The notes beneath the pieces are model-generated. The model did not search any database. It had not been told where the DNA came from and worked only from the letters and a program-made list of their open reading frames with translations. The position numbers and the translations under genes are program-made. 64,000 nucleotides of DNA from Gammaproteobacteria bacterium (GTDB lineage Bacteria > Pseudomonadota > Gammaproteobacteria > Steroidobacterales > Foliamicaceae): assembly GCA_011523505.1 (NCBI GenBank), contig WTGP01000034.1, positions 1 through 64,000 on the forward strand. The letters are read 5' to 3'. The first letter of the stretch is position 1. Each line of letters begins with the position of its first letter. Below, piece by piece: positions 1-64,000 of this stretch.

Positions 1-27
1 CCCTCGGACGCCCAAGGGCGCCGAGGG
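1..27. other. GC-rich hairpin at the window edge
   Basis: An inverted repeat with arms CCCTCGG-A-CGCCC and GGGCG-CCGAGGG closes over a two-base AA centre, with one bulged A. It lies 118 bp beyond the csiV stop, so it could end the mfd-csiV transcript. No T-run is seen on the plus side and the minus side leaves the window, so a rho-independent terminator cannot be confirmed. The rest of 28-144 shows no gene or other signal. Confidence 0.4.
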
Positions 28-144
28 TGGCCCTATTCAAACAGACAAGCAGGGATAGCGAGAATCGAGCCAGGGATGGCGTCTCCAACGAGAGGGAGGC
101 ACACAAACGCGCGGAATCGAAGCGTCGAAAGAAGCGGTCAGCGC

Positions 145-792
145 TCAGTCATCTGCTTCCGGGCGTGGACGATAACGGAACAGGCGCGCGATGACGCCGA
201 ACCGGGGATGGTCGACGTAGTGGACTTCTCCCAGCAGCAGGCGACGGCGTTCCCGGATTCGATACTCGCCGCCGCCCTCTTCATCCGCGGGCATGCGCAG
301 GTCGAGCTCGAGGTGCACGAACCGTTCCTCTTCCAGTGACGCCAGCCCGCTGAAGGGCAGCGGCCCGGCCGCAAGCGTGGACAACCGTAACGGTATCGGT
401 TCGCCCGTCCACTGCGCCGGCATGGCCCAGGCAAAGTGCGCCAGTGGCCGGTACCCGGCGCTGCGGCGCATCGACAACCAGATGCCGTCCAGCGCGAACT
501 GCGCGCGGGTCAGCGCCAGAAGGCCGGCCGGCGGTCGGGGCGTCGCGGGATCCGAGTCCGGCAGTTCCAGGGGCGCGGGCCAGACCCCGGGAGGCGGCAG
601 ATCCGGCGACGCATGCGTGAGGTCCTCGGTGCTTTCCTCCGGTGCCAGCTGCAGGAAAACGATCATCTCCAGGGCGACCCGGAAGTCGCCATCCTGCGCC
701 AGCACGGGTCCGGCAAGAAGGCCGCACGCCACGAAGTGAACCAGCGCCAGGAGCGGCAGGGCAGGGAATCTACGCGGCGGGAGACGGGTCAC
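145..792 (-). CDS. csiV: CsiV-like exported protein
   Basis: A 215-residue exported protein resembling the CsiV family (described as peptidoglycan-binding in gammaproteobacteria). The GTG at 792 is chosen because it follows the mfd stop by 4 bp and opens directly into a signal peptide: basic RRF, a hydrophobic stretch, then a PVLAQ cleavage region near residue 32. The mature part shows the family layout: an early FRVALEMIVFLQ strand, a long proline-rich linker, and a C-terminal half with HLELDLRM and a basic RIRERRRLLLGEVHYVDHP segment. A longer in-frame start at 924 would lie inside mfd and bury the signal peptide, so it was rejected. csiV beside mfd is a known gammaproteobacterial arrangement and supports the call. 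The two genes are probably co-transcribed. The family name is inferred from layout and context, not from a search. Confidence 0.72.
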   Translation of the reverse strand: MTRLPPRRFPALPLLALVHFVACGLLAGPVLAQDGDFRVALEMIVFLQLAPEESTEDLTHASPDLPPPGVWPAPLELPDSDPATPRPPAGLLALTRAQFALDGIWLSMRRSAGYRPLAHFAWAMPAQWTGEPIPLRLSTLAAGPLPFSGLASLEEERFVHLELDLRMPADEEGGGEYRIRERRRLLLGEVHYVDHPRFGVIARLFRYRPRPEADD

Positions 793-796
793 GGCA

Positions 797-3700
797 CTAG
801 TGTACGGTTTCGGACCGGTGCGACTCTTCGAGCGATGCAAGCAGGCGCTCCACGTAGCGGAACCGCTGCTCGGGCCGGGACAGATCAGCCCGGAACCTGA
901 GCGCGCCGCGGGGCCGCAAGGCATATTCCTCCGGCTGCCGCCGGGCCAGTGCCGCGAGATGCAGGGGGTCCACCGGCGTATCGTTGTAGAACTCCGCCTC
1001 GCCGCCGCGGTCCCCGGCCTGCAGCACCCGTATGCCCAACTCCCGCATGCGCTGCTGGATTCGCGCCTGCCGGAACAGGTTCAGCGCCTGATCGGGGGCC
1101 GGGCCGAAGCGGTCCACCAGTTCGACCATGAGCGCGTTCAGGCTTGATGCGTCCGCGGCGGTGGAAACGCGCTTGTACCAGCTCAGGCGCTGGTTGACGT
1201 CGGGCATGTAGTCCTCGGGCAGCAGGGCGCCCAGATTCAACTCGACGTCCGCGCGCGGCTGGGCCGCGACACCCGGGCGCTCGGCGGGGCTGTCTCGCAG
1301 CTCCTGCACGGCCCGGCTCAGCATGTCGTTGTAGAGGCTGAAGCCGATCTGCTGTATCTGCCCCGACTGCTCTTCGCCCAGCAGTTCTCCGGCGCCCCGG
1401 ATCTCCAGGTCGTGGGTCGCGAGCAGGAACCCGGCGCCGAGTTCGCCGGCCGCCTCAATCGCTTCCAGGCGCTTGTGGGCGTCGGCGGTCATCTCCTTTT
1501 CGTGCGGGCGGATCAGGTAGGCGTAGGCCTGGTGATGGGATCGCCCGACCCGGCCGCGCAACTGGTGCAACTGGGCGAGTCCCAGCCGGTCCGCGCGGTT
1601 GATCAGCATGGTGTTGGCGTGGGGAATGTCCAGTCCGCTTTCGATGATGGTGGTGCACACCAGCACGTCGAAGCGGCGGTGATAGAAGTCGGTCATCACG
1701 CGCTGGAGTTCCGCGTCCGGCAGTTGGCCGTGGGCCACTTCCAGCCGCACGTCGCCGAGCAGCGTTTGCAGTTCGCGCGCGATACGGTCGATGTCCCTGA
1801 CCCGGTTGTGAACGAAGAAAACGGCGCCCCCGCGGCGCAGTTCCCGCCCGCAGGCCTCGCGGATCAGGCTGTTGCGCCATGGCGTGACGAAGGTCCTGAC
1901 CGCCATGCGCGCGGGCGGCGGCGTCGTGATCAGCGACAGATCGCGCAGGCCGCCCAGGGACATGTTCAGCGTCCGGGGAATGGGCGTGGCCGTGAGCGTC
2001 AGTACGTGCAGGCCGGCCCGCAGGCTCTTGATGCGTTCCTTCTGGCGCACGCCGAAGCGGTGCTCCTCGTCAACCACCAGCAACCCCGGACGCTTGAAGC
2101 GCACCTTGGCGTTCAATAGGCCGTGGGAGCCGACAACGATGTCCGCACGCCCGTCGACAAGCCGCTCCCGCACCTCCTCGTTCTTCCGCCCGGCGCCGAA
2201 GCGGGTCAGCATCTCGACCCGGACGGGCCAATCGGCGAAACGGTCGCTGAATACGCGGTAATGCTGCTCGACCAGCAGCGTGGTCGGCGCCAGGACCGCC
2301 ACCTGGTGACCCTGGAATACGGCCGCGAAGGCTGCGCGCAGCGCCACCTCGGTCTTGCCGAAGCCCACGTCTCCGCAGATCAGCCGATCCATCGGCCGGC
2401 CGGCGGCCAGGTCGTCGAGCACCTGCTCCACGGCGCGTTCCTGGTCGTGCGTCAGCCGGTAGGGGAAGCGGGCCGTGAATGCGCTCATCTCCGCCGGCGT
2501 AGCCTCGATGGCCGGCATGGTCCGCGCGGCCCGCTGTGCCTGCAGTTGCAGCAGTTCGGCGGCGACGTCCCGCAACTGGCGTTCCGCCCGCCGCTTGATC
2601 CGGTCCCAGGCGTCCGAGCCCAGCCGATGCAGAGGAGCGTGCTCGGGGCTTCCGCCGGTATAGCGGGTAATGAGTTGCATGTCGGACACGGGAACGTAGA
2701 GGCGGTCGCCGCCCGCGTACTGCACTTGCATGAACTCGGCCGGCGCGCCTCCCGCGTCCATGTGCTGCAATCCCTCGTAACGGCCGATGCCGTGGTCCTC
2801 ATGCACCACGGGCGCTCCCGGGACAAGGTCGGCCAGGCTTTGCAGAATGGCTTCCGGCGGCGGCTGCCCCCGCCGTCGGCGCCGGGTAAGCGGACGTTGC
2901 CGGCCGAACAGTTCGCGCTCGGTGAGCACGGTCAGCTTGTCGTCGAGCACGATTCCGTGATCCAGCGGGCTCTCGGCCAGGCACAGCGGTGCGCTGGAGG
3001 CCAGGAAATCCCTCCAGGAAGCGACGTCCCGCGCCTTGAGCTGCCTGCCGCGCAGCAACTCGCGAACCAGTTCGCGCTGACCGGCGGTTTCCGCGGCCAG
3101 CAGGATGCGCCGGCCGGGCGCTTGCGCGTAGGCTTCCAGTGAAGTGTGCTCGTCACTGCGGGTCAGCGGCACCATCGGCGCCGGCCGCGCCCCGATGTCC
3201 TGCGCGCTGGCCTGAACCGCAATGTCCGCCAGTGACTCGGGCCGGCAGTCGATGCTGCGCAGGCCCGCCACGGCGGCCCTGTGCAGGTACGGAGGCGCGA
3301 AGAGTTCTTCCGGCGGCAGGCAGGGCTGTTCCAGGTCGCCGTCCCGCTGCCGGTAGCGGTCCACTATGGCTTCCCACTCGGATTCCAGGGCGCTTGCAAC
3401 GCCCGGGAGAAGAACGACCGCGCTGTCGGCCGGAAGGTAGTCCCAGAGGGTTTCGGTTCGCTCGAAGAACAGCGGCAGGTAATTCTCCGCTCCCTGCGGC
3501 GCCACGCCCTCGCCCAGTTTCCGGAAAACCTCCGCCCGCGCCGGATTTTGCGGGAACCGCCGCCGGAATCGTTCCCGGAAGGCGTCGATGCTGTCCGAAT
3601 CCAGCGGCAGTTCGCGCGCCGGCAGGAGGCTGAACGAATCCAGTTTTCCGGTGCTGCGTTGCGAGGCTGGGCTGAACCGCCGGATGGATTCGACCTCCCG

Positions 3701-4312
3701 GTCAAAGAACTCGATCCGGACCGGCGCCGGGGAGCCGCTGGGAAAAATGTCCAGCAGCGCGCCGCGGACGGCATATTCTCCCGGCTCATTGACCAGCGGC
3801 ACCCGAAGATAGGCCGCTTCGTCGAGTCTCCTCCGAAGGTCTTCGGGATCCAGTTCCTGCCCCGTACGGCAACTGACCCCCAGCCACTGGCGAAGCTGCG
3901 CGCGCGGCGGCAGGCGGTCCAGCAGCGTGGGCGCCGCGACGAACAGCGCCCGCGCCGTTCGAGGAGCCTCGTGAGCCAGCAGGCCGGACAGCGTTTCCAG
4001 GCGCCGCGACGTGATTTCGGGATGCGGGCTGAACAGGTCGTAGGGGAGCGTTTCCCGATCGGGCAGGAATGCCATGCCCTCGCCAGCCCCGCGCAACCAC
4101 GCCGCCTGCTGCATGAACTGCTCCACGCGTCCCGGCTCGGGCGTGACGATCAGGACGCATGGCGAAGCGCCGGCGTCAATCAGGCCCGCGCAGACCAGCG
4201 GCGCCGCGCCTGCGCTGACGCCGTGCAGCCTGAGTTCCGCAGCGCGCCCATCCGGCCAGACAATCGGCCGGATTGCCGACGAAGCCGCAGCGGGGGCCCG
4301 TTCGTCCTTCAT
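797..4312 (-). CDS. mfd: Transcription-repair coupling factor Mfd
   Basis: Mfd displaces RNA polymerase stalled at DNA lesions and recruits UvrA for nucleotide excision repair. The 1171-residue protein has the full family length. It carries a UvrB-like N-terminal module, an RNA-polymerase-interacting region with HEDHGIGRYEGL, a helicase core with Walker A GDVGFGKTE near residue 649 and DEEHRFG near 750, then motifs TATPIPRTL and QLRGRVGRS and the C-terminal TRCF domain. The ATG at 4312 (MKDERAP) is preferred over an in-frame ATG at 4354, since the extra 14 residues are unlike the family. It is divergent from lolC, with 65 bp between the starts, so both promoters must sit in that short gap. 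csiV follows after 4 bp. Confidence 0.97.
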   Translation of the reverse strand: MKDERAPAAASSAIRPIVWPDGRAAELRLHGVSAGAAPLVCAGLIDAGASPCVLIVTPEPGRVEQFMQQAAWLRGAGEGMAFLPDRETLPYDLFSPHPEITSRRLETLSGLLAHEAPRTARALFVAAPTLLDRLPPRAQLRQWLGVSCRTGQELDPEDLRRRLDEAAYLRVPLVNEPGEYAVRGALLDIFPSGSPAPVRIEFFDREVESIRRFSPASQRSTGKLDSFSLLPARELPLDSDSIDAFRERFRRRFPQNPARAEVFRKLGEGVAPQGAENYLPLFFERTETLWDYLPADSAVVLLPGVASALESEWEAIVDRYRQRDGDLEQPCLPPEELFAPPYLHRAAVAGLRSIDCRPESLADIAVQASAQDIGARPAPMVPLTRSDEHTSLEAYAQAPGRRILLAAETAGQRELVRELLRGRQLKARDVASWRDFLASSAPLCLAESPLDHGIVLDDKLTVLTERELFGRQRPLTRRRRRGQPPPEAILQSLADLVPGAPVVHEDHGIGRYEGLQHMDAGGAPAEFMQVQYAGGDRLYVPVSDMQLITRYTGGSPEHAPLHRLGSDAWDRIKRRAERQLRDVAAELLQLQAQRAARTMPAIEATPAEMSAFTARFPYRLTHDQERAVEQVLDDLAAGRPMDRLICGDVGFGKTEVALRAAFAAVFQGHQVAVLAPTTLLVEQHYRVFSDRFADWPVRVEMLTRFGAGRKNEEVRERLVDGRADIVVGSHGLLNAKVRFKRPGLLVVDEEHRFGVRQKERIKSLRAGLHVLTLTATPIPRTLNMSLGGLRDLSLITTPPPARMAVRTFVTPWRNSLIREACGRELRRGGAVFFVHNRVRDIDRIARELQTLLGDVRLEVAHGQLPDAELQRVMTDFYHRRFDVLVCTTIIESGLDIPHANTMLINRADRLGLAQLHQLRGRVGRSHHQAYAYLIRPHEKEMTADAHKRLEAIEAAGELGAGFLLATHDLEIRGAGELLGEEQSGQIQQIGFSLYNDMLSRAVQELRDSPAERPGVAAQPRADVELNLGALLPEDYMPDVNQRLSWYKRVSTAADASSLNALMVELVDRFGPAPDQALNLFRQARIQQRMRELGIRVLQAGDRGGEAEFYNDTPVDPLHLAALARRQPEEYALRPRGALRFRADLSRPEQRFRYVERLLASLEESHRSETVH

Positions 4313-4377
4313 ACGGCGCGCATTATGAAGGCGAACACCTGCGGGGGAGCACAAGCGGTTCGTGGGACAATGGCGCG

Positions 4378-5622
4378 ATGATCCGGCCCCTAGCGCTTGC
4401 CATCGCCTGGCGATACCTGCGTGCGCCCACGCGCAACCGCTTCGTTTCCTTTATCGGCCTGGCCTCCGTCATTGGTCTGGCCCTGGGAGTGGCCTCGTTG
4501 ATCGTCGTGATTTCGGTAATGGACGGCTTCGCCGCGGAACTGCGCGAACGGCTGCTCCGATTTGACGCCCAGGTGAGCGTGCTCGCCGAAGACGGGCTGG
4601 GCGAATGGCGCACAACCGCGGAAGAACTGGCGGCATTGCCCGGGGTCCGGCGGGTCGGTCCGGTGGTGGAACTGGAGGCCCTGCTGGTCTCCAGGCGGCG
4701 CTATGCCGGCGTGCAGTTGTTGGGAATAGCCTCCGATCCCGCCATGCAGGCGGCGCCGTACGGCCGGTCCGTCATTGCGGGATCTTTCGCCGATCTGCAC
4801 GCCAAAGCCGGTGGGCTGGCGATCGGACGCTACCTCGCGGACACGCTGGGCGTGCGCGTGGGCGACACCGTCCGGGTGCTGATCCCCCGGCCCAACGGAG
4901 CTGCGCCAAGCCTGCGGGACCTTCCGGTCAGCGCGGTATTCGTCGCGGGCAACGCCGGTCCGGACAGCAGCCTGGCGCTGGCAGGTCTGCCGATCGTATC
5001 GGAGCTCGCCGGCCTTGCAGGCCGGGTAAGCGCGCTGCAGGTCAGCGGCAACGATCCGTATGAAACGCCGGCCGTGGTGGAAGCCTGGGCGGCAGGCTCC
5101 GAACGGGTCGGGGCCGAAGGCCTGACGACGCGTTCCTGGATGCAGCAGCATGAGGCGCTGTTCCGGACGGTGGAACTGGAACGCCTGGCCATGGGTGCGC
5201 TGCTGTTCACGATCATCGCGGTGGCCGCGTTCAACATCGTTGCAACGCTGGTCATGTCGGTCAACGAGCGCCGCAGCGAGATCGCCATCCTGGCCACCCT
5301 CGGAGCCCGAACGCCCACCATCATGGCGGTTTTCTCGCTGCAGGGCCTGTTGGCGGGAATCGTCGGGGTGGGCCTGGGAGGCGCGCTGGGCATCTGGCTG
5401 ACGCTGAACGTGGACGCCGCGATGCAGTTCCTCGAAAACGTCTTCGGGTTCGACTTCCTGCCGGCGGAGTCCTTCTATCTCACCGGAGTGCCTTACGAAT
5501 TGACCGCGACGCTCGTCATTACGGTGACCGGGCTGGCGCTGCTGCTGTCGACGCTGGCGTCCTGGTACCCCGCGCGGCAGGCGGCGCGGGTGGACCCGGC
5601 CGGCATCCTTCGCTACGAGTAG
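4378..5622 (+). CDS. lolC: Lipoprotein-releasing ABC transporter permease LolC
   Basis: Inner-membrane permease that, with LolE and the ATPase LolD, detaches outer-membrane lipoproteins from the inner membrane and passes them to LolA. The 414-residue protein has the MacB/FtsX-type layout: one N-terminal helix (RFVSFIGLASVIGLALGVAS) followed by SVMDGF, a periplasmic domain of about 220 residues, then three C-terminal helices with the conserved NIVATLVMSVNERRSEIAIL stretch. The ATG at 4378 is chosen because MIRPLALAIAWRYLR matches the start of the family; the open frame extends further upstream without likeness. The N-terminus and DAQVSV segment look more LolC-like than LolE-like. It opens the envelope operon, and lolE begins 21 bp after its stop. 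Confidence 0.93.
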   Translation: MIRPLALAIAWRYLRAPTRNRFVSFIGLASVIGLALGVASLIVVISVMDGFAAELRERLLRFDAQVSVLAEDGLGEWRTTAEELAALPGVRRVGPVVELEALLVSRRRYAGVQLLGIASDPAMQAAPYGRSVIAGSFADLHAKAGGLAIGRYLADTLGVRVGDTVRVLIPRPNGAAPSLRDLPVSAVFVAGNAGPDSSLALAGLPIVSELAGLAGRVSALQVSGNDPYETPAVVEAWAAGSERVGAEGLTTRSWMQQHEALFRTVELERLAMGALLFTIIAVAAFNIVATLVMSVNERRSEIAILATLGARTPTIMAVFSLQGLLAGIVGVGLGGALGIWLTLNVDAAMQFLENVFGFDFLPAESFYLTGVPYELTATLVITVTGLALLLSTLASWYPARQAARVDPAGILRYE

Positions 5623-5643
5623 CCAAGGGCCCTGGTTTCCACT

Positions 5644-6885
5644 ATGCGATTCTTCGAGCTCTGGATGGCGTCGGCGCAGCTCAGGGCGAACCGCCGCGGG
5701 GGGTTCGTTTCGCTGGTATCGATGCTCTCGATGCTGGGAGTCGCGACCGCGGTGGCCCTGCTGGTGGTCGTGCTGTCGGTCATGAACGGTTTCGACCAGG
5801 TCGTGCGCGAGCGAATACTCAGCGTGCTGGCCCACGGCAGCTTTCACGGCCCCGCCGGTGAATTGGTCGAATGGCGCGAACTGCGCGCCGCCGCCCTGAT
5901 GCACCCGGAGGTCGAGTCGGCGGCGCCGTATATCGATGGGCAGGGCGTGCTGAGCGCGCCGGATGCCGTTGCGGGCGTTCAGTTATTGGGTTTTTCGCCC
6001 GATGAAGCCGCCTTCCGCGCTCTGGGCGCTCTCGCCGTGGATACGACGCTTGAGACGCTTGCGGCCGGTTCGTGGCGGATCGTGCTGGGCAGCGAGCTGG
6101 CGAGGCGCCTGGATGTGGGGGTGGGCGACGATGTCCTGCTGCAGGTGCCGCAGGGCTGGAGCACCCCGGCGGGGATCGCGCCGCGCATGCGCCGCCTTGA
6201 AGTGGCGGGCGTCTTTCACGCCGGAATGAACGACTTCGACCGCTCGCTTGCCTGGATGCACTACGAGGATGCGCGCCGGCTTTTCGGCCTGGACGAGGCC
6301 GCCAGCGGGCTGCGGGTGATGCTCAAAGACCCCTGGCGGGTGGAAACGGCGATGCCGGAAATCGCGGGCGAAAGGGCCGGGAATCTGTTCGTCCGCTACT
6401 GGACCTGGGAACACGCCAGTTTTTTCTATTCCATCGCCATGACCAAGCGCATAACCATTATCATTCTGACGCTTCTTGCGGCGATCGCCGCTTTCAACAT
6501 TGTTTCCAGCCTGGTCATGATCGTGCGCGAGAAAACCCCGGACATCGGCATCCTGAGGACGCTCGGATCCACGCCCCGCTCGGTCATGGCGGTTTTCGCC
6601 GGGCACGGGGGTTTTGCGGGTTTGCTCGGCATCGTGCTCGGGCTCGCCGTGGGGATCCCGCTGGCCGTGTGGGCCGGGCCGCTGACTTCGGCCGTCGAAC
6701 GGTTCCTTGAAACCAGCATCGTCAGCCCGGGCTACAGCCTGGATGAAATGCCCAGCCGCATCCTGGTTCCCGAAGTCGCCGCGGTGTGCGCGCTGGCGCT
6801 GCTGTTGTCCCTGATCGCAACCGTCTATCCCGCGCTGCGCGCGGCCCGCACCGACCCGGCCAGGGCCACCCGCCTGGACTCCTGA
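5644..6885 (+). CDS. lolE: Lipoprotein-releasing ABC transporter permease LolE
   Basis: Second permease of the Lol complex, 413 residues, paralogous to the preceding gene. After the short N-terminus, RRGGFVSLVS leads into the first helix and SVMNGF, and the following LAHGSFHG segment matches the LolE branch. A periplasmic domain and three C-terminal helices follow, with NIVSSLVMIVREKTPDIGIL before the last pair. Its stop is separated by one base from the GTG of lolD, indicating translational coupling. Here the order is C-E-D rather than the C-D-E of E. coli. The protein could also be named as a second LolC-like subunit; the pair as a whole is secure. Confidence 0.9.
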   Translation: MRFFELWMASAQLRANRRGGFVSLVSMLSMLGVATAVALLVVVLSVMNGFDQVVRERILSVLAHGSFHGPAGELVEWRELRAAALMHPEVESAAPYIDGQGVLSAPDAVAGVQLLGFSPDEAAFRALGALAVDTTLETLAAGSWRIVLGSELARRLDVGVGDDVLLQVPQGWSTPAGIAPRMRRLEVAGVFHAGMNDFDRSLAWMHYEDARRLFGLDEAASGLRVMLKDPWRVETAMPEIAGERAGNLFVRYWTWEHASFFYSIAMTKRITIIILTLLAAIAAFNIVSSLVMIVREKTPDIGILRTLGSTPRSVMAVFAGHGGFAGLLGIVLGLAVGIPLAVWAGPLTSAVERFLETSIVSPGYSLDEMPSRILVPEVAAVCALALLLSLIATVYPALRAARTDPARATRLDS

Positions 6886-6886
6886 C

Positions 6887-7594
6887 GTGAACGACGCGAA
6901 GTCCGAAAGCCACGCACCGCCCCTGTCCTGCCACGGGCTGGTCAGGCATTTTCGCGAGCAACGCCGGGTCCTTGAAGTGCTGCGCGGCGTGGACCTCGAG
7001 ATTGCCGCCGGCGAGCGCCTGGCGGTCGTGGGCGCCTCGGGTTCCGGGAAGACGACGCTGCTTCAGTTGCTCGGCGGCCTGGACACGCCCACGCGCGGCT
7101 GGGTCGAGCTGAACGGCAGGAATTTCAGCGCGATGAGGCCCGCGGAACGCGGAAGCCGGCGCAACCGCCACATCGGTTTCGTTTACCAGTTTCATCACCT
7201 GCTGCCGGAGTTCAGCGCCGTGGAGAACGTCGCGATGCCGCTGCTGATCCGTCGGTCCGACACGTCCGAGGCGTTGGCGAACGCACGCGAGCTGCTCGAG
7301 CAGGTGGGGCTGGGCGAGCGGCTCACGCATCGTCCGGCCAAACTCTCGGGCGGCGAACGTCAGCGCGTGGCCGTGGCGCGCGCGCTGATCACCCGACCGT
7401 CGGTCGTGCTCGCCGACGAACCGACCGGAAACCTGGATCCCGAGTCCGGCGAACAGGTGTTCGAGCTCCTGCTGAAGCTGAATCGGGACACCGGGACCGC
7501 GCTGGTCGTGGTGACCCATGACCTGAAGCGCGCCCGGCGCATGGACCGGGTCCTCGCCCTGCGCGACGGCCGCCTGGCCGAAGCGGGCAACTGA
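6887..7594 (+). CDS. lolD: Lipoprotein-releasing ABC transporter ATPase LolD
   Basis: Cytoplasmic ATPase driving lipoprotein release by LolC/LolE. The 235-residue protein has Walker A GASGSGKTT near residue 48, the Q-loop within FVYQFHHLLPEFSAVENV (typical of the LolD/MacB group), signature LSGGERQRVAVARAL near 151, Walker B VVLADEPTGNLD and the switch histidine in VVTHD. It starts with GTG one base after the lolE stop. comEC begins 19 bp after its stop, so the operon continues. Confidence 0.95.
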   Translation: MNDAKSESHAPPLSCHGLVRHFREQRRVLEVLRGVDLEIAAGERLAVVGASGSGKTTLLQLLGGLDTPTRGWVELNGRNFSAMRPAERGSRRNRHIGFVYQFHHLLPEFSAVENVAMPLLIRRSDTSEALANARELLEQVGLGERLTHRPAKLSGGERQRVAVARALITRPSVVLADEPTGNLDPESGEQVFELLLKLNRDTGTALVVVTHDLKRARRMDRVLALRDGRLAEAGN

Positions 7595-7613
7595 AGACCG
7601 TTCCCGGCTGCTG

Positions 7614-9971
7614 ATGTTGCGGCTGGGCATGGCATGGCTGGCCGGCGTCTGCCTGGCATTCCTGGTCCTTCCGCCGCCTCCCGATCCGTATCTCTTCGCC
7701 GTCATTCTGGCCATCGCGGCGCTGACCGCATGGGTCATGCGCGGCAGGCTCATCGGCGTTGCAGTGCTGGGCGCCGCCGTCGCCCTTTGTCTGGGCGCGA
7801 TGCGGCTGGAGCAGCGCATGCCGGACTCCGCCGGCCGCGTGGACCGGATCGTGACCGGGGTGATCGACGACTTTCCGAGCGTCGCCGCCGGGACCTGCCG
7901 TTTCCGGGTCCGGGTCGGCGAAATAGCCGATCCGGGGCCGCGGCTCGAGCGCATCCTGGTGACCTGGTACGAATGCCTCGAGCCGCCCCGGGCCGGCGAA
8001 ACCTGGCGCTTCAAGCTGCGCTTGCGCGCTCCCAGGGGGCTGTTCAACCCGGGGGGGTTCGATTTCGAGCAATGGGCGTTTCGCGAGAACCTGAGCGCAA
8101 CAGGCTATGTGCGCGATGAGCTCGCGCCGAAACGCCTGGCCGGCTGCGAAGCGGGCCCGCGGCTGCTGTGCGCCCGGGCCGGCCTCGTGGAACGAGTGCG
8201 GGCCTGGCTGGACGGCAGTCCCGGACTGCCCTACGTCGTTGCCCTGACCACCGGAGCGCGGCATTTGCTGACCGATGGGGACTGGGAGGCCCTGCGGCGG
8301 ACGGGCACCGCGCACCTGTTTGCGATATCGGGCCTGCACGTGGGTGTCGTGGCCTGGTTCGCCTGGCTTGTGGGTTCCGCCCTGGGCCGCATTGTCCAGC
8401 GCTTGCCGGGCGGGATCAGGGCGCGCCATGCGGCCGCCGGGATGTCGTTCCTGGCGGCCCTGAGCTATGCGGCGCTGGCCGGCTTTGCGGTCTCCACTCT
8501 GCGCAGCCTTGCGATGATTACGGCCGTTCTCGTGTTCGCCCGGATTCGCCGCTACGGTGGACTCGGGGCGGCCCTGGGCGCAGCCCTGCTCGTGGTCCTC
8601 GTGCCCGATCCGTTTGCCGTGCTTTCGCCCGGGTTCTGGTTGAGTTTCGGCGCCGTGGCGCTTCTGGCGCTCAGCGTGCTCGCCCTGCGCGAACCGGTTG
8701 CCGGTTCCGGCGGGCAGGGTGCTTCAATCGCGTCCTCCCGGGTACGCCGGCTGGCCGTGGCCCAGTGGCGCATTTCCCTGGGACTGGCGCCGCTGGTCCT
8801 GGTCTTTTTCGGCGAGGTTTCGTTGATCGGGGCGGCCATCAATCTCATCGCGATTCCGCTCTTTTCCCTGCTGATCGTGCCGGGACTGCTGGCGGCGTTG
8901 CTGTTGACCGTCGTCTGGCCTGCCGGCGGCGTATTCCTGCTGGACAACGGCGCCGGCCTTCTCGCGGCCGTGATGTCGATGCTGTCGCAACTCTCCGTTC
9001 TCGAAATGGCCGCATGGTCGCCGCCGGATTTCGGATTGCTGCCCGCAGTCCTGGCCGTTGCCGGCGTCGTCTGGCTGCTGGCTCCCAGGCCGGTCCCGGC
9101 ACGCTGGGCTGCGCCGCTGCTGCTTGTTCCGGCAGTTCTGGGCCTGGACCGGAATCCCGACCAGACCGAACTGGCGGTCACCGTGCTGGATGTGGGCCAG
9201 GGCCTCGCCGTACTGGTGCAGGCGCCCGAATACAACCTGCTTTACGACGCCGGTCCCCGGTATTCCTCCAGCGACGCGGGCGACAGCGTAGTCCTGCCCG
9301 CCATAGGCTCGCTGGGCGTGCGGCGCCTGGATGCGCTGGTGGTCTCGCACGGCGACAGCGACCATGCGGGCGGAGCGGCGAGCGTCCTGCGCGCCCATCC
9401 CGAGGCGGAATTGATCGCCCCGGCCCTTTACGGACTGGAACCGGACCGCTACCGGCGCTGCGTTACCGGAGTGCAGTGGGTGGCCGGCGCGGTGCGGTTC
9501 CTGGCGCTGAACCCCGATCCGGGCGCGGGATCGCGCGGCAACGACGATTCCTGCGTCCTGGTCGTCGAGGCCCCGGGCGTGCGGGTGCTGCTGCCGGGCG
9601 ACCTGGAATCCGCCGGCGAGTCCCGACTGGTCGACAGGGCCCTTGACGGGCCGTTCGACCTGGTCCTTTCACCCCATCACGGCAGCTCAAGCTCCTCTTC
9701 GAGAGGTTTCGTGGAGGCCGTGCGCCCGCGCCTGGTGGCGCATTCCACCGGGTTCTTCAACCGCTGGGGATTTCCCAGGGATACGGTGGTCGCGCGCTGG
9801 GCCGGGGCAGGCGCCCGGCAGTGGGACACGGGCGCCAGCGGCGCGCTGCGATTCGAATCACGCGGCGGAAATCCGCTGGATCTCGCGACGGAATGGCGCC
9901 GTGACAAGGCGCGGCTCTGGACCTATCCCGCGCCCGCCGAAAATGATTCGCAATATCGCGGCGCCGGGTAA
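7614..9971 (+). CDS. comEC: DNA uptake channel ComEC/Rec2
   Basis: Inner-membrane channel protein that carries transforming single-stranded DNA into the cytoplasm in competent bacteria. The 785-residue protein has N-terminal helices, an OB-like domain (about residues 70-170, with FNPGGFDFEQWAF), a multi-helix competence domain containing FAISGLHVG and STLRSL, and a C-terminal metallo-beta-lactamase-like domain with HGDSDHAGG near 579-587 and LSPHHGSS later. All three domains are present and uninterrupted, so the gene looks intact. It sits between lolD (19 bp) and msbA (9 bp), as in several gammaproteobacteria. The pilus and other competence genes lie outside the window, so natural transformation cannot be judged here. 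Confidence 0.93.
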   Translation: MLRLGMAWLAGVCLAFLVLPPPPDPYLFAVILAIAALTAWVMRGRLIGVAVLGAAVALCLGAMRLEQRMPDSAGRVDRIVTGVIDDFPSVAAGTCRFRVRVGEIADPGPRLERILVTWYECLEPPRAGETWRFKLRLRAPRGLFNPGGFDFEQWAFRENLSATGYVRDELAPKRLAGCEAGPRLLCARAGLVERVRAWLDGSPGLPYVVALTTGARHLLTDGDWEALRRTGTAHLFAISGLHVGVVAWFAWLVGSALGRIVQRLPGGIRARHAAAGMSFLAALSYAALAGFAVSTLRSLAMITAVLVFARIRRYGGLGAALGAALLVVLVPDPFAVLSPGFWLSFGAVALLALSVLALREPVAGSGGQGASIASSRVRRLAVAQWRISLGLAPLVLVFFGEVSLIGAAINLIAIPLFSLLIVPGLLAALLLTVVWPAGGVFLLDNGAGLLAAVMSMLSQLSVLEMAAWSPPDFGLLPAVLAVAGVVWLLAPRPVPARWAAPLLLVPAVLGLDRNPDQTELAVTVLDVGQGLAVLVQAPEYNLLYDAGPRYSSSDAGDSVVLPAIGSLGVRRLDALVVSHGDSDHAGGAASVLRAHPEAELIAPALYGLEPDRYRRCVTGVQWVAGAVRFLALNPDPGAGSRGNDDSCVLVVEAPGVRVLLPGDLESAGESRLVDRALDGPFDLVLSPHHGSSSSSSRGFVEAVRPRLVAHSTGFFNRWGFPRDTVVARWAGAGARQWDTGASGALRFESRGGNPLDLATEWRRDKARLWTYPAPAENDSQYRGAG

Positions 9972-9980
9972 ACTCGGAAC

Positions 9981-11735
9981 ATGCGACCCGAAACTCCGAT
10001 GAGGCGCCTGGGAGCGCTGGCCGTTCCGTACTGGCGCGGCTTTGTGCTCGCGGCCCTGGCCATGGCCGTATTCGCATTGACTGAATTCGGGTTCGCGTTT
10101 GCCGTGAAACAGCTGACCGGACTGCTGGTCAACGATGGGGGCCCCTGGGCGCGATGGTTGCCGGCCGGCGTGCTGGGCCTGTTTCTGATACGCGGCGTTT
10201 CCGGGTTCGTTTCGGCCCATCAACTGGGGAGAATCGGCCGCTCGGTGGTCGGGCAGCTCAGGTCAATGCTGTTCGAGCGCTTCCTGCACATGCCCGTGCG
10301 GGCGGTGGAAAAGCGGCCGCGCGCGCAATTGCTCTCGCGCATGCTGTACGACGCCGAGCAGGTGGCGGACGCGGGCTCGACGGTCATCACGACCATCGTT
10401 CGCGACAGCCTCACGGTGCTCGTGCTGGTCGCGTACATGGTTTACCTCAGCGCCGGACTGTCCGCGGTGGTGCTCGTCGTGGCGCCGCTGATCGCATTGA
10501 CCGCGCGGGTGCTGTCGCGGCACTTCCGCCGCTACAGCAGCCGGATACAGGAAAACATGGGCGAGGTCTCGCGGATCACCGACGAGGCCCTGCGCGGGCT
10601 CCGCATCATCAAGGTGTTCGGGGGCGCGCGGCGGGAGAGCGAACGATTCGTCCGCGCCAACGAAAGCAACAAGAGGCTGCATCTCAAGCTGATCATGGCG
10701 CGGGCCGCCGGCGACGGCGTCACGATGCTGCTGGCCGCCGTGGGCGTCGCCCTGGTAGCGTGGTTCGTCGCCCGGTACTCCGTTACCGATGGGCTTGCGG
10801 TCGACGACTTTACCGGCTTCATTGCGGCCATGCTGCTGCTGATGACGCCGCTGAAGCATCTCACCAATGTCAATGCCTCGCTGCAGCGCGGACTGGCGGC
10901 CGCGGAATCGGTATTCGGCCTGCTGGACAGCCCGGTGGAGTCCGATGACGCCGCGACGCCGGCCCCGCCGACCGGAGAGCGCGCCCGGGGGGAGCTGGAA
11001 TTCGTCCGCGTTTCGTTTTCCTATGACCGCGAGGGGGCGGCGGCGCTGCGGGACGTTACGCTCGCAATCGAGCCCGGCGAGAGGGTGGCGATCGTGGGGC
11101 GATCGGGCAGCGGTAAATCCACCCTCGTGAGCCTGATACCACGCTTCTTCGAACCGGACGCCGGAGAACTGCGACTGGACGGACGCCCGCTGAACGATTG
11201 GCGACTGACGGACCTGCGTGCGCAGATCGCTCTGGTGACGCAGGACGTCATGCTTTTCAATGACACGCTGGCGAACAACATCGCCTACGGCTCGCTGTCC
11301 GGCGCCGGTGCGGGCGCGGTGGAAGCCGCGGCCCGGGCCGCCCATGTCATGGAGTTCGTGGAATCCCGGCGCGACGGCCTGGACGCGCTGGTGGGTGAAG
11401 GGGGCCTGAGCCTGTCGGGCGGCGAGAGGCAGCGGGTGGCTATCGCCCGGGCCCTGCTGAAGGACGCGCCGGTCCTGATCCTCGACGAGGCCACCTCGGC
11501 ACTGGACAGCCGCTCGGAGCGCCATGTGCAGGAAGCTCTGGACCGGCTGATGCACGGCCGCACCACGCTGGTCATTGCCCATAGGCTCAGCACCGTGGAA
11601 CACGCGGACCGCATCGTGGTCCTGGAACGCGGCCGAATCGTGGAAGTGGGACCTCACGCCGAACTGCTGGCCAAAGGCGGCCATTACGCCAGCCTGCACC
11701 GGCTGCAATTCCGCAACAGCGGAAATGCCGGCTGA
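9981..11735 (+). CDS. msbA: Lipid A flippase MsbA
   Basis: Homodimeric ABC exporter that flips lipid A-core across the inner membrane. The 584-residue protein has six transmembrane helices (about 1-310), ending in SLQRGLAAAESVFGLLDSP, the family's junction before the ATPase domain. The ATPase has Walker A GRSGSGKST near residue 373, signature LSGGERQRVAIARALL near 476, Walker B VLILDEATSALD near 496 and the H-loop VIAHRLSTVEHAD. The lpxK start lies inside its last codons (11-bp overlap), which matches the widespread msbA-lpxK coupling and supports lipid A as the substrate over a drug-exporter role. Confidence 0.95.
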   Translation: MRPETPMRRLGALAVPYWRGFVLAALAMAVFALTEFGFAFAVKQLTGLLVNDGGPWARWLPAGVLGLFLIRGVSGFVSAHQLGRIGRSVVGQLRSMLFERFLHMPVRAVEKRPRAQLLSRMLYDAEQVADAGSTVITTIVRDSLTVLVLVAYMVYLSAGLSAVVLVVAPLIALTARVLSRHFRRYSSRIQENMGEVSRITDEALRGLRIIKVFGGARRESERFVRANESNKRLHLKLIMARAAGDGVTMLLAAVGVALVAWFVARYSVTDGLAVDDFTGFIAAMLLLMTPLKHLTNVNASLQRGLAAAESVFGLLDSPVESDDAATPAPPTGERARGELEFVRVSFSYDREGAAALRDVTLAIEPGERVAIVGRSGSGKSTLVSLIPRFFEPDAGELRLDGRPLNDWRLTDLRAQIALVTQDVMLFNDTLANNIAYGSLSGAGAGAVEAAARAAHVMEFVESRRDGLDALVGEGGLSLSGGERQRVAIARALLKDAPVLILDEATSALDSRSERHVQEALDRLMHGRTTLVIAHRLSTVEHADRIVVLERGRIVEVGPHAELLAKGGHYASLHRLQFRNSGNAG

Positions 11736-12708
11736 AGCGCCAAAGGCGTGGGCGCGGCGCGACGGTTTCAGCGCCTTGCTCCTCCCGGCAGCCGGCCTCT
11801 TCGCCGCCGCCGCCGGCATGCGAAGGACCGCCTATCGCAAGGGTTGGGCGCGTTCATTATCGGCGGGCGCCCCGGTGGTGATCGTGGGCAATATCAGCGT
11901 GGGCGGAACCGGCAAGACGCCGATTACCGGCTGGCTCGCACAGTCGCTGGCAAACGCAGGCCGCAGGCCGGCCATCGTCAGCCGCGGGTACGGAGGACGC
12001 CGGCAGAGCGAGCCGATGCGCGTCACGCCACACTCCGATCCGGGCGTAGTCGGCGACGAGCCGGTGATGCTGGCGAAGCAGGCCGAATGCCCGGTCTGGG
12101 TCTGCATCGACCGGGCCGGCGCCGCCCGCCGGGCGGTAGCGGAAGGCGCGGAGATCGTGCTGTCGGACGACGGACTGCAGCACTACCGCATGGCGCGGGA
12201 TTTCGAGATCTGCGTCGTTGACGGCGACCGTGGCCTGGGAAACGGCCGTCTGCTTCCGGCCGGTCCGTTGCGCGAGTCTTCCCGGCGTCTCGGGGAAGTG
12301 GATGAAGTGCTGGTCCAGGGCATGGAAAGCGAGTTTCCCGGGCTGAAATTCGAATTGCGGATTGACCGCGCGGTGCGGCTGGACGGCGCCGGGGAGCGGC
12401 CGTTGGCGAAATTCGCCGGCCGGCGGGTCCTGGCGCTGGCGGGGGTCGGCTTCCCGCAACGCTTTCATGCGGCGCTTGGGGCTTATGGTATTGAAGTGGA
12501 GCCGGTCCGCGCGCCGGACCACGGCCGGGTGTCGCTGGAATCGCTGCTGAAACGTGGTTTGCCGGTGATCATGACGGCCAAGGACGCCGTAAAGTACCCG
12601 GACTCCGCGGGAGGGGACCTGTGGTGGACTCCCGCGAGGGTTTACATGCCCGAAAGTTCCCGAGAGCGAGTCCTCCGCAGGGTAATCGCTTTGCTCGACA
12701 AGAATTAG
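11725..12708 (+). CDS. lpxK: Tetraacyldisaccharide 4'-kinase LpxK
   Basis: Phosphorylates the 4' position of the tetraacyldisaccharide 1-phosphate intermediate to give lipid IVA. The 327-residue protein has an N-terminal hydrophobic segment (FSALLLPAAGLFAAAAG) that anchors it to the membrane, then NISVGGTGKTP (P-loop), SRGYGG, VGDEPVMLA and the conserved DDGLQHYRMARD. The ATG at 11725 overlaps the msbA stop by 11 bp; a frame reaching back to 11575 would read through msbA and has no family likeness. kdsB follows after 15 bp. Confidence 0.95.
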   Translation: MPAEAPKAWARRDGFSALLLPAAGLFAAAAGMRRTAYRKGWARSLSAGAPVVIVGNISVGGTGKTPITGWLAQSLANAGRRPAIVSRGYGGRRQSEPMRVTPHSDPGVVGDEPVMLAKQAECPVWVCIDRAGAARRAVAEGAEIVLSDDGLQHYRMARDFEICVVDGDRGLGNGRLLPAGPLRESSRRLGEVDEVLVQGMESEFPGLKFELRIDRAVRLDGAGERPLAKFAGRRVLALAGVGFPQRFHAALGAYGIEVEPVRAPDHGRVSLESLLKRGLPVIMTAKDAVKYPDSAGGDLWWTPARVYMPESSRERVLRRVIALLDKN

Positions 12709-12723
12709 TGCGAACAGCCCCCG

Positions 12724-13461
12724 ATGAAAGCCATTTTTCATATCGTCATTCCCGCGCGTTTCGCGTCCAGCCGCTTGCCCGGCAAGCCCCTGACACCGCT
12801 GGCGGGGCGGTCGCTGGTGGAGCATGTCTGGCGCAGGGCCGGCGAGGGCGGGGCGAAAACCGTCGTGGTGGCCACCGACGATGAGCGCGTGGCCTCCTGC
12901 GTGGAGGACTTCGGCGGCCGGGCCTGTCTGACCCGTGCGGATCACGCCTCGGGATCGGACCGGGTAGCGGAGGTGGCCGAGCAGCTGGGGTTCGGACCGG
13001 AAGAGGTGGTCGTCAACCTCCAGGGCGATGCGCCGCTGGTTGATCGCGCGCATATTCGGGCCGTAGCTGGCAGGGCGCTTCGCGACGATCTCGCCACGCT
13101 GGCTTCGCCGCTGTCCGACCCGGCCGAGGCCACCGATCCCAATGTGGTCAAGGTGGTCCTGGATGCGGCCGGAAGGGCCCTGTATTTCAGCCGCGCGCCG
13201 ATTCCCGCCAGCCACCCGGCCAGGGCCACCCGCCCCCGCTATCTGCGCCATACGGGCCTGTATGCCTACCGCGTTCGGGTTCTGAAGAGGCTGACGGCCG
13301 AGCCGCCCTGCGAGCCGGAGAGGTGCGAGGGGCTGGAGCAGCTCAGGGCCCTGTGGCTGGGCATGAGCATCGGCGTGGAAGTCGCGGACCCGCCACCGGG
13401 ACCGGAAGTGGACACGCCCGAAGATGTGCGCCGGGTGGAGTCGCTACTGCGCTCCGTATAA
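12724..13461 (+). CDS. kdsB: 3-deoxy-manno-octulosonate cytidylyltransferase
   Basis: Activates Kdo with CTP to CMP-Kdo for inner-core LPS synthesis. The 245-residue protein begins with the nucleotide-binding FHIVIPARFASSRLPGKPL and has VVATDDERV, LTRADHASGSDRVAE, NLQGDAPLV and LYFSRAPIP, which together define KdsB. The length is normal for the family. Its position after msbA-lpxK completes an LPS module. A good -10 hexamer overlaps its stop codon (13457-13462), suggesting that the next gene has its own promoter. Confidence 0.96.
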   Translation: MKAIFHIVIPARFASSRLPGKPLTPLAGRSLVEHVWRRAGEGGAKTVVVATDDERVASCVEDFGGRACLTRADHASGSDRVAEVAEQLGFGPEEVVVNLQGDAPLVDRAHIRAVAGRALRDDLATLASPLSDPAEATDPNVVKVVLDAAGRALYFSRAPIPASHPARATRPRYLRHTGLYAYRVRVLKRLTAEPPCEPERCEGLEQLRALWLGMSIGVEVADPPPGPEVDTPEDVRRVESLLRSV

Positions 13462-13462
13462 T
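13457..13462 (+). promoter_or_regulatory. Possible -10 element for the 13501 gene
   Basis: A perfect TATAAT overlaps the kdsB stop codon, 38 bp before the next ATG. No convincing -35 hexamer lies at 16-18 bp upstream, so the call is weak. A GAGGGA ribosome site at 13491-13496 precedes that ATG. Confidence 0.4.
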
Positions 13463-13500
13463 ATTTTCCCCCTGCCACTGAACACCCAGCGAGGGATTCC

Positions 13501-14136
13501 ATGAGCGTTCAAGCTTTGCGCAAAGAAACCGACACCATGCCGGGCGCCCGGCCTTCAACAGCCGGCGGGCCTCCGCCCGGAGTAATGGGCGGACCGCCGC
13601 CGAACGCCTGGACCGGCGTCGAAACCGGCGTCGAAGGCCGCGAGGAGGAATTCGGCAAGTCGATGGCGGTGGTGCTCAAGACCCTCAAGAACACGAAGCC
13701 CTACGCGCACGAGATCAACGACGCGCTGATCAAGGCGCGGCTTCAGGCCATGCAGTTCGCCAAGGACCACGGATTGATGGATGAATACGTGGCCCACGAC
13801 ATCAAGACCATGAAGCCGCTGACCAATCTCATGAAAGGACTGGTGGAGAAGACCGGGCAAGCCGAGATTGCCCTTATCGGCATATTTGACCGCACCGCCT
13901 GCCACTACCAGTTGTGCCTGGAAACGGAGTCCGGTCCCGGAATGCGCCGCTGGCGTTCACCGTTCGCCCGCGTGCTTGCCGCCACTCACCGGATCGGGCA
14001 GTTCGACCTGACCGAGGAATGGATTCACGAGAACTGGACCCGGCCGCGGCTGCTCGGATACGCCGAAGCCATAGGCGTGGAGATGCGCGTTTCGCACTGG
14101 CAGCCCGACGGCTGGCTGAGCGCCGAAGTCGACTGA
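13501..14136 (+). CDS. Conserved-looking protein of unknown function
   Basis: Not recognised. The 211-residue protein has no signal peptide or membrane helix. Residues 1-45 are a flexible Gly/Pro-rich tail (GGPPPGVMGGPPPNAW). Residues about 50-120 are lysine-rich and predicted helical (KSMAVVLKTLKNTKPYAHEINDALIKARLQAMQFAKDHGL), and the C-terminal half is a mixed fold ending in AIGVEMRVSHWQPDGWL. The ATG at 13501 has a GAGGGA ribosome site 4 bp upstream; a second ATG at codon 13 is possible. It is convergent with rne, with 49 bp between the stops. Codon and base use match the neighbours, so recent transfer is not indicated. Confidence 0.75.
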   Translation: MSVQALRKETDTMPGARPSTAGGPPPGVMGGPPPNAWTGVETGVEGREEEFGKSMAVVLKTLKNTKPYAHEINDALIKARLQAMQFAKDHGLMDEYVAHDIKTMKPLTNLMKGLVEKTGQAEIALIGIFDRTACHYQLCLETESGPGMRRWRSPFARVLAATHRIGQFDLTEEWIHENWTRPRLLGYAEAIGVEMRVSHWQPDGWLSAEVD

Positions 14137-14185
14137 CCCCGGGAGCGAAGGCTTTCCCGGGAAGGCTTCCTCGCTGAGCGGCTGA

Positions 14186-16204
14186 TCAGGAGGGCGGCTG
14201 CGCGTCCGCCGCCGGCCTTCTGCGCCGCCTGCGACGCCTGCGTCGAGGTGGTTGTCCGCCGGAAGTTTCGCCGTCCTTTTTCGCGGCAGCCGGTTTCGGC
14301 TGGGCTTTCGCCCTGCCGTCTCCCTTTTTCTGCTTCTGCTGGCCTTTGGGCCTGGCATCCGCCTTCGGCCGCTGCCCGCCTTTTGCCCTGGGGTCGCCTT
14401 TTTTCCTTCCCCTGCCGCCGCTTTTCCCCTTGGATGGATGCCTGGAACGCGTCCGTTTGGGCGGATGGGCCTTCTGCTTCTTCTTCCCGGAGTCCGCTTT
14501 TTTCTTCTTCTTGTCCAGCCCGAAGAGCCGTGCGAAGAATCCCGCCTTCGGCTTCTTCTTGCCGCTTTTCTTCTTCCTGGCGGCCCTGGCCTTGCGCTCG
14601 GGCGGCGCGGTATCCGGCAGCGTTCGTTCCACGGCGGGCTTCTCGGGCGGCTTGGGGCTGCTGGGCGTCAGCAGCGCAGGCGGCGGCGCCGTCACCGTCG
14701 CCATCTCGTAACTCGGCGTGTCTTCGTCGTCGTCCTTGCCCCGAACGCGGCGCAATGCGAATTCCGGCGTCTCCATGGCGGAGTTGGCCACCAGCACGAC
14801 ACTGACCTTGAACACGTCCTCGATCTGCGAGAGCACGGCCCGCTTTTCGTTGAGCAGGAAGTTCGCGACAACCAGGGGCAATTCGGCGACCACCTTGGAA
14901 GTGCGTTCCTTGCCCGCTTCCTCGCTGATCATCCGCAGGACGTGCAGCCCGAGCGACTCGACGCCCCGGATTCGCCCGGTGCCGCCGCACCGGGGGCAGG
15001 TCTCGTGGGTCGCGTCGACCAGCGAGGTGCGCAGGCGCTGGCGCGACATTTCCAGGATGCCGAAGCGCGAAATCTGCCCGATCTGAATTCTCGCCGGCTC
15101 GTTGCGCGTGGCCTGGCGCAGCCGTTCCTCCACCTGCCGGTTGGCGCCGGAGGAGCGCATGTCGATGAAGTCGATCATGATCAGCCCCGACAGGTCGCGA
15201 ATGCGGCACTGACGGGCGATCTGGTCCGCGGCCTCGAGGTTGGTCTGCAGCGCGGTCTGTTCGATGTCGTCGGCGGACGTTGCGCGCGCGGAGTTGACGT
15301 CGATGCAGATGCCCGCCTCCGGCTGGTCGATGATGATCTGGCCGCCCGAAGGCAGGTTCACGCGGCGCCGGTACGCCGAGTCGATCTGGCTCTCGATCTG
15401 GTAGCGGTTGTAGAGGGGGCCGTCGCCTTCATGGCGCCGCAGCCGGTTCAGGAAGTGCGGCATGGTGTGCTTCATGAAGCTGCGAATGCTCTCGTAGGCT
15501 TCGTCGTCGTCCACCACGACCTCGCCGATGGAGTCGGACAGGTAGTCGCGCACCGCGCGCAGGATTACGCTGGATTCCTGCACCACCAGGAACGGGCCGT
15601 CGCGATCCAGCACGGCAAGCTTTATGGCCTCCCAGATCCGCAACTGGTTGTCGAGGTCCCACTGCAGTTCCTCGGTGCTCCGATCGTGCCCCTGGGTGCG
15701 GATGATTACGCTCATGCCCTTGGGAACATTGAGCTTCCCGAGCCTCTGCTGCACGGCCTGGCGATCCTCGCCGCGTACCTGGCGGGATACGCCTCCGCCG
15801 CGCGGATTGTTGGCGTTCAGCACCAGGTAGCGGCCGGCCAGCGAAACGTGGGTGCTGAGGGCCGCACCCTTGTTGTCCCGCTCGTCTTTCTCCACCTGCA
15901 CCACGAGTTGCTGGCCTTCCTGCACCAGCTCGGCGATGTTCAACGGCTTGCCGGGCTCCGGAGTCTTCAGGAAGTACTCGCGGGATATGTCTTCCAGAGG
16001 CAGAAAACCATGGCGCTCCGCGCCGAAATCCACAAAGGCAGCCTCCAGGCTGGGTTCTATGCGCGCGATGCGCCCCTTGTAGATATTGCCCTTCTTTTCT
16101 TCCTTTTCCCTGTGTTCAATGGCAAGGTCAAAGAGTTCTTGCCCATCGACCAGGGCAACGCGCACCTCTTCGTGCTGGGTGGCGTTTACAAGCATTCTTT
16201 TCAT
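14186..16204 (-). CDS. rne: Ribonuclease E/G family endoribonuclease
   Basis: Endoribonuclease of mRNA decay and rRNA/tRNA maturation. The 672-residue protein starts at MKRMLVNATQ (ATG at 16204), as in RNase E; the in-frame ATG at 16264 adds an unrelated leader. The S1 domain (about 35-125), the 5'-sensor/RNase H-like region and the DNase I-like core are present. Magnesium-binding aspartates are in CIDVNSARAT (about 302) and IDFIDM (about 345), and the zinc-link is CPRCGGTGRIRG near 401-412. The C-terminal tail after about residue 500 is only about 170 residues, far shorter than in E. coli RNase E, and is almost all Lys, Arg, Pro and Gly, ending in an arginine run. It reads as an RNA-binding arm, not an obvious degradosome scaffold. 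rne is more likely than rng because of the tail and the divergent rluC. Confidence 0.93.
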   Translation of the reverse strand: MKRMLVNATQHEEVRVALVDGQELFDLAIEHREKEEKKGNIYKGRIARIEPSLEAAFVDFGAERHGFLPLEDISREYFLKTPEPGKPLNIAELVQEGQQLVVQVEKDERDNKGAALSTHVSLAGRYLVLNANNPRGGGVSRQVRGEDRQAVQQRLGKLNVPKGMSVIIRTQGHDRSTEELQWDLDNQLRIWEAIKLAVLDRDGPFLVVQESSVILRAVRDYLSDSIGEVVVDDDEAYESIRSFMKHTMPHFLNRLRRHEGDGPLYNRYQIESQIDSAYRRRVNLPSGGQIIIDQPEAGICIDVNSARATSADDIEQTALQTNLEAADQIARQCRIRDLSGLIMIDFIDMRSSGANRQVEERLRQATRNEPARIQIGQISRFGILEMSRQRLRTSLVDATHETCPRCGGTGRIRGVESLGLHVLRMISEEAGKERTSKVVAELPLVVANFLLNEKRAVLSQIEDVFKVSVVLVANSAMETPEFALRRVRGKDDDEDTPSYEMATVTAPPPALLTPSSPKPPEKPAVERTLPDTAPPERKARAARKKKSGKKKPKAGFFARLFGLDKKKKKADSGKKKQKAHPPKRTRSRHPSKGKSGGRGRKKGDPRAKGGQRPKADARPKGQQKQKKGDGRAKAQPKPAAAKKDGETSGGQPPRRRRRRRRRRPAADAQPPS

Positions 16205-16384
16205 TGTGAATCTCGTCCGTGTTCGGGCGGAGCCACGCCGCAGCCGCGCCAGGCGCCCACCCAAGGGGGCACCGGCAGCAGAGCATGAAGAGGTAATTCA
16301 TCAGGAAAACGTAAGGTGCACGTTCGGGTCCTTGAAATTCATCCGGAAAGACCGGCGTTCCTCCGCCGCAATTGGAAACAGGTC

Positions 16385-16403
16385 CGGCAGGTCACTCCTG
16401 CCG
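16385..16403 (-). other. Hairpin in the putative rne leader
   Basis: CGGCAGG and CCTGCCG form a perfect 7-bp stem around a 5-nt loop (TCACT on the plus strand). If the rne transcript starts near 16443, the hairpin lies about 40-60 nt into the leader. In E. coli, leader hairpins of rne mRNA mediate feedback control; a similar role here is inferred. Confidence 0.5.
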
Positions 16404-16406
16404 ATT

Positions 16407-16422
16407 GCGCAAACGTTTGCGC
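16407..16422. promoter_or_regulatory. PurR/LacI-type palindrome (GCGCAAACGTTTGCGC)
   Basis: A perfect 16-bp palindrome. Its core CGCAAACGTTTGCG equals the core of the PurR operator consensus known from E. coli, and LacI-family repressors commonly bind such central-CG palindromes. It sits just downstream of the predicted rne -10. As RNA it could also fold as a 6-bp stem with a 4-nt ACGU loop, so it may be a leader hairpin instead of an operator. No regulator gene is in the window. Confidence 0.5.
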
Positions 16423-16449
16423 GGGCGCGTGTCAGCAGCGCCGACGCAT

Positions 16450-16458
16450 AATATAGCA
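16450..16458 (-). promoter_or_regulatory. Extended -10 promoter element, probably for rne
   Basis: Read on the minus strand, TGC-TATATT matches the extended -10 consensus TGn-TATAAT with one mismatch. It predicts a start near 16443 and a leader of about 240 nt. No good -35 is seen, which is tolerated by extended -10 promoters. Confidence 0.45.
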
Positions 16459-16583
16459 CGCGCCTCCGGCCTGGGCCTCATGCACTGCGGAGGGGCGGGC
16501 GCCGCGTGGGCGGCGCGCGCAATTGCACGGCTCACTGCCGGGCCATGCATGGCCGAATACCCTGGGGGCATCGCCATTTGCCG

Positions 16584-17528
16584 ATGAAAGACAACGTTCT
16601 GATCGTTTCCGGAGACGATGCCGGAAGGCGCCTGGACAACTTTCTGGCGGGCCGCCTCAAGCGCATGCGGCTGGCGCGCGTGCATCGCATGATCCGGCGG
16701 GGCGAGGTGCGGGTGAACCGGGGCCGGAAGTCCTCCGGCCATCGCCTGCGGGCCGGCGACGAGGTTCGATTGCCGCCGTTCCTTCAGCGGCGGCCCCCGC
16801 CGCCGGTGGCGTCCCGGGCGCGCTGGATAGAGCGGCACGTGCTGCACGAGGACGAAAGTCTGCTGGTTCTCGACAAACCGGCCGGGCTGGCCGTGCACGC
16901 GGGCGGTTCCGTCAGCCTTGGGGCGGTGGAGTTGCTTCGCGCCGCCCGCCCCCGCGAGGGTTTTCTGCAATTGGCGCATCGGCTGGACCGGGGCACCAGC
17001 GGCTGCCTGCTGCTGGCCAAAAGACCCCGCGTCCTGCACGCCCTGCACAAGGCCTTTCGCGAGAATGAGGTCCGGAAGAATTATGTCGCCCTGCTCGCCG
17101 GGCGTCTGAAGGGCGGGGAGCGCCGGGTTGACCTGCCCCTGGACCGGTCGCGCAGCACGGGTTCCGAGCGGAGGGTCCGGGTGGGATCGGGCCAGCCGGC
17201 GCAGACCCGTTTCATGCCGCGCCAGATGTGGCGGGAGGCCACGCTGGTCCGGGCCGTACCGGTTACCGGGCGCACCCACCAGATCCGCGTTCACGCCGCC
17301 GCCATCGGCCACCCGGTGCTCGGCGACGACCGCTACGGCCCGACCCGGAGCGGGCCCGATCGGTCACTCGGCCTGAGGCGGCTGTTCCTGCATGCCTCCG
17401 GGCTGGAGTTGCGTCATCCGCTGACCTCGCGGACATTGCGCCTGCACGCGCCGCTGCCGGACGAGCTGCGCGGCGTTCTGGAGCGCCTCGGTCCCCCCGA
17501 GTTTGGCGCGTCGGCCCGAAAAACATAA
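16584..17528 (+). CDS. rluC: 23S rRNA pseudouridine synthase RluC
   Basis: RluC-type enzyme that converts 23S rRNA uridines 955, 2504 and 2580 (E. coli numbering) to pseudouridine. The 314-residue protein has an N-terminal S4 domain (RRLDNFLAGRLKRMRLARVHRMIRRG in outline, about 13-65) and a RluA-type catalytic domain with RLDRGTSG (catalytic Asp near residue 134) and RTHQIRVH. The start is the ATG at 16584 (MKDNVL), since upstream codons do not resemble the family. It is divergent from rne, the usual context for rluC, which favours RluC over the other paralogues. Confidence 0.92.
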   Translation: MKDNVLIVSGDDAGRRLDNFLAGRLKRMRLARVHRMIRRGEVRVNRGRKSSGHRLRAGDEVRLPPFLQRRPPPPVASRARWIERHVLHEDESLLVLDKPAGLAVHAGGSVSLGAVELLRAARPREGFLQLAHRLDRGTSGCLLLAKRPRVLHALHKAFRENEVRKNYVALLAGRLKGGERRVDLPLDRSRSTGSERRVRVGSGQPAQTRFMPRQMWREATLVRAVPVTGRTHQIRVHAAAIGHPVLGDDRYGPTRSGPDRSLGLRRLFLHASGLELRHPLTSRTLRLHAPLPDELRGVLERLGPPEFGASARKT

Positions 17529-17552
17529 AATGCCGCGCTTTTGGGATCTGCG

Positions 17553-18227
17553 TTGGAAATAAAGCAATTTCTCTGCCTGGCGCGCTACGAGGCCGCAGGC
17601 GGTTTCCGGGTAGCCGCGATGCACTTCGACGGCGAGATACTGGGCCCCTGGGCGCGCCTTCAAGGCGCGGGAAAGGAAGGAGCCTTGTCTCTCAACGCCG
17701 TGCGTTACCGCAACAAGTCTCCGGCCCGCCCGCTGGACATTTTCGTGGCGCCAATCGAAGCCGCCGCGCCGAAGCCTCCGCAGAACGAGAATCTTCTTGT
17801 TGCCGAGCGCCCGCGCTGGCGCAAGGTCGGAACCTACCCCAGGGAGCTCCTGGGCGATCTGTGCTCTTCGCCCCTGGAACTGTGGTCGGACCAGACCTCG
17901 ACCAAGGCCGGTTCCTACGACCGAGTGCTGGCGCCGGAGGCCATGGAACTGGATTCGTCGCTGGTGCTGATCGAACTCGACCGCTACATTGTGGACGTGA
18001 CGCGGCGCCCGGTGTCCGACGAGCACGTTGTGCGGGTGCGCTTCAGCCACCTGGAACGCGAGTACCGCTTGCTGCTGTGCGAAGACGTTATGCGCCGCCG
18101 CTACGCGCGCTATTCGGTCGGCGAGTATGAAATCAAGCGCCCGACCGCGGCGTGCATCACGCTCGGCACTCCGGGCAAGCAGGGACGCATCAAGCGGATC
18201 GCCGCGCTGATACCCCTGGAAGACTAG
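17553..18227 (+). CDS. Protein of unknown function
   Basis: Not recognised. About 224 residues, soluble, with no signal peptide or helices. It is rich in Arg and Glu and contains several predicted beta segments (FLCLARYEAAGGFRVAAMHF near the start; SSLVLIELDRYIVDVTRRP; EYEIKRPTAACITLG), with a proline-rich linker near residues 70-80. There is no ATG in the right place. TTG at 17553 has a GGGA ribosome-site match 6 nt upstream; TTG at 17541 is an alternative. A TAAAAT sequence (17525-17530) overlaps the rluC stop region and could be its -10. Its TAG stop overlaps the bamD TAG on the other strand in one CTAG. It lies where E. coli carries other genes, so context gives no function. Confidence 0.65.
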   Translation: MEIKQFLCLARYEAAGGFRVAAMHFDGEILGPWARLQGAGKEGALSLNAVRYRNKSPARPLDIFVAPIEAAAPKPPQNENLLVAERPRWRKVGTYPRELLGDLCSSPLELWSDQTSTKAGSYDRVLAPEAMELDSSLVLIELDRYIVDVTRRPVSDEHVVRVRFSHLEREYRLLLCEDVMRRRYARYSVGEYEIKRPTAACITLGTPGKQGRIKRIAALIPLED

Positions 18228-19012
18228 AAGAAGAAAAAGCGCCGCCGCCGCTGTTCCTCATCGACCTGCTCGCCCGGAAAGTTCGTGGCGAGCATCTGCT
18301 CGGCGTCGGTCGCCAGCTCGTCCAGCCCGATCCTCCGGTACGCCTTTACCAGGATCTTGAGCGAACCGGCGATCTCGGGCGAGCCATGGTAGTTGTCGAT
18401 CGCGAACCGCGCCCGGTTCGCGGCCGCGATCCAGGCGCCCCGGCGGAGGTAATAATCGGCGACATGGTTCTCGTAGCGGGCCATGCGGTTGCGCAGGTAC
18501 ACCATGCGGCGCCGGGCGTCCGCGGCATATTCGCTGTCGGGATAACGCGTCGTCAATTGCATGAAGGCGTCGAACGATTCGCCGGCGGTCAGGACGGGAC
18601 GCCGTGAGTAGTCGATCCGGAACAGGCGCCCGAAGCGTCCGGGCTGGCGCGCAAACAGGGCCAGGCCGCGCATGTAGATGGCGTAATCGACGTTCGGATG
18701 GCGCGGGTTCTCGCGCTCGAACTCGCGCGCCGCCTCCACCGCACTGTCCTGGTCGTTCAGCCGATAGTGGCAATAAATGATTTCCAGTTGAGCCTGGCGG
18801 GTTTGCGGATTGAACGGAAAGCGCGCCTTGAGCGTGCCGAGAAAACGCAAGGCCTTGCGGAAGTCGCCGCCTTCCAGCGCGGCATGCCCGCGTTCGTAGA
18901 GCACGTTGGCCGCCGACAGCTCGTCGCGCTCGTCGCCGCGACCGCAACCGGCCAGCGCGGCGCAGGCCGCCGCCACCAGCAGAATTCCGGCGAGGTTGCG
19001 AGTTTTAATCAT
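18224..19012 (-). CDS. bamD: Outer-membrane assembly lipoprotein BamD
   Basis: Essential lipoprotein of the BAM complex, which inserts beta-barrel proteins into the outer membrane. The 262-residue protein has a lipoprotein signal with lipobox LAGC (acylated Cys23) and five tetratricopeptide-like repeats, beginning with ELSAANVLYERGHAALEGG and including RFPFNPQTRQAQLEIIYCHY and LTTRYPDSEYAADARRRM. Length and repeat order fit BamD. It is divergent from rluD, with rluD-pgeF-clpB beyond, the same neighbourhood as E. coli bamD. The C-terminus ends oddly in RRRRFFFF. Confidence 0.94.
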   Translation of the reverse strand: MIKTRNLAGILLVAAACAALAGCGRGDERDELSAANVLYERGHAALEGGDFRKALRFLGTLKARFPFNPQTRQAQLEIIYCHYRLNDQDSAVEAAREFERENPRHPNVDYAIYMRGLALFARQPGRFGRLFRIDYSRRPVLTAGESFDAFMQLTTRYPDSEYAADARRRMVYLRNRMARYENHVADYYLRRGAWIAAANRARFAIDNYHGSPEIAGSLKILVKAYRRIGLDELATDAEQMLATNFPGEQVDEEQRRRRFFFF

Positions 19013-19128
19013 TTCGGTGCGCAGGAACTATCGCGATACGAACAAGCGTGCAGTATAACGAGCGCCCCCGCGGCATGTCAGCCCCGGCCTTTTTCTGCGA
19101 AGATGCGGGGCATGCGGAGCGTGGTTCG

Positions 19129-20067
19129 ATGAAGCGCCTGGTGGAGGAACGCGTCGTGATCCCGGAGGATCTTGGCGGGCATCGGCTGGATGCGGCGCTG
19201 GCCAGACTGTTGCCGGATTATTCGCGCAGCCTGATCAAGGGCTGGATAGAGCGCGGCCAGGTTACGGAAGAAGGCGGCGGCCCCCTGAGACCCCGCTCGC
19301 TGGTGAAGGCCGGACAGGCATACGGGATTCGCGGGGAATTGGCCGCTGCGGGCGCGGTGGAGCCGGAGTTCGTGGAATTCGACGTGGTCCATGCCGACCC
19401 GGACCTGATCGTCGTGAACAAACCCGCCGGCCTGGTCGTGCACCCGGGCGCCGGCAATCCCGGCGGCACGCTGCAGAACGGCCTGCTGCATCGTTTCCCG
19501 GAACTCGAGGCCGTGCCGCGCTTCGGGCTGGTGCACCGGCTGGATGCGGGCACGACCGGGTTGCTGCTCGTGGCCCGCACGGCCGCCGCCCACCAGCGGC
19601 TCACCCGAGACCTGCAGGCCAGGCGGGTTCGCCGCGAGTACCGGGCGGTGACCCGGGGTTGTCCGGTGGCCGGCGGGACCATGGACCAGCCCCTGGGGCG
19701 CCATCCCCGCGACCGGCTGCGCGTGGCGGTTCGGCCGGGCGGGCGCAGCGCCGTTACCCACTATCGCGTTCTTGAACGATTTCCCGCGAACGCGTTTGTC
19801 GCGGTCCGCCTGGAGACGGGGCGCACGCACCAGATACGCGCGCACCTGGCTCACGCCGGGTATCCGCTGGTAGGGGACTCGCTATATTCCCGCAGCAGAG
19901 ACGGCTTCGGCCGTCCGGCGCTGCATGCCGGCCGGCTCGGGACAAGGCATCCCGCCACCGATCGGGAATGCAGCTTCAAAGCTCCATTGCCGGGCGACGT
20001 GCGTGGCCTGCTGACGCGCCTCGCCGGGGAGGAGCGCGGCTGGGACGATTATTCGTGGACCGGCTGA
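19129..20067 (+). CDS. rluD: 23S rRNA pseudouridine synthase RluD
   Basis: Makes pseudouridines 1911, 1915 and 1917 (E. coli numbering) in helix 69 of 23S rRNA. The 312-residue protein has an N-terminal S4 domain (HRLDAALARLLPDYSRSLIKG) and the RluA-type core with HRLDAGTTG (catalytic Asp near residue 139) and RTHQIRAHLAHAGYP. The ATG at 19129 (MKRLVEERV) is chosen to match the family start; an upstream in-frame ATG at 19075 is less likely. pgeF overlaps its end by 13 bp. The bamD/rluD-pgeF-clpB arrangement identifies it as RluD and not RluA or RluC. Confidence 0.94.
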   Translation: MKRLVEERVVIPEDLGGHRLDAALARLLPDYSRSLIKGWIERGQVTEEGGGPLRPRSLVKAGQAYGIRGELAAAGAVEPEFVEFDVVHADPDLIVVNKPAGLVVHPGAGNPGGTLQNGLLHRFPELEAVPRFGLVHRLDAGTTGLLLVARTAAAHQRLTRDLQARRVRREYRAVTRGCPVAGGTMDQPLGRHPRDRLRVAVRPGGRSAVTHYRVLERFPANAFVAVRLETGRTHQIRAHLAHAGYPLVGDSLYSRSRDGFGRPALHAGRLGTRHPATDRECSFKAPLPGDVRGLLTRLAGEERGWDDYSWTG

Positions 20068-20738
20068 TTCGCCCCGATTGGCCGGCGCCCCGGCCGGTCC
20101 GCGCCGCCAGTACCCTGCGCGGCCTCGAGCCCGCCGAAGCATGGCGCGTTCTGGAGATCCCCGGCGAACCGCGCTGGCTTTCGCAGATGCACGGCCGGGA
20201 AGTGGTTTGCGCCGACGGGGACTGGACCGAAGTCGAGGCCGATGGCTGCGTGTCGTTTACCGCGGAGCGTGCTTGCATGCTGCGCACTGCCGACTGTCTG
20301 CCGATCCTGTTGTGCGACGCCGCGGGAAGCCGCGTCGGGGCGGCCCACGCCGGCTGGCGCGGCTTGGCTTCGGGCGTGATCGAGGCGACCGTGGACGCAT
20401 TGTGCGGGGGCGGCGACGGGGCGATCGAACCGCGCAACCTTATGGCGTGGATCGGCCCCGGCATCGGCGGCCGGGCATACGAGGTGGGCGCCGACGTTTT
20501 TTGGGCCATTTCCACGAGCACGCCGGATTCGGCGCAGTTCTTTACCCGCAGGGACAGCACGCACTGGCTCCTCGACCTGGCCGGCCTTGCGCGGCATCAA
20601 TTGCGCAGGCTCGGAATCACGGACGTCTACGGCGGCCGCTGGTGCACGTACACCGATCCCGAGCGGTTCCATTCATATCGCCGCGATGGCAGCCCGGCCC
20701 GCCACGCCACATTCGTCTGGCTGGACCCGTCCGGTTGA
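20055..20738 (+). CDS. pgeF: Purine nucleoside phosphorylase/laccase-domain protein PgeF (YfiH)
   Basis: YfiH/PgeF family: variously described as a peptidoglycan editing factor that removes misincorporated amino acids, and as a zinc-dependent purine nucleoside phosphorylase/adenosine deaminase. The 227-residue protein has the typical start LIRPDWPAP, SQMHGREV, the metal-binding TADCLPILL and AAHAGWRG, and WIGPGIGGRAYEVG. The GTG at 20055 is chosen because it places LIRPDWPAP at residue 4 as in the family; it overlaps the end of rluD by 13 bp. Which activity dominates in the cell cannot be read from sequence. Confidence 0.92.
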   Translation: MDRLIRPDWPAPRPVRAASTLRGLEPAEAWRVLEIPGEPRWLSQMHGREVVCADGDWTEVEADGCVSFTAERACMLRTADCLPILLCDAAGSRVGAAHAGWRGLASGVIEATVDALCGGGDGAIEPRNLMAWIGPGIGGRAYEVGADVFWAISTSTPDSAQFFTRRDSTHWLLDLAGLARHQLRRLGITDVYGGRWCTYTDPERFHSYRRDGSPARHATFVWLDPSG

Positions 20739-20762
20739 ATTCGCGCCGCCGGACGCTATATC
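20735..20762 (+). promoter_or_regulatory. Candidate clpB promoter giving a leaderless start
   Basis: TTGAAT (20735-20740) and TATATC (20757-20762) are spaced by 16 bp. A start 7 bp past the -10 falls on the A of the clpB ATG (20769). There is no ribosome site before that ATG, which fits a leaderless message. GTTGAA also partly resembles the sigma-32 -35 (CTTGAA), but the sigma-32 -10 is not matched. Confidence 0.4.
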
Positions 20763-20768
20763 CAAGTC

Positions 20769-23360
<2,592 letters not shown>

Positions 23361-23453
23361 GATGTCGGCCCAGTGGCTTTCCCGCGCGGGCGCTAATGGT
23401 GCAACGGTTGCGACTGCGGCTGCATCGGGTTTGAGTTGGGTGATGATTTTCGG

Positions 23454-23460
23454 AAGGAGA
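23454..23460 (+). promoter_or_regulatory. Strong ribosome binding site
   Basis: AAGGAGA lies 5 bp before the ATG at 23466 and decides this start over an in-frame ATG at 23436, which would put ten extra polar residues before the signal peptide. Confidence 0.75.
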
Positions 23461-23465
23461 TTGCG

Positions 23466-26243
23466 ATGAGGTATCTGAGACAGAATTTGATGGTCATGCT
23501 GCTGGTGCTGCCGGCGGCCGCCGCGGCGGAGGATCCGCTGGGCATTACCGCCGGAGACGGCGGTTTCGAATATGTAACGAGCGTGGAAGGCATACACGAG
23601 TACTCGCTGCCCAACGGCCTGCAGGTACTGCTGTTTCCCGACAGTGCCCAGAAGCGGGTGACCGTGAACGTTACCTACCACGTCGGCTCCATGCACGAGA
23701 ACTACGGCGAAACGGGAATGGCCCACCTGCTGGAGCACCTGCTGTTCAAGGGAACGCCGGACCATCCCGACATCCCGGGGGATTTTTCCGAGCGCGGCAT
23801 GGGTTTCAACGGTACGACCTGGCTCGATCGAACCAACTATTTCGAGAGCTTCGAGCCCACCGACGACAACCTGGAATATGCGCTGCGCATGGAGGCCGAC
23901 CGCATGGTCAACTCGCACATCGCCTACGAGGACCTGCAATCGGAGTTTTCCGTGGTCCGCAACGAAATGGAGAGGGGCGAGAACAACCCGGGAAGGATGT
24001 TGTCTCAGCGCATCCGGGCGGCGGCCTTCGAGTGGCACAACTACGGCAACTCGACGATCGGCGCGCGCTCCGACGTCGAGGGCGTGGATATCGGCCGCCT
24101 GCAGGCCTTTTACCGGATGTACTACCAACCGGACACCGCAACGCTGATCGTGGCCGGCGATTTCGATCCGCAGGAGACCGCCGCGATCATCGCCGATTCG
24201 TTCGGCGCCATTCCGGCGCCGGATCGCGAACTGCCGAGCATCTACACCGTCGAGCCTGTCCAGGACGGCGAGCGACTCGTGACCCTGCGAAGGGTAGGTG
24301 AACAAAGCCTGGTCATGGCCTCCTATCACATTCCGGCCGGGGCGACCGCCGAAAACACGGCTCTCGGCGTGGTGGCGCGGATCCTGTCGGATTCCAGCCG
24401 CGGACGCTTGTATCGCAAGATGGTCGAACCCGGCATTGCCGCCGGCGCCGGCGCCGGCGCCGATGCGTTTGCCTACCCGGGGCTTTTCCAGCTGAGCGCC
24501 ACGGTGCCGGTGGACGGCGACACGCAACTGGTGCTGGATACGTTGTTGGAGGTCGCGGAAGGCATTGCCGAGGAACCGATTACGGAAGAGGAACTCGAAT
24601 GGGCGAAGCTTGCCCTGGTGTCCGGCTACGACAACGCCATCAAGAGCGTGGGCTTTCTTGCCAATCGACTCTCCGAGAGCATCGCCTCGGGTGACTGGCG
24701 GTACCTGTTCCTCTACAAGGACCAGCTGGACGCTGTGACGGTCGACGACCTGAACGCGGCGGCGACCAAGCACTTCAAGCGGAGCAACCGCACCGCCGGC
24801 ATGTTCATCCCCACCGAGAGCCCGGATCGGTCCACGGTTGCGTCCCGGGGCGATCAGAGCACGGAACTGGCTGCCCTGGCCGGCCGCCAATCGGTGAGCG
24901 CGGGCGAGGAATTTGTCCCAACGCCGGAGAACATCGCCGCCCGCACGGTAACGCAGGAACTCGCCAACGGCGGCACGCTGTGGGCGATCGAGAAGAAGTC
25001 GCGCGGCGACCAGATCATCGTTTCGCTGAACCTGTTCTACGGCAGCGAAGAGAGCCTGGCCGGCAAACACGGGGTCCCCGGTTACGCGGCGGGCCAGTTG
25101 CAGCGCGGCACGTCACGCTACACGCGCGACGAACTGGCGACGGAATGGAACCGCCTGAAGAGCAGCATGGGCGTGGGCGGCGGCGGGCAGAGTGTCAGCG
25201 CCTCGCTCACGACCGACGAGGAGAATTTTGACGAGGCGCTGTCGCTCATGGCGCATGTGCTGCGCGAACCGGTCTTCGACGCCGACCAGCTCGAAGAGGT
25301 CAAGCGTTCCGCGCTGGCAAGCATTGCTGGTGCGCGGGGACAACCCCAGACCGAAGTCCAGGTCGCGCTGTCCAAGACGCTGAGCCCGTATGGACCGGAC
25401 CATTTCCGCTACGCGATGGACCTGGACGAGCAGGAAGAGATGATCCGCAACATGAATCGGGACGCGTTGGCCGAATTCTGGAATTCGCACGTCGGCTTCA
25501 AGGGCGCCATTGCGACCGCCGTGGGCAACGTAGATTCCGCTGCGCTGGCTGCGCGCCTGAACGAGTTGTTCGGCGATTGGGAAGCGCCGGTGGCGTATGT
25601 GCCCGCGCCGAGCGGCTATCACGCCGTGGAGTCCCGGCAGGAATGGCTGGATACGCCCGACAAGGCCAACGGGGTCATGGTCGCGGCGCTTCCGATTCCA
25701 CTGAACGTGCGCGACGAGGACTACGCCGCGCTGGCCATCGCGACCCGCATTTTCGGCGGCGGCGGGATGAGCAATCGTCTGATCGACCGCCTGCGCCAGA
25801 AAGAAGGCTGGTCGTACGGAGCGGGCGGCGGCATGAACGCGTCCAACCGCGAGGGCGACGATAGCGGCGCCCTCTTCATCCAGGCCATCGCGGCGCCGGA
25901 AAACCTGTCCAAGGTCAGGGCCGGCGCACTGGAGGAACTGCATCGGGCCCTGGACGACGGGTTTACGGCGGAGGAACTCATGGACGCGGTGGACGGTACG
26001 ATCTCCGGGAACCTGAGCTCCTGGTCAAGCGACGGCTCGCTGGCGAACATCCTCAGGGGCGGCGCGGAACACGGACTCGATGCCGAGTGGTACGGCGCCA
26101 TGCACGAGCGTTACAGGGCGCTTACGCTTGAGGAAGTCAACGACACCTTCCGCAAGTACTACAAGGCCGATGATTTCGTGATCCTGATCGGTGGCGACAA
26201 GGCCAAGGCCGAAGCCGGAGGCGCCGCAGCGGCCGCCGGCTAG
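23466..26243 (+). CDS. Exported M16 family zinc metallopeptidase
   Basis: Periplasmic (or outer-membrane-associated) pitrilysin/insulinase-family peptidase, 925 residues. A short signal peptide (LMVMLLVLPAAAAAED) is followed by two M16 halves. The first carries the inverted zinc motif HLLEH (residues 87-91) and the downstream glutamate region VVRNEMERGENNPG, so it should be catalytic. The second half (from about 500) has LNLFYGSEESLAGKHGVPGYAAGQLQ but no HxxEH and presumably shapes the chamber. The architecture fits M16B two-domain enzymes that degrade peptides. It has its own strong ribosome site and is not obviously part of the clpB operon. Its TAG stop shares a CTAG with the opposing glycosyltransferase stop. 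A tandem Gly-Ala segment (AGAGAGAD) is encoded by a short GCCGGC repeat near 24440. Confidence 0.92.
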   Translation: MRYLRQNLMVMLLVLPAAAAAEDPLGITAGDGGFEYVTSVEGIHEYSLPNGLQVLLFPDSAQKRVTVNVTYHVGSMHENYGETGMAHLLEHLLFKGTPDHPDIPGDFSERGMGFNGTTWLDRTNYFESFEPTDDNLEYALRMEADRMVNSHIAYEDLQSEFSVVRNEMERGENNPGRMLSQRIRAAAFEWHNYGNSTIGARSDVEGVDIGRLQAFYRMYYQPDTATLIVAGDFDPQETAAIIADSFGAIPAPDRELPSIYTVEPVQDGERLVTLRRVGEQSLVMASYHIPAGATAENTALGVVARILSDSSRGRLYRKMVEPGIAAGAGAGADAFAYPGLFQLSATVPVDGDTQLVLDTLLEVAEGIAEEPITEEELEWAKLALVSGYDNAIKSVGFLANRLSESIASGDWRYLFLYKDQLDAVTVDDLNAAATKHFKRSNRTAGMFIPTESPDRSTVASRGDQSTELAALAGRQSVSAGEEFVPTPENIAARTVTQELANGGTLWAIEKKSRGDQIIVSLNLFYGSEESLAGKHGVPGYAAGQLQRGTSRYTRDELATEWNRLKSSMGVGGGGQSVSASLTTDEENFDEALSLMAHVLREPVFDADQLEEVKRSALASIAGARGQPQTEVQVALSKTLSPYGPDHFRYAMDLDEQEEMIRNMNRDALAEFWNSHVGFKGAIATAVGNVDSAALAARLNELFGDWEAPVAYVPAPSGYHAVESRQEWLDTPDKANGVMVAALPIPLNVRDEDYAALAIATRIFGGGGMSNRLIDRLRQKEGWSYGAGGGMNASNREGDDSGALFIQAIAAPENLSKVRAGALEELHRALDDGFTAEELMDAVDGTISGNLSSWSSDGSLANILRGGAEHGLDAEWYGAMHERYRALTLEEVNDTFRKYYKADDFVILIGGDKAKAEAGGAAAAAG

Positions 26244-27067
26244 AGTTGCCCGATGCCGTGCCCGGTGCGGGTGCGGCGCGTGCGCCGGGTTTCCTGGCGG
26301 ATCGCGAGATTGGCTGCGCGCACCTGCGGATCGACGTAGCCGCGCGGGTGGTCCAGGTGCAGGCAGGTGACCCGGTGGCGAATGCGCTTGCCGCGGATTC
26401 CGGCGTTCTCCAGGCGCTCGCCCAGTTCCCGGTCTTCTCCGCCGTAGCCCATCCGCTCGTCGAAACCGTTTGCCGCGAGGATGTCGGCTTTCCAGCCTGA
26501 AGCGTTGTGACCGTTCCAGCCGGCGGTGGCCGGGGACAGGCGGTCCAGCACCGCCCCGAAGCCCGCGCCGGCGGTGAGCTTGAGAAGCTTGTAGGTCGGC
26601 GGCATGCCGCGGCTGCGCAGCCATGAGGCGGAGAAGCAGCGACTCGCCGCGATGTCGTCCGGCCCGATGTTGTGGGACAGTCCCAGCGGCAACCTGAGCA
26701 GGCCGCCCGAGAGGAAACGCCGCGGTTCGGCGAGGTCGAGATGCAGCGACACGAATTCCGGCTGAGGAATGCAGTCCCCGTCGGTGAAAATCAGGTATTC
26801 GCCCCGCGCTTTGGCGATGGCCTTGTTCAGGATCCGGCACTTGCGAAAGCCGCGGTCCTCCTGCCGGACGTGCGCGATCTCAAGCCCGGCGCCTGTGCGG
26901 GCGTTGCGGATGACTTCGGCCGTGTCTTCGCCGGAGCCGTCATCGGCCACGATTATTTCGAATTCCCGGTGGGTCTGGTGGGCGAAGCCGCATAGCGTCT
27001 TTTCCAGCCATTCGGGCTGCCGGTAGGTGCTGAAAATGACCGTTACGTCAAACGGCCGTTTGCTCAT
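26240..27067 (-). CDS. Family 2 glycosyltransferase
   Basis: A GT-A fold glycosyltransferase of 275 residues. It starts VTVIFSTYRQPEWLEKTL and has DDGSGEDT and FTDGDCIPQPEF; the DGD is the DXD-like metal/nucleotide-sugar site. The C-terminal half contains ANGFDERMGYGGEDRELGERL, the galactosyltransferase-like C-terminal motif with an acidic ED. No membrane helices are seen, so it acts at the cytoplasmic face. The sugar donor and acceptor cannot be told. Its ATG overlaps the stop of the DUF502 gene in ATGA, so the two are translationally coupled. The stop codon is shared in a CTAG with the convergent M16 peptidase. Confidence 0.85.
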   Translation of the reverse strand: MSKRPFDVTVIFSTYRQPEWLEKTLCGFAHQTHREFEIIVADDGSGEDTAEVIRNARTGAGLEIAHVRQEDRGFRKCRILNKAIAKARGEYLIFTDGDCIPQPEFVSLHLDLAEPRRFLSGGLLRLPLGLSHNIGPDDIAASRCFSASWLRSRGMPPTYKLLKLTAGAGFGAVLDRLSPATAGWNGHNASGWKADILAANGFDERMGYGGEDRELGERLENAGIRGKRIRHRVTCLHLDHPRGYVDPQVRAANLAIRQETRRTRRTRTGHGIGQL

Positions 27068-27720
27068 GCTTCTCTCGCCCCGGCGTCGGCATCGACGCGG
27101 GGAAGATTGTCCGGGTCCGGAACCACGACGCCCACGGATACGACGAGCTTGATCGCATCCTCCACGCTCATGTTCAGTTCGATCAGATCCTTCTCCGGCG
27201 CCACGACCAGGAACCCGGAGGTGGGGTTCGGCGTGGTAGGTACGAACACGCAAACCGAATCCGGCGTGTGCTCGGCGAGCTGGCCCACCGTGCTGGAGGT
27301 CTGAAAAGCGATGCAGTAGATGCCCTTGCGCGGGTATTCGATCAGCAGCACACGGCTGAAGGAACCGCTCTGGCCGCTCAGGACCATTTCCAGGAAACCC
27401 TTTGCGGCCGTGTAAATGGTCTTCACGACCGGAATGCGGCGCAGCAACGCTTCCCAGAACCCGATAAAGCGTTTGCCGACCACGTTGGCGGCCACCAGCC
27501 CGGTGAGGAACAGCAGCACCAGGCTGAGGACCACGCCCAGCCCCGGAATCGGACGTCCAAGCAACGCTTCGGGTTGAAAAGGTTCCGGAATCAACTCGAG
27601 CGTCTGGTCCGCCAGGCCGATCAGGAACCGCAGCAGGATCACCGTGATTCCCAACGGGACCCAAACCAGCACTCCGGCCACCAGCACGCGCCTCAGGCGC
27701 GGCCACCAGTTCCTAAACAT
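27064..27720 (-). CDS. DUF502 family membrane protein
   Basis: A 218-residue member of the DUF502 family, function unknown. It has a short basic N-terminus, two membrane helices (VLVAGVLVWVPLGITVILL and GVVLSLVLLFLTGLVAANVV), then family motifs VKTIYTAAKGFLE, RVLLIEYPRKGIYCIAF and FVPTTPNPTSGFLVVAP. The ATG at 27720 (MFRNWW) gives the usual family length. In many proteobacteria this family lies between an FmdB zinc ribbon and aspS, as here. The stop overlaps the glycosyltransferase start. Confidence 0.9.
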   Translation of the reverse strand: MFRNWWPRLRRVLVAGVLVWVPLGITVILLRFLIGLADQTLELIPEPFQPEALLGRPIPGLGVVLSLVLLFLTGLVAANVVGKRFIGFWEALLRRIPVVKTIYTAAKGFLEMVLSGQSGSFSRVLLIEYPRKGIYCIAFQTSSTVGQLAEHTPDSVCVFVPTTPNPTSGFLVVAPEKDLIELNMSVEDAIKLVVSVGVVVPDPDNLPRVDADAGAREA

Positions 27721-27745
27721 TGCTGATACGGCTGTCAGCCATTGC

Positions 27746-28084
27746 TCATGCGGCGGCTGCGTCGGATGCCGGCTTCGCGCCCGATTCCTTGCCCGGGGAA
27801 GAGCCCGCCTTGTCCTTGCCGCCGTCCGTCTCCTTACCGGACGCCGCTTTGCTTGCGCCATTCCCTGCGTCCTTACCCGCGTCATCCTGCCTGTCGCGCC
27901 CGCTGTTCTTGAAATCGGTCTCGTACCAGCCGCTTCCCTTCAGCCGGAAGTGCGGCGCCGAAACCAGCTTCTTGAGGCCCGGCCGCTCGCATTCGGGACA
28001 ATCGCTGAGGAGCGGATCGCTCATCTTCTGCAGCGCGTCCAGCCGGTACCCGCACTCGCGGCATTCGTATTCGTAAATGGGCAT
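27746..28084 (-). CDS. FmdB-type zinc ribbon protein
   Basis: A 112-residue protein with an N-terminal FmdB zinc ribbon: MPIYEYECRECGYRLD, then CPECERPGLKKLVSAP, giving two CxxC pairs that should hold one zinc ion. The tail from about residue 65 is disordered and rich in Gly, Lys, Asp, Ser and Ala. The family's role is unknown; regulatory roles have been proposed. It lies 35 bp after aspS and 25 bp before the DUF502 gene on the same strand, a common proteobacterial cluster. Confidence 0.9.
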   Translation of the reverse strand: MPIYEYECRECGYRLDALQKMSDPLLSDCPECERPGLKKLVSAPHFRLKGSGWYETDFKNSGRDRQDDAGKDAGNGASKAASGKETDGGKDKAGSSPGKESGAKPASDAAAA

Positions 28085-28119
28085 GGGAGCAGCAAATGAG
28101 CCTTCGGGCCGCGAGTAGT

Positions 28120-29883
28120 TTATAACGGCCGCAAGCCGAGTTCCCGCAGTTGCTTCGCTTCGACGGCGGCGGGCGCATCGGTAAGGGGACAGGCGCCGGA
28201 TTGCGTCTTGGGGAAGGCGATCACTTCGCGTATCGATTCGGCCCCGGCCATGAGCATGACCCAGCGGTCCAGCCCGAAGGCGATGCCGCCGTGCGGCGGG
28301 ACGCCGTAGTCCAGCGCCTTCAGGAAAAACCCGAACTGCCGGTCCGCTTCCTCCGCCGAAAGCCCCAGCAGTTCGAACACGGCCGCCTGCATGTCGCGCT
28401 GGTGAATGCGGACCGAGCCGCCGCCGATCTCGTGGCCGTTCAGGACCAGGTCGTAGGCGCGCGACGAGGCCTGCGCGGGCCGTTCCAGCAACTCGCCGGG
28501 CGCGGTCACGCCGGGCGCGGTAAAGGGATGATGAAGCGCCTTCCAGCGTTTTTCGTCTTCGTCGAACTCGAACCCCGGGAATTCCGTGATCCACACCGGC
28601 GCCCAGCCACCGCTGATCAGGCCCCGTTCCCGGCCCAGCCGGTCGCGCAGTGCCGACAGCGTGCGGTTCACGACCGCGGCCGCTCCCGCCCCGAACAGCA
28701 GCAGGTCGCCCGCGGCCGGCCCGGTCTTTTCGAGCAGCGCCGCGATCTCTTCGTCGGCCAGGAACTTCAGCACCGGCGACTGCATGCCCTCCCGGCCGAC
28801 TGCCGGATCGGCCACCTTGATCCAGGCCATTCCCCTGGCGCCCATGGCCTGCACGAATCCGGTCAGTTCGTCGAGTTCGCGGCGCGTCATTCCGGCGCCG
28901 CCGGGAATCTTCAGCGCCGCCACGCGGCAGCCGGGGTCCCGGGCCGGCGCCGAGAACACCTTGAATTCCGAATCCGCGAATATGCCGCTCAGCTCGACGA
29001 GTTCCAGCGGGTTGCGCAAGTCCGGCGCGTCGCTGGCGAACCGCTGCATCGCCTCGGCGTAGGTCATGCGCGGAAACGGATCCGCGAGTTCCACGTCCAG
29101 CACGCCGGAGAACACCTCGCGCACCAGGGCCTCCATCAATCCCATCACGTCCTCTTCGTCCACGAACGACATTTCCACGTCGAGCTGGGTGAATTCCGGC
29201 TGCCGGTCGGCGCGCAGGTCCTCGTCGCGGAAGCAGCGCACGATCTGGTAGTAGCGGTCCAGTCCCGACATCATCAGCAATTGCTTGAACAGCTGCGGGG
29301 ACTGCGGCAGGGCGTAGAAGCGCCCCGGCCGGTTGCGGGCCGGAGAGAGAAAATCGCGCGCGCCTTCGGGTGTGGCGCGGGTAAGCATGGGAGTTTCCAC
29401 GTCCACGAAGCCGCGCCGGTCCAGGAACGCGCGTATCGCGGCAAAAACCCTGTGGCGCAGGCGCAGCCGGTCCAGCATTTCCGGCCGTCTGAGGTCAAGG
29501 TACCGGTACTTCAGCCGCAACTCTTCGCCGGCGCCCTCGCCGTGGTGAAAGGGCAGGTCCCGCGCGGCGGAGAGGATTTCCAGCGACTCGGCCACCAGTT
29601 CGACTTCTCCCGTTTTTAGATCGGGATTGGCCGTGCCCTCGGGGCGGATGCGCAGCGCGCCGGTGGCCCGCAATATGCATTCGGCGCGGGCCTTTTCGGC
29701 AACGGCAAACACGGCAGGCTGGTCCGGGTTGCAGACGACCTGCATGATTCCCTCGCGGTCGCGCAGGTCGATGAAGATCACGCCTCCGTGGTCGCGCAGG
29801 CCGTTGACCCAGCCGCATACCTCGACCCGTTGTCCATCGGCATCGGCGCGGAGTTCACCGCAGTAGTGAGATCGCATGTTCAT
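28120..29883 (-). CDS. aspS: Aspartate--tRNA ligase
   Basis: Class II aminoacyl-tRNA synthetase, 587 residues, of the bacterial type with an inserted GAD domain. An OB-fold anticodon-binding domain (1-105, VCGWVNGLRDHGGVIFIDLRDR) is followed by the catalytic core with RHRVFAAIRAFLDRRGFVDVETP, SPQLFKQLLMMSGLDRYYQI, RCFRDEDLRADRQPEFTQLD (motif 2), the GAD insert (about 290-420), and motif 3 GIAFGLDRWVML. An ATG two codons downstream (29877) is an equally possible start; neither has a clear ribosome site. Whether it is discriminating or also charges tRNA-Asn cannot be read by eye. It is followed by fmdB and DUF502 genes. Confidence 0.96.
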   Translation of the reverse strand: MNMRSHYCGELRADADGQRVEVCGWVNGLRDHGGVIFIDLRDREGIMQVVCNPDQPAVFAVAEKARAECILRATGALRIRPEGTANPDLKTGEVELVAESLEILSAARDLPFHHGEGAGEELRLKYRYLDLRRPEMLDRLRLRHRVFAAIRAFLDRRGFVDVETPMLTRATPEGARDFLSPARNRPGRFYALPQSPQLFKQLLMMSGLDRYYQIVRCFRDEDLRADRQPEFTQLDVEMSFVDEEDVMGLMEALVREVFSGVLDVELADPFPRMTYAEAMQRFASDAPDLRNPLELVELSGIFADSEFKVFSAPARDPGCRVAALKIPGGAGMTRRELDELTGFVQAMGARGMAWIKVADPAVGREGMQSPVLKFLADEEIAALLEKTGPAAGDLLLFGAGAAAVVNRTLSALRDRLGRERGLISGGWAPVWITEFPGFEFDEDEKRWKALHHPFTAPGVTAPGELLERPAQASSRAYDLVLNGHEIGGGSVRIHQRDMQAAVFELLGLSAEEADRQFGFFLKALDYGVPPHGGIAFGLDRWVMLMAGAESIREVIAFPKTQSGACPLTDAPAAVEAKQLRELGLRPL

Positions 29884-29948
29884 TGAATACGCAAACGCCT
29901 AATGGGCGGCCGCAACGCAGCGCCCGGGGTCAAATTAAGCCTGGTGAA

Positions 29949-30863
29949 CTAGCTTGCGCCGAGTTCCAGTTGCATCGCTTCCATGCGCTCGCGTTCCTTC
30001 TTGCCCGCCGGCATGATCAGGCATAACGCCACGACCAGAACCGAGGCGACAGCCACCGCGATAACCTGCCAGCCGTACTGCTCCAGATTGACGAAGAAAT
30101 CGTCGACCCATCCCCATCGTCCGACGAATTCGTACGCATTCCAACTGATGATCGCGGTTGCGACGGAGTAGCGCAACGCCGTGGCGACTCGCTTGAAGCG
30201 CAGCAGGCGCCGCAGCAGGTAGATCGCCCAGACCGCGTTCAGCGCGGCAATCCCGTACGTGACCGGATGCTGGTCGCCCAGCACGTTCTCGTCGTAAATG
30301 ATGAGCAGGAAAAGATAGAAGAACCAGATGAGGTAAATGGTCTCCAGCGCGGTTATCGCTGCGAAGTTGCGCTTGTGCCCTTCGGTGGGTTTGCCGGTCC
30401 CCATCCCAAGCCAGCGATGGCACCAGCGGAAAAAATTGCATCGCGTTTCGCGGTTGAACAGGAAATAGACCAGGGTGGCGAGCATTACCCCCAAAGAAGA
30501 CATCATCACCAGGTATTCCGCGTTGGTGGCCACTTCGCCGCTCGCGTCCATAAGGTCCGGGACGCCCAGCCAGATCGCGTAATAGACGAACGAGAATTCC
30601 ACCCAGCCGGTCCACAGCAGCCACGCGGCGAAATAGCCGAGCCAGGTACCGCTCACCTCGCTGTCCTGGCGCATGCCGAGCCACAGCAGGAATGCGCCGA
30701 TCAGGCCCATGGCGCCAGCCGCGTAATACATCCCCGGCGCACCGATCGCATGCTCAATCTGGATCATTACCGAGTGCCCCAGGCCCTGGGACACGAAGAA
30801 CACCGCGAAAGGGAATAATCCGATAAACGGAGGACGGGCAAACACCCGGGCCAGCGCGTTCAT
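29949..30863 (-). CDS. Eight-helix membrane protein of unknown function
   Basis: Not recognised. The 304-residue protein shows about eight hydrophobic helices: FIGLFPFAVFFVSQGLG, MYYAAGAMGLIGAFLLWLG, WLGYFAAWLLWTGWVEFSF, LVMMSSLGVMLATLVYFLF, ETIYLIWFFYLFLLIIY, YGIAALNAVWAIYLL, YSVATAIISWNAYEF and WQVIAVAVASVLVVALCLI. It is unusually rich in Trp and Tyr, with acidic residues within or next to helices (WVEFSFVYYAIW, SWNAYEFVGRWGW). A soluble loop after helix 4 is basic and has two Cys (RETRCNFFRWCHRW). No transporter, redox or rhodopsin motif was found; there is no lysine in helix 7. It lies 65 bp before aspS on the same strand and is divergent from the MaoC-SDR-FadJ genes, so a lipid-linked role is possible but speculative. 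Confidence 0.8.
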   Translation of the reverse strand: MNALARVFARPPFIGLFPFAVFFVSQGLGHSVMIQIEHAIGAPGMYYAAGAMGLIGAFLLWLGMRQDSEVSGTWLGYFAAWLLWTGWVEFSFVYYAIWLGVPDLMDASGEVATNAEYLVMMSSLGVMLATLVYFLFNRETRCNFFRWCHRWLGMGTGKPTEGHKRNFAAITALETIYLIWFFYLFLLIIYDENVLGDQHPVTYGIAALNAVWAIYLLRRLLRFKRVATALRYSVATAIISWNAYEFVGRWGWVDDFFVNLEQYGWQVIAVAVASVLVVALCLIMPAGKKERERMEAMQLELGAS

Positions 30864-30955
30864 GGAGCGACCTCCGGAAAGCCGAAATAAACTTCTATAC
30901 TATACCGCTTCGACGGTTTCGACAGGCGTTAATCCGGGGCAGCGAGGCACGCGGG

Positions 30956-31414
30956 ATGAAGATTAAAAACCTTAAGGAATGGGAGGGCCGCGAGCTCACT
31001 CCGTCGGACTGGCTTGACGTGGATCAGGCACGGATCAACGCCTTTGCGGACTGCACCCTGGATCATCAGTTCATCCACGTGAATCCCGAACGCGTGGCCC
31101 GCGAAACGCCGTTCGGGTCCACCATCGCGCACGGCTTTTTGACGCTGTCGCTTTCGGTTCACCTCGAGTCGCCCGAGATGTCGGAAATCGAGGGAGTCGG
31201 CTTCGTCATCAATTATGGACTGGACAAGCTGCGCTTCATCAACCCGGTCCCGGCGGGTTCGCGCGTTCGGGTTCACTCCAGGCTCACCGAGGTTCGCGAA
31301 CGCGGACCCGGCCGCGTGGTCATCCGGCTGGAGAAATCCATGGAAATCGAAGGCCAGGAAAGACCCGCCTGGGTGGCGCAACAGCTCTTCATGCTGATAG
31401 CGCAGGATTCCTGA
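30956..31414 (+). CDS. MaoC-like (R)-specific enoyl-CoA hydratase
   Basis: Hot-dog-fold hydratase of the MaoC/NodN family, 152 residues. The catalytic motif is ADCTLDHQFIHVNPE, with the Asp and His that activate water, followed by STIAHGFLTLSL. The fold is complete in one domain. It would add water to trans-2-enoyl-CoA to give (R)-3-hydroxyacyl-CoA. It starts a plus-strand run with an SDR and a FadB/FadJ-type enzyme, which supports an acyl-CoA role. The gap to the SDR is 26 bp. No clear ribosome site is seen before the ATG. Confidence 0.88.
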   Translation: MKIKNLKEWEGRELTPSDWLDVDQARINAFADCTLDHQFIHVNPERVARETPFGSTIAHGFLTLSLSVHLESPEMSEIEGVGFVINYGLDKLRFINPVPAGSRVRVHSRLTEVRERGPGRVVIRLEKSMEIEGQERPAWVAQQLFMLIAQDS

Positions 31415-31440
31415 TTTCAGCGGGACACAACACTAGCGGC

Positions 31441-32208
31441 GTGGACGAACTGTTCAACCTGGAGGGCCGCACGGCGCTGATCACCGGCTCCACGCGGGGC
31501 ATAGGCAAGGCCATCGCCACGCGGATGGCGGAGCATGGCGCGCGCGTAACCGCGTCCAGCCGCAAGGCGGAGGCATGCGAGCAGACCGCCGAGGAACTGA
31601 ACCTGCGCTTCGGCAAGGGAACCGCCATTTCCGCGCCCTGCAACGTCTATCACAAGGACCAGGTGGAGGACCTCGTGGCGCGCACCCAGGCGGCCTTCGG
31701 CGCCATCGACATCCTGGTATCCAACGTGGGCGTCAATCCGCATTTCGGCCCCCTGCTGGACACGTCCGACAGCGCCCTGGAGAGGATCTGGCGCTGCAAC
31801 GTCACGGCCAATCTGTGGCTCAGCCAGTTGGTCGTTCCGGACATGCAAAGCCGGGGACACGGCCGGATCGTGCTGATTTCCTCGTACGTGGGCCAGACGG
31901 CGCACGACAGGATCGGCGCCTACGGCATGTCCAAGGCCGCGGAAATCCAGATGGCGCGGAACCTGGCGCTGGAATACGGCCGCGACGGCATCACCGCCAA
32001 CGCGGTCTGTCCGGGACTGATCAAGACCGATTTCTCCCGCGCGCTCTGGACCGATGCCGAGGCCCGCGAGAGCTTTCTGGACACGACGGCGCTCGGGCGT
32101 ATGGGCGCTCCGGACGAAGTGGCCGGACTGGTCGTGTTCCTCGCGTCGCCCGCCGGTTCCTACGTGACCGGCCAGGCGCTGCTGGTGGACGGCGGTATCC
32201 ACGTCTGA
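31441..32208 (+). CDS. Short-chain dehydrogenase/reductase
   Basis: Classical SDR, 255 residues, GTG start. Cofactor motif TGSTRGIG (about 15-22), structural SNVG, catalytic Ser in VLISSYVG, and YGMSK with Tyr161 and Lys165. The C-terminus PAGSYVTGQALLVDGGIHV is typical of FabG-like 3-oxoacyl reductases and secondary alcohol dehydrogenases. The substrate is unknown; next to a MaoC hydratase and a bifunctional hydratase/dehydrogenase, a 3-hydroxyacyl-CoA or fatty-acid-derived alcohol is likely. The following gene starts 7 bp after its stop, so they are translated together. Confidence 0.9.
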   Translation: MDELFNLEGRTALITGSTRGIGKAIATRMAEHGARVTASSRKAEACEQTAEELNLRFGKGTAISAPCNVYHKDQVEDLVARTQAAFGAIDILVSNVGVNPHFGPLLDTSDSALERIWRCNVTANLWLSQLVVPDMQSRGHGRIVLISSYVGQTAHDRIGAYGMSKAAEIQMARNLALEYGRDGITANAVCPGLIKTDFSRALWTDAEARESFLDTTALGRMGAPDEVAGLVVFLASPAGSYVTGQALLVDGGIHV

Positions 32209-32215
32209 GCGGATC

Positions 32216-34309
32216 ATGACGGTAAACGTGAGCGATCGCGGCCCTGTCCGGCTGATCGAAATGAATTCCCCGCCGGTCAATGCGCTCGGGGCAAAGCTGC
32301 GGATGCCGCTCATGGACGCGATCCGGGAGGCGTCGCAGGATGACTCAGTTGGCGTCCTGCTGATATTGAGCGGTTTGAAGATCTGGTGCGCCGGCGCCGA
32401 CATCAAGGAGTTCGGCCTGTCCACGCTGCCCGCGCCCGAGGCTTCGCTTAATGCCATATGCGACGCGCTGGACGCGTGTTCCAGGCCGGTCATCGCGGTA
32501 GTGGACGGGGTCGCATACGGCGGCGGGCTGGAACTTGCACTGGCCTGCGATTACCGGGCCGTTTCTCCACGCGCCCGCTTTGCCTTTCCGGAGGTGAATA
32601 TCGGGCTGTTGCCGGGGGCCGGCGGGACCCAGCGGACTCCGCGGCTGGTCGGCGTGGAACAGGCCTTGCGGATGTGCCTGGACGGCAAACCGGTCAACGC
32701 CCGCAGGGCCCTCGAAACGGGCCTGGCCGACCGCCTGCTCGAGGACGAACTGACCGAAGCGGCTTGCGAGTATGCGGAGGAATTGCTGGCGGCCGGCGCG
32801 GCGGTGCGAAAGATCGCCTCCGGGCCCGGCAAGCTCCCCAGGCCGGGAGTGGCGGCCGAGGCCTTCGCGGCGGCGCGCCAGTTGATTGCCCGAAGGATGC
32901 GGGGACGCGACTCGCCCGAGCTGATCGTGCAGTGCATCGAGCAGGCCGTGGCCTGCCGCGACGATTTTCGCGCCGGCCTGGCCGAGGAGCGGCGCCGGTT
33001 CGTCAGTTGCCTGAAGAACCCGCAGAGCAAGGCGCTTTCGCACGTGTTCTTCGCCGAACGCGCCGCGGCCAGGGGCGCCGGTGGAGCCGCCGCGCGCGCC
33101 GTCGAGCGCGCAGCTGTAATCGGCTGCGGCACCATGGGCGGCGGTATCGCGATGAATTTCGCGATCGCGGGGATTCCGGTGACCGTGCTGGAAACGGGAC
33201 AGACGGCGCTGGAGCGCGGTTTGGGCGTGATGCGCAGGAACTTCGAGCGCTCGGAGAAGAGCGGGCGGATCCCTCCGGGCGGCGCCGAGCGCTGCATGGG
33301 GCTGATCACGCCCACGACGGACTACGATGCCCTCGACGGGGCGGATTTCGCCGTGGAAGCCGTCTACGAGAACCTGGACCTCAAGAAGCAGATTTTCGCC
33401 CGCCTGGACCGGTCCCTGGGCAGCGACGCGATCATCGCCAGCAACACCTCGTATCTCGACATCGACCGGATGGCCGAAGCAACCGGCCGGCCCGGGCAGG
33501 TGCTGGGCATGCATTTTTTCAGCCCCGCCAACATCATGCGCCTGGTGGAAGTCATCGAGGGTCGGCACAGTTCGGCCGAGACCGTCGCGACCGCATTTGC
33601 GCTTGCATCGCGCCTGAAGAAGATTCCCGTGTGGTCGGCCAACAGCCACGGATTCATCGGGAACCGCATGTTGTCGGGATACATGTTCGAGGCCTTTGAA
33701 TTGCTGTTCGAGGGCACGCCGCCGGAGTCGGTCGATGCGGCCCTGCGGGATTTCGGGCTACCCATGGGGCCTTTCCAGATGGCCGACCTGGTGGGCCTGG
33801 ACCTGGGTTGGCGGGCCCGGGAGCTGGCCGGCAAGCCGCTTGAAGAGCGAAAGCCGGGCGAGCGGCTTGGCGATGCCCTTTGCGAGCGGGACCGCTTCGG
33901 GCAGAAGAACGGCCGCGGCATCTACAACTACAGTCCCGGCAGCCGGGTTCCCGAACCCGAATCCGAAGTCGCCGGCCTGATCGAGGAACTGGCGGAAGAG
34001 CTGGGCTACGAACGCGGACCGCCCGCGGAAAACGAAGAGATTGTCAAGCGATGCATGTACCCGCTCGTGAACGTCGGCTCGGCGCTGCTGGAGGAAGGCG
34101 TTGCCCGGGCGGCATCGGACATCGATATCGTCTATGTCTACGGTTACGGCTTCCCGGCCTGGCGCGGCGGCCCCATGCACTACGCCGAGCAGCGGGGCCT
34201 GGACGCGGTGCTGGCGGACATCCGCGGGTTCCACGAGCGGTTTGGCGCGCGCTGGACGCCGGCGCAAAGGCTGATTGAAGCGGCCGCGGCGGGGCGGGGA
34301 TTCGGCTAG
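32216..34309 (+). CDS. Enoyl-CoA hydratase / 3-hydroxyacyl-CoA dehydrogenase (FadB/FadJ type)
   Basis: Bifunctional beta-oxidation enzyme, 697 residues. The N-terminal crotonase domain (about 1-190) has CAGADIKEF (oxyanion hole) and both expected glutamates, in VAYGGGLELALACDYR and FPEVNIGLLPGAGGTQR. The dehydrogenase part has the NAD motif GCGTMGGGIAMNFA near residue 302, SNTSYLDI, catalytic His in HFFSPANIMRLVEVIEG near 432, and two C-terminal domains including FIGNRML and GYGFPAWRGGPM. It resembles peroxisomal-type and FadJ multifunctional enzymes; no thiolase (fadA/fadI) is beside it, so a specific fad symbol is not given. mutS starts 3 bp after its stop. Confidence 0.92.
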   Translation: MTVNVSDRGPVRLIEMNSPPVNALGAKLRMPLMDAIREASQDDSVGVLLILSGLKIWCAGADIKEFGLSTLPAPEASLNAICDALDACSRPVIAVVDGVAYGGGLELALACDYRAVSPRARFAFPEVNIGLLPGAGGTQRTPRLVGVEQALRMCLDGKPVNARRALETGLADRLLEDELTEAACEYAEELLAAGAAVRKIASGPGKLPRPGVAAEAFAAARQLIARRMRGRDSPELIVQCIEQAVACRDDFRAGLAEERRRFVSCLKNPQSKALSHVFFAERAAARGAGGAAARAVERAAVIGCGTMGGGIAMNFAIAGIPVTVLETGQTALERGLGVMRRNFERSEKSGRIPPGGAERCMGLITPTTDYDALDGADFAVEAVYENLDLKKQIFARLDRSLGSDAIIASNTSYLDIDRMAEATGRPGQVLGMHFFSPANIMRLVEVIEGRHSSAETVATAFALASRLKKIPVWSANSHGFIGNRMLSGYMFEAFELLFEGTPPESVDAALRDFGLPMGPFQMADLVGLDLGWRARELAGKPLEERKPGERLGDALCERDRFGQKNGRGIYNYSPGSRVPEPESEVAGLIEELAEELGYERGPPAENEEIVKRCMYPLVNVGSALLEEGVARAASDIDIVYVYGYGFPAWRGGPMHYAEQRGLDAVLADIRGFHERFGARWTPAQRLIEAAAAGRGFG

Positions 34310-34312
34310 CGC

Positions 34313-36970
34313 ATGACGGCCGGCGCGCGACCGCTGGCGGGGCATACGCCGATGATGCAGCAGTACCTGCGCATCAAGGCAAAGCACCCCGATGCCCTGC
34401 TGTTCTACCGCATGGGCGATTTCTACGAGATGTTTTTCGGCGACGCCGAGCGTGCGGCCGTGCTCCTGGACATCGTTCTGACCACGCGCGGACAGTCGAA
34501 CGGCGAAGCGATTCCCATGGCCGGCGTGCCGGCGCATTCGGCCGATTCGTACATCGCCCGGCTGGCGCAGATGGGCGAATCCATAGCCATTTGCGAGCAA
34601 ATCGGACGCCCCACGCCTTCCGGCGGACCGGTAAAGCGCGAGGTCGTGCGGCTGGTGACTCCGGGCACGCTGACCGAGGAAGCGCTGCTCGACAGCGGGT
34701 CCGAGAACCTGGTGGCGGCCCTGTACGGGAAGGACGGCGGTTACGGGCTGGCCTGGATGGAGCTGAGTTCCGGCAGTTTTTCGATCACGGAATGCCACGG
34801 TCTGGAAGAGCTTGAGGGCGAGCTGCAACGATTGCGGCCCGCGGAATTGCTGGTCGGCGAGGGAACGCGGTTGCCCGAGGCGCTGCCCGGGCGGCCCGCG
34901 GTTCATGAGCGGAGGAACTGGCAATTCAGCGCCGCTTCCGCGCGGCGTGCGCTTCAGGACCAGTTCCGCGTGCATAACCTCGATGGTTTCGGCGTGGAGG
35001 ACATGGACCGGGCGATCGCCGCCGCCGGTTGCCTGCTGGACTACGTCAGGGACACGCAGCGCGGCGCCTTGCCTCACGTGCGCGCGCTCAACGTGGAGCG
35101 GCCCGGCGACGCGCTGCTGATGGATGCCGCCACGCGCCGCAACCTTGAACTGGACCGTTCACTCTCGGGACGGGACGAACACACGCTGGCCGGCGTCGTC
35201 GATCGTTGCGCCACCCCCATGGGCAGCCGGCTCCTACGGCGCTGGATCCATCGCCCCTTGCGTTCCCACGAGGTCCTGCGGCTCAGGTATCAGGCCCTTG
35301 AGGAACTGCGCGGCGGGCAGGAGGGGTGGCGGGACTCCATCCGGGAAGTCGGCGATCTCGAACGCGTACTGGCGAGACTGGCGATCCGCACGGCCCGTCC
35401 GCGCGACCTGGAGCAGCTGCGGTCCGCCCTGAAGTCCGCGCCGGCGATGCGCGAGCGGCTCAAGGCGCTGGACGCGCCGCTCCTGCAAACCCTGGCGGAG
35501 CGCATGGAAACGCCGCCGGATGGACTGCGCCTGCTGGCCGAAGCGCTGGTCGAGCACCCCGCCCCCAGGATCCGCGACGGCGAGGTGATCGCCGCCGGAT
35601 ACAGCGCGGAGCTGGACGAGTTACGCGAGGTCAGCAGCAATGCCGACGCCGCGCTGCAGGACCTGGAGAAGGAGGAACGCGAAAACAGCGGCATCGCCAA
35701 CCTGAAGCTGGGCTATAACCGGGTGCACGGTTACTACATCGAGCTTCGCCGCAGCCAGGCGGAGGAAGCGCCGGAGCACTACATCCGCCGTCAGACCCTC
35801 AAACACTCCGAGCGCTACATCACGCCGGAACTCAAGCGCTTCGAGCACCGGGTCCTGGGCGCGCGCGAACGCGCCCAGGAACTGGAAGTGAGGCTGTACG
35901 AGGAATTGCTGGAAAAGCTGTCCGGGTGGCTCGCGGTCTGGCAGGACCTGGCGGCCGCCGTGGCCGAGACGGACGTGCTGGTCAACCTGGCCGCCCGCTC
36001 GCTGGAGCTGGGCTACGCGAGGCCTGAACTTACCGACCGGCCGGGGATTCGACTGAAGGCCAGCCGCCACCCGGTAGTCGAGCGCGCGCTGGATTCCGAG
36101 TTCATCGCCAACGACCTGGCGCTGGACGACGATACCCGCATGCTGATCGTGACCGGCCCCAACATGGGCGGCAAGTCCACCTACATGCGCCAGGTCGCGC
36201 TGATCGTGATCCTTGCGCACATCGGCAGCTTCGTTCCCTCGGCCGAAGCCGAGATCGGGCCGCTGGACCGCATATTTACGCGTATCGGCGCCGGCGACGA
36301 CCTGGCCGGCGGACGCTCCACCTTCATGGTGGAAATGACCGAGACGGCGAGCATCCTGCACAACGCGACCGCACAGAGCCTGGTGCTGATGGACGAGGTG
36401 GGCCGCGGCACCAGCACCTACGACGGCCTTTCGCTGGCCTGGGCGGCGGCTGGTTACATCGCCGAGCGCCTGCGCAGCTTCACCCTGTTTGCGACCCACT
36501 ACTTCGAATTGACCGCGCTGGCCGAAACCGCGGCGGCCTGCGCAAACGTCCACCTGGACGCCGTCGAGCACGCCGGAACGCTGGTGTTCCTGTATTCAGT
36601 GCGCGACGGCCCGGCGGACCGCAGTTACGGGCTACAGGTGGCGGCATTGGCCGGTGTTCCCAGGCAGGTCATAGCGTCGGCGAGAGGGATGCTGGAGGAC
36701 CTGGAGCAGCGCTCCGGCCGGTTGATCGAGCGCGGGCAGGCGCAATTGCCGCTCACGCTCGATCCCGGGACGAAGGGCGCCGGCCCCGCGCGGGAGGGCG
36801 TCCCGCCCTCCGCGAAAACGGGACGCCTTCGCCCCGGGGCGATTCATTCAAGGGCGGAGCAATTGCTGGCCGCGGTGGATCCCGAACAGCTCAGCCCGCG
36901 CGAGGCGCTGGACCTGCTGTTCGAACTGAAAGCACGCAGCGGGGGAGAAGATGACCGAGCGGGAGATTAG
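34313..36970 (+). CDS. mutS: DNA mismatch repair protein MutS
   Basis: Recognises base mismatches and small loops and starts repair with MutL. The 885-residue protein has the mismatch-reading F-x-E motif (Phe37-Tyr38-Glu39 in MGDFYEMF), connector, core and clamp domains, ATPase with Walker [10 protein letters not shown] near 614, [12 protein letters not shown] and ATHYFELT, and a C-terminal tail rich in Arg, Gly and Pro (about 800-840) before a last helical part. It starts 3 bp after the fatty-acid gene and its end overlaps cinA by 20 bp, so expression is tied to both. Confidence 0.97.
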
Positions 36971-37454
36971 CCGTCTGGTACGTGAACTGGGCGCCCTGTT
37001 GCTGGACCGGGGCGAGACGCTGGCGCTGGCCGAGTCCTGCACGGGCGGCTGGGTGGGGCAGGCGATCACCGGGCTTCCGGGAAGTTCGGGCTGGTTCGAC
37101 GCCGGGTTCGTGACGTATTCCAACGACGCCAAGAAGCGCCTGCTGGGAGTCAGCCAGCAAACACTGGACGAGTTCGGCGCCGTCAGCGCCGAAACGGCGG
37201 TGGAAATGGCCGCCGGCGCGCTTGAGCGCGGGCGTACGGACTGGAGCCTGGCGGTGACCGGCATTGCCGGGCCCACCGGCGGCACGGCGACGCGCCCGAC
37301 TGGCACGGTGCTTTTCGCCTGGGCGGGCCGCAAGGGGCTTCGGGAGGCGGAGGCGATGCGCTTTGACGGCGACCGCCGCGCCGTGCGGATGCAATCGGTG
37401 GCGCATGCGCTGGAAGGACTGCTGAAACGCGTCGGCGGGACTGCCGGAGACTGA
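36951..37454 (+). CDS. pncC: Nicotinamide-nucleotide amidohydrolase PncC (CinA C-terminal family)
   Basis: Single-domain CinA-family protein of 167 residues; deamidates nicotinamide mononucleotide to nicotinate mononucleotide in the NAD salvage route. Motifs: [20 protein letters not shown] with the nucleophilic Ser, [16 protein letters not shown] and [10 protein letters not shown]. The N-terminal molybdopterin-binding-like domain of long CinA proteins is absent, as in E. coli PncC. It overlaps mutS by 20 bp and is followed by recA after 136 bp, an order common in gammaproteobacteria; often called cinA in such annotation. Confidence 0.92.
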
Positions 37455-37544
37455 TGCGAAAGGCCTTTTTTCGACGGTTTCGGGCGCGTCTGCCAATAAC
37501 CTGCTCAACCCGGAGAATTGCCGCCGTGCATTTCGCCGAGGCTA

Positions 37545-37553
37545 TGGAATAAT
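37545..37553 (+). promoter_or_regulatory. Extended -10 element before recA
   Basis: TGG-AATAAT matches TGn-TATAAT with one mismatch and predicts a start near 37560 and a 5' leader of about 30 nt. No good -35 is present, and no CTG-N10-CAG LexA box was found in 37455-37590. A run of six T at 37466-37471 after a short GC stretch may end the cinA transcript. Confidence 0.4.
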
Positions 37554-37590
37554 CTCGGTATCACGACCTGAGCGGGAGCACTTGAGCACA

Positions 37591-38619
37591 ATGAATGACA
37601 ATCGCAAGCGGGCGCTGGCGGCGGCCCTTTCGCAGATCGAAAAACAGTATGGCAAGGGCTCCGTAATGCGCCTGGGCGGCGAGGGCGCCGTGCACGATGT
37701 GGAAGCCGTTTCCACCGGCAGCCTGGCGCTGGACCTGGCCCTGGGGATCGGCGGGCTGCCGCGCGGCCGGGTGGTGGAGATCTTCGGTCCCGAGGCTTCC
37801 GGGAAAACGACGCTTACGCTCAGCGTAGTCGCGCAGTGTCAGAAGGCGGGCGGCACGGCCGCGTTCGTGGACGCCGAACATGCGTTGGACCCGATCTACG
37901 CAGGGCGTCTGGGCATCAACGTGGACGACCTGCTGGTCTCGCAGCCCGACACGGGAGAGCAGGCCCTGGAGATCACTGACATGCTGGTGCGCTCCGGAGC
38001 GGTGGACGTGGTGGTGGTCGATTCGGTCGCCGCGCTTACCCCGAAGGCCGAGATCGAGGGTGAAATGGGCGACACCCACGTGGGGTTGCAAGCCCGGCTG
38101 ATGTCGCAAGCCCTGCGCAAGCTGACCGGCAACATCAAGCGCTCCAACACCATCGTGATCTTCATCAACCAGTTGCGGATGAAGATCGGCGTGATGTTCG
38201 GCAACCCGGAGACCACCACGGGCGGCAACGCACTCAAGTTCTACTCCTCGGTGCGGCTGGATATCCGCCGAATCGGGGCCATCAAGCAGGGCGATGAGGT
38301 GATCGGCAACCGTACCCGCGTGAAGGTCGTGAAGAACAAGCTGGCGCCGCCGTTCAAGATGGCCGAATTCGACATTCTTTTCACCGGCAACCAATACGGC
38401 GTCTCGAAAGCCGGCGAACTCATCGACCTCGGGCTGTCGAAGAACCTGATCGTGAAATCGGGCGCCTGGTACAGCTACAAGGACGGGCATATCGGCCAGG
38501 GCAAGGAAAAGGCGCGCAGCTACCTGCACGAAAATCCCGACGTGGCCGAGGAACTGGAAGCGCAGATCCGGGGCGCCGACAAAACAGCGGAGGAACCGGT
38601 AGAGGCTGCGAGTGCCTGA
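37591..38619 (+). CDS. recA: Recombinase RecA
   Basis: Forms filaments on single-stranded DNA for homologous recombination and stimulates LexA and UmuD self-cleavage. The 342-residue protein has the N-terminal oligomerisation helix, [12 protein letters not shown], Walker [10 protein letters not shown] (about 66-73), [40 protein letters not shown] (L2 region) and an acidic C-terminus. ATG at 37591 (MNDNRKRAL) lines up with E. coli RecA; TTG at 37582 in the same frame is an alternative, with GGGAG at 37574-37578 upstream of both. recX overlaps its end by 8 bp. Confidence 0.97.
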
Positions 38620-39076
38620 ACGTACGGCCGGCTCCGACGGCCTGCTGGATACAGCGCTGCGCCTGTTGGCCAGACGCGAGCATTCATTGCGGGAATTGCA
38701 CACCAAATTGAAATTGCGGGGCCACCAGGCCGCGGCAATCGAGGCCGTACTGGAAGAACTGGCGGCGCGCGGGCTGGTCAGCGATGAGCGTTTCGCGGAG
38801 GCTTTCCTCCGTTCCCGCCTGGAGCGCGGACAGGGTCCTCTCAAGATTCGTGCCCAACTGAAGGAGCGCGGCGTGGCCCCCGGGCTGATCGACGCCGCCC
38901 TCGGGGAGACGGAAATCGACTGGGACCGGCGCGCTGCGGCGGCACGCAGCCGACGGTTCGGCAAGTCGCCGCCGGCCGACCGGAACGAAATGGCCCGCCA
39001 GGCCCGGTTTCTGCGCGGACGCGGATATTCCGAGGGACAGGTAGCGCGGGCCGTCCTGGGAGAATCCAGGTCGTGA
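38612..39076 (+). CDS. recX: RecA regulator RecX
   Basis: Small helical protein that limits RecA filament growth and activity. The 154-residue protein has three repeats of the RecX three-helix unit: [42 protein letters not shown] and [19 protein letters not shown]. It starts with GTG inside the last codons of recA (8-bp overlap), as is frequent for recAX, and its stop overlaps the GTG of alaS in GTGA. recA, recX and alaS are therefore likely to be one transcript. Confidence 0.95.
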
Positions 39077-41706
39077 AGACAGCCGAAATCCGCACCGCGT
39101 TCGTGGAGTTCTTCGAACGGCATGATCATCGGCATCTGCCCGGCTCGCCGCTGGTTCCGCACAACGACCCTACGCTTCTGTTCACCAACTCCGGGATGGT
39201 GCAGTTCAAGGACATCTTCCTCGGCCGCGAGCAGCCACCGCACCCGAGGGCCGTGACCGTGCAGCGCTGCCTGAGGGCCGGGGGCAAGCACAACGACCTG
39301 GAAAATGTCGGCTACACCTCTCGCCACCACACTTTTTTCGAGATGCTGGGCAATTTCAGCTTCGGCGACTACTTCAAGCGGGAGGCCGTCCGCCTGGCCT
39401 GGGAATTTGTCACCGGGGACCTGGGCCTGCCGCCCGGGAAGCTTCTCGTCACCATCTACGAGGACGATGACGAGGCGGCCCGCTGCTGGCGCGAGGAGGC
39501 CGGGATCGATGACTCGCGGATCATTCGGCTGGGCGGTTCCGGCAACTTCTGGTCGATGGGCGATACCGGTCCCTGCGGCCCCTGCTCGGAGATCTTCTAC
39601 GACCATGGCCCGGACGTGGCCGGCGGCCCGCCGGGGAGCGCGGAGGAGGAGGGCGACCGCTTCGTGGAGATCTGGAACCTCGTGTTCATGCAGTACGACC
39701 GCGACGCCGAAGGCCGTCTCACGGACCTGCCGAAGCCCTCGGTGGATACCGGCATGGGACTGGAGCGCACCGCCGCCGTGTTGCAGGGCGTCAGCAGCAA
39801 TTACGAAATCGACCTGTTCAGCGACCTCATCGCCGCGGCCGGCGAAATCATGGGCACGGATGATCATGGATCCAACGCGCTGAAGGTCATCGCCGATCAT
39901 GCGCGCGCCGCGGCCTTTCTCGTGGGTGACGGCGTTTTTCCGTCCAACGAGGGACGCGGTTACGTGCTGCGCCGCATCATTCGGCGCGCGCTGCGCCACG
40001 GCCACGATCTGGGCGTCAACGATGCCTTTCTTTACCGGATGCTGGGGCCCATTGAAGAGGCGATGGGCGCGGCCTTTCCGGAACTGGCGGAATCGCGCGA
40101 GCTGGCCGAGCGGGTGCTGCGTTCGGAGGAAGAGCGGTTCGCGGCGACCCTGGAACAGGGCATGCGCTACCTGAACCGGACTCTGGAGGACGTGCGCGAC
40201 GGGGTGATTCCGGGCGAAAAGGCCTTCGTCCTGTACGACACCTATGGTTTTCCCGTGGACCTCACCGCCGATATCGCGCGCGGCCGCGGCCTCTCCGTGG
40301 ACATGCCCGGTTACGATGCCGCGATGGCCGAACAGCGCGAGAGATCCCGCGTGAAGCACAAGGCGGATGCAGGGGAGGCGGCGGTTGACCGTCGAGCTTC
40401 AATGCCTTCCGCGATTCCCGCTCCGGCCAGTGAATTCACGGGTTATGAACATCTTGAGGACAGCGGGCGCGTGATCGCAATCCACGTGGGCGGCGCGGCG
40501 GCAGAGCAGGCGAAGATGGGCAAGACCGCCGAAGTGGTGCTGGACCGCACGCCGTTTTATGCCGAAAGCGGCGGGCAGGTGGGCGACACGGGAGTACTGG
40601 CCGGGCAGGGACTGCGCTTCGAGGTCCAGGACACGCAGCAGACATCGGCGGGGCGCGCGCACATCGGCGTGGTTGCCGAGGGGACGCTGAGCGTGGGCGA
40701 CGAGGTGACCGCCACGGTGGACGCCGGGCGCCGCCGGGAAATCGTTCTGAACCATTCGGCCACGCACCTGATGAACGCGGCGCTGCGCAGGGTGCTGGGG
40801 AAGCACGTGGCGCAGAAGGGCTCCCTGGTGGCGCCGGACCGCCTGCGGTTCGATTTTTCGCATTTCGAGGCGGTGTCGCCGGAAGACCTGGAGCGCATCG
40901 AGGACGAAGTCAACGGGCAGATTCGCGCCAACGAGCCCGCCGTGACCACCGAGATGCCGATCGACGAGGCGATCGAGGCCGGCGCCCTGTCGATGGCCGG
41001 CGAAGACTATGCGGAAAAGGTCCGGGTGCTGAAGCTGGGCGATTACTCCATGGAACTGTGCGGCGGCACGCACGTGGGCCGCACCGGCGACATCGGGCTG
41101 TTCGCCATCGTGTCGGAATCCTCCGTCGCCGCGGGCGTGCGCCGAATCGAGGCGCTTACGGGTGCGGGGGCCTTCGAGTGGGTGCGCAACCTGCGCCACC
41201 GGATGGGCCGCCTCGCGGGACTGCTCAAGGGCGGCGCCGACGATTCGGAAGAAAAACTGACGGCGCTGATGAAGCGCGCCCGGGAACTCGAAAAAAACCT
41301 CGCGCAGGCGCGGGCGCGCCTGGCCGAGGGCGGTGGCGCGGCGTCCGTGCCGGTCACGCGAATCGCCGGCATCAATCTCGTGGCGATGCAACTCGATGGC
41401 GACGCCGACATGGATACGATGCGCAACGCCGTGGACCGCTACCGGGATCGATACGAGCCGGCGGTGGTGGTTCTCGGCACTCGCGATGGCGGCAAGGCGC
41501 GGATCGTCGCCGGTGTGAGCAAGGGCGTCCAGGATAGCGTGCCGGCGCGCGATCTGGCGCGGGCCGTCGCGGAACGATTGGGCGGCAAGGGAGGCGGACG
41601 GGCCGACTTTGCGCAAGGCGGCGGGCCAGACGGCGAGGAACTCGAGCGGGCGCTCGAAGGCGTGCCGAAATGGCTGGAGGAACGCCTCGGCGAAACCGCC
41701 GGCTAG
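39073..41706 (+). CDS. alaS: Alanine--tRNA ligase
   Basis: Class II synthetase, 877 residues. It has the N-terminal catalytic core starting RTAFVEFFERHDHRHLPGSPL with LFTNSGMVQFK, the helical tRNA-recognition region, the editing domain with HSATH near 560 and CGGTH near 662, whose Cys and His residues bind zinc and remove mischarged Ser or Gly, and the C-terminal oligomerisation domain. GTG start overlapping the recX stop in GTGA. Downstream of recX is its usual gammaproteobacterial location. Confidence 0.97.
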   Translation: MKTAEIRTAFVEFFERHDHRHLPGSPLVPHNDPTLLFTNSGMVQFKDIFLGREQPPHPRAVTVQRCLRAGGKHNDLENVGYTSRHHTFFEMLGNFSFGDYFKREAVRLAWEFVTGDLGLPPGKLLVTIYEDDDEAARCWREEAGIDDSRIIRLGGSGNFWSMGDTGPCGPCSEIFYDHGPDVAGGPPGSAEEEGDRFVEIWNLVFMQYDRDAEGRLTDLPKPSVDTGMGLERTAAVLQGVSSNYEIDLFSDLIAAAGEIMGTDDHGSNALKVIADHARAAAFLVGDGVFPSNEGRGYVLRRIIRRALRHGHDLGVNDAFLYRMLGPIEEAMGAAFPELAESRELAERVLRSEEERFAATLEQGMRYLNRTLEDVRDGVIPGEKAFVLYDTYGFPVDLTADIARGRGLSVDMPGYDAAMAEQRERSRVKHKADAGEAAVDRRASMPSAIPAPASEFTGYEHLEDSGRVIAIHVGGAAAEQAKMGKTAEVVLDRTPFYAESGGQVGDTGVLAGQGLRFEVQDTQQTSAGRAHIGVVAEGTLSVGDEVTATVDAGRRREIVLNHSATHLMNAALRRVLGKHVAQKGSLVAPDRLRFDFSHFEAVSPEDLERIEDEVNGQIRANEPAVTTEMPIDEAIEAGALSMAGEDYAEKVRVLKLGDYSMELCGGTHVGRTGDIGLFAIVSESSVAAGVRRIEALTGAGAFEWVRNLRHRMGRLAGLLKGGADDSEEKLTALMKRARELEKNLAQARARLAEGGGAASVPVTRIAGINLVAMQLDGDADMDTMRNAVDRYRDRYEPAVVVLGTRDGGKARIVAGVSKGVQDSVPARDLARAVAERLGGKGGGRADFAQGGGPDGEELERALEGVPKWLEERLGETAG

Positions 41707-41762
41707 CGCCCGCGGGCTTTCCGCGCAATACAATTGGGTCGTTTCGGCCCGGATCGAATGAT

Positions 41763-42905
41763 ATGAGCCTGTTGCGGGATCAGCCCAGCTTCACGCTGGG
41801 CGTCGAGGAGGAATACCTCCTGGTGGACGCGGAGACACTCGAGTTGGCGGTGGACCCGCCGGCCGGATTCATGCCGGCCTGCCAGGAACAGGTCACGGGG
41901 CAGGTCGTCAACGAACTCATGCGGGCCCAGGTGGAGACCGCCACCAAGGTATGCGCGGACGTGGCGGAAGTGCGCCGGGAACTGACCCGGCAGCGGCGGG
42001 AAATCAATGCGGTGGCCGAGCAGTTCGGGATGAGGATCATCGCCGCTTCCACGCATCCTTCGGCGCTGTGGCGCGACCAGAAGCAGACCCCGTCGCAGCG
42101 CTACGTGGCGCTGCAGAAGGAGATGCAGGCCACCGCCAGGCGCATGCTGATTTGCGGGATGCACGTGCACGTGGGCATCGAGGACAAGGACCTGCGTGTG
42201 GACCTGATGAACCAGTTCCGCTATTTCCTGCCGCATCTGCTCGCACTCAGCAGCTCCTCGCCGTTCTGGGAGGGCGACGACACCGGCCTGAGCAGCTTTC
42301 GGCTGACCATCTTCTCCGGTTTGCCGCGCACCGGCCTGCCGGAAGAGTTCAACGGCTGGAGCGACTACGAGCGCCACATCGAGACCCTGGTACAGGCCAA
42401 TATCATCGAGGATTCCTCGATGATCTGGTGGGACGTGCGGCCCAGCGCGCGCTTTCCGACGCTTGAGACGCGCATTTTCGACCTCTGCACTTTCGTGGAG
42501 GACACGGTATGCATGACGGCCTTTACCGTCTGCCTGATCCGCATGCTGTGGCGCCTGCGGGTAAGCAACAGCCGCTGGCGCAGCTACAACCTGTTGCTGC
42601 TGGAGGAAAACCGCTGGCGGGCGATGCGTTACGGACCGACCGACAGCCTGCTGGACTTCGGCAGGGGCGAGATGGTGCCGTTTTCCGACTTGCTGGACGA
42701 GTTGATCACGATGGTTCGCCAGGACGCGGAGTTCTTTGATTGCAAGCAGGAAATCGAACACGCGCGCAAGATTCTCGAGCGCGGCACCAGCGCCAGCCTG
42801 CAACTGGCCGCCTATCGCCGGGCCCTGGATGAAGGCGCCAGCGAACAGGAAGCGCTGCGCGAGGTCGTGCGCTTCCTGGTCGAGGCCACCATGGATGGCT
42901 GCTGA
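41763..42905 (+). CDS. Carboxylate-amine ligase, YbdK/GCS2 family
   Basis: A 380-residue enzyme of the glutamate-cysteine ligase type 2 family; E. coli YbdK has weak glutamate-cysteine ligase activity, and the natural substrate in most species is unknown. Motifs: FTLGVEEEYLLVD (metal-binding acidic stretch), GMHVHVGI, WWDVRPSARFPTLETRIFD and NRWRAMRYG. The ATG at 41763 (MSLLRDQPSF) is chosen; the frame extends back into alaS without likeness. dusA overlaps its end by 11 bp. It does not replace gshA with certainty. Confidence 0.86.
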   Translation: MSLLRDQPSFTLGVEEEYLLVDAETLELAVDPPAGFMPACQEQVTGQVVNELMRAQVETATKVCADVAEVRRELTRQRREINAVAEQFGMRIIAASTHPSALWRDQKQTPSQRYVALQKEMQATARRMLICGMHVHVGIEDKDLRVDLMNQFRYFLPHLLALSSSSPFWEGDDTGLSSFRLTIFSGLPRTGLPEEFNGWSDYERHIETLVQANIIEDSSMIWWDVRPSARFPTLETRIFDLCTFVEDTVCMTAFTVCLIRMLWRLRVSNSRWRSYNLLLLEENRWRAMRYGPTDSLLDFGRGEMVPFSDLLDELITMVRQDAEFFDCKQEIEHARKILERGTSASLQLAAYRRALDEGASEQEALREVVRFLVEATMDGC

Positions 42906-43884
42906 TTCGTCGTTGTTTCCCGCCGCCTGCCCGGTTTCGGTGGCGCCCATGATGCAGCGCACCGACCGGCACTGCCGCTACTTTCACCGGCTGCTCGCGC
43001 CGGAGGCCGGTTTGTACACGGAAATGGTCCATGCGCAGGCCGTCATCCACTCCACCGACGGTCGCTTCCTCAGGCATCATCCCGCCGAGCGGCCACTTGC
43101 ACTGCAACTTGGAGGCAGCGAACCCGAAACGCTGGCCGAAGCGACGGCGCTTGGCACGCAAGCGGGATTCGACGAGATCAACCTGAACGTGGGCTGCCCC
43201 AGTACCCGCGTCAAGGCCGGCCGTTTCGGCGCCTGCCTGATGCATGAACCGGAACGAGTGGCCGATTGCGTACGCGCGATGCGCAAAGGTGCCGCCGGCC
43301 GGCCCGTTACGGTAAAGACCCGCATCGGGACCAATCATCGGCAGGAGTTCTCGCACCTTTTGGCGTTTGCGCGGGCAATGCAGGAAGCGGGGGTCGCGGC
43401 GCTGATCGTGCACGCCCGCATCGCCGTGCTTGAGGGGCTGTCACCCAAAGAGAACCGCAATGTGCCGCCCCTGCGCTACGAGTTCGTTTACCGGCTGAAG
43501 CAGGCCATGCCGGACCTGCCCATCGTCATCAACGGCGGCGTATGCGCCAACAGCGAGATTGAATCGCACCTGCAATGCGTCGACGGCGTGATGCTGGGCC
43601 GCGCCGCCTATTCCAATCCCTGGCTTCTCACCGCGTTGCCCGGCGCGTCGCGGCAGCGTCGGGCCCGCGTCCAGGTGGTTGAGGCGATGGTGGAATACGC
43701 GCGGCAAAGAGACCAGCGTGGAGTAAGACTTGGTGCAATCACGCGGCACATGGCGGGCCTGTATTCGGGCAAACCCGGCGCCGGCGACTGGCGGCGGGCA
43801 CTGGCGCGGCATGCGCCGGCGCCCGCGAGCGAAGCACGCGTACTGCTCGACTGCGTTCCGGATCGTTTGCGCTACGCTGCCTGA
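42895..43884 (+). CDS. dusA: tRNA-dihydrouridine(20/20a) synthase DusA
   Basis: FMN-dependent enzyme that reduces uridine 20/20a in the tRNA D-loop. The 329-residue protein has VAPMMQRTDRHCRYFHRLL at the start (DusA signature), LQLGG, NVGCPSTRVKAGRFGACLM with the catalytic Cys, VKTRIG and NGGVCANSEI. The ATG at 42895 gives the correct N-terminus and overlaps the previous gene by 11 bp; longer frames are not family-like. It is the last gene of the plus-strand run and is convergent with pckG. Confidence 0.95.
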   Translation: MAADSSLFPAACPVSVAPMMQRTDRHCRYFHRLLAPEAGLYTEMVHAQAVIHSTDGRFLRHHPAERPLALQLGGSEPETLAEATALGTQAGFDEINLNVGCPSTRVKAGRFGACLMHEPERVADCVRAMRKGAAGRPVTVKTRIGTNHRQEFSHLLAFARAMQEAGVAALIVHARIAVLEGLSPKENRNVPPLRYEFVYRLKQAMPDLPIVINGGVCANSEIESHLQCVDGVMLGRAAYSNPWLLTALPGASRQRRARVQVVEAMVEYARQRDQRGVRLGAITRHMAGLYSGKPGAGDWRRALARHAPAPASEARVLLDCVPDRLRYAA

Positions 43885-43933
43885 GGCGGCGGATAGGGCG
43901 TGGCGTCGCGAGGGTCATGCCCTCGCTCGCGGA

Positions 43934-45676
43934 TCAGCCCAGGGCGGCGGCCACGCGGTCGCGTTCGGCGTAGAGTTCGGCGGGCACGCGGTCGCCGTAT
44001 TGGGCGAGGTAATCGGCGATTTTCCGCATTTCCTCGCGCCAGCCTTCCGTATCCACGTCGAGCAGACCGTCCATGGCTTCGGGAGCGATATCGAGCCCCT
44101 GTAGATTGAGGTCCTCGCGCCGCGGCAGATTGCCCACCGGGGTCTCGCGCGCGTCGGCCCGTCCCTTGCGCCGGTCGAGAATCCACTGGAGCACACGCAG
44201 GTTCTCGCCGAATCCGGGCCAGAGGTACTCGCCCGCCTCGTCCTGCCGGAACCAGTTGACGTGATAGATCCCCGGCAGCCTGTCGCTGCGGCCGCTGAAA
44301 CTCAGCCAATGCTTCCAGTAGTCGGCGAAGTTGTAGCCGCAAAACGGTTTCATGGCCATGGGGTCGCGCCGCAGTCCGTTGTCGGAGTCGCTGGAGGCGG
44401 CGGTGGATTCGGAAGCCATGGCGGCGCCCATCAGCACGCCGTGGCGCCAGTCGCGCGCCTCCATGACCAGCGGCGCCAGCCGCGCCCGGCGCCCGCCGAA
44501 GATCAACGCGGACAGGGGCACGCCCGCCGCGTGTTCGGCCATGGGCGAATAGCTGGGGTTGCATTGCGCCGAGACGGTGAAGCGGGAGTTGGGATGCGCG
44601 GCCTTTTCGCCGCTCTTGATCGGTTCTCCCTTCCAGTTCAGCACCGGGACGCCGAACTTGCGGCCTTCCCACCACGGCTCCTTTTCGCTGCTCAGCCCCA
44701 CATTGGTGAAGATCGCGTCCCGCTGGAGCATCTCGAAGGCGTTGTTGTTGGTGTCGCGGTTGGTGCCGGGCACGACGCCGAAGTAGCCGGCTTCCGGGTT
44801 GATGGCGCGCATCACGCCGTCGTTGTCGAGATGCAGCCAGGCGATATCGTCGCCGACGGTCCGGACCTGCCATCCGGGAAATTGCTCCGGTGGAATCAGC
44901 ATCGCCAGGTTGGTCTTGCCGCAGGCCGAGGGAAAGGCGGCCGCGACATAATGCTTCTCGCCCGCCGGATTCTCGATCTCCACAATGAGCATGTGCTCCG
45001 CCAGCCAGCCTTCCTGGCGCGCCTGCCAGCTTGCGATGCGCAGAGCGTGGCACTTCTTGCCCAGCAGCGCATTGCCGCCGTAGCCGGAACCGTAGCTTCG
45101 GATGCTCAGTTCCTCCGGGAAATGCATGATGTAGCGCCGCTCGGGATCGAGTTCGCCGATTGAGTGCATGCCCTTTACGAATTCGCCCTCGCGCTCGATC
45201 CGATCGAGCGCCTGCGCTCCCATGCGCGTCATCAGGTACATGTTCACCGCGACGTAGGCGCTGTCCGTGACCTCGATCCCGCAACGGGACAGTGGAGAGT
45301 TGATCGGCCCCATGCAGTACGGGATTACGTACATTGTCCGGCCCCGCATGCAGCCCTCGAACAGCCCGTCCAGCAGCCGGTGCGCCTCGTCCGGGGCCAT
45401 CCAGTTGTTGTTGGGGCCTGCGTCCTCGCGATCCTCAGTGCAGATGAAGGTGAGGTTCTCTACCCGCGCCACGTCGGAGGGATCGGAGCGGTGCAGGTAG
45501 CAATCCTCGAACTGCCCGTCGTTTATGGGTATCAGTCCGCCATCGCGCACCAATTGCGCTACGAGCGCATCGTATTCTTCCCGGGAGCCGTCGCACCAGT
45601 GGACCCGGTCGGGCCGCGTAAGGCGAGCAACCTCCTCCACCCACTGACGGGCGCTGGAAGCAGTATTGGGAATCAC
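43934..45676 (-). CDS. pckG: Phosphoenolpyruvate carboxykinase (GTP)
   Basis: Converts oxaloacetate and GTP to phosphoenolpyruvate, the first committed step of gluconeogenesis. The 580-residue protein matches the GTP-dependent family: RVHWCDGSREEYD, AAFPSACGKTNLAMLIPP (kinase 1a motif with its Cys, about residue 250), VGDDIAWL, NPEAGYFGVVPGTN and FNFADYWKHWL-like GYNFADYWKHW. Many gammaproteobacteria use the unrelated ATP enzyme pckA, so this is a useful lineage trait. GTG start. A 14-bp palindrome lies 3 bp upstream (45679-45692), close enough to affect translation or transcription. Confidence 0.96.
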   Translation of the reverse strand: MIPNTASSARQWVEEVARLTRPDRVHWCDGSREEYDALVAQLVRDGGLIPINDGQFEDCYLHRSDPSDVARVENLTFICTEDREDAGPNNNWMAPDEAHRLLDGLFEGCMRGRTMYVIPYCMGPINSPLSRCGIEVTDSAYVAVNMYLMTRMGAQALDRIEREGEFVKGMHSIGELDPERRYIMHFPEELSIRSYGSGYGGNALLGKKCHALRIASWQARQEGWLAEHMLIVEIENPAGEKHYVAAAFPSACGKTNLAMLIPPEQFPGWQVRTVGDDIAWLHLDNDGVMRAINPEAGYFGVVPGTNRDTNNNAFEMLQRDAIFTNVGLSSEKEPWWEGRKFGVPVLNWKGEPIKSGEKAAHPNSRFTVSAQCNPSYSPMAEHAAGVPLSALIFGGRRARLAPLVMEARDWRHGVLMGAAMASESTAASSDSDNGLRRDPMAMKPFCGYNFADYWKHWLSFSGRSDRLPGIYHVNWFRQDEAGEYLWPGFGENLRVLQWILDRRKGRADARETPVGNLPRREDLNLQGLDIAPEAMDGLLDVDTEGWREEMRKIADYLAQYGDRVPAELYAERDRVAAALG

Positions 45677-45678
45677 TC

Positions 45679-45692
45679 CGGTTATGTAACCG
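45679..45692. promoter_or_regulatory. Palindrome next to the pckG start (CGGTTATGTAACCG)
   Basis: Two 6-bp arms, CGGTTA and TAACCG, around a 2-bp centre. The centre is too small for a good RNA hairpin, so a DNA-binding site is more likely. It lies between pckG (3 bp from its GTG) and radA (112 bp). It covers the place where a pckG ribosome site would be expected. Confidence 0.4.
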
Positions 45693-45804
45693 TTCGGCGC
45701 GTGAAGAGCGCAAGAATATACGATTTACGCCTCCGGGTGGGCGCCTTTGGCGATAATGGCCGTTCCCGAAGAGAGTCCGACCCCGCCGCGACCGTGCCGA
45801 ACCA

Positions 45805-47160
45805 ATGAAGAACGCGTTGTACTTTTGCTCCGAATGCGGGGCGGAGAGCCTCAAGTGGCAGGGGCAGTGCGGGGCGTGCGGCGCGTGGAACACGTTGCGC
45901 GAGGCGCCTTCCGCACCCGCGCGCTCGGGAAGGAAATCCCGCAAGCCCGCCGCCGCCGAGGTCGTGCGACTGAACGAAGTGGCCGCGCAACCCGGCCAGC
46001 GCATGCCCACGGGACTGGACGAGTTCGACCGGGTCCTGGGCGGCGGTTTGGTGAAGGGTTCGGTCGTGTTGCTCGGCGGCGATCCCGGGATCGGCAAGTC
46101 CACCATCCTGCTGCAGGTGGCCGGCGGCAATCCGGCTAGCGCGCAAACGCTCTACGTGAGCGGCGAGGAGTCCCTGGAGCAGCTCTCACTGCGTTCGCGG
46201 CGGCTCGGACTTGCCGAGGCCGGCGTGCGCGCCATCGCCGAGACGTCGCTGGACGCCGTGCTGGCGGCGGTCGAGGCGGAGCGTCCCGCGTGGCTGATCA
46301 TCGATTCCGTGCAGACCCTGAGTCTGAACGACGTCAATTCGGCTCCCGGCTCGCCGGTTCAACTGCGCGAATGCACGGCCGCCCTGGTGCGGCTGGCCAA
46401 GACCCGTGGAATCGCGGTCACCCTGGTGGGGCACGTGACCAAGGAGGGCCAGATCGCCGGGCCGCGCATGCTGGAGCACATGGTGGACGTGGTGCTGTAT
46501 TTCGAAAGCGAGTCCGGCAGCCGGTTCCGCGTCCTGAGGTCGGTCAAGAACCGCTTCGGCGCGGTCAACGAGCTGGGCGTGTTCGTCATGCACTCCGCGG
46601 GGCTCAAGCAGGTGCGCAATCCCTCCGCGATCTTTCTGACCGGACGCCAGGCCGGCGCGCCCGGCAGCGCCGTTACGGCTTGCCATGAGGGCAGCCGGCC
46701 GATGCTGCTGGAAGTCCAGGCGCTCGTGTCCGATGCCGGCGCCGGCATGGCCCGCCGGGTCAGCCCCGGCATGGACCACAATCGCCTGGCCATGTTGATG
46801 GCCGTACTGGCGCGGCATTCCGGCGTGGCGGCCTACGAGCGCGACGTATTCGTGAACTATGTCGGCGGTCTGCGGATCAACGAAACGGCGGCGGACCTGG
46901 CGGTTGCCGCGGCGATATGGTCCAGCGTCCGCGACCAGCCCTTGCCGGACGGATTGGTCCTGTTCGGCGAACTGGGGCTCTCGGGCGAAGTCCGGCCTGC
47001 GCCGTACGGGGAAGAGCGCCTGCGGGAAGCCGCCAAGCTGGGGTTCAAGCGGGCCCTGATTCCGTCGGCCAATCGGCCGCGCAAGCCAATGCGAGACATG
47101 AAAGTTACAGGCGTCAATCGGCTCGGCGAGGCGCTGGACATCCTCGGACGTCCCTCGTGA
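45805..47160 (+). CDS. radA: DNA repair protein RadA (Sms)
   Basis: RecA-like ATPase that promotes branch migration and processing of recombination intermediates. The 451-residue protein has an N-terminal zinc finger with Cys8, Cys11, Cys22 and Cys25, Walker A GGDPGIGKST (about 91-100), SGEESLEQL, the RadA-specific KNRFG (in SVKNRFGAVNELG), and a C-terminal Lon-protease-like domain from about 280. All domains are complete. It is divergent from pckG with a 128-bp gap. The next gene starts 28 bp after its stop. Confidence 0.96.
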   Translation: MKNALYFCSECGAESLKWQGQCGACGAWNTLREAPSAPARSGRKSRKPAAAEVVRLNEVAAQPGQRMPTGLDEFDRVLGGGLVKGSVVLLGGDPGIGKSTILLQVAGGNPASAQTLYVSGEESLEQLSLRSRRLGLAEAGVRAIAETSLDAVLAAVEAERPAWLIIDSVQTLSLNDVNSAPGSPVQLRECTAALVRLAKTRGIAVTLVGHVTKEGQIAGPRMLEHMVDVVLYFESESGSRFRVLRSVKNRFGAVNELGVFVMHSAGLKQVRNPSAIFLTGRQAGAPGSAVTACHEGSRPMLLEVQALVSDAGAGMARRVSPGMDHNRLAMLMAVLARHSGVAAYERDVFVNYVGGLRINETAADLAVAAAIWSSVRDQPLPDGLVLFGELGLSGEVRPAPYGEERLREAAKLGFKRALIPSANRPRKPMRDMKVTGVNRLGEALDILGRPS

Positions 47161-47188
47161 ACGGTTTCGGTGCGGTCGCGGACCGCTG

Positions 47189-48097
47189 ATGGACTGGCTC
47201 GAGGACTTCATCGCAAGGCACAGGCTGCCGTCGGACTATGCAGAGGCCATCGGCGAGGTCGTTGGTCCGCTCGCGGAGCATCTCCGCGACTCCCATCGTC
47301 TCGCTGGACAACCGCTGATTGTCGGCATCAGCGGTGCGCAGGGTTCGGGCAAGACTACTCTGGCGCTGCTTCTGGATGAATGGCTGGAGCGGGAGCTGGG
47401 TCTTGCAACGGCGTGCCTGTCGCTTGATGGTTTGTACTTGCGCAAGGCCCAGCGATGGGAATTGTCCCGAAAGGTGCACTCGCTGCTGGAAACGCGCGGT
47501 GTTCCGGGCACTCATGACGTTGCGCGGGTCGAGGACCTGCTCGATTTGCTTGTCGACGCGGATCATGAACGGACCGTCGCCTTGCCGGTGTTCGACAAGG
47601 CGCTCGATGACCGTGCGCCCGCCGGCCAATGGCCCGTTGTCGACGCGCCGGTCGACGTAGTCCTGTTCGAGGGCTGGTGCGTGGGAGCGCGGCCGCAAAC
47701 GCCGGGCGCACTGGCCGAACCCGTGAACGCGCTGGAAGCCGAGAGGGACCGCTCGGGACGATGGCGCCGATACGTCAACGAACGCCTGCGGACCGATTAC
47801 GCCAGCCTGTTCGGGAGGCTCGACTTGCTGGTCATGCTGCGCGTCCCGAACTTCGAAAAGGTGCTCGAATGGCGCCGGCTGCAGGAAGAGAAGCTCCGTC
47901 AGCGCCTTCGCGTCGAGTCCCGCATACGGGGGAAGCCGCCGGGGATGTCAGACGGGGAGATTGCCCATTTCATCCAGCATTACGAGCGACTGACGCGCCA
48001 TATGCTGAAAACGATGCCGGCCTATGCGGACGCGGTGATCGACGTCGACGACAACCACCGCATGACCGGGATCAGCTGGCTGGAACGGTCGCCGTAG
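47189..48097 (+). CDS. P-loop kinase, D-glycerate 3-kinase-like
   Basis: A 302-residue P-loop kinase. Walker A GAQGSGKT (49-56), SLDGLYLRKAQR (the Asp and Tyr of the phosphoribulokinase/uridine kinase class), RGVPGTHDV, LPVFDKALDDRAP and FEGWCVGARPQ are all features of the glycerate kinase group found in plants, yeast and bacteria. It would phosphorylate D-glycerate to 3-phosphoglycerate. The pairing with radA by 28 bp says little about function, but the nearby PEP carboxykinase fits carbon entry at the three-carbon level. The exact substrate is inferred from family likeness. Confidence 0.8.
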   Translation: MDWLEDFIARHRLPSDYAEAIGEVVGPLAEHLRDSHRLAGQPLIVGISGAQGSGKTTLALLLDEWLERELGLATACLSLDGLYLRKAQRWELSRKVHSLLETRGVPGTHDVARVEDLLDLLVDADHERTVALPVFDKALDDRAPAGQWPVVDAPVDVVLFEGWCVGARPQTPGALAEPVNALEAERDRSGRWRRYVNERLRTDYASLFGRLDLLVMLRVPNFEKVLEWRRLQEEKLRQRLRVESRIRGKPPGMSDGEIAHFIQHYERLTRHMLKTMPAYADAVIDVDDNHRMTGISWLERSP

Positions 48098-48126
48098 CAG
48101 TAAAGTGCGGGCCGGATGACCCGGGG

Positions 48127-48846
48127 CTAATGGCTGGGATCGTCCATACGCAGCTCAGCCAGCGGATCGTCGCCGACCACGTGGTACACCTTCCTGACGG
48201 ATTCATCGTTGTCGTAGGTCCATACGACCATATCGGCCAGGTCCCCCCGCGTGACCGGACCGGTGGGCTGCGGCTCCAGACTCAGTCTGATGATTCCCGA
48301 TCTTGGATTGGAGGTCAGTTGCGCGGGGCGGATGATGGTGTAATCGAGATGGCTGGCCATGATGTGCCGCTCGGCTTCGTCCTTGATTTCGATTGCCCAG
48401 GCATGCGATTCCCGGAGATGTTCGGGCACCATCAGGATGCTCTCGCCGGGACCGACGATCGTCACGACGATCAGTCTGTCGATGCCTTCGGATTGTGCCG
48501 CGTCCAGTATGTTGACGGTGCCCACCACGTCCACCGGAATTTCGCCGAGTCTTGAGCCCAGGGTCGAAAAGATCGCCTTGAATTTCCTGGACGCGATAGC
48601 CCGATGCACATCGCCGGAGTTGAGGGCGTCGCCGACGAAGTAGTCGACGTCCAGCGGTTCCAGGTTCTCCAGATTGGACGTGGGCCTGACGAAGGCGGTG
48701 ACCGCCTCGCCCCGACCGGCGAGGATTTTTGCGATCTCCAGTCCCGTGTTACGGGTGGCGCCGAAAATCAGGACCCCGTCATCGCCATGGGCCGGCGCCG
48801 CCAGCAGGATGGCCGCGGCGGTCAGACCCCAAAGACTGCTTCTCAT
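48127..48846 (-). CDS. NAD(P)-binding atypical SDR with a signal peptide
   Basis: A 239-residue NmrA-like, atypical SDR with Rossmann motif FGATRNTGLEIAKIL, VRPTSNLENL and a later DYTIIRPAQLTS. It lacks a clear YxxxK. Ahead of the fold is a convincing signal peptide: MRSSLWGLTAAAILLAAPAHGDD. That is unusual, because nicotinamide cofactors are scarce in the periplasm, so either it binds cofactor before Tat-independent export, it binds another ligand, or the leader is a membrane anchor. It follows an exported methyltransferase on the same strand (15 bp), and they form a pair. Function unknown. Confidence 0.78.
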   Translation of the reverse strand: MRSSLWGLTAAAILLAAPAHGDDGVLIFGATRNTGLEIAKILAGRGEAVTAFVRPTSNLENLEPLDVDYFVGDALNSGDVHRAIASRKFKAIFSTLGSRLGEIPVDVVGTVNILDAAQSEGIDRLIVVTIVGPGESILMVPEHLRESHAWAIEIKDEAERHIMASHLDYTIIRPAQLTSNPRSGIIRLSLEPQPTGPVTRGDLADMVVWTYDNDESVRKVYHVVGDDPLAELRMDDPSH

Positions 48847-48861
48847 CGCCTGACTCCGATA

Positions 48862-49665
48862 TCAGGGGTTGGCCGGCCGCCGGAAACGCAGTACGGCACG
48901 GTCGGTCTTCCCCCGTACGTGCGGCGCCATGGCAATGACGTCATGCGGGTCGCTGTCATTCGACAGCACGTTGCTCTCGGCATCGAGCAGAAAACCGGCC
49001 GCCGTGAAATCCGCCCTGACCAGGGCAGGATCGATGCGGTGCAATCCGGCCACGACGTTATCGGGGGTGCCGGAGTCGGCCACGTGGTCGACGACCAGCA
49101 CCACTCCTCCGGGTTTAACCGCGGAGTAGAGTTCGGCCAGCATGGACGGGCGGTCTATGAGTTCCCAGCCGCGCAGGCCGTCGATGTAGTAAACGTCGTG
49201 GTAGCAGAGGATCAACAGCGCGACGTCAAAGGCGTTTTCGGGCAGCTCAAGCCGGTTGTTCTCGCCCAGGATGCGCTCGACTTCGGCCAAACGGCCATCC
49301 GCATAGCGTTGCTCGATTTCTCTGCGGGCGCTGAAGGCATAAGGTGTGTTGTTGTGCGCCACGACCTTGCCTGCGGGCCCGACGACGGAAGCCGCCAGTT
49401 GGGTGTAGTAACCGCCGCCAGAGAACATGTCCAGCACCTCCATTCCCGGCCGCAGACCGGCAAAGGCCAGGATGGCTTCGGGCTTGCGGCCGGCGTCCCG
49501 GGCCCGATCGCCCGGCAATCGGCGCGGGTCCTCGATTGCGGCCGCGATCGCGGCACTGGCGTCGGATTCGGCGCCGGTTTGTGCCGTATCGGCCGCACTG
49601 CCTGTGCGATACGGCACGACAAGTGCCGCCAGGATTGCGCACATCAACGCTATCGGTAGCCGCAT
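48862..49665 (-). CDS. Class I methyltransferase-like protein with a signal peptide
   Basis: A 267-residue protein with a cleavable-looking leader (RLPIALMCAILAALVVPYRTGSAAD) followed by a Rossmann methyltransferase core: MEVLDMFSGGGYYTQLAA (SAM motif I), LPENAFDVALLILCYHD (motif post II) and VKPGGVVLVVDH. It resembles the predicted exported methyltransferase group COG4798, common in proteobacteria and uncharacterised. SAM is not known to be available in the periplasm, so activity there is uncertain. It lies 16 bp after yaaA and 15 bp before the exported SDR on the same strand. Confidence 0.82.
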   Translation of the reverse strand: MRLPIALMCAILAALVVPYRTGSAADTAQTGAESDASAAIAAAIEDPRRLPGDRARDAGRKPEAILAFAGLRPGMEVLDMFSGGGYYTQLAASVVGPAGKVVAHNNTPYAFSARREIEQRYADGRLAEVERILGENNRLELPENAFDVALLILCYHDVYYIDGLRGWELIDRPSMLAELYSAVKPGGVVLVVDHVADSGTPDNVVAGLHRIDPALVRADFTAAGFLLDAESNVLSNDSDPHDVIAMAPHVRGKTDRAVLRFRRPANP

Positions 49666-49681
49666 GGGAGGGTGCCCCGGA

Positions 49682-50455
49682 CTAGAGCGGGTCGCGTATG
49701 AAGGTGGGCTGGTCGCGGGTGGAGCGCTCGGGGTCGTAGCGGTAGCCGGCCTCGGAGAATTCCAGCAGGCCCTTGGCGAAGCGCATGCGCCGCTCGATGA
49801 TGAAGCGCGCCATCATCCCGCGCGCCCGCTTGCCGAGGAAACTCACGAATCGGTACTTGCCGCTGCGGAAGTCCAGGAATCGCGGGGTAATGACCCGTCC
49901 GCCCACGTTCGATAGATCCAGCGCGCTGCAATACTCCTTCGACGCCAGGTTGACGAGCACCGGCGTGCCGCTGGCTTCGACCGCTTCCCGGACGGATCCC
50001 GTCAGGCGGTCGCCCCAGAAGTCGTAGAGGTTGGAGCCGGCCGCCGTGCTCAACGGCGTGGACATCTCCAGGCGGTACGGTTGTATCAGGTCCAGGGGGC
50101 GCAGCACGCCGTGCAGGCCGGAAAGAATGCGCAGGTGCCGCTGCGCCCAGCCAAGGTCGCGCCCCGAAAACTCCCAGGCGCGCAGGCCCTGATAGGCGTC
50201 GCCGTTGAATGCCAGGACCGCCGGGCGGGCATTACGCCGGCTGAAGTGCTCCTTCCAGGCCGAGTAGCGATCCACGTTCAATTTCGCCAGATTGTCGCTG
50301 ATGCCCATCATCCGCGAGAGATCCGGCGCCTCGAACTCGCGCAGGCGCTCCACCAGGCTCGCGGAGTCTTCGATGAAATCCGGGATGGTGTGTCGGCCGC
50401 GCGGCAGGCGCGACTCAAAATCCAGTGACTTGGCGGGGGACAGGATGGCGAGCAT
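49682..50455 (-). CDS. yaaA: Peroxide stress protein YaaA
   Basis: YaaA (DUF328) family protein, 257 residues. In E. coli it lowers free intracellular iron during peroxide stress and binds DNA. Motifs: MLAILSPAKSLDFES at the start, VLAFNGDAYQGLRA, LYDFWGDRLT, NLASKEYC and FLDFRSGKYRFVSFLGKRARGMMARFI near the end. Length is normal. Its ATG is 2 bp past the end of the CorC-like gene, so they are in one operon. Peroxide defence is also suggested by katG at the far end of the window. Confidence 0.93.
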   Translation of the reverse strand: MLAILSPAKSLDFESRLPRGRHTIPDFIEDSASLVERLREFEAPDLSRMMGISDNLAKLNVDRYSAWKEHFSRRNARPAVLAFNGDAYQGLRAWEFSGRDLGWAQRHLRILSGLHGVLRPLDLIQPYRLEMSTPLSTAAGSNLYDFWGDRLTGSVREAVEASGTPVLVNLASKEYCSALDLSNVGGRVITPRFLDFRSGKYRFVSFLGKRARGMMARFIIERRMRFAKGLLEFSEAGYRYDPERSTRDQPTFIRDPL

Positions 50456-50457
50456 GT

Positions 50458-51768
50458 CTAGGTTCCGGTTTGTGTGGCGGATGTCGGGGGTTCGGCCGGC
50501 GCCGTGGCCTGCATGACGCGCACGCGGTCAACGGCGTTCTCGGACGTTTCCAGCACTTCCATCGGGAAACCGCCCAGTTCCAGACACTGTCCCTGTTGCG
50601 GAATATTACCCAATTTGTCCAGGATCAGGCCGTTGAGCGTCTTGGGGCCGTAGGTCGGCAGGCGCCAGCTCATGCGGCGGTTCAGAAGCCGTATGTTGGC
50701 GCCGGCGTCCACCAGCCAGCCGCCGTTGCCGTCCGGCTGGACCTCGTCCTCCTCCGCTTCCTGCGAACTGTCGCCGATAAGGCCGCCGGATATCTCATGC
50801 AGCAGGTCCTGCACGCTCACCAGGCCCTGGATGTCCCCGTACTCGTCAACGACCAGGGAGGATGCGCCGCCGCCGCGGCGAAAGTCGGAGAACATGCGGG
50901 TAAGCGAGGTGTGCTCGAACACGTAATGCGGCGTTTCGAGGAAATTCTCGAGACGGCGTCGATTCAGGCCGTTGGAGCCGTTGGCCTGAAACAGCTTGCG
51001 CACGTGCAGCATGCCCGCCACGTTGTCGAGTTGCCCGCGATAGCACGGGAGCACGGAGTGGCTGCTGGCCCGAAGCTGTCGCACGACCTCCGGCCATTCC
51101 TCCTTCAGGTCGATGCCCTCGATCTCGCCGCGCGGTGTCATGATGTCCTCGATGGTCAGCGCTTCGAGTTCCAGCACGGCCAGCAGCATCTGCCGGCGGC
51201 GGTTGGGAATGCGGCCGCCGGACTCGGTGACCAGTGTGCGGAGTTCCGCCACGGTGAGGTCCTGACCTTCGTCCCTGTCCGGGCGCGTGCCGGTCAGGCG
51301 CACCAGGAACCCCGCGATCAGGTTAACGGACCACACGATCGGCCCCAGCAGCTTCTGCAGCGGGTGGTAGATGCGGCTGGCCACGAGCGCCAGTCTTTCC
51401 GGGTGCGCCGCCGCCCAGGTCTTGGGCGTGATTTCGGCGAAAACCAGCACGATTACCGTCAGCAGTATCGTTCCGGCCACCGCACCCATCATGCCGCCGA
51501 CGCGCAGGAATAGCAGCGTCCAGATGAACGCGGCGAAGAAGTTCACGAGGTTGTTGCCGAACAGGATCAGCCCGAGCAGCCGGTCGGGCCGGGTCAGCAG
51601 CCGTTCCGCAAGCTGCGCGCCGCGATGCCCCTCGCGGGCTCGATGCCTGAGCTTGTACCGATTGACCCGCATGAGCGCGGTCTCGGTGCCGGAGAAAAAG
51701 GCCGACAGGGCCAGCAACAGAAAGAAAATGCCCAGCAGGGCAGGTAGTGGGATGTCGTCGCTACTCAA
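50458..51768 (-). CDS. CorC/HlyC family (CNNM-CBS) membrane protein
   Basis: A 436-residue YfjD/YtfL-type protein linked to magnesium and cobalt efflux or homeostasis. It has an N-terminal CNNM domain with about three helices (LLGIFFLLLALSAFFSGTETALM in outline, LFGNNLVNFFAAFIWTLLFL, VAGTILLTVIVLVFAEITPKTWA; the ITPKT motif is conserved), two CBS domains (about 195-330, with EDIMTPRGEIEG and VVDEYGDIQGLVSVQDLL) and a C-terminal CorC_HlyC domain. It starts a minus-strand operon with yaaA, the methyltransferase and the SDR. It is divergent from the receptor gene, 182 bp away. Confidence 0.9.
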   Translation of the reverse strand: MSSDDIPLPALLGIFFLLLALSAFFSGTETALMRVNRYKLRHRAREGHRGAQLAERLLTRPDRLLGLILFGNNLVNFFAAFIWTLLFLRVGGMMGAVAGTILLTVIVLVFAEITPKTWAAAHPERLALVASRIYHPLQKLLGPIVWSVNLIAGFLVRLTGTRPDRDEGQDLTVAELRTLVTESGGRIPNRRRQMLLAVLELEALTIEDIMTPRGEIEGIDLKEEWPEVVRQLRASSHSVLPCYRGQLDNVAGMLHVRKLFQANGSNGLNRRRLENFLETPHYVFEHTSLTRMFSDFRRGGGASSLVVDEYGDIQGLVSVQDLLHEISGGLIGDSSQEAEEDEVQPDGNGGWLVDAGANIRLLNRRMSWRLPTYGPKTLNGLILDKLGNIPQQGQCLELGGFPMEVLETSENAVDRVRVMQATAPAEPPTSATQTGT

Positions 51769-51864
51769 AACGAGTCATGCGGTAGCCAAACACGACTCAA
51801 GGAGAACATGAGCGGCCGGCCGATGTCAAGTAATGCTTGCAGGTGCTTGGCGTACGCCTGTATC

Positions 51865-51880
51865 TTTGGTAAGACCAATT
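51865..51880. promoter_or_regulatory. GntR/PdhR-like operator upstream of the receptor
   Basis: TTTGGTAAGACCAATT has perfect 5-bp arms TTGGT and ACCAA around AAG and fits the GGT-N3-ACC core used by FadR/PdhR-type GntR regulators; it differs from the known PdhR consensus AATTGGT-N3-ACCAATT at two fixed positions. It lies 71 bp upstream of the receptor ATG and may control the receptor and the coupled M24 gene. No GntR gene is in the window. Confidence 0.55.
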
Positions 51881-51950
51881 CGCCGCGGCAATTCGGGGAC
51901 ATGCCGCGGCGATTTCAAACGACGTTCCCGCATCAAATGGGAGTCCATCC

Positions 51951-54311
51951 ATGCCAACGAGAGTCCTGTCTGTTTTTCTCGCGTGCGCGTTGCTGGCGGT
52001 TCCGGTCGGATTCGGCCTGGTAAGAACCGCCCAGGCCGACGAGCATGTCATTGAAGAAGTAGTCGTGACCGCGCGGAAACGGGAGGAAAGCCTGCTCGAA
52101 GTGCCCGTGAGCATTACTGCGATAACGGCCGCCGATATCGATGCAAAGGGGATTACCGAGTTTGTCGACCTGGTCGACTTCACGCCCGGATTCTTCTTCG
52201 CCGAGCATTCGGTGGGCCGAGGCGACCGTTCCAACCGACTGCTGGTCATACGCGGAATGCGCATCGAAACCGAGGACGATCACGTGCAGCCCGCCATGGT
52301 CTTTGTCGATGGCGCGCCCATGATGGGCAGCGTAATCAGCGGACTGGAGGACGCCGAACGAGTTGAAGTGGTCAAGGGGCCGCAGAGCGCCTACTTCGGC
52401 CGGGCCACTTTTTCCGGAGCGGTCAATTTCGTTACGAAGACGCCTTCGGAGGAGTTCGCGGGCAAGATCACCGCCGAGGCAGGGCGTTATGGGACGGCCA
52501 ACTTCGGGGCACAGGTCGAAGGCCCGTTGAGCGAGAACCTGTTCTATCGTGTTTCGGGCAGTACCTATAGCACCGACGGCCATTATCGGCTGGGCAACAA
52601 TCCCGATCAGAAACTGGGCGCCCGCAAGACCTGGAACCTGGCCGCTACCTTGTACGCGACGCCTTCCGATCAGTTCTCGGCCAAGTTGCGCGTGCATCAC
52701 TGGCAGGACGATGACGGCCCTGGCGCGGCCTTCGCATACGGCGAGGGCAACGGCGAGCATTATTTCAACTGCAATCCGCAGGGGTCCACGCTGCTTGAGC
52801 GAAACGGCGGCAACACCTGGATATGCGGCGAAGCTCCGTTTCCCCAACCCGGTGAGATCAACGCCGATTTCGTCTTGAATGCCGCCAAGGAGGGCGTGCT
52901 GAACGGCGTGTCAACCCCGGGACGCCCGGCAATCGTCTCGCCGTTCGACCCACCGTTTCTGAATGGTTTCGGCATGGCACGGCGCGCCTGGAATGCAAGC
53001 CTGGTCATGGACTACGAGTTCACCAATGGAATCTCATTGGCTTCGATTTCGGCATTTCACTCCAACGAGTGGATGGTGCTGGACGACGTGGACCGACGCG
53101 CAACGGCCCATATCGGAGATATCAGGGACACGGGACTGCTGAACAACCGCGACCTCCGGGACTTCAGTCAGGAATTGCGACTTTCCGCGGACCAGGGACG
53201 CTGGCGGTGGCAACTGGGCGCCAACTATTTCGACACCACCGGCGTGCGCTCCACGGGCCTCAAGTTCCTCTTCTGGACCCAGGGACTGGGTGTCGGCAAT
53301 TCCTGGGACATCCAGACGACCGGCTTGTTCGGTTCGCTTGGATATGACCTTACCGATCAGCTGAGCGTGAGCGTCGAAGGACGTCAGCAGTGGGACAAGG
53401 TGGCCGAGGGAGGAGCGTCCTCCCCCACGAGACTGTCGGATACCTTTACCAGCTTTACGCCCCGTGTGATCGTGGATTTCAAGGCGTCCGACGACATCAC
53501 GCTGTATGCCAGTTTCGCCCAGGGCACCCGACCGGGAACTTTCAATGCGAACCTGGTCGGGCGGTCACAGCAGGAGTTGGACCAGATACGTGATCAGACC
53601 GGCGCCGGCCTTACGGTGCCGGAAGAAGAACTGGACAGCTTCGAGCTGGGTCTCAAGGGCAGCCTGCTGGAAGGACGCGCCTGGGTAACCGCAACCGTCT
53701 ATTGGGCCGACTGGAAAGCACAGAGTTCTTCCGGCGCCTTCGTAACGGCTCCCGACGGATCGACCGACTTCGTCGGCCTCACGACCGTGGGCGGCAAGGT
53801 CGATCTGAACGGATTCGAGTTCGAAGGTGCGCTGGCGGTGACCGACAAGCTCAGGGTCGACGCCACCTTCAGCATCAACGATTCGGAAATCAAGAGAGGC
53901 CCCTGCACAAGCCATTGCCCGGTCCTGCTCGGCATCAACAATGTTGACGGACTGGGCAAGCGGACTCAGAAGAATCCCAGGAATCAGGGTTCGCTGGGGC
54001 TGTCCTACACCGACCAGCTCAGCGACCGTTTCGACTGGTACGCTCGCGCCGACTACATCATGACCGGTAGCCGTTTTGCCGGAAACCCGAATCTGACGGA
54101 GACCGGCGACAGCCACCGCGTGAACGTGCGGGCGGGAGTGGAGAACGAAACGATGCGTCTTGAAGTGTTCGGCAAGAACGTCTTTGACGACAAGACCTTC
54201 ACGAACTACCAGATCCTGCACGACTTCGCCTATCTCGGGCCCCGCCGGGTGCTGACCGCCGGGCTTCCCGATCGCGCGGTCTGGGGAGTGCGCGCCTCGT
54301 ACAGCTTCTGA
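51951..54311 (+). CDS. TonB-dependent outer-membrane receptor
   Basis: A 786-residue TonB-dependent receptor. Signal peptide (FLACALLAVPVGFGLVRTAQA), TonB box-like EEVVVTARKREESL, plug domain (about 50-160, with RGMRIETEDDHVQ and VEVVKGPQSAYFGR) and a 22-strand barrel ending in Phe (VRASYSF). A GGGAG ribosome site lies 7 bp before the ATG. It resembles the large group of marine receptors without a known ligand. The coupled M24 peptidase 16 bp downstream and a GntR-like operator 71 bp upstream point to uptake of a small organic substrate or peptide and not a siderophore. Confidence 0.94.
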   Translation: MPTRVLSVFLACALLAVPVGFGLVRTAQADEHVIEEVVVTARKREESLLEVPVSITAITAADIDAKGITEFVDLVDFTPGFFFAEHSVGRGDRSNRLLVIRGMRIETEDDHVQPAMVFVDGAPMMGSVISGLEDAERVEVVKGPQSAYFGRATFSGAVNFVTKTPSEEFAGKITAEAGRYGTANFGAQVEGPLSENLFYRVSGSTYSTDGHYRLGNNPDQKLGARKTWNLAATLYATPSDQFSAKLRVHHWQDDDGPGAAFAYGEGNGEHYFNCNPQGSTLLERNGGNTWICGEAPFPQPGEINADFVLNAAKEGVLNGVSTPGRPAIVSPFDPPFLNGFGMARRAWNASLVMDYEFTNGISLASISAFHSNEWMVLDDVDRRATAHIGDIRDTGLLNNRDLRDFSQELRLSADQGRWRWQLGANYFDTTGVRSTGLKFLFWTQGLGVGNSWDIQTTGLFGSLGYDLTDQLSVSVEGRQQWDKVAEGGASSPTRLSDTFTSFTPRVIVDFKASDDITLYASFAQGTRPGTFNANLVGRSQQELDQIRDQTGAGLTVPEEELDSFELGLKGSLLEGRAWVTATVYWADWKAQSSSGAFVTAPDGSTDFVGLTTVGGKVDLNGFEFEGALAVTDKLRVDATFSINDSEIKRGPCTSHCPVLLGINNVDGLGKRTQKNPRNQGSLGLSYTDQLSDRFDWYARADYIMTGSRFAGNPNLTETGDSHRVNVRAGVENETMRLEVFGKNVFDDKTFTNYQILHDFAYLGPRRVLTAGLPDRAVWGVRASYSF

Positions 54312-54315
54312 TCGC

Positions 54316-54320
54316 GGGAG
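54316..54320 (+). promoter_or_regulatory. Ribosome site deciding a CTG start
   Basis: GGGAG lies 7 bp before CTG 54328 and 25 bp before the first ATG (54346). The spacing fits CTG (or ATT 54331), not the ATG. Confidence 0.55.
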
Positions 54321-54327
54321 TGAGATC

Positions 54328-55740
54328 CTGATTACGCGACGCGAAATGCTGGCGACTGGCCTCGGCGCCGCCGGGGTCGTTGGGGCGGCCGGCGCGTTGA
54401 CCGCCACTGCCTCCGAAGCGGCGGCGGAACTGACGCCCAACGACCTGGCGGAGCGGGTCAAGCGGGTGCGCGCCGGGCCGCTGATGAACCTGGAGCAGGC
54501 CTACCGGGTCATGGAAGAGGAGCAGCTCGACGGCCTGGTGCTGGCCGAGCCGATCAATGTTTTCCATCTCACCGGCCACTGGGGGTCGCTGGCGAAGATG
54601 GGTTACCCGGCGCCCGCCTATGCGCTGCTCTCGAAGGACCAGCGCCAGGCGCCCGGCCTCGTGATGATGCAGTTCATCTACTACTACACCTATTCGGACG
54701 GCCACTTCGATTTCCCCCTGCAGACCTGGCTGTTCAGCGGCTGGGACAGGCGGCTTCAGGACGACGGTGCGGGCGTGGCTGCGGAGGGCGAGCCACCCGC
54801 CAATCCAGCCTACATCTTCGATGACAAGGGCGAGGTGGCGCTGCGGGAGATTGAGCGCCACCGCCGCAGCACGCTCGAAGCCGCATTGTCGCAACAGAAG
54901 CTGAGCGCGGATGCGCGCTGGGCGCTGGTCAACGCCGTCAGGGGCATGGGCCTGGATCGCGGCCGGATCGGCGTGGACCACCTGGTCGTGAACGCGATAT
55001 TCGAAACCGCGGGCCTGGACGCCGTTCCGGTTTACGCGGACCGGGCCCTTAGGCGCATTCGCGCGATCAAGTCCCCGAGGGAAATCGAATTGATGGCGTT
55101 TTCGGCGCAGGCAAATGCCGAGGCCGCTCTTGTGGCGGCGAGGGCGGCGCGTGCCGGGGCCACCTACCAGGAGCTACGGGCGGCCTTCTACTCCGAGGCC
55201 GCAAAGCGCGGCAACCTGGGCGTTTTCATGCAGGTGGACACGATCGGTGCGGAAACCGGCGACGGCGAGTTTCGCGACGGGCAGGCGTTCCAGATAGACT
55301 GCGTGAGCCACGGGTTTCACTATCACGGGGACTACGGACGGACCGTGTTTATCGGCGAGCCCACGCGCTCGATGAAGCGCGCCACCGACGCCATCGCGCT
55401 TGGCTGGGACGCGATCATGGAAGCGCTGCGGCCCGGATTGCGCTATTCCGAGATCCGCCCCATTGGAATGGAAGCGATCAGGAAGGCCGGCCACGACCTG
55501 GATGTAGCCTTCACGCCGCACAGCGTGGGCCTGATGCACACCGACGATCCCGGGCGCGCCGACAGCCCGTTCTACGTCAAGGAAGACGTGGTGCTGGCGG
55601 AAAACATGATCATCAGCGTGGACTGCCCGGTGCGCAACGTGGGCCTGGGCGGCTCCGCCCACCTGGAAGACCTGACGCTGATCACCGCCGACGGCGGCGT
55701 TCAGATCAACGACATCGGCGACCGCGTGATCGTCGTTTGA
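54328..55740 (+). CDS. Tat-exported M24 family metallopeptidase
   Basis: Creatinase/Xaa-Pro peptidase-like protein, about 470 residues. The annotated start is a non-AUG CTG at 54328, which gives a twin-arginine signal MITRREMLATG followed by GLGAAGVVGAAGALTATASEAAAE. Using the ATG at 54346 would cut off the RR motif. ATT at 54331 is another choice. The creatinase N-terminal domain (about 30-240) is followed by the pita-bread fold with the five expected metal ligands: two Asp in FQIDCVSHG and HGDYGRT, His in TPHSVGLMH, Glu in LAENMIISVD, Glu in HLEDLTLI. Tat export is consistent with folding around metal in the cytoplasm. It is coupled to the receptor (16-bp gap). Some family members cleave dipeptides with Pro; others are hydrolases of non-peptides. 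Confidence 0.88.
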   Translation: MITRREMLATGLGAAGVVGAAGALTATASEAAAELTPNDLAERVKRVRAGPLMNLEQAYRVMEEEQLDGLVLAEPINVFHLTGHWGSLAKMGYPAPAYALLSKDQRQAPGLVMMQFIYYYTYSDGHFDFPLQTWLFSGWDRRLQDDGAGVAAEGEPPANPAYIFDDKGEVALREIERHRRSTLEAALSQQKLSADARWALVNAVRGMGLDRGRIGVDHLVVNAIFETAGLDAVPVYADRALRRIRAIKSPREIELMAFSAQANAEAALVAARAARAGATYQELRAAFYSEAAKRGNLGVFMQVDTIGAETGDGEFRDGQAFQIDCVSHGFHYHGDYGRTVFIGEPTRSMKRATDAIALGWDAIMEALRPGLRYSEIRPIGMEAIRKAGHDLDVAFTPHSVGLMHTDDPGRADSPFYVKEDVVLAENMIISVDCPVRNVGLGGSAHLEDLTLITADGGVQINDIGDRVIVV

Positions 55741-55785
55741 GTCCTGGCTGCCGCTCGCCGTCGTGCTTCGGTGCCGCCGTCCGTC

Positions 55786-58263
55786 TCAGGGATGATCTCC
55801 GTAATGGAAGCGGAGCCGCCAGGACGTCAGGGAACCGGTATCGTCGGGCGCCAGGTCCACGACGTTGATTTTCCATTCTCCGTTCGGGTTCTCTCCGTAG
55901 AACGCGTTGCTTAGCAATCGCCACTGGAACAGCCCAGGAAACCCGTTCAGCAGAACATTGAAGGGTGGATTCACGATGCTCTCGGTGCCGCCCGGTGAAG
56001 TGATCGTTACGCCCAGGTCGGCGCCGTAGCTGTGGTCCACGCTGATTTCGAGAGTAACCGCCTCGATGTTCGCCCAATCGGGCAGTTCGCTCACGATGAG
56101 CGTGTCGGTAACGCCGCCGCCCTCTTCATCCGGAATGGGCAGCGGCTGGTCGCCGCTGTCCGGCGGGAACCAGCGGGACTCCTCGAATGCACCCAGGCCG
56201 TCGGGCGTGTAGTCGGCCGCCAGGGCCACGGCATCATCGAGCGCGATCGCTCCGAACCCGTACCAGTTGTGGTAGTGATAGCCGGCGGCGTTCTCCTGCC
56301 ATGCATGCTGGGCGACGTACGGCTGGCCCTTGAAGGCGGCCCGGACTTCCGCCCGGCCGGGATCGATTCTTCGGGCCGTGGTTGCGAGAATGTGTTTGAC
56401 GTCCCGCCAGGTCAAACCGGGGTTTACTCCCAGCATCGCGGCGATCGCGCCGGCCGTCGCGGGCGCAGCGGATGAAGTGCCGCCGAAATTGGCCATGTAG
56501 TCGCCATTCGGATTGAGCGCCGGGTTGTCGCCCAAAGGATCGTCGGCGGAATTGAAACCCGCCTCGCTGCCTTGCTGATCGGCCGTGATCATGGCAGGGT
56601 GCTCGGCGCCGTCCTCGCCGCCGGGCGCAACGACCCACAGATTGGCGCCCGCGCTCGAATAAGACGACTTCATATCCGCGGCATTGAAGGCGCCGACGTT
56701 GACGAGGTACGGCAGGTTTTGATCGGGATCGGCGTTGCTGGCAAAGCACCCGATTTCCGCATTGAGCGGATGCGGCGCGCCGCAAAAGCTGAACTCGTTG
56801 CCCGCCGCCTTCACATAGAGCGCCCCCCGGCCGGACCGAAGCTCGCTTGTTCCCATTTTCATGAGCCGCTCAAAATCCTCGTCGGAATTCGTAGGCGAAT
56901 CCGATCCGAAGCTCATGTTGAAGATGTCCGCGCTGGCCGAATCGGGTTGGCTGTCGCTTGCCCCGAGGCTTCGCAGCAAGGCCGGTCCCAAATCGAAAGC
57001 GGGGGCCGTTGCGGGATTGAAACCCCGGATCCGTACCTCCGGCGCCACCCCGCGGCCGCCCAGGCCGTTGTTCGCCGCGGCAGCCGCGACGCCCGCGACG
57101 CCCGTTCCATGATCGCCGTGTATGTTCACGTTGAACGGATCGGCGAGCGACGCTCCCGCGCTCTGCTCCCACCCGAAGTTATATGACTTGCCGTCCTCGA
57201 CGTTGGCCATCAGGTCCGGATGGCAGATTTCAAGTCCCGAGTCCACCACGGCCAGCTTGACCCCGGCGCCGTTCCAGCCGTTCGCAATCGCTTCGGTCAT
57301 TCTCAGATCGGCGCCGGGGACGCCCGGATTTCTTGAGAATGCTCTCTGCCCGGTGTTTTGCAAGTGCCATTGTTCCGCGAACAGGGGATCCGGCCCCACA
57401 CCGTCAACGGTTTGCGCGGCGCCACCGCACTGCGTCACGACCTTGCCTTGCGCATCGGTCGCAAACGAGAAAAATCCCGCTTCGCCGCCTTCCGGCACGA
57501 CCGTGTCCGGGTACACCCGGATGTAGTAGTGTCCGTTCGGCGCCAGGCGGTCCAGCGGCAATCGGAACTCGTAGGGTTGAAGAAATACCAGCATTTCCGG
57601 ATCGAACGGCGGAATATCCAGGGCGCCGACAAGATTTCCGCCGCCGGCAAAGTCCCTGTCGCTTGACCACTCGGCGATCAGACGGGAAGACGACTCGCCC
57701 GCGTCCAGGACCAGTACCACGAAATCAAACGACGTTTCCGTGACGGCGAAGCTGAAGGGGAGGATGCCCGGCTCGAAGCCTGACTCATCGGGAGACTTGT
57801 CGATTTGCGCCGCCTCTCCGTCGACGACCGTAATCGTGATACTGGATGCCGATCCGGGTTGGGCAATCCCCCTGATGGCGCCGAGACTGATCGTGATGGT
57901 TTCGTCTCCCTCCGATTCGAAATCCCGGAAAACCTCCACCTGCATATCGGACCCGGCAGCACCGGGGGGCACAACGATGGAGTCGGAGCTGGCCACGTAA
58001 TCGTAGTCGCGGGTGGCCGTGCCCGAAAAGAGCAGTGGAACCGCCAGACCGCGGTGCCCCGTGGAATTCACCGAGACGGAAACCGTCACCGTGCGGTTGC
58101 CGGCTTCGGGAATCTCGGCCGGCGAAGGCGCGACCAGCGACACGACCACCGGCGGATCGGACGCGCCGCCCCCGCAGGCGCCAAGCAGGAGGCAGGCGGC
58201 AAGCGCACCGACCCTGAATGCCGAACCCGCCGGGTCAGATACTCCAGCAAAAGCGGCGGTCAT
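55786..58263 (-). CDS. Kexin-like S8 serine protease lipoprotein with Calx-beta and P domains
   Basis: An 825-residue secreted protease. Lipobox LGAC with acylated Cys30, then GGG. Residues about 40-150 are a Calx-beta-like domain (IPEAGNRTVTVSVSVN, DFESEGDETITISLG). A beta-rich linker (170-275) leads into the subtilase domain, opening with DPLFAEQWHLQNTGQ as in kexins. Triad: Asp341 (VVDSGLE), His385 (HGDHGTGVAG), Ser597 (GGTSSAAP), with oxyanion Asn489 (AAGNE). The C-terminal P domain (about 718-825) has WRLLSNAFYGENPNGEWKIN and TGSLTSWRLRFHYG. No N-terminal propeptide is visible, so folding help may come from the gene 1 nt upstream. The stop is convergent with the M24 gene, 45 bp away. Confidence 0.92.
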   Translation of the reverse strand: MTAAFAGVSDPAGSAFRVGALAACLLLGACGGGASDPPVVVSLVAPSPAEIPEAGNRTVTVSVSVNSTGHRGLAVPLLFSGTATRDYDYVASSDSIVVPPGAAGSDMQVEVFRDFESEGDETITISLGAIRGIAQPGSASSITITVVDGEAAQIDKSPDESGFEPGILPFSFAVTETSFDFVVLVLDAGESSSRLIAEWSSDRDFAGGGNLVGALDIPPFDPEMLVFLQPYEFRLPLDRLAPNGHYYIRVYPDTVVPEGGEAGFFSFATDAQGKVVTQCGGAAQTVDGVGPDPLFAEQWHLQNTGQRAFSRNPGVPGADLRMTEAIANGWNGAGVKLAVVDSGLEICHPDLMANVEDGKSYNFGWEQSAGASLADPFNVNIHGDHGTGVAGVAAAAANNGLGGRGVAPEVRIRGFNPATAPAFDLGPALLRSLGASDSQPDSASADIFNMSFGSDSPTNSDEDFERLMKMGTSELRSGRGALYVKAAGNEFSFCGAPHPLNAEIGCFASNADPDQNLPYLVNVGAFNAADMKSSYSSAGANLWVVAPGGEDGAEHPAMITADQQGSEAGFNSADDPLGDNPALNPNGDYMANFGGTSSAAPATAGAIAAMLGVNPGLTWRDVKHILATTARRIDPGRAEVRAAFKGQPYVAQHAWQENAAGYHYHNWYGFGAIALDDAVALAADYTPDGLGAFEESRWFPPDSGDQPLPIPDEEGGGVTDTLIVSELPDWANIEAVTLEISVDHSYGADLGVTITSPGGTESIVNPPFNVLLNGFPGLFQWRLLSNAFYGENPNGEWKINVVDLAPDDTGSLTSWRLRFHYGDHP

Positions 58264-58264
58264 G

Positions 58265-58822
58265 CTAACGCCACTTGATTCTCGGCCCGGACAGCCGGAT
58301 TGTTGCCTTGTGCCGGCCGGGACCTTCCGCCAGTTCGGCTATTGCGTCGAGAGGATGCACGGTGTCCGGCAGGTAGATGATCGCAAAGCCCAGTTTCGCG
58401 AAGAAATCGGCTTTCTCGGCGCCGAGGGCACTCTTCGCGGACTCCAGTTGACGCTCGCTTGAAAGCTCGACGCGAATGCTGGGAAGCAATCGCGCAAAGG
58501 ATCGACGCATCGGATCAAAAGCGATTCGGGAGTACGGCCCCTCCAACGGTGTGGCGGCCCGGTAGATTGCGCCCGCACAATGAACGACATGCACCCTGAG
58601 GGAACGAGTCTCATACGAGGATCCGGTTACCAGGCCCGCTTGCGACTGCGCATGACCCGACACGGCGGAAGACGGCAGCACGATGACTTCCCGGCTTTGT
58701 GCAAGGACAGCCTGAAACCCGTTTGGTTCCGCTGCTTGCGCGTCCGAATGAATGCCCGCAGTGACCGCGAGCAGGCACCAGGAAAGGAAGATAGGCGCCG
58801 ATAGCCGTGATGGGGCAGTCAT
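58265..58822 (-). CDS. Secreted protein resembling a detached subtilase propeptide/inhibitor
   Basis: A 185-residue exported protein with signal peptide (PIFLSWCLLAVTAGIHSDAQA). Not assigned to a family by motif. The C-terminal 70 residues resemble the propeptide or I9-type inhibitor of S8 proteases by pattern: ESAKSALGAEKADFFAKLG, then GFAIIYLPDTVHPLDAIAEL. That is the helix, strand with LPxxV, and helix order seen in many subtilase pro-domains. The stop is 1 nt before the ATG of the S8 protease, so they are translationally coupled. The upstream half (about 37-110) is unknown and has one cysteine. The activity is inferred. Confidence 0.75.
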   Translation of the reverse strand: MTAPSRLSAPIFLSWCLLAVTAGIHSDAQAAEPNGFQAVLAQSREVIVLPSSAVSGHAQSQAGLVTGSSYETRSLRVHVVHCAGAIYRAATPLEGPYSRIAFDPMRRSFARLLPSIRVELSSERQLESAKSALGAEKADFFAKLGFAIIYLPDTVHPLDAIAELAEGPGRHKATIRLSGPRIKWR

Positions 58823-58845
58823 TGCCGGGACCGCCGGTGGCGTAG

Positions 58846-58879
58846 GCTCACGGGCGCGACTTTATGCGCGCCCGTGAGC
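58846..58879 (-). terminator. 13-bp perfect hairpin between receptor and inhibitor-like gene
   Basis: GCTCACGGGCGCG and CGCGCCCGTGAGC pair fully around an 8-nt loop (ACTTTATG on the plus strand). It lies 20 bp after the TonB receptor stop and 24 bp before the next ATG, both on the minus strand. There is no following T-run in the minus direction, so it may be a stability or attenuation element and not a true intrinsic terminator. Confidence 0.6.
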
Positions 58880-58898
58880 GTTCGGACTGCCTCGGAGA

Positions 58899-61604
58899 CT
58901 AAAAGTCCCAGACGCCTCTCAGGTAGTAGTAGCCGCCGTTGTACCCGAAGGGCGAGGTGTCCGGCCAGATGAGCCCGGACGTATTGGACCGCTCCTCGGG
59001 ATACTCGTCGAGAATGTTCTCCGCGCCCACGATCAAACGTACGGCGTCGTTGAACTGGTAGCCGACCTCGACGTCCACGACGGTGCTCGCGTCCACGTCG
59101 AAGTAATTGCTGCCGTCATCGAGCGTGAACTCTTCGAAGCCGCCGTAGTAGCGCACGCGGGCCAGCAGGTCCCAGCGGTCCTGCGAGTGACTGAAGGAAA
59201 CCGTAAAGCGCGTGCCCGGCGTGTTCCCCTCAATTTGCGTGACCCGCTTGTCGTTGATCACGTCCGGGTCGCGCTCGTCCACCGTGGTATCGGTCCAGTT
59301 GGCCGCCAGGCTCAGATTGGTCTCGCCCATGCCGAAGTCCAGCGGATAGGTGGCGACCACGTCGACGCCCTGGGTGGTGGTGGTGAAGTTGTTGGTGTAG
59401 AACCGCACCGCGGTAAAGGCCTGGGCATCGGCCACCCCCGCGGCCAGCAGCTGCTCAATGTTGGCCGGCGTGAGGTTTTTCTCGGAGCTTCTTGCGATCC
59501 TGTCCTCGACCTCGATGTTGAAATAGTCCACCGTGATGTCGAGCGCGTCCAACTGGATGACCGCGCCCACGGTGAGGTTCACGGCCTCTTCCGGCGTGAG
59601 CGGCTGGGCGCCCACGATGGCGGCCGCCGGGTGGGTGGGCGGCAACGTGGCCTCATCGGCCAGCACGCCGCCGGTGAACGCCGTGGTCACGTTCAGGATG
59701 TTCGCCTGGCCCACCGTCGGCGCGCGGAACCCGGTGCTCGCCGCCGCACGCAGGGAGACCGTTTCGCTGACGTCAAGACGCCCCGCCACCTTGCCGTCGA
59801 AGGTGTTGCCGATATCGGCATGGTCCTCGTAGCGGCCGGCTACCTGGAACGTGAACGTGTCGGTTACTTCGATTTCCACGTCACCGTAGGCTGCGTAGCT
59901 GTTGCGGCCGAACTCTCCGGCCAGACGCGGTCCGAACCCGGTGAACCCGTTGGAGCCGATTCCGAAGCCCTGCTCGGCCAGCCCCCCGGGACTGTCATCG
60001 AGGAACCAGGAGTTCTCTCCGCCGCTTTCCACCTTGAATTTTTCCCGGCGGTGCTCGACGCCCATCGCGATATGCGCGGGCAGATCGCCGATCGTCATGT
60101 CCCTGGTGACGTCGAAGTTCACCGTGTAGTCGGTCTGCGTATACGAGCCCGGGAAGTAATTGATCGGGATTTCCGTCCGCTGGCCGTGCGGCAGCTTGGC
60201 CAGCAGTTGCGGGTTGATGGTGTGACGCATCGTAAAGTCGACGTCGTTCACGCCGAACACGGCGCTGGCGTCGAACGACCAGTCGCCAAATAGGTCGCCG
60301 CGAACCCCGAACGCCGCGGAATAGTCGGTCAGAATGCCGCCGAACCTCGGAACGAAGCCGCCGGGAAACGCCGAAATGAAGGAGAAGCAATTGGGGTCGG
60401 CCTCAACCGCGGCAATGTCGGCGGGGTTGGCCACATTGTTGTTGATGCGGATGGGTGGGCATGGCTGGTCGTCCCAGATGCCGCCAGGCGACAGGTCGGC
60501 CACCTTCACGCTGGGGCCGAATTCCGTGCCCGCCGGAACCATGGTGTCGGTGTCGTCTGCCCACCACTTTATGGGATCGCCGTTCTCGTCAAGCCCCCTG
60601 GTTACGAAAGTTCTGCCGTCAGCGGTGGCGCCGGGACCCTCGAAGACGCCGCCGCGGGTGTGCGGATTACGGAAGTAGAACCCGCCTTCCATCTTGCGCT
60701 TTGCGAAGTTTCCGAAGGCGTAGGCTTCGCGCCCGCCACCGAGATCGAGCCCCAGATTGGCGAACATCTTGTAGTCGTACTCGAATTCCGGCGCGCCCCA
60801 CACCATGACATTGGGATGGAACGTATGCGGATAGTCCGGATCGTCGATGTACGGGTTGCCCGCGTCCGCCAGGCCCTGGGCGTCGCTGCGCTGCACCGAG
60901 CGGTCGGTGGGGTCGGACTGCTTGTACTCGAAGCTGAAATTTGCGAATCCGTTGGAGGTGAGCGGAAGCCCGAAGTTGGCCGCGACGTTCACGGCGTCGC
61001 CATCGCCTTCAAAATAGGTTCCGTATTTCGCGGTGATCGTGCTTCCCTCGGCGTCGTCCCTGAGCGTGAAGTTGATCACGCCCGCGATGGCGTCCGAACC
61101 GTATTGCGACGCCGCTCCGTCACGCAGGACTTCCACGCTCTTGATCGCAATGGCCGGAATCGCGGAGAGATCGGGGCCCTGCGAGCCGTCGGCAACGCCG
61201 TTGCCGAGAAAGGTGATGACCGCGGCGCGATGACGGCGCTTGCGATTGACCAGCGCAAGGGTTGAATCCGGGGGCAGCCCGCGTAGCCGCGCCGGCCGGA
61301 TCAGCGTGGCAGCGTCGTTGATGGCCTGCTGGTCCACGTTGTAGGAAGGCACCAGGGCCGAGAGCAGCGCGTCCATGTCGGTCGGTCCCTGACTGCCGAG
61401 ATCGTCGCCGCCGATGTAATCGACGGGCACCAGCGAATCCGTCGCCGACCGTCCTTCGCGGCGGCGCGTTCCCAGCACCACGATTTCGTCAATCGTGCCG
61501 GAGGCAGCCTCTGCTGCCTCTTCCTGGGCCGTGGCCGGAGCCGTTGCAAGGACGCCGACAAGCGGCAGGGAAAGGGCGAAGGAAAGGACTGAAAAGCGTT
61601 TCAT
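58899..61604 (-). CDS. TonB-dependent outer-membrane receptor
   Basis: A 901-residue TonB-dependent receptor. Signal peptide VLSFALSLPLVGVLATAPATAQ, TonB box-like EIVVLGTRRREGR, plug domain with SVEVLRDGAASQYGSDAIAGVINF (catalogued as typical of large receptors), then a barrel with a long extracellular loop carrying two nearby Cys (DDQPCPP and DPNCFSF) and a C-terminal Phe (YYLRGVWDF). It is unlike the first receptor at 51951. It is followed by a perfect hairpin, then the inhibitor-like and S8 protease genes on the same strand, and is divergent from an M19 dipeptidase (120-bp gap). The substrate is unknown; peptides are likely from the neighbours. Confidence 0.93.
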   Translation of the reverse strand: MKRFSVLSFALSLPLVGVLATAPATAQEEAAEAASGTIDEIVVLGTRRREGRSATDSLVPVDYIGGDDLGSQGPTDMDALLSALVPSYNVDQQAINDAATLIRPARLRGLPPDSTLALVNRKRRHRAAVITFLGNGVADGSQGPDLSAIPAIAIKSVEVLRDGAASQYGSDAIAGVINFTLRDDAEGSTITAKYGTYFEGDGDAVNVAANFGLPLTSNGFANFSFEYKQSDPTDRSVQRSDAQGLADAGNPYIDDPDYPHTFHPNVMVWGAPEFEYDYKMFANLGLDLGGGREAYAFGNFAKRKMEGGFYFRNPHTRGGVFEGPGATADGRTFVTRGLDENGDPIKWWADDTDTMVPAGTEFGPSVKVADLSPGGIWDDQPCPPIRINNNVANPADIAAVEADPNCFSFISAFPGGFVPRFGGILTDYSAAFGVRGDLFGDWSFDASAVFGVNDVDFTMRHTINPQLLAKLPHGQRTEIPINYFPGSYTQTDYTVNFDVTRDMTIGDLPAHIAMGVEHRREKFKVESGGENSWFLDDSPGGLAEQGFGIGSNGFTGFGPRLAGEFGRNSYAAYGDVEIEVTDTFTFQVAGRYEDHADIGNTFDGKVAGRLDVSETVSLRAAASTGFRAPTVGQANILNVTTAFTGGVLADEATLPPTHPAAAIVGAQPLTPEEAVNLTVGAVIQLDALDITVDYFNIEVEDRIARSSEKNLTPANIEQLLAAGVADAQAFTAVRFYTNNFTTTTQGVDVVATYPLDFGMGETNLSLAANWTDTTVDERDPDVINDKRVTQIEGNTPGTRFTVSFSHSQDRWDLLARVRYYGGFEEFTLDDGSNYFDVDASTVVDVEVGYQFNDAVRLIVGAENILDEYPEERSNTSGLIWPDTSPFGYNGGYYYLRGVWDF

Positions 61605-61724
61605 TGTTTGTTCCCCCGAATAGAAAACAATGCCTCAGAACAGCGAGTAATAGTACACCATGGGTTTGCGCTCTCATTGTTGTATTCTTTTGGCCGTTTC
61701 CGGCGCGGGAGAGGGGCGCAGGCC

Positions 61725-62981
61725 ATGAAGCAAAGAGGCGGGTCGACCGGAGCAATATTGATGGCGGGATTACTTACAGGAGCAGCGGGCGCGGATACTG
61801 AAGCGGAGATGCTGGAACGTGCCCGGACCATCCAGGACCGGGTGATCACAATAGACACCCATGTCGACATTCCGCCCGACTTCGGAACGGAGGCGTACGA
61901 TCCGGCGCGGGCCAAGCCTCCGGGCCAGCAGGTGGACCTGCCGGGAATGGAGCAGGGCGGGCTGGATGCGGCGTTTTTCATCGTATTCGTGATGCAGCGC
62001 GAGCGCAGCGAGGCCGGCTATGCCCGCGCGATCGCCGACGCGTTCGTCAAGTACGCGGCCATCCGCAAGATGACCGACGTCGACTATTCCGACCGGATCG
62101 GGCTGGCACTCACCGCCGCGGACGTCCGCCGCATACACGCCGAAGGCCGCCGCGTCGCATTGATCGGCATCGAAAACGGCTTTTCCATAGGCCGCCACGT
62201 GGACCTGCTCGACGTCCACTACGCGTCCGGCGCGCGCTACCTGGGCCTGGTGCACAACGGCCACAACGACATCGGCGATTCCGCCGTCCCCAACCTGGCG
62301 CGGGGCGAGCCCAGATCGGAACATGGCGGACTGAGCGAGTTCGGCCGCGCGGTGGTCCGGCGCGCCAACGAACTGGGGATCATGGTGGACATATCCCATG
62401 CCTCGGAAGCCACGGCGATGAATGCGATCGAAGCGTCCGAGGCGCCGGTGATCGCCTCGCACTCGGCCGCCAGGGGCGCCTTTGCGCATGCGCGCAATTT
62501 GAGCGATGAAGCGCTCCTGGCGATGCGGGAAAACGGCGGCGTGGTGCAGATCGTGGCCTTCGATTCCTACCTGCGCGAGACTCCGCCGGAAAAGGTCGAG
62601 GCCATGGGCGCGCTGTACCGGGACATGAGTCTAAGAAATGCCGGCGATTTCGCCCGCATGTCCCCCGAACAGCGTGAGGACTACTATTCGCGCCTGAGTG
62701 AAATTACCCGCATGCCGCCCCGGGCGTCGGTGAAGCACCTGGCCGATCACATCGACTACGCGGTCGGGCTGATCGGGATCGACCACGTGGGGATATCGTC
62801 CGATTTCAACGGCGGCGGGGGCATCGAGGGCTGGGACAACGCCGCCGAAACCCTCAACGTTACGGTGGAACTGGTGCGGCGCGGTTATTCCGAGGAGCAG
62901 ATCGCCAAACTCTGGGGCGGCAACCTGCTCAGGGTGATGGAAGCGGTCGAGTCGGTCGCGTCGAGATTAAAGGGGGAGTGA
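61725..62981 (+). CDS. Exported M19 membrane dipeptidase-like enzyme
   Basis: Renal dipeptidase-type (M19) zinc hydrolase, 418 residues, with a signal peptide (GAILMAGLLTGAAGA). Zinc ligands are conserved: His-x-Asp in DTHVDIP, Glu in IGIENGFSIG, His in MVDISHAS, His in VIASHSAARG, and Asp in GISSDFNGGGG. It would cleave dipeptides, possibly with D-residues, in the periplasm. The ATG at 61725 lies at the start of the signal peptide; the longer frame from 61608 is not family-like. It is divergent from the second receptor and overlaps xseB by 15 bp in convergent orientation. Confidence 0.92.
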   Translation: MKQRGGSTGAILMAGLLTGAAGADTEAEMLERARTIQDRVITIDTHVDIPPDFGTEAYDPARAKPPGQQVDLPGMEQGGLDAAFFIVFVMQRERSEAGYARAIADAFVKYAAIRKMTDVDYSDRIGLALTAADVRRIHAEGRRVALIGIENGFSIGRHVDLLDVHYASGARYLGLVHNGHNDIGDSAVPNLARGEPRSEHGGLSEFGRAVVRRANELGIMVDISHASEATAMNAIEASEAPVIASHSAARGAFAHARNLSDEALLAMRENGGVVQIVAFDSYLRETPPEKVEAMGALYRDMSLRNAGDFARMSPEQREDYYSRLSEITRMPPRASVKHLADHIDYAVGLIGIDHVGISSDFNGGGGIEGWDNAAETLNVTVELVRRGYSEEQIAKLWGGNLLRVMEAVESVASRLKGE

Positions 62982-63248
62982 TCCGCCTCCGCCGTTTTCG
63001 CCGTCCGGTTTCCTGAGCGTCAGCGGGTCGACGTCCTCCAGCATTCCCTCGCTCAGGACCTGGACCTTCTGCTCGGCTTCCTTGAGTACCTGCTGGCAGC
63101 GGCGCGTCAATTCCACGCCCTTTTCGAACTGCCTGATCGCCTCGGCCAGGGGCAGGTCGCCCTTTTCCAGGTTGATGACGATCTGCTCAAGATCCTTGAG
63201 CGCCTGCTCCAGGCCGTGAACGCCTTCGGTCGCTTTCTCGTCACTCAT
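62967..63248 (-). CDS. xseB: Exodeoxyribonuclease VII small subunit
   Basis: Small subunit of the ssDNA exonuclease made with XseA. The 93-residue protein has the two-helix family core GLEQALKDLEQIVINLEKGDLPLAEAIRQFEKGVELTRRC in outline, followed by VQVLSEG. The tail is glycine-rich. The usual next genes (ispA, dxs) are not here; its 3' end overlaps the M19 gene by 15 bp. xseB is often separated from xseA, which lies outside the window. Confidence 0.93.
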   Translation of the reverse strand: MSDEKATEGVHGLEQALKDLEQIVINLEKGDLPLAEAIRQFEKGVELTRRCQQVLKEAEQKVQVLSEGMLEDVDPLTLRKPDGENGGGGSLPL

Positions 63249-63300
63249 TCAGGCAAGTCCTCCACCGGCCCATTTTAGCCGCGGCGGCATCCCGGGGGAT

Positions 63301-63735
63301 TCAGCGCATGTTTTCCTCGGCCCGCTTCGCCAGTTCTTCGGGCGACAGGGATTCCTGGTGCGTTGCGATGCACCAGGTGTTGCCGGTGGGGTCCGTTACG
63401 ACGGCGTTGCGGTCGCCGTAGAACATGTCCTGCGGCTCCTGAAATGACTGTGCCCCCGCCTTGAGCGCCTGCGCGTAGCAGGCGTCGGTGTCCGGCACAT
63501 AAACGTAGAGCATGCAGGGCAGCGCCGGGAAATCCTCCTGCGCCCTTCCCATCATTACGTGGGAGTCGCCGATCAGGACCTCCGCGTGCCCCGTCTTGCC
63601 GTCCTGGTTGGGGACCCGTTCCTTTTCTTCGGCGCCGAATGCCGCCGTGAGGAAGTCCACGAGTTGGTCAACGTCTTCTACCACCATGTACGGCGTTACC
63701 GAACCGTAACCCTCCGGAATGTAATGCACAGCCAT
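63301..63735 (-). CDS. VOC/PhnB-like glyoxalase-fold protein
   Basis: A 144-residue protein of the vicinal oxygen chelate fold, closest in pattern to the PhnB/YdcJ-like group. It starts YGSVTPYMVVEDVDQLVDFLTAAFGAEE, then HAEVLIGDSHVMMG, and ends in AVVTDPTGNTWCIATHQE. One beta-alpha-beta-beta-beta pair is present per half. The catalytic role is unknown. It is divergent from katG; the gap of 216 bp would hold both promoters. Confidence 0.85.
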   Translation of the reverse strand: MAVHYIPEGYGSVTPYMVVEDVDQLVDFLTAAFGAEEKERVPNQDGKTGHAEVLIGDSHVMMGRAQEDFPALPCMLYVYVPDTDACYAQALKAGAQSFQEPQDMFYGDRNAVVTDPTGNTWCIATHQESLSPEELAKRAEENMR

Positions 63736-63951
63736 TTGGAGCTTCTCCCTTATACGTTTGCGATCGCGCGGATGTCGAACTGGCGAGGGTACTTATTCGC
63801 ATGTACATCGACAAGTGCTAAAGCTTGCGAGGTACACGGACCGGCAGCCCCCGGAGCAAAAGAGGCGAACGATTGAGGCTAGAATATCGAGAGCGCGTGA
63901 CGGTTTCGGAAGGGCGCGCGAACCTCGAAAAATTGCTATAGGAAAGATCAG
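63736..63951. other. Intergenic region between VOC gene and katG
   Basis: No gene or clear hairpin was found. TAGAAT and TATAGG sequences occur on the plus strand, but none has a matching -35. No OxyR site was identified with confidence. Confidence 0.4.
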
Positions 63952-64000
63952 ATGACAACAAACCAGGACTGGTGGCCGAATCAGCTAAACCTCAAGGTAC
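63952..64000 (+). CDS. katG: Catalase-peroxidase KatG, 5' end only
   Basis: The first 16 codons of a gene running off the window. NQDWWPNQLNLKV matches the near-invariant start of the mature KatG catalytic domain (xDWWPNQLNL), which degrades hydrogen peroxide. The ATG at 63952 is preceded by AGGAAAG a few bases upstream. The haem and Met-Tyr-Trp residues lie outside the window, so the call rests on this segment. Confidence 0.82.
   Translation, partial: MTTNQDWWPNQLNLKV

Follow-up and report, generated by a model that had tools for sequence, protein, structure and literature searches.

How is a subtilisin-like protease that shows no propeptide folded and kept in check, and could a small secreted protein encoded directly before it take that part? 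Subtilase propeptides are normally built into the N-terminus of the protease, where they serve as folding helper. In the window, i.e., the whole 64,000-nucleotide stretch of DNA analyzed here, the gene for a kexin-like lipoprotease is preceded by one for a 185-residue protein, and a preliminary description of the locus had proposed that the latter provides the pro-domain in trans. Both open reading frames were found as given there, with a signal peptide on the small protein and a single nucleotide between the genes (Table 1). Compared with the orthologue from the sister genome, the partner (as the small protein is called in the following) was 82% identical; a dN/dS of ∼0.21 at a divergence of 18% of the residues indicates that it is a real, selected protein. 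A second complete pair was present on another contig of the window's own genome (L034, 4124–7326, on G000:C15), its partner being 41% and its protease 54% identical to those of the window. Coupling of the two genes by translation, which had also been claimed, is plausible from the one-base gaps and the ATGA or TAATG overlaps observed in tandem loci, but it is not essential, because the genes are convergent in three relatives.

The pair is surrounded (window positions 51951–62981) by genes for two TonB receptors, an M24 peptidase, and an M19 dipeptidase, which resembles a peptide-scavenging cluster. The sister locus (L026) keeps the TonB receptor adjacent to the pair and both peptidases; the other loci fetched do not.

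Table 1. Features of the gene pair (nucleotide positions in the window; residue numbers refer to the respective protein).
Feature	Position	Strand	Basis
Gene of the secreted partner (185 aa), proposed to be an external propeptide with chaperone and inhibitor roles	58265..58822	-	ORF, profile match, predicted fold
Partner signal peptide, residues ∼1–31, ..DAQA/AEP	58730..58822	-	Sequence by eye; A-x-A site conserved in A1
Partner domain, predicted βαββαβ, residues 108–177	58292..58501	-	AF2 model, structural match; PF22148 over 118–168
Partner tail SGPRIKWR, proposed product-like inhibitory tail, Arg in S1	58268..58291	-	Constant tail length; ASP/ORF2 precedent
Gene junction TAG-C-ATG (stop codon of the partner, single base, start codon of the protease)	58261..58267	-	Sequence; ATGA or TAATG overlaps in relatives
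Kexin/ASP-like S8 lipoprotease, 825 aa	55786..58263	-	ORF, Pfam, relatives by sequence
Lipoprotein signal peptide, lipobox LLLGAC, Cys30	58174..58263	-	Sequence, by eye
Calx-beta-like domain, residues 57–145	57829..58095	-	Pfam, under cut-off
Middle beta-rich region, residues ∼162–270	57454..57780	-	Alignments
S8 catalytic domain, residues 332–643, Asp341/His385/Ser597	56335..57270	-	Pfam 7e-36
P domain, residues 733–819	55807..56067	-	Pfam 4e-17

The character of the protease was confirmed: the catalytic triad was as described, a lipobox was present, and Pfam matched S8 and P domains; an S8 domain followed by a P domain is a trait of kexin and the proprotein convertases. No prodomain was matched by Pfam across its 825 residues, in agreement with the claim that an N-terminal propeptide is not visible; the N-terminal part consists of the lipobox, the Calx-beta-like domain, and the middle region. 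That the N-terminus is a Calx-beta domain is plausible from the Pfam match, but the score (24.2 bits) stays under the Pfam cut-off of 27. Alignments placed a region comparable to the middle beta-rich stretch between prodomain and S8 domain in relatives where the two are fused (see below). By sequence, the best solved relatives of the protease were ASP (3hjr) and ASP in its complex with ORF2 (3wqb_A), with E values of ∼5e-75 over residues 290–806; furin and kexin ranked behind (E ∼1e-26). ASP, from Aeromonas sobria, requires ORF2 for activity (PMC5638518).

The partner's last 70 residues had been likened to a subtilase pro-domain. The predicted domain (residues 108–177) lies close to that stretch, and the profile, the predicted fold, and the occurrence of natural fusions with this protease agree on the likeness. 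The fervidolysin-type prodomain (Pfam PF22148) was matched by 12 of 14 partner homologues (best E value 5.7e-6); the window partner itself scored 15.1 bits, which is below the Pfam gathering cut-off of 21. Pfam ORF_2_N was matched by none of the 14 members among the hits listed at E values up to 10. Neither the profile of the partner family nor that of a second, downstream-encoded family (see below) retrieved a relevant PDB chain by sequence, and against PHROGs, the partner gave a chance-level match only. An AlphaFold2 model of the partner, built from a nine-row alignment (mean pLDDT 75; 82–92 across most of residues 71–180), has the βαββαβ prodomain fold. When the candidates from Foldseek were realigned, the top structural match of the model (residues 35–185) was ORF2 (3wqb_B; Z 8.5, rmsd 3.3, 99 of 99 residues); the prodomain of PC1/3 was third, and ORF2 in solution and the subtilisin prodomain were also present in the list. 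The fold is common and the margin small (an unrelated ferredoxin-like chain reached Z 8.2, little below the 8.5 of ORF2), and the structural match would not decide the prodomain identity by itself. It is, moreover, a product of the realignment: without it, RRM and metal-binding domains headed the Foldseek list, in which every E value was 0.001 or higher. By independent methods, then, the partner leads to ORF2 and the protease to ASP, each pointing to one chain of one crystal structure.

The relatives of the pair were collected from 396 genomes of the order; the 23 matches to the partner were spread over 11 of them. Ten of the 396 had a close protease (E under 1e-150), and all 10 also contained the partner (Fisher p 5e-19, kinship ignored), which bears out the expected co-occurrence of the pair across genomes. 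In the eleventh partner genome (G050), an intact partner lies beside a protease remnant. The partner profile gave no match beyond the own genome when run against 369 genomes of the class, and a scan of genome_contigs with the single protein gave no relative. The profile scan of genome_contigs was based on a four-row alignment, and its loci L049 and L051–L056 stem from the same assemblies as G099, G119, and G131 and are not independent cases. In a tree of the S8 domains, which leaves out the broken L046, three clades were each strongly supported. Clade A, including the window, is arranged in tandem with the partner upstream. In clade B, the genes are in tandem in three loci (L039, L041, and L042) and convergent neighbors, not an operon, in three others (L037, L038, and L040). 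In clade C, a homologue of the partner forms the N-terminus of the protease itself; this was found in five loci from two genera (L043, L044, L045, L047, and the broken L046), the middle region being present and the Calx-beta-like domain absent before S8. All three types occur together in one genome (G131, with L033, L042, and L047). The fusion of a partner homologue to the same protease identifies what the partner is. Homologous proteases that have a propeptide and lack the neighbor, which would speak against action in trans, do exist, but this objection fails because the propeptide is the neighbor's own homologue. Most simply, the fusion in clade C is the derived state, as the trans arrangement is shared by clades A and B, the downstream family, and ASP; the tree supports the clades, not the order of A, B, and C. 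A model of a fused protein (L056) had a pLDDT of ∼30 over the S8 domain, and the structural search matched its protease part and P domain only. Within clade A, the distances of partner and S8 domain correlated (r 0.89), which fits cotransmission as well as coevolution.

Some loci depart from these arrangements. In L049 (5986–6510; identical with L029), an intact partner has no protease within ∼6 kb and is flanked by penicillin-binding-protein-like and transporter-permease-like ORFs; this orphan is possibly a free inhibitor. In L027 (4328–5323), an intact partner adjoins a decayed protease, of which only parts matching residues 642–825 are left. The fused version in L046/L055 (1103–2838) is split into frames, owing to either a pseudogene or an assembly error. 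One clade A partner (L050, 4282–4905) lies terminally on a contig of 4.9 kb that is labeled Candidatus Dadabacteria, owing to either transfer or misbinning.

In more distant lipoproteases of the order (40–47% identical over the S8 and P region), Pfam likewise matched no prodomain in those members that were scanned. Nine of these distant lipoproteases have an ORF of 170–210 residues directly downstream, most with an evident signal peptide, starting between ∼28 bases before and ∼15 bases after the protease stop codon. Pfam ORF_2_N was matched by seven of the nine downstream proteins (best 1e-11), and the fervidolysin prodomain also by three. Alignment of this downstream family with the partner family of the window (hhalign) gave an E value of 2.4e-5 and a score of 38.9, compared with 17.3 at most for 100 column shuffles and 15.6 for the reversed alignment. 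L095 had no ORF2-type neighbor, and two further loci were cut by contig ends or truncated. The ORF2-type genes downstream of ASP-like lipoproteases lie in other families of the order (L088–L094, L096, and L085) and apparently belong to a broader ASP/ORF2 family in which the tails vary (PF, PY, PR, RAQ, and RAR).

We consider it probable, at roughly 0.8, that the partner represents an ASP/ORF2-type external propeptide, which would help the protease to fold in the periplasm and then inhibit it via its Trp-Arg tail. After export to the periplasm independently of the protease, the partner would bind the S8 domain with its βαββαβ domain and serve as folding template. Its last residues (..Lys-Trp-Arg) would plug the active-site cleft in the manner of a product, with the Arg in S1, and hold the lipoprotease inactive until degradation or release of the partner, as for ORF2. 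The main competitor is a partner that acts as regulatory inhibitor only and restrains, in the periplasm, a protease that folds unaided. Stand-alone propeptide-like inhibitors for which no chaperone role was shown provide the precedent (PMC6993865); Plasmodium SUB1-ProM, whose gene lies near subtilase genes, and the I9-type inhibitors of fungi and plants are, like the partner, subtilase propeptide-like proteins in their own right. Partners that persist intact by no protease (L029/L049) or by a decayed one (L027) also fit inhibition and count against a pure folding helper. SUB1 differs in having its own propeptide besides SUB1-ProM. Against inhibition alone, no cis propeptide was found in the window protease; the same domain occupies the position of a folding propeptide in clade C, as N-terminal part of the protease; and in ASP/ORF2, the closest characterized pair, the partner is needed for activity. 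Inhibition alone is an unlikely account of the pair.

For the external propeptide, the inhibitory part of the proposal would depend on the C-terminal tail. From the last strand position to the C-terminus, exactly eight residues remain in clade A, in clade B, and in seven of the nine downstream partners (e.g., ..RL SGPRIKWR, ..QL AGPLRVPL, and ..EI LESVQVPF), and the profile alignment, made without regard to the tails, leaves eight residues on both sides. At the tail-end point, Pro-Met is found in each of the five fused proteins (..LF EPAARRPM NVWAED), the anchoring in this clade being gapless and set by us. The stop codon of the partner is read, on the strength of these alignments, as standing where a self-cleavage site would be. 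The tail of ORF2 ends in Gln-Pro-Lys, with the Lys at the catalytic site of ASP (PMC5638518). The Trp-Arg end might instead be a by-product of the overlap with the protease start codon, which would concern the tail only and be compatible with an external propeptide: in most tandem loci of clade A, an ATG or GTG in frame with the protease lies ten bases back, within the end of the partner gene, and ATGA overlaps occur in several of these loci. Yet an orphan partner of clade A keeps the final Arg, tail length is constant across families, and a tail of its own (..VPL or IPL) is retained in clade B irrespective of whether the genes are tandem or convergent, the convergent ones having no overlap. 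Since the convergent clade B partners retain their tails, start-codon overlap does not fully account for the tail, and such an origin of the Trp-Arg end is quite doubtful.

On the protease side, and with regard to kexin-type cleavage after basic residues, the Asp of the Asn-x-Asp site, which aligns with CDGYT of furin, is kept, and clade A has a second Asp (DPD). A simple switch of the S1 acid between the clades with Arg and Leu tails was looked for and not found, the furin-type Asn-x-Asp site being kept in both.

That the partner shares just the ferredoxin-like fold and does something else, e.g., as periplasmic protein of a peptide-use cluster, would be in keeping with a widespread fold for which middling Z scores are common and with the TonB receptor, M24, and M19 peptidase genes nearby, but it is highly improbable in view of the natural S8 fusion, the tight co-occurrence, the prodomain profile in most homologues, and ORF2 as top match, and the TonB and peptidase surroundings are kept in the nearest sister only.

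As a probable external propeptide with its protease, the window pair was filed as a variant of ASP/ORF2 (PDB 3HJR, 3WQB, and 2MK4), not as ASP/ORF2 proper. Both systems combine a kexin-like S8 and P domain protease devoid of a cis propeptide with a small secreted partner from an adjacent gene, and the window partner's model and protease best match ORF2 and ASP, respectively. They differ in that the partner gene lies upstream in the window whereas that of ORF2 lies downstream, in that the partner family is too divergent for Pfam ORF_2_N, and in that the window protease has additional N-terminal domains and is a lipoprotein; furthermore, the tail ends in Trp-Arg instead of Gln-Pro-Lys, and the window pair has fused and convergent relatives. 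With fervidolysin, the pair shares the C-terminal domain of the partner (the PF22148 match in 12 of 14 homologues), but the prodomain of fervidolysin is within the protease chain and the partner is a separate protein. Tentatively, and as a possibility more than an expectation, a single propeptide lineage may have moved between trans (downstream, upstream, convergent, or orphan) and cis (re-fused N-terminally), with the domain end fixed at one point and stop codon and self-cleavage site being interchangeable; orphan copies may then diffuse and inhibit paralogous proteases of their own cell.

External chaperones of this kind are already known from ASP/ORF2 (PMC5638518), and according to a survey from 2022, subtilases fold by means of a built-in propeptide, with ASP named as the exception (PMC9549277). 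New are the upstream position of the gene, the divergent partner, the lipoprotein nature of the enzyme, and the presence of split and fused forms in one genome; a literature search that covered few subscription papers retrieved no paper on upstream, convergent, or re-fused versions of ASP/ORF2. Going by the window and its relatives, separate propeptides appear to be a wider habit of ASP-like proteases. One enzyme in naturally split and fused form, in part within a single genome, provides material for asking whether folding help, inhibition, or both require a covalent link.
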